Shown piece after piece: positions 1-8,389 of a DNA stretch of 8,389 nt. The translations under genes were made by a program, and so were the position numbers. Positions within the stretch are counted from its first letter, which is position 1. Each line of letters begins with the position of its first letter. The stretch covers positions 1 to 8,389 of the forward strand of contig JAMCTD010000053.1 of assembly GCA_023380995.1 (NCBI GenBank), read 5' to 3'. The notes below the pieces were generated by a model that searched no databases, had not been told where the DNA came from, and saw only the letters and a program-made list of their open reading frames with translations. Source of the stretch: Patescibacteria group bacterium (GTDB lineage Bacteria; Patescibacteria; Microgenomatia; Daviesbacterales; UBA10151).

Positions 1-996
1 TATCTCTTTATTCCACTGATAATAATTTTATTAGTATTTAGAAAATCAATTCCACGTATAGATTTTAAAATAATATCTTTTGGGTTATTGGCGTTTTTAT
101 TGACTATTTCAACTTTTATTATTGCGGAAATAAAATTTTCTTTCAGGACAGTAAATTTTCTACCGCAATTATTATTTGGCAAAACTCAAAAATCACTCTA
201 CAGAGTAATCTCTACTTATTTTTTTGAGATGGGGCAGATGATTAAATTTAGTTTAATTGGTATTGATCAACTTAAACTACCAGTTAGTGCAGTATTAATA
301 TCCTCATTTTTAGTATTGTTGTTTTCTAAGGTCAGAAAAGAGGTTTTGTTTTTAGCTATTTGGTTTTTTTCAGCAATTATAGTTTACTTTGTGACTGGAG
401 GCGAAGACATAAAAACAGTAATCTTACAATATCATCAAAATACTGGAGTTTCCTTAAGTTTGATGATCCTCGTGTCTTACCTGCTTTATGTGATCGGAAG
501 AAAAACCCATTTTGTTATAACTATTTTAATATTAATTGTAATCTCTCTTTTAAATTTTTCATTAATACAACAAATTAATCCTTTTGGACCCATGACGGAA
601 CTTCATGCTCAATCTTTTATGTTGTTGTCTGATGAAAAAAAAGTTTTGGACTATATTTACAAAGATGCTAAAGGTCAACAATTTGCAGTTAAAGGGATAA
701 CCATGCCGTATATTATCAATACCACCTGGAGTTATTTATTTGAATGGTATGGACAACAAAGGTATGGATATCTGCCTATTTGGGGTGGTAAGAATGCTTT
801 AGGTTATCCTGGTAATCTGGTTGTGGAAACTGCACAAGATAAATTACCGGGAAAACGTTATCTGATTATAGAGCCGGTTAGAGGTATTCCAGTCCACTTA
901 ATTGATGAATATTTGCAGGAAGAAAACTATTTTACGAATTTAGAACAAGAATTAACTATTGGAAAGTTTACAATTCAAATAAGAAAACCAAAATAA
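1..996 (+). CDS. GT-C/PMT-like membrane glycosyltransferase, 5'-truncated by window edge
   Basis: The frame is open to base 1 and gives 331 visible residues, ending in TAA. The TTG at 88 is not the start: upstream codons in the same frame (YLFIPLIIILLVFRK...) align with the middle of the paralogue on the opposite strand. What remains is the C-terminal part of a polytopic membrane protein: hydrophobic segments around visible residues 1-15, 25-45, 93-110, 110-130, 148-166 and 170-190, then a soluble module. The module has DYIY, WSYLFEWYGQ (243-252) and IIEPVRG (289-295). Both paralogues in the window share this architecture, and one of them retains a D-Q-A-R-D loop typical of PMT/GT39-like GT-C enzymes. 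Transfer of a sugar from a lipid-linked donor on the outer face of the membrane is inferred from the family; donor and acceptor are unknown. It converges on the next gene with a 5-bp gap. Bases 867-888 are repeated inverted at 1559-1580. Confidence 0.8.
   Translation, partial: YLFIPLIIILLVFRKSIPRIDFKIISFGLLAFLLTISTFIIAEIKFSFRTVNFLPQLLFGKTQKSLYRVISTYFFEMGQMIKFSLIGIDQLKLPVSAVLISSFLVLLFSKVRKEVLFLAIWFFSAIIVYFVTGGEDIKTVILQYHQNTGVSLSLMILVSYLLYVIGRKTHFVITILILIVISLLNFSLIQQINPFGPMTELHAQSFMLLSDEKKVLDYIYKDAKGQQFAVKGITMPYIINTTWSYLFEWYGQQRYGYLPIWGGKNALGYPGNLVVETAQDKLPGKRYLIIEPVRGIPVHLIDEYLQEENYFTNLEQELTIGKFTIQIRKPK
867..888 (+). repeat. 22-bp inverted repeat, copy 1 (within gene 1)
   Basis: Starts tatagagccgg and ends gaggtatt. 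Here it is ordinary coding sequence for the conserved I-E-P-V-R-G-I stretch near the C-terminus of the first glycosyltransferase. The exact reverse complement is at 1559-1580. Identity stops at both ends (position 866 t versus a; position 889 c versus a, read in the same sense). Confidence 0.9.
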
Positions 997-1001
997 ATTG
1001 A

Positions 1002-1535
1002 CTAATAGGTTTGACGGAGTTGTACGGTAATAGTTCCAAAACTTTTCTCTTCTACTACTTTGGTAAAATAACCTTCTTCCTTAAAGAAATTTTCTTTATC
1101 ATGTTCTCTAATACCTGTTGTTGGTTCAATGATAAGAAATTGTTTCTCTGGAAGCTTTGATCTCGCATTTATTACATTAAGGTTTCCAGCATAACCTGCA
1201 GCTGTAGGGCCTATCCAAAAGGGAAGAGACCCGTATTGTTTTTGCCCATACCACTCAAAAAGATAACTCCATGTAGTGTTTACATAAAGAGGTATGGTTA
1301 AAGCATTGACTGCAAAAGGTTTACCTTGAGACTGAAAGTAGATATAGTCCAAAGCCTGTTTTTGGCTCGAGGTAAGCATGCCTGGTTGGATAGCCATATC
1401 AGAATTTATTCCATGTAAATTGATAGGTAAGATTGAGAATAAATTATTGATAATGATGGCTAATATAATAAGTAAGCTTATAAATTTGGTAGATGAGAAA
1501 AGTTGACTTATCAAGTAAGAACTTAAGAGCAGCAA
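1002..1535 (-). CDS. C-terminal fragment of interrupted GT-C/PMT-like glycosyltransferase
   Basis: A 177-residue open stretch from a TTG at 1533-1535 to TAG. It is not an independent gene. It is in the same frame as the 320-residue piece upstream, separated from it only by a TAG at 1566-1568 and ten sense codons (R-Y-Y-S-A-T-T-S-V-S). It holds one or two hydrophobic segments (about 1-38) and the soluble module shared with both neighbours: DYIY, WSYLFEWYGQ (89-98), IIEPTTGI (135-142), EEGYFTK. Its terminal TAG aligns with the C-terminal end of the first gene, so TAG is a true stop here. Whether reinitiation at the TTG makes any protein cannot be told; no convincing ribosome binding site is visible. 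A lone C-terminal module without the catalytic loop would not be expected to act as a transferase. Confidence 0.6.
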   Translation of the reverse strand: MLLLSSYLISQLFSSTKFISLLIILAIIINNLFSILPINLHGINSDMAIQPGMLTSSQKQALDYIYFQSQGKPFAVNALTIPLYVNTTWSYLFEWYGQKQYGSLPFWIGPTAAGYAGNLNVINARSKLPEKQFLIIEPTTGIREHDKENFFKEEGYFTKVVEEKSFGTITVQLRQTY

Positions 1536-1558
1536 GCTGACAGAGGTGGTTGCGCTGT

Positions 1559-1580
1559 AATACCTCTAACCGGCTCTATA
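1559..1580 (-). repeat. 22-bp inverted repeat, copy 2 (at the break of gene 2)
   Basis: Exact reverse complement of 867-888, with 670 bp between the copies. Read on the - strand it is in a different frame from copy 1 and supplies the codons Y-R-A-G-stop-R-Y. The internal TAG of the second glycosyltransferase gene is therefore inside the repeat. Confidence 0.9.
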
Positions 1581-2528
1581 TAGAAGATAGAGTGATAAGC
1601 CAAAGATAAACCAGATAACCAAAAAAAATATTTTATCCTTCAGTTGTTTTTGATAAAGAAGGTAAATGGTGGCAATTATAAAAATAAGCCCTACTGCAGG
1701 CGTAAATTGATAATTTGCTAAAAATGAATCATGTAGGAAACGGTTTACAACAAATAATGTCTGTTTAAAATGAAAGCCGGAGAAAAATTGTACCTCGGTT
1801 GAATGATGGAAGATCAAGTTTGAAATAAAATGATATTTAATTTCGGTCAAAATAAAAGTAGAAATGGTTAAGATGAAAAGCAGTAGCGATGAAAACACCC
1901 ACCGCAGATAAAGATGTTTAATTCTTTTTCTAAAAATTATTATGTAAGCAATAAAAGTAGGAACTAGAAAAACATAACCATAATGGAATTGTATTGATAA
2001 ACCTAATCCTGCAGCAGTTAACATTAGTCCCCAAGGTTTTCTTTTAAAAAAATAAATACTAAGCCCAAGATAAAAAAGTAATATTGTAATAACAGCTAAA
2101 GGTTGGTGTGACAGAAATAAAGAATATTGTGATTCCTCATAGGAAAAAGCAAATAACAATGCAGCTATAATGCCCGCTCTTTTATTGAATAATATTGAAC
2201 CAATAGCAAAAGTTAAAAAGACCCCTAATGAATTCCAGATCCTAAAAACAGCAGAAGCTGCCTCAGGGCTTTTATTGAAAATCAAATAGATTGGAGCATA
2301 TATATAAAAGATAAGCGGACCTGGGAAGATTTTATCGTTTAAAAAAGAAGGTGGACCAACTATTTTTAGATCACCTCTTAGAATTTCTAAAGATGCAAAG
2401 GAGTCCCTGGCTTGATCAAATGCAAAATAAACATTGTCAGGAAAGTAGAGGAAACGTACAATATTGGCTGTAATAAAAATAAAAAGTATAAGGAGCAAGT
2501 ATTTATTTTTTAGAAAAATTTGAATCAT
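1566..2528 (-). CDS. N-terminal fragment of interrupted GT-C/PMT-like glycosyltransferase
   Basis: A 320-residue polytopic membrane protein starting at ATG (2526-2528) and ending at a premature TAG. The first membrane segment is about residues 8-25, followed by an outer loop with D-Q-A-R-D (38-42) and then G-P-P...F-P-G-P-L-I-F-Y-Y-type residues before the second membrane segment. This is the layout of the first loop of PMT/GT39-like GT-C glycosyltransferases, where acidic residues bind the metal or lipid-phosphate donor. Several more membrane helices follow. TISTFILTEIKY matches TISTFIIAEIKF of the first gene, so these two are closer to each other than to the third. The protein ends inside a membrane region at YLLYRAG and lacks the C-terminal soluble module, which continues in frame beyond the stop. 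A function as a truncated product is unlikely; substrate unknown. Confidence 0.7.
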   Translation of the reverse strand: MIQIFLKNKYLLLILFIFITANIVRFLYFPDNVYFAFDQARDSFASLEILRGDLKIVGPPSFLNDKIFPGPLIFYIYAPIYLIFNKSPEAASAVFRIWNSLGVFLTFAIGSILFNKRAGIIAALLFAFSYEESQYSLFLSHQPLAVITILLFYLGLSIYFFKRKPWGLMLTAAGLGLSIQFHYGYVFLVPTFIAYIIIFRKRIKHLYLRWVFSSLLLFILTISTFILTEIKYHFISNLIFHHSTEVQFFSGFHFKQTLFVVNRFLHDSFLANYQFTPAVGLIFIIATIYLLYQKQLKDKIFFLVIWFIFGLSLYLLYRAG

Positions 2529-2571
2529 TGTAAGTAGCGATAATTATTTTACCTTATTTTGAAAGCTAAAG
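2529..2571. promoter_or_regulatory. Divergent spacer between two glycosyltransferase genes
   Basis: These 43 AT-rich bases separate two ATG starts on opposite strands, so any promoters must sit here or overlap the gene starts. Weak -10-like hexamers are visible: TAAAAT on the - strand (2546-2551) and GATAAT on the + strand (2539-2544). Neither has a good -35 box at normal spacing. GAAAG at 2561-2565 could serve as a weak ribosome binding site for the + gene. The divergent layout is certain; the individual boxes are guesses. Confidence 0.3.
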
Positions 2572-4110
2572 ATGAATAAGCAGATTAATATTATTATTTT
2601 TGTCATTTTATTATTTGGAATATTGTATCGTCTTTTTTTAACCTCCAACGGGAATTTCCTTTTTAATATGGATAATGCCCGGGATATGGTTGATGTAAGG
2701 GAAATGGTGATTTTGAAAAAATTGAGATTAATAGGGCCAACATCAGCAATAGAAGGTTTTTATAATGGGCCTTTTTGGTATTATCTTTTAGCAATCCCTT
2801 TTATTTTGTCAGGCGGTAATCCATACTCAGCAATTTTGATGGAAATAGGGCTTTGGACAATAGGCGGTTTCTTTCTCTTGAAATTAGTAAACAGGTGGGG
2901 GAGGTGGTTGATGTTGCCAATTGGTGCCATTTGGATTGCCTCAAATTATATAGTGCTGACAAACCTTTATGCTTTCAACCCAAATCCTGTTACGCTGTTA
3001 GCGCCGCTGTTTATATACTTATTGGTTCAATACCTAAAAGAAGAGAAAGCAATTTATATAATTTCCGCTTGGATTTTGGCAGGATTATTTTTTAATTTTG
3101 AGATGAATTTTGGTGTATTTACCCCAGCAATAATATTGACCAGTATAACTTTGACAAAAAGATATAAGCTGCTAAAACAAAAATGGTTTTGGATAGGAGT
3201 AGGTTTGTTTATTTTAACTTTACTGCCCCAAATAATTTTTGATTTTAAACACCAATTTATTATGAGCAAAGCGATTTTACGTCATTTGGCCCAAAATCCT
3301 GGCAGTGGATTAAATGTTGTAACCCGTTTCCAAGTAATTTCTGCCAGTTTCTACAATACCTTTTTACCAACCTTATTAAATCAAAAATTATATACCCAAG
3401 CAGTTTTGGCCTTGTTTATTCCAGTAATGTATTGGTTTTTTAGAAAAGGAAAAAAAGATCTCATTGTGATAGTAAGCCTGATTTTTGTTTTTACTCCTTT
3501 TGTTGGTTACTTATTCTTGCCTGTAACAGTTAATCCTTGGCATTTGGGCGGGGAAATGGCTGTATCATTAATATTAATATCTTTTTTAATAAAAAGACTT
3601 TGGCAGTCTGGAATTTTAGGTAAATTTACTTCATTAATTTTATCCATTTCAATTATATTTTTTTCACTTGGTAACATTATTAATTTTTTTGCCAAAGATT
3701 TTGGCAAAACAAATTTGGACCCATCGCTTTATAAAAACGAAATTGCTGCTATTGATTATGTTTATAAATATGCAAATGGTCAAAACTTTAAGGTTTATGT
3801 TTTCATGCCGTCTGTTTATGATTATCCTTATCAATATTTATTTTGGTGGTACGGAAAGAAGCAATATGGTTATATTCCTGCAGAGTATGCATATGCTCCA
3901 GATGAGACTTTATATATTAGCAACAAGGATAAATTTTCAGGATCAAAAGAAGATTTTAAAGGTTTGGTGTTTTTGGTTAAAGAGCCTAATAGAGGATATA
4001 ACTGGAAAAGTGGATGGGAGGGAAAGTATAAATCCATGGAGCTTTTATCTGCAGACAAAGTAGGATCAATTGAAATAGAGGTTAGAAATCAATTAAACAT
4101 TAAAAACTAA
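2572..4110 (+). CDS. GT-C/PMT-like membrane glycosyltransferase (intact paralogue)
   Basis: 512 residues from ATG to TAA. The first membrane segment is at about 5-23. The outer loop carries M-D-N-A-R-D (33-38), matching the D-Q-A-R-D of the neighbouring gene, and G-F-Y-N-G-P-F-W-Y-Y (62-71). About ten further hydrophobic segments follow up to about residue 375. The C-terminal roughly 130 residues form a soluble module with DYVYKYANGQ, YLFWWYGKKQYGY (W425-W426-Y427-G428) and KEPNRGY (E471-G475), shared with both other copies. The family transfers sugars from polyprenyl-phosphate donors outside the membrane; the role here, perhaps glycosylation of surface polymers or proteins, is inferred. It starts 43 bp from the divergent broken gene. 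Its last 18 bp overlap the 3' end of tsaE on the other strand. Confidence 0.8.
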   Translation: MNKQINIIIFVILLFGILYRLFLTSNGNFLFNMDNARDMVDVREMVILKKLRLIGPTSAIEGFYNGPFWYYLLAIPFILSGGNPYSAILMEIGLWTIGGFFLLKLVNRWGRWLMLPIGAIWIASNYIVLTNLYAFNPNPVTLLAPLFIYLLVQYLKEEKAIYIISAWILAGLFFNFEMNFGVFTPAIILTSITLTKRYKLLKQKWFWIGVGLFILTLLPQIIFDFKHQFIMSKAILRHLAQNPGSGLNVVTRFQVISASFYNTFLPTLLNQKLYTQAVLALFIPVMYWFFRKGKKDLIVIVSLIFVFTPFVGYLFLPVTVNPWHLGGEMAVSLILISFLIKRLWQSGILGKFTSLILSISIIFFSLGNIINFFAKDFGKTNLDPSLYKNEIAAIDYVYKYANGQNFKVYVFMPSVYDYPYQYLFWWYGKKQYGYIPAEYAYAPDETLYISNKDKFSGSKEDFKGLVFLVKEPNRGYNWKSGWEGKYKSMELLSADKVGSIEIEVRNQLNIKN

Positions 4111-4515
4111 GATCTTCCTTTTATTTAGTCCTTCTTTGTGGATGAAAATTTTGATAGTTCCTTTAGGTAATTTATTTATTTTTTCTGCCCACTCAATCAA
4201 AATAACGTTGTTGGGGTTTGACCATATTTCCTCAAGGCCCAACTGCCCTATATCAGTAATATTTTCTAACCTGTAGAGGTCTATGTGATAAAGAACTTTT
4301 TTTGTATTAGGGATTTGGTGTTGCCTCATTAAAACAAAAGTAGGGGAGATAATTTTATCTTTAATCTCCAATGCTTTTGCAAATCCTTGGACAAATACAG
4401 TTTTACCCGCACCAAGTTCTCCATTTAAAGCGAAGATATGGTTTTTAGTTTCTTTGGCAAGCTTCGCTGCTATTTCTTGTGTTTGTGTATCTGAATTAGA
4501 TATGTATTTTTGCAT
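4093..4515 (-). CDS. tsaE: tRNA t6A37 modification ATPase TsaE
   Basis: 140 residues, a normal length for TsaE, the P-loop protein that works with TsaB and TsaD to transfer the threonylcarbamoyl group to A37 of ANN-decoding tRNAs. Visible motifs: Walker A G-E-L-G-A-G-K-T (32-39), S-P-T-F (57-60), H-I-D-L-Y-R (77-82), and I-E-W-A-E (107-111), the acidic E-W pair typical of the family. The ATG lies inside the 3' end of the upstream lamin-tail gene (20-bp overlap), which suggests translational coupling; an AAAGAA stretch just upstream is a weak ribosome binding site. The 3' end overlaps the convergent glycosyltransferase by 18 bp, so the two transcripts must run into each other. It has no functional link to its cell-envelope neighbours, and tsaB/tsaD are not in this window. 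Confidence 0.95.
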   Translation of the reverse strand: MQKYISNSDTQTQEIAAKLAKETKNHIFALNGELGAGKTVFVQGFAKALEIKDKIISPTFVLMRQHQIPNTKKVLYHIDLYRLENITDIGQLGLEEIWSNPNNVILIEWAEKINKLPKGTIKIFIHKEGLNKRKILVFNV

Positions 4516-5701
4516 TTTTCTTTAGGTAAATATATCCTACTAAGCTTACTCCGATCAAGATCAAAATTAATCCCAGCCAAAAAAGTGGATTTATTTGTTT
4601 TTGGTCTTTGATCTCAATAGTTGTTGTTGGTTTGGTTGATGAACTTGTTCCAGCCACGGAGGCAATACGGTAGGAATCTTTTGGTAATTGGGTGGGTTTT
4701 GGAGTTGGGGATTTTAAAATTGATGGAGTAGGAGATTTTAGAAGTTCGTTTTTTAAAGTAGGGAGGGGAGACGGATTACTGGAAGTTAGGTTACTGGTAT
4801 CATTAATAATTATGATAGCTTCATTGCTCCAAGCAATAGAGTCTCCAGAAGTAAGTCTAGCTACTTTAAAAATATAATCTCCTTTTCCTTTATAATCTTT
4901 GTCATAAATATCAGGTTTTACTTCCAAATTTCCAGTCCAGTTGCCTGAAGAATTGGTTGTAATTTTAAATTGATCCAAAGTATCGTCTCCGTATTCTACC
5001 CAATTATCACCGATTTTTGTGAGTCCTAGATATCTTGTACCGTCAGCTTTTTTAAAGGCCCCTTTAAGGTAGTACTCGGTATTTTGATTATTGGGTACAG
5101 AAAGGCTGATGTTTACAGAAAATGATTGATCGGAATTTATTTGAGAAGGAATATTATTTATGGTAAATGAGGAAGAGGGTGGGGATGTAGAAATAGGGGA
5201 AGGTGTGGGTGAGAGAGCAGGAGAGGGAGTAGAAGATGGGGGAGGTGATGGTAAGTGGTTACAGTCTGTATTGCTTTTCGTTGGGTCTGTTGCATCGATT
5301 TGCCAATTGCCTCCATCAGGGATTCTGCTGAATGTTTTACCCTGAACAGTTGATGTATAAGTATAGTTATCAATTTGAGTTCCGGAGGAATTATTTAATG
5401 AAACAGTATCGCCGTTATTATTAAAAATAGCACTGCTAAATTCAAAAAAACACGACGAACTCGGGGGAATAATAACAGAAGGTAGGATATGTGCATTTAC
5501 ATTTCCGGAAGAAGTCAATTCAGTAATTGCCCATTGAGTTATATCTACATTTGATGATGAAGTATTGTAAAATTCAACCCATTCTTTATCAGAATTTGCA
5601 GGGCTTGCCATTATTTCATTTATGAGGATTGACTCGGCAAATACCGATCCAGCCCCAAAGAAGGGTAAAAGAATAACAAGAAACAGTAATATTATTCTCA
5701 C
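4496..5701 (-). CDS. Exported lamin-tail-domain protein with C-terminal membrane anchor
   Basis: 401 residues, GTG start. A GAGG lies only 2 bp upstream of the GTG, unusually close, but the signal peptide begins right after it: hydrophobic 3-18, likely cleavage after V-F-A (22). Domains in order: lamin tail domain (about 23-142) with I-L-I-N-E-I, E-W-V-E-F-Y-N, W-A-I-T and a late R-I-P-D-G-G-N-W; a Pro/Ser/Thr linker (148-178); a beta-rich domain of unknown family (about 179-300) with YYLKGAF and LTKIGDNWVEYG; a second Pro/Ser/Thr linker with two K-S-P-T-P units (303-342); and a membrane helix (about 373-393) followed by Lys-Lys. The protein is therefore probably tethered in the membrane with the domains outside. 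Bacterial lamin-tail domains occur in surface proteins and nucleases; no catalytic residues are seen here, so a structural or adhesive role is only a guess. It follows the M23 gene by 22 bp. Confidence 0.85.
   Translation of the reverse strand: MRIILLFLVILLPFFGAGSVFAESILINEIMASPANSDKEWVEFYNTSSSNVDITQWAITELTSSGNVNAHILPSVIIPPSSSCFFEFSSAIFNNNGDTVSLNNSSGTQIDNYTYTSTVQGKTFSRIPDGGNWQIDATDPTKSNTDCNHLPSPPPSSTPSPALSPTPSPISTSPPSSSFTINNIPSQINSDQSFSVNISLSVPNNQNTEYYLKGAFKKADGTRYLGLTKIGDNWVEYGDDTLDQFKITTNSSGNWTGNLEVKPDIYDKDYKGKGDYIFKVARLTSGDSIAWSNEAIIIINDTSNLTSSNPSPLPTLKNELLKSPTPSILKSPTPKPTQLPKDSYRIASVAGTSSSTKPTTTIEIKDQKQINPLFWLGLILILIGVSLVGYIYLKKNAKIHI
4676..4795 (-). repeat. Pro/Ser/Thr-rich linker 2 of lamin-tail protein
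   Basis: Encodes residues about 303-342, with repeated S-P-T-P / K-S-P-T-P units. This low-complexity spacer separates the beta-rich domain from the membrane anchor and is the kind of sequence that changes length by slippage or carries O-linked sugars. Confidence 0.5.
5168..5260 (-). repeat. Pro/Ser/Thr-rich linker 1 of lamin-tail protein
   Basis: Encodes residues about 148-178, almost only Pro, Ser and Thr in P-S-P and P-T-P units, between the lamin tail domain and the second beta-rich domain. The strand bias (purine-rich on the + strand) creates spurious open frames in the other frames here. Confidence 0.5.
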
Positions 5702-5723
5702 TACCTCAATAGTAAACCAAAAA

Positions 5724-6914
5724 TTAGAGGATATGCCAATACAAAGTAACTATGCCATTTTGATGATCCACAATCACGCCTTTGCCCATTGATGAACCGC
5801 CAGAAATATTATAATTACATGGAGCTTGGGTAGAGTAAGCAACGCCGTTATCAGCAGCTAAAATGGGGCGTCCTACTCCTTCGTGTGATTTAGGAGCGAT
5901 ATCTAAGCCTGTATGGGCAGAAGGAAATCCAAAGACTCTATAAACTTCTCCGTATTCAGTAGTGATTACTGTGTCTCCGGGTGGATAGCCTTGCAAAGGA
6001 GAACCTAATTTACCATTCTCAAGGAGATTATGTGGGTTAATTCTATTTCCCACAATTTTTCCTCCTTCTACTTTAGCATTCTCAAATACCTCAAAATGCA
6101 AATGTGGTCCGGTTGAACAACCTGTTGAACCCATGGCTGCAATTGTTTGACCTTTAGTTACAGGTCCGATTACAGGTCCAACATTGGAGATAGCTTGAGC
6201 AATAGAATTTATTTCAGCTCTCAGTTGTGAAATTAAGGCTTGGAATTTAGCCTCATCGTTTTTGGTAACCTTTAATAGTTCATCCTTGGCTTTTTTCTGT
6301 TCATCAAGTTGTTGTTTATAAACTACTAAGTCTTTATTTAATTTTTCTGCCTCTTGTTGCCTTGTTTGTTTGTCTTGTTTTTGATCGTTGTAAGCAAATT
6401 TAGTGGCCTGCAGCTCGTATAATTTTTTCTTATCATAAGCTTGGGCAACCTGGATATATTTTAGCCTTTCGATTAAGTCAGCAAATCCGTGAGTTGAAAA
6501 AAGTAAATCTATAGTGGAAACAGCGTTACTGTATTTATATGTCTGAACGATCCTTTGAAGCAAAATTTCCGACAATCTGTCTAAGGTGATACCGATCCTT
6601 TCAATTCTTGTGGCAAGATCGTTAATTTCTCTTTTGAGTTTTTCTATTTTTAGATTTGTTTCTTCAATTTTTAAAGTAGTGACTTGAGTTTGACCATCTA
6701 TCAGATTAAGTTGGGATTTTAATGTTTTTTCCTGTTTTTGGGTATCAGCAAGTTGAGCCTCAATTTTTTCGATTTCTGCTTGTTTCTCTAAGAGTTGTTG
6801 TTGTAGGTCGTTGGTGGATTGGGCAAAGCTAGGGTATAGGGTATTGGGTATCGGATATAGAAAGACAAAAGCTGTAAAACTAAGCGCTAAAAGAGATAAT
6901 AAGATTTTTCTCAT
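5724..6914 (-). CDS. Exported coiled-coil peptidoglycan endopeptidase, M23 domain apparently permuted
   Basis: 396 residues, ATG start 9 bp after ftsX. Signal peptide about 1-31 (S-F-A/Q). Long coiled coils at about 33-120 and 155-245 flank ILLQRIVQTYKYSNAV...IDLLFSTHGFADLIERLKYIQ, which resembles the PcsB/EnvC coiled-coil region that docks on FtsX. The M23 (LytM) motifs follow in unusual order: KGQTIAAMGSTGCSTGPHLHFEV (254-276) comes first, then HTGLDIA (334-340), ILAADNGVAY, GVIVDHQNG (379-387) and LYWHIL (391-396) at the very end. In ordinary M23 enzymes the HTGLD half precedes the GPHLHFEV half. All expected ligands and catalytic residues are present (H334, D338, H394, H271, H273), so activity is plausible, unlike the degenerate LytM domain of EnvC. 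It has two cysteines only (266, 366). The place after ftsE-ftsX fits an FtsEX-gated septal hydrolase. No good ribosome binding site was seen. Confidence 0.9.
   Translation of the reverse strand: MRKILLSLLALSFTAFVFLYPIPNTLYPSFAQSTNDLQQQLLEKQAEIEKIEAQLADTQKQEKTLKSQLNLIDGQTQVTTLKIEETNLKIEKLKREINDLATRIERIGITLDRLSEILLQRIVQTYKYSNAVSTIDLLFSTHGFADLIERLKYIQVAQAYDKKKLYELQATKFAYNDQKQDKQTRQQEAEKLNKDLVVYKQQLDEQKKAKDELLKVTKNDEAKFQALISQLRAEINSIAQAISNVGPVIGPVTKGQTIAAMGSTGCSTGPHLHFEVFENAKVEGGKIVGNRINPHNLLENGKLGSPLQGYPPGDTVITTEYGEVYRVFGFPSAHTGLDIAPKSHEGVGRPILAADNGVAYSTQAPCNYNISGGSSMGKGVIVDHQNGIVTLYWHIL
6832..6859 (-). repeat. Heptanucleotide tandem repeat in M23 signal-peptide region
   Basis: On the + strand: gggtata, gggtatt, gggtatc, ggatata, i.e. 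four 7-bp units with small differences. On the coding strand this gives the Y-P-I-P-N-T-L-Y-P stretch between the hydrophobic core and the cleavage site of the M23 peptidase. The period is not a multiple of three, so gain or loss of one unit would shift the frame. Confidence 0.6.
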
Positions 6915-6923
6915 CAGATTTCA

Positions 6924-7796
6924 TTATATTTTCAAGTACCGCCTGACAGCGCTGATTGACCCTATACCTCCAATCACAATAGCTAAAATTAAGCTGGATA
7001 CCAGAACTGCCAGCATAAATAAAGGATTGACTGGTAAAAGCCTAACTTCCCCTAAGTATCCTTGCAGGAAAGGTTCAAAGTACCAAAGTACGGAGTATGA
7101 AAGAAGCCAAGCTGCAATAGTTCCTGCTACTCCATAAAAAATTCCCTCCAATATAAAAGGAGTTCTGATAAAAGCAGGGGATGCTCCCAAAAGTCTCATA
7201 ATTTCTATTTCATTCCTTTTGAGCCGTATCTTAAAACCAATAATCATCACTATTACAAGTGTGGCAAAAATCATCAAAAATCCAACAGTTACTCCGCCAA
7301 CAACCCTGATGATACCAGTAACAGAAGTTAAGGTGGATACGACATCCTCTGGAACTATAACCTCAGATACCACAGGCTCTCTTTTTAAAACCTCTGCAAC
7401 TGCTTGTAGGTCTTGGGGGTTTTGAGTAGAAATTTCAAGTGAAGCAGGAAGAATATTAGCGCTTACTAATTCCAAAAGCGCAGGATCGTTTTTATTCCTG
7501 TCCCGGTATATTTGTAATGCTTCATCTTTGGAAACAAATTTTGTTTTGGTTACTTTAGTATCCTGATGCAGCGCGTTTTCTATCGCTGATACATCCTGAC
7601 TGGTAGTTCCTTCTTTAAAGAAGGCGATTACTTGAGGTTTGCTTTCAAAATAACGTAAAGTAGTTTGTGACCCTGCTGCCAAAATTATAAAAGTCTGAAG
7701 CGCCAGAAAAGTTAAGAACATTACCATAAAGGCAGCAATCGCCTGAAATGGTGTGCGCCTGATATTCCGTTTTGTAAACTCAAATGCTCTGTTCAT
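6924..7796 (-). CDS. ftsX: Cell division ABC transporter permease FtsX
   Basis: 290 residues, ATG start 3 bp after the ftsE stop, so almost certainly cotranscribed and coupled. FtsX pairs with the ATPase FtsE and transmits its cycle to a peptidoglycan hydrolase outside the cell. Layout is as in the family: short cytoplasmic N-terminus, TM1 about 18-42, an extracellular domain about 43-158 (with KFVSKDEALQIY and ILPASLEI, typical FtsX stretches), then TM2 about 161-189, TM3 about 211-238 and TM4 about 257-281. The cytoplasmic loop I-R-L-K-R-N-E-I-E-I-M-R-L-L-G-A-S (190-206) is the FtsX/MacB signature that contacts the ATPase. Length is normal and nothing is missing. The peptidase gene 9 bp downstream encodes the likely partner of the extracellular domain. 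Confidence 0.96.
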   Translation of the reverse strand: MNRAFEFTKRNIRRTPFQAIAAFMVMFLTFLALQTFIILAAGSQTTLRYFESKPQVIAFFKEGTTSQDVSAIENALHQDTKVTKTKFVSKDEALQIYRDRNKNDPALLELVSANILPASLEISTQNPQDLQAVAEVLKREPVVSEVIVPEDVVSTLTSVTGIIRVVGGVTVGFLMIFATLVIVMIIGFKIRLKRNEIEIMRLLGASPAFIRTPFILEGIFYGVAGTIAAWLLSYSVLWYFEPFLQGYLGEVRLLPVNPLFMLAVLVSSLILAIVIGGIGSISAVRRYLKI

Positions 7797-7799
7797 ATG

Positions 7800-8389
7800 T
7801 TATGACTTTAAGTCATATTTACCCTCTTTAGTATCACTGGTTATTTTACCTTTTTTAAGGATTACAACCCTTCTTTTTAAGGTATTAACAATTTCCTGGT
7901 TGTGGGTGGCCATTAAAATTGTGGTACCCCATGAATTTATTTCATTTAGCAGCTGAATTACTCCCCAGGCAGTTTTGGGATCCAAATCTCCTGTTGGTTC
8001 ATCTGCTAATACCAAATCAGGTTTGCCAACAATTGCCCTGGCAATAGCAGTTCTTTGGGCTTCTCCCCCAGAAAGCTGTTTCGGAAAGAGGTTTCTTTTG
8101 TCCCAAATTTCCACGAGCTTTAAGGTATGCTCAACCATTTTAGAAATTTCTTCATCTGTTTTGTCTTGCACCTCTAATGTTAAAGCCACATTTTCAAAAA
8201 CAGTTCTGTCATCCAGTAATTTAAAATCCTGAAAAACTACACCAACTTTTCTTCTGAAGTGAGGTACGTCACGATTTTTGATTTTAGTGATATCTATATT
8301 GCCAAGCATAATTTTGCCGCTTGTTGGTAAAATCTCCCGGGTTAAAATACGCAGTAGCGTAGATTTACCCGCACCAGATGGGCCTACGA
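7800..8389 (-). CDS. ftsE: Cell division ATP-binding protein FtsE, 5' end beyond window
   Basis: The frame stays open to the right edge, about 196 residues visible; only the first 30 or so residues of a normal FtsE are lacking. The internal ATG at 8307-8309 is not the start, because codons upstream encode the Walker A motif G-P-S-G-A-G-K-S-T immediately inside the edge. Other ABC ATPase motifs follow in order: Q-loop (V-V-F-Q-D-F-K-L-L), signature L-S-G-G-E-A-Q-R, Walker B (L-V-L-A-D-E-P-T-G-D-L-D) and the switch histidine in M-A-T-H-N. The A-D-E-P-T-G-D-L-D and M-A-T-H-N stretches together with the adjacent ftsX identify FtsE rather than a generic LolD/MacB ATPase. It energises the FtsX complex at the division site, on the cytoplasmic face. 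Confidence 0.95.
   Translation of the reverse strand, partial: VGPSGAGKSTLLRILTREILPTSGKIMLGNIDITKIKNRDVPHFRRKVGVVFQDFKLLDDRTVFENVALTLEVQDKTDEEISKMVEHTLKLVEIWDKRNLFPKQLSGGEAQRTAIARAIVGKPDLVLADEPTGDLDPKTAWGVIQLLNEINSWGTTILMATHNQEIVNTLKRRVVILKKGKITSDTKEGKYDLKS

What the first reader, a model, noticed from the sequence alone, without database searches (positions are those of the whole stretch)
5724..6170. M23/LytM peptidase domain with its two halves in swapped order
Seen: on the - strand the motif KGQ..AAMGSTGCSTGPHLHFEV (residues 254-276, HLH at 6096-6104) precedes HTGLD (334-338, 5901-5915), VDHQNG and the terminal LYWH (H394, 5733-5735), all in one uninterrupted frame. Established: in LytM-type M23 enzymes the order is HxxxD, then VIDHGNG/LYxH, then GxTGxSTGPHLHFE. 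The natural N- and C-termini of the M23 fold lie near each other, so a circular permutation could fold. The new junction (about 295-333: NPHNLLENGKLGSPLQGYPPGD...) reads like the usual M23 C-terminal tail joined to the usual N-terminal strand. The coiled coil now enters at the strand after YxH rather than before HxxxD, which would change how FtsEX or the coiled coil gates the active site. I have a vague memory of similar order in other CPR proteins, so it may be a lineage trait rather than unique.
Basis: partly seen in the sequence, partly recalled or inferred. Interest (0 to 1): 0.72.

Follow-up and report, generated by a model that had tools for sequence, protein, structure and literature searches.

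The report
Circularly permuted cell-wall endopeptidase beside FtsEX
In a group of tiny uncultured bacteria, a predicted wall-cutting enzyme encoded beside the FtsEX cell-division complex has the two halves of its M23 peptidase domain in swapped order, so its long coiled-coil arm joins the domain at a different place than in E. coli EnvC.

Summary
The 396-residue gene (window 5724-6914, minus strand), directly after ftsE-ftsX, encodes a coiled coil and an M23 peptidase with its halves swapped: GSTGCSTGPHLHF first, HTGLD and LYWH last. It is not a misassembly: the 119 best homologues listed besides the window's own protein have the same order. Rejoining the halves in the usual order turns two half-matches to canonical M23 into one (median 39.7 to 80.9 bits, higher in 96 of 97). 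By hand count, at least 73 of 286 sampled genomes of the Patescibacteria centre's phylum carry it; none was seen in 151 Chloroflexota-centred or 149 Bacilli-titled-centred genomes at E<=1e-10. Of 84 permuted genes found without reference to ftsX, 72 lie directly after it. In a quick FtsX tree, 25 of 29 permuted rows fall in one starred set that holds no canonical neighbour. Catalytic residues are kept, so I read it as an active FtsEX-driven endopeptidase with the coiled coil attached to the HxH half. The tertiary fold, FtsX binding and activity are not shown; one origin of the permutation is possible but not established.

The parts
5724..6914 (-). CDS, 396 aa: signal-like N-terminus (by eye), coiled coil, circularly permuted M23 peptidase; stop TAA at 5724-5726
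6186..6812 (-). Coiled coil, residues 35-243 (helices 35-129 and 145-243 in the model); the full-length model's best PDB match is the Vibrio FtsE/FtsX/EnvC entry, chain E
   Evidence: CC_PcsB match below its cut-off
6018..6182 (-). Canonical C-terminal half of M23, here first: residues 245-299, strand GPVTKGQTIAAMG, STG loop (loop 3 by homology), HLHFEV, NPHNLL
6096..6104 (-). HLH 271-273: first His catalytic, second His zinc ligand by homology
   Evidence: H271 410 of 410, H273 409 of 410
5967..6032 (-). New junction, residues 295-316, joining the usual C-terminus to the usual N-terminus
5727..6017 (-). Canonical N-terminal half of M23, here last: residues 300-396
5901..5915 (-). HTGLD 334-338 (HxxxD zinc ligands H334 and D338 by homology)
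5733..5744 (-). LYWH 391-394; H394 catalytic by homology, two residues before the C-terminus
   Evidence: H394 410 of 410; distance of two residues in 297 of 313 listed permuted proteins and 71 of 97 permuted loci
6117..6119 (-). C266, invariant among the 118 close homologues aligned; candidate disulfide partner of C366
5817..5819 (-). C366, invariant among the 118 close homologues aligned; candidate disulfide partner of C266
6924..7796 (-). ftsX (PF18075 extracellular domain and PF02687)
7800..8387 (-). ftsE, cut by the window edge
   Evidence: TIGR02673, E 1.6e-70, below its curated cut-off because cut

Best explanation
It is a circularly permuted, catalytically complete M23 (LytM-type) endopeptidase that works as the FtsEX-coupled wall hydrolase of Daviesbacteria, Woykebacteria, WWE3, WS6 and related Patescibacteria. 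Shown from sequence: swapped order, shared cut point, ftsX neighbourhood, conserved catalytic residues, coiled-coil N-terminus, a C-terminus that usually lies two residues after the catalytic His. Inferred: FtsX grips the coiled coil; the ATP cycle of FtsE moves it; and because the helix now runs directly into the strand before the STG loop and HxH, that motion acts on the HxH/loop-3 wall of the groove instead of arriving ahead of HxxxD as in EnvC. The catalytic YxH strand has become the end of the chain, and its short length suggests that long extensions there are selected against.
For: Order in 120 of 120 (window's own protein included), 120 of 120 and 73 of 107 listed proteins. Un-permuting raises the canonical-M23 score from a median 39.7 to 80.9 bits and the span from 46 to 118 of 141 columns, higher in 96 of 97; best rotation near the junction in 95 of 97. 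Pfam: native window domain two stretches, 60.3 bits; rejoined one stretch 2-91 of 96, 66.7 bits. H271, H273, D338 and H394 together in 381 of 410 aligned sequences (395 different). ftsX directly upstream in 72 of 84 permuted genes found by M23 searches, and in 12 of 13 found from ftsX. Full-length model: best PDB match 8tzl_E (Vibrio FtsE/FtsX/EnvC), E 1.1e-5. Domain model pLDDT 81.6, pTM 0.78.
Against: The M23 tertiary fold is not confirmed: fold comparison with the domain model was inconclusive (told under Tried and rejected), and the full-length match to 8tzl_E has TM-scores of only 0.41 and 0.46 and an rmsd of 26 A, with unrelated Stat5a chains at ranks 2 and 4-7, so it rests mainly on the coiled coil. 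The first un-permutation test, with the coiled-coil helix left between the halves, showed no gain (39.5 against 40.0 bits, higher in 41 of 97); trimming the helix was needed. The permuted domain also occurs far from ftsX (L306, 129 kb away on one contig; L304, L305, L312 on other contigs than ftsX). In the more diverse loci the C-terminal distance is two residues in 71 of 97 and up to 21. No activity or FtsX binding was measured.
Confidence: 0.82

Rival explanations
1. The two halves do not close within one chain: they complete the M23 fold between two protomers, so the active enzyme is a segment-swapped dimer held by FtsEX.
For: The EnvC-FtsX periplasmic complex is 1 to 2 (PMC7668044 abstract passage), so an FtsEX unit offers two FtsX; the single-chain fold is unconfirmed.
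Against: By my reading the junction joins the usual M23 C-terminal tail to the usual N-terminal strand over a moderate length, and the single-chain model is confident in its core strands.
Confidence: 0.1
2. Several independent permutations of M23 occurred in Patescibacteria at the same cut point rather than one.
For: With the junction columns left out, the M23 tree needs 4 changes of order, and 0 percent of 200 bootstrap trees need only one (5-95 percent range 2-4); 4 of 29 permuted rows lie outside the main FtsX set; the HxxxD half varies in form in WS6-type proteins.
Against: With junction columns the tree needs 1 change, support 71. Without them one clade is not rejected (AU p 0.406), starred branches force only one change, and shuffled labels need about 29. 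The cut point is shared.
Confidence: 0.35
3. It is a pseudo-enzyme like EnvC that only activates amidases.
For: Same kind of architecture and gene neighbourhood as EnvC, whose LytM domain lacks catalytic residues (PMC7668044 passage).
Against: Zinc ligands and both catalytic His positions are kept (H271 410, H273 409, H394 410, D338 382 of 410).
Confidence: 0.06
4. Assembly or frame artefact.
For: Only the single window was seen at first.
Against: Same order and similar length in many independent contigs.
Confidence: 0.01

Closest known systems
EnvC (FtsEX-EnvC-AmiA/B, E. coli and Vibrio)
   Same: Coiled coil followed by an M23-family domain, coupled to FtsEX; the model's best PDB match is chain E of the Vibrio FtsE/FtsX/EnvC entry
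   Different: EnvC reaches its LytM domain through a restraining arm and lacks catalytic residues (PMC7668044 passages), with the normal order (recalled); here the order is permuted and the catalytic residues are present
PcsB, CwlO, RipC (FtsEX-coupled hydrolases)
   Same: Coiled coil plus a hydrolase domain that works directly with FtsEX (PMC7668044 passage)
   Different: Their catalytic domain is CHAP (PcsB, same passage) or NlpC/P60 (CwlO, RipC; recalled), not M23
LytM, lysostaphin and EnpA (canonical M23)
   Same: HxxxD, YxH and HxH motifs and the STG loop; by homology the same zinc site
   Different: Order of the halves; the normal layout and loops are described in PMC8269130 (passages)
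Circularly permuted NlpC/P60 domains (YaeF/G6R and LRAT-like)
   Same: Swapped order of catalytic residues in a family that includes cell-wall hydrolases (PMC6403190 passage)
   Different: Papain-like cysteine fold (recalled), unrelated to M23

Membership tests
M23 peptidase (PF01551) | Profile match above the curated cut-off | tested here: met
   56 bits against 28.7, in two swapped stretches; rejoined 66.7 bits in one stretch
M23 peptidase (PF01551) | HxxxD, YxH and HxH residues present | tested here: met
M23 peptidase (PF01551) | Motif order HxxxD then YxH then HxH | tested here: not met
   Order is HxH, HxxxD, YxH; hence a permuted variant, not a canonical member
M23 peptidase (PF01551) | M23 tertiary fold | tested here: inconclusive
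   Strand set as expected by my reading; fold comparisons inconclusive
M23 peptidase (PF01551) | Zinc-dependent endopeptidase activity | not testable with these tools
   needs biochemistry
FtsEX-coupled hydrolase or activator (EnvC/PcsB/CwlO/RipC type) | Gene next to ftsEX | tested here: met
   window; elsewhere 72 of 84 M23-anchored permuted genes directly after ftsX
FtsEX-coupled hydrolase or activator (EnvC/PcsB/CwlO/RipC type) | N-terminal coiled coil ahead of the catalytic domain | tested here: met
FtsEX-coupled hydrolase or activator (EnvC/PcsB/CwlO/RipC type) | Physical binding to the FtsX extracellular domain | not testable with these tools
   no complex prediction available here
EnvC proper | Degenerate LytM active site that activates amidases | tested here: not met
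   catalytic residues present
EnvC proper | NCBIfam EnvC equivalog cut-off | tested here: not met
   NF008644 26.5 bits against 270

The most novel reading that the evidence does not exclude
A single ancient circular permutation of M23 in Patescibacteria rewired FtsEX control: the coiled coil became fused to the HxH/loop-3 half, the YxH catalytic strand became a short free C-terminus, and the permuted form was then kept as the FtsEX partner of a major clade (Microgenomates, WWE3, WS6 and kin), making it both a rare-event marker for that clade and a natural experiment on how FtsEX gates a hydrolase.
Probability: 0.4. Interest if true: 0.75.

Novelty: new variant of a known kind. Interest (0 to 1): 0.64.

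Why it matters
I recall no natural circular permutant of M23, and the open-access papers I could search name none in the listings and passages I saw (the M23 review PMC9662197 holds no word beginning with permut). The variant is spread over many Patescibacteria and sits at the division machine, so it would test whether FtsEX needs its coiled coil attached at one particular edge of the hydrolase. It offers a rare-event character for testing branching within Patescibacteria. It also matters for annotation: InterPro is reported to define the M23 domain from Hx3D to HxH (PMC9662197 passage), and Pfam reads the window's protein as two stretches.

Tried and rejected

Loop hypothesis: I first thought the cut removes a groove-wall loop. 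The EnpA paper places loop 3 just before the HxH His and names no groove loop directly after the YxH His (PMC8269130 passages), so I dropped it.

Disulfide C266-C366: both Cys were present by eye in 36 of 36 first loci, but C266 is only 218 of 410 overall. Where C266 is present, a Cys lies in the C366 segment in 208 of 218, but also in 166 of 192 without C266. A staple is plausible in the window's subfamily, not general.

Strictly fixed C-terminus: two residues after YxH in 297 of 313 listed proteins, which come largely from a few subfamilies; in 97 more diverse loci it is 71, with 22 at 0 to 6 other than 2 and 4 at 15 or 21. I weakened the claim accordingly.

Misassembly, chance motifs and an EnvC-like pseudo-enzyme were rejected.

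Canonical ancestor: no canonical form close to the permuted set was identified; the M23 trees have few columns.

No whole genome is held for the window.

Odds changed for that: best explanation 0.83 to 0.82, several origins 0.30 to 0.35, novel case 0.45 to 0.40.

Full report
What is in the window. On the minus strand the order is ftsE (7800-8387, cut by the edge), ftsX (6924-7796), the 396-aa gene of the finding (5724-6914), a lamin-tail-domain protein (4496-5701) and tsaE (4093-4515). The frame is open throughout and ends in TAA right after LYWHIL.

Is the swapped order real? Pfam M23 matches the protein in two stretches, the best being profile positions 63-91 of 96 at residues 252-280. A search with residues 225-396 gave 2286 proteins at E <= 0.001 among 3104 candidates; 120 are listed, one of them the window's own, the other 119 covering the whole region at 75-88 percent identity; all 120 have HxH before HxxxD. 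Two further searches with distant alignments listed 120 and 107 proteins: 120 and 73 were permuted by script; of the other 34 in the second set 27 were canonical, 5 split by the script but permuted by eye, 2 without a match. So it is no assembly error.

Un-permutation test. I collected 97 permuted and 26 canonical M23 proteins from the loci held at that point, identical copies removed, and built a profile of the canonical ones. A first test left the coiled-coil helix between the rejoined halves and showed nothing (median 39.5 native, 40.0 rejoined, higher in 41 of 97). With the helix trimmed, the median best single match rose from 39.7 to 80.9 bits and the span from 46 to 118 of 141 columns; it was higher in 96 of 97. 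Of the rotations tried (every third residue), the best lay within 25 residues of the predicted junction in 95 of 97; random rotations elsewhere had a median of 59.1 bits, and canonical proteins in their own order 153.85. With Pfam's own model the window domain goes from two stretches (60.3 bits) to one stretch 2-91 of 96 (66.7 bits).

Structure. Full-length model: pLDDT 77.3, pTM 0.46, two long helices (35-129, 145-243) and then strands. Domain model: pLDDT 81.6, pTM 0.78, strands where I expect M23 strands in permuted order (the expectation is recalled). The fold comparisons of the domain were inconclusive (see Tried and rejected). With the full-length model Foldseek ranks chain E of the Vibrio FtsE/FtsX/EnvC entry first (8tzl_E, E 1.1e-5, TM 0.41 and 0.46, rmsd 26 A) and E. 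coli EnvC third (6tpi_A, 1.6e-4); unrelated Stat5a chains take ranks 2 and 4-7; RipA N-terminal (6ewy, 0.016) and PcsB (4cgk, 0.020) follow among unrelated coiled coils. This speaks for the coiled coil, not for the M23 fold.

How far does it reach? Genome contigs gave 39 loci, 17 of them relatives over most of the query (L001-L017), with record titles Daviesbacteria, Woykebacteria, WS6, Microgenomates group, Patescibacteria group, one bacterium and one Deltaproteobacteria (L012, 71 percent identical to the window over residues 10-353, perhaps a binning error); L015 lacks part of the HxH half. Homologues named by their sources add WWE3, Dojkabacteria and one Doudnabacteria protein (P0241; another Doudnabacteria protein, P0342, is canonical). 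In the class of G001, 183 of 187 genomes had some match, halves included, and the 30 best loci returned all span both halves in permuted order. In the class of the WS6 genome 49 of 57 had some match. In the phylum sample 103 of 286 had a match at E <= 1e-12; by my hand count of the listing, 73 of 286 had one match running from model position 30 or lower to 157 or higher of 159, that is, permuted; a lower bound. Outgroups: no spanning match in 6 genomes; none among the matches listed for 151 genomes of the Chloroflexota centre's phylum at E <= 1e-10 (42 had half matches; in many of these genomes only the first 24 candidates were scored); none for 149 of the phylum of a MAG titled Bacilli (3 had half matches). 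No other phyla were searched. The seven CPR genomes searched for PF01551 each hold at least one near-full-length match in canonical order as well.

Survey anchored on FtsX. FtsX was found in 269 of 286 phylum genomes. I fetched 80 regions, two of every three of the first 119 listed rows; the rows are ordered by FtsX score, so this is not a random sample. In the fetched stretch there is a permuted M23 in 26 of 80 (25 next to ftsX, L221 cut by the contig end; L176 about 2 kb on), a canonical M23 in 7 (next to ftsX in L147, L195 and, after 0.3 kb, L200; further on in L149, L153, L166, L185), and neither in 47, contig ends included. Of ten of these 47 that I chose for a coiled-coil-like neighbour, four matched CHAP (L164 below the cut-off), four C39-type peptidases, and two neither. 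In a quick FtsX tree of 83 rows, 25 of 29 permuted rows fall in one starred set of 31 (SH-aLRT 100); the other six are five with a different neighbour and one cut by the contig end; none is canonical. The label needs 11 changes against a shuffled mean of 24.1. So the permuted enzyme looks ancestral to that set, sometimes replaced, with four cases elsewhere (L176, L183, L194, L218). Of the 97 permuted loci, 84 were found through the M23 domain: ftsX directly upstream in 72, no room in 2, no hit in 10; 13 came from the ftsX survey: 12 and 1. In ten further loci, fetched because they looked less typical, permuted forms stand far from ftsX in L306 (129 kb) and on other contigs than the ftsX hit in L304, L305 and L312; in L307 ftsX lies about 2 kb upstream, outside the stretch.

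One origin? A tree of 60 rejoined permuted and 36 canonical domains separates them by one branch, support 71. Without the columns around the cut sites it needs 4 changes; none of 200 bootstrap trees needs only one (range 2-4); one clade is not rejected (AU p 0.406) and shuffled labels need about 29. One or a few origins: open.

Working parts. In 410 permuted sequences (395 different; the window's included) H271 is kept in 410, H273 in 409, H394 in 410 and D338 in 382 (some misses are alignment slips near inserts); all four in 381; with H334 332. Of the 77 without H334 in place, 73 come from the WS6-type listings, where that region has variant forms such as HRGWSGGAPYAVD. The chain ends exactly two residues after the last YxH in 297 of 313 listed permuted proteins and in 71 of 97 loci, with up to 21 in the rest.

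Mechanism. In EnvC the coiled coil leads through a restraining arm to the LytM domain and FtsEX is thought to release that arm; the authors predict a similar mechanism for PcsB, CwlO and RipC (PMC7668044, passages read). [quoted passage not shown] In the permuted enzyme the coiled-coil helix ends at the strands just before loop 3 and HxH, while HxxxD follows across the new junction and the YxH strand is the chain's end. My best reading is that FtsEX pulls or turns the HxH/loop-3 side and so opens or aligns the groove. Order, neighbourhood and residues are shown; binding, movement and activity are inferred.

Prior art. Searches: circular permutation + M23 + peptidase (2 papers, listing only; not about this by title and abstract start), FtsEX + Patescibacteria + peptidoglycan (0), FtsEX + EnvC + LytM (24, 15 listed), circularly permuted + LytM (1: PMC6403190, whose passage concerns NlpC/P60), Candidate Phyla Radiation + FtsX (8, listing only), M23 + LytM + lysostaphin + loop + groove + LytU (11, 10 listed), Microgenomates + peptidoglycan hydrolase + cell division (0), circular permutation + Patescibacteria (2, listing only). 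The library lacks most subscription papers and bioRxiv preprints, so a description elsewhere is possible.

Noticed in passing
L150, L159, L175, L182 (downstream of ftsX): Proteins next to ftsX with a C39-type cysteine peptidase domain (PF13529 above cut-off in all four; CC_PcsB coiled-coil match in L150 and L175), apparently taking the place of the M23 or CHAP partner of FtsEX in several Patescibacteria.
   Followed up: partly
L130, L133: A permuted M23 gene after ftsX followed in tandem by a 412-residue open frame with canonical M23 order: possible relic of the duplication behind the permutation.
   Followed up: partly
L304, L305, L306, L312: Permuted M23 proteins of 363 to 404 residues standing away from ftsX.
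   Followed up: partly
L015 5908-7020: A Daviesbacteria copy lacks the segment from CSTGPHLHFEV to the junction; deletion or local misassembly.
   Followed up: no
1002-2528: Two minus-strand ORFs (1002-1535 and 1566-2528) look by eye like one membrane protein gene interrupted near 1536-1565; the ORF at 1-996 on the plus strand resembles it.
   Followed up: no
4496-5701: Lamin-tail-domain protein with a C-terminal membrane-helix-like end directly after the hydrolase gene; a similar protein follows the permuted M23 in WS6 by eye (L017 7177-7944).
   Followed up: no
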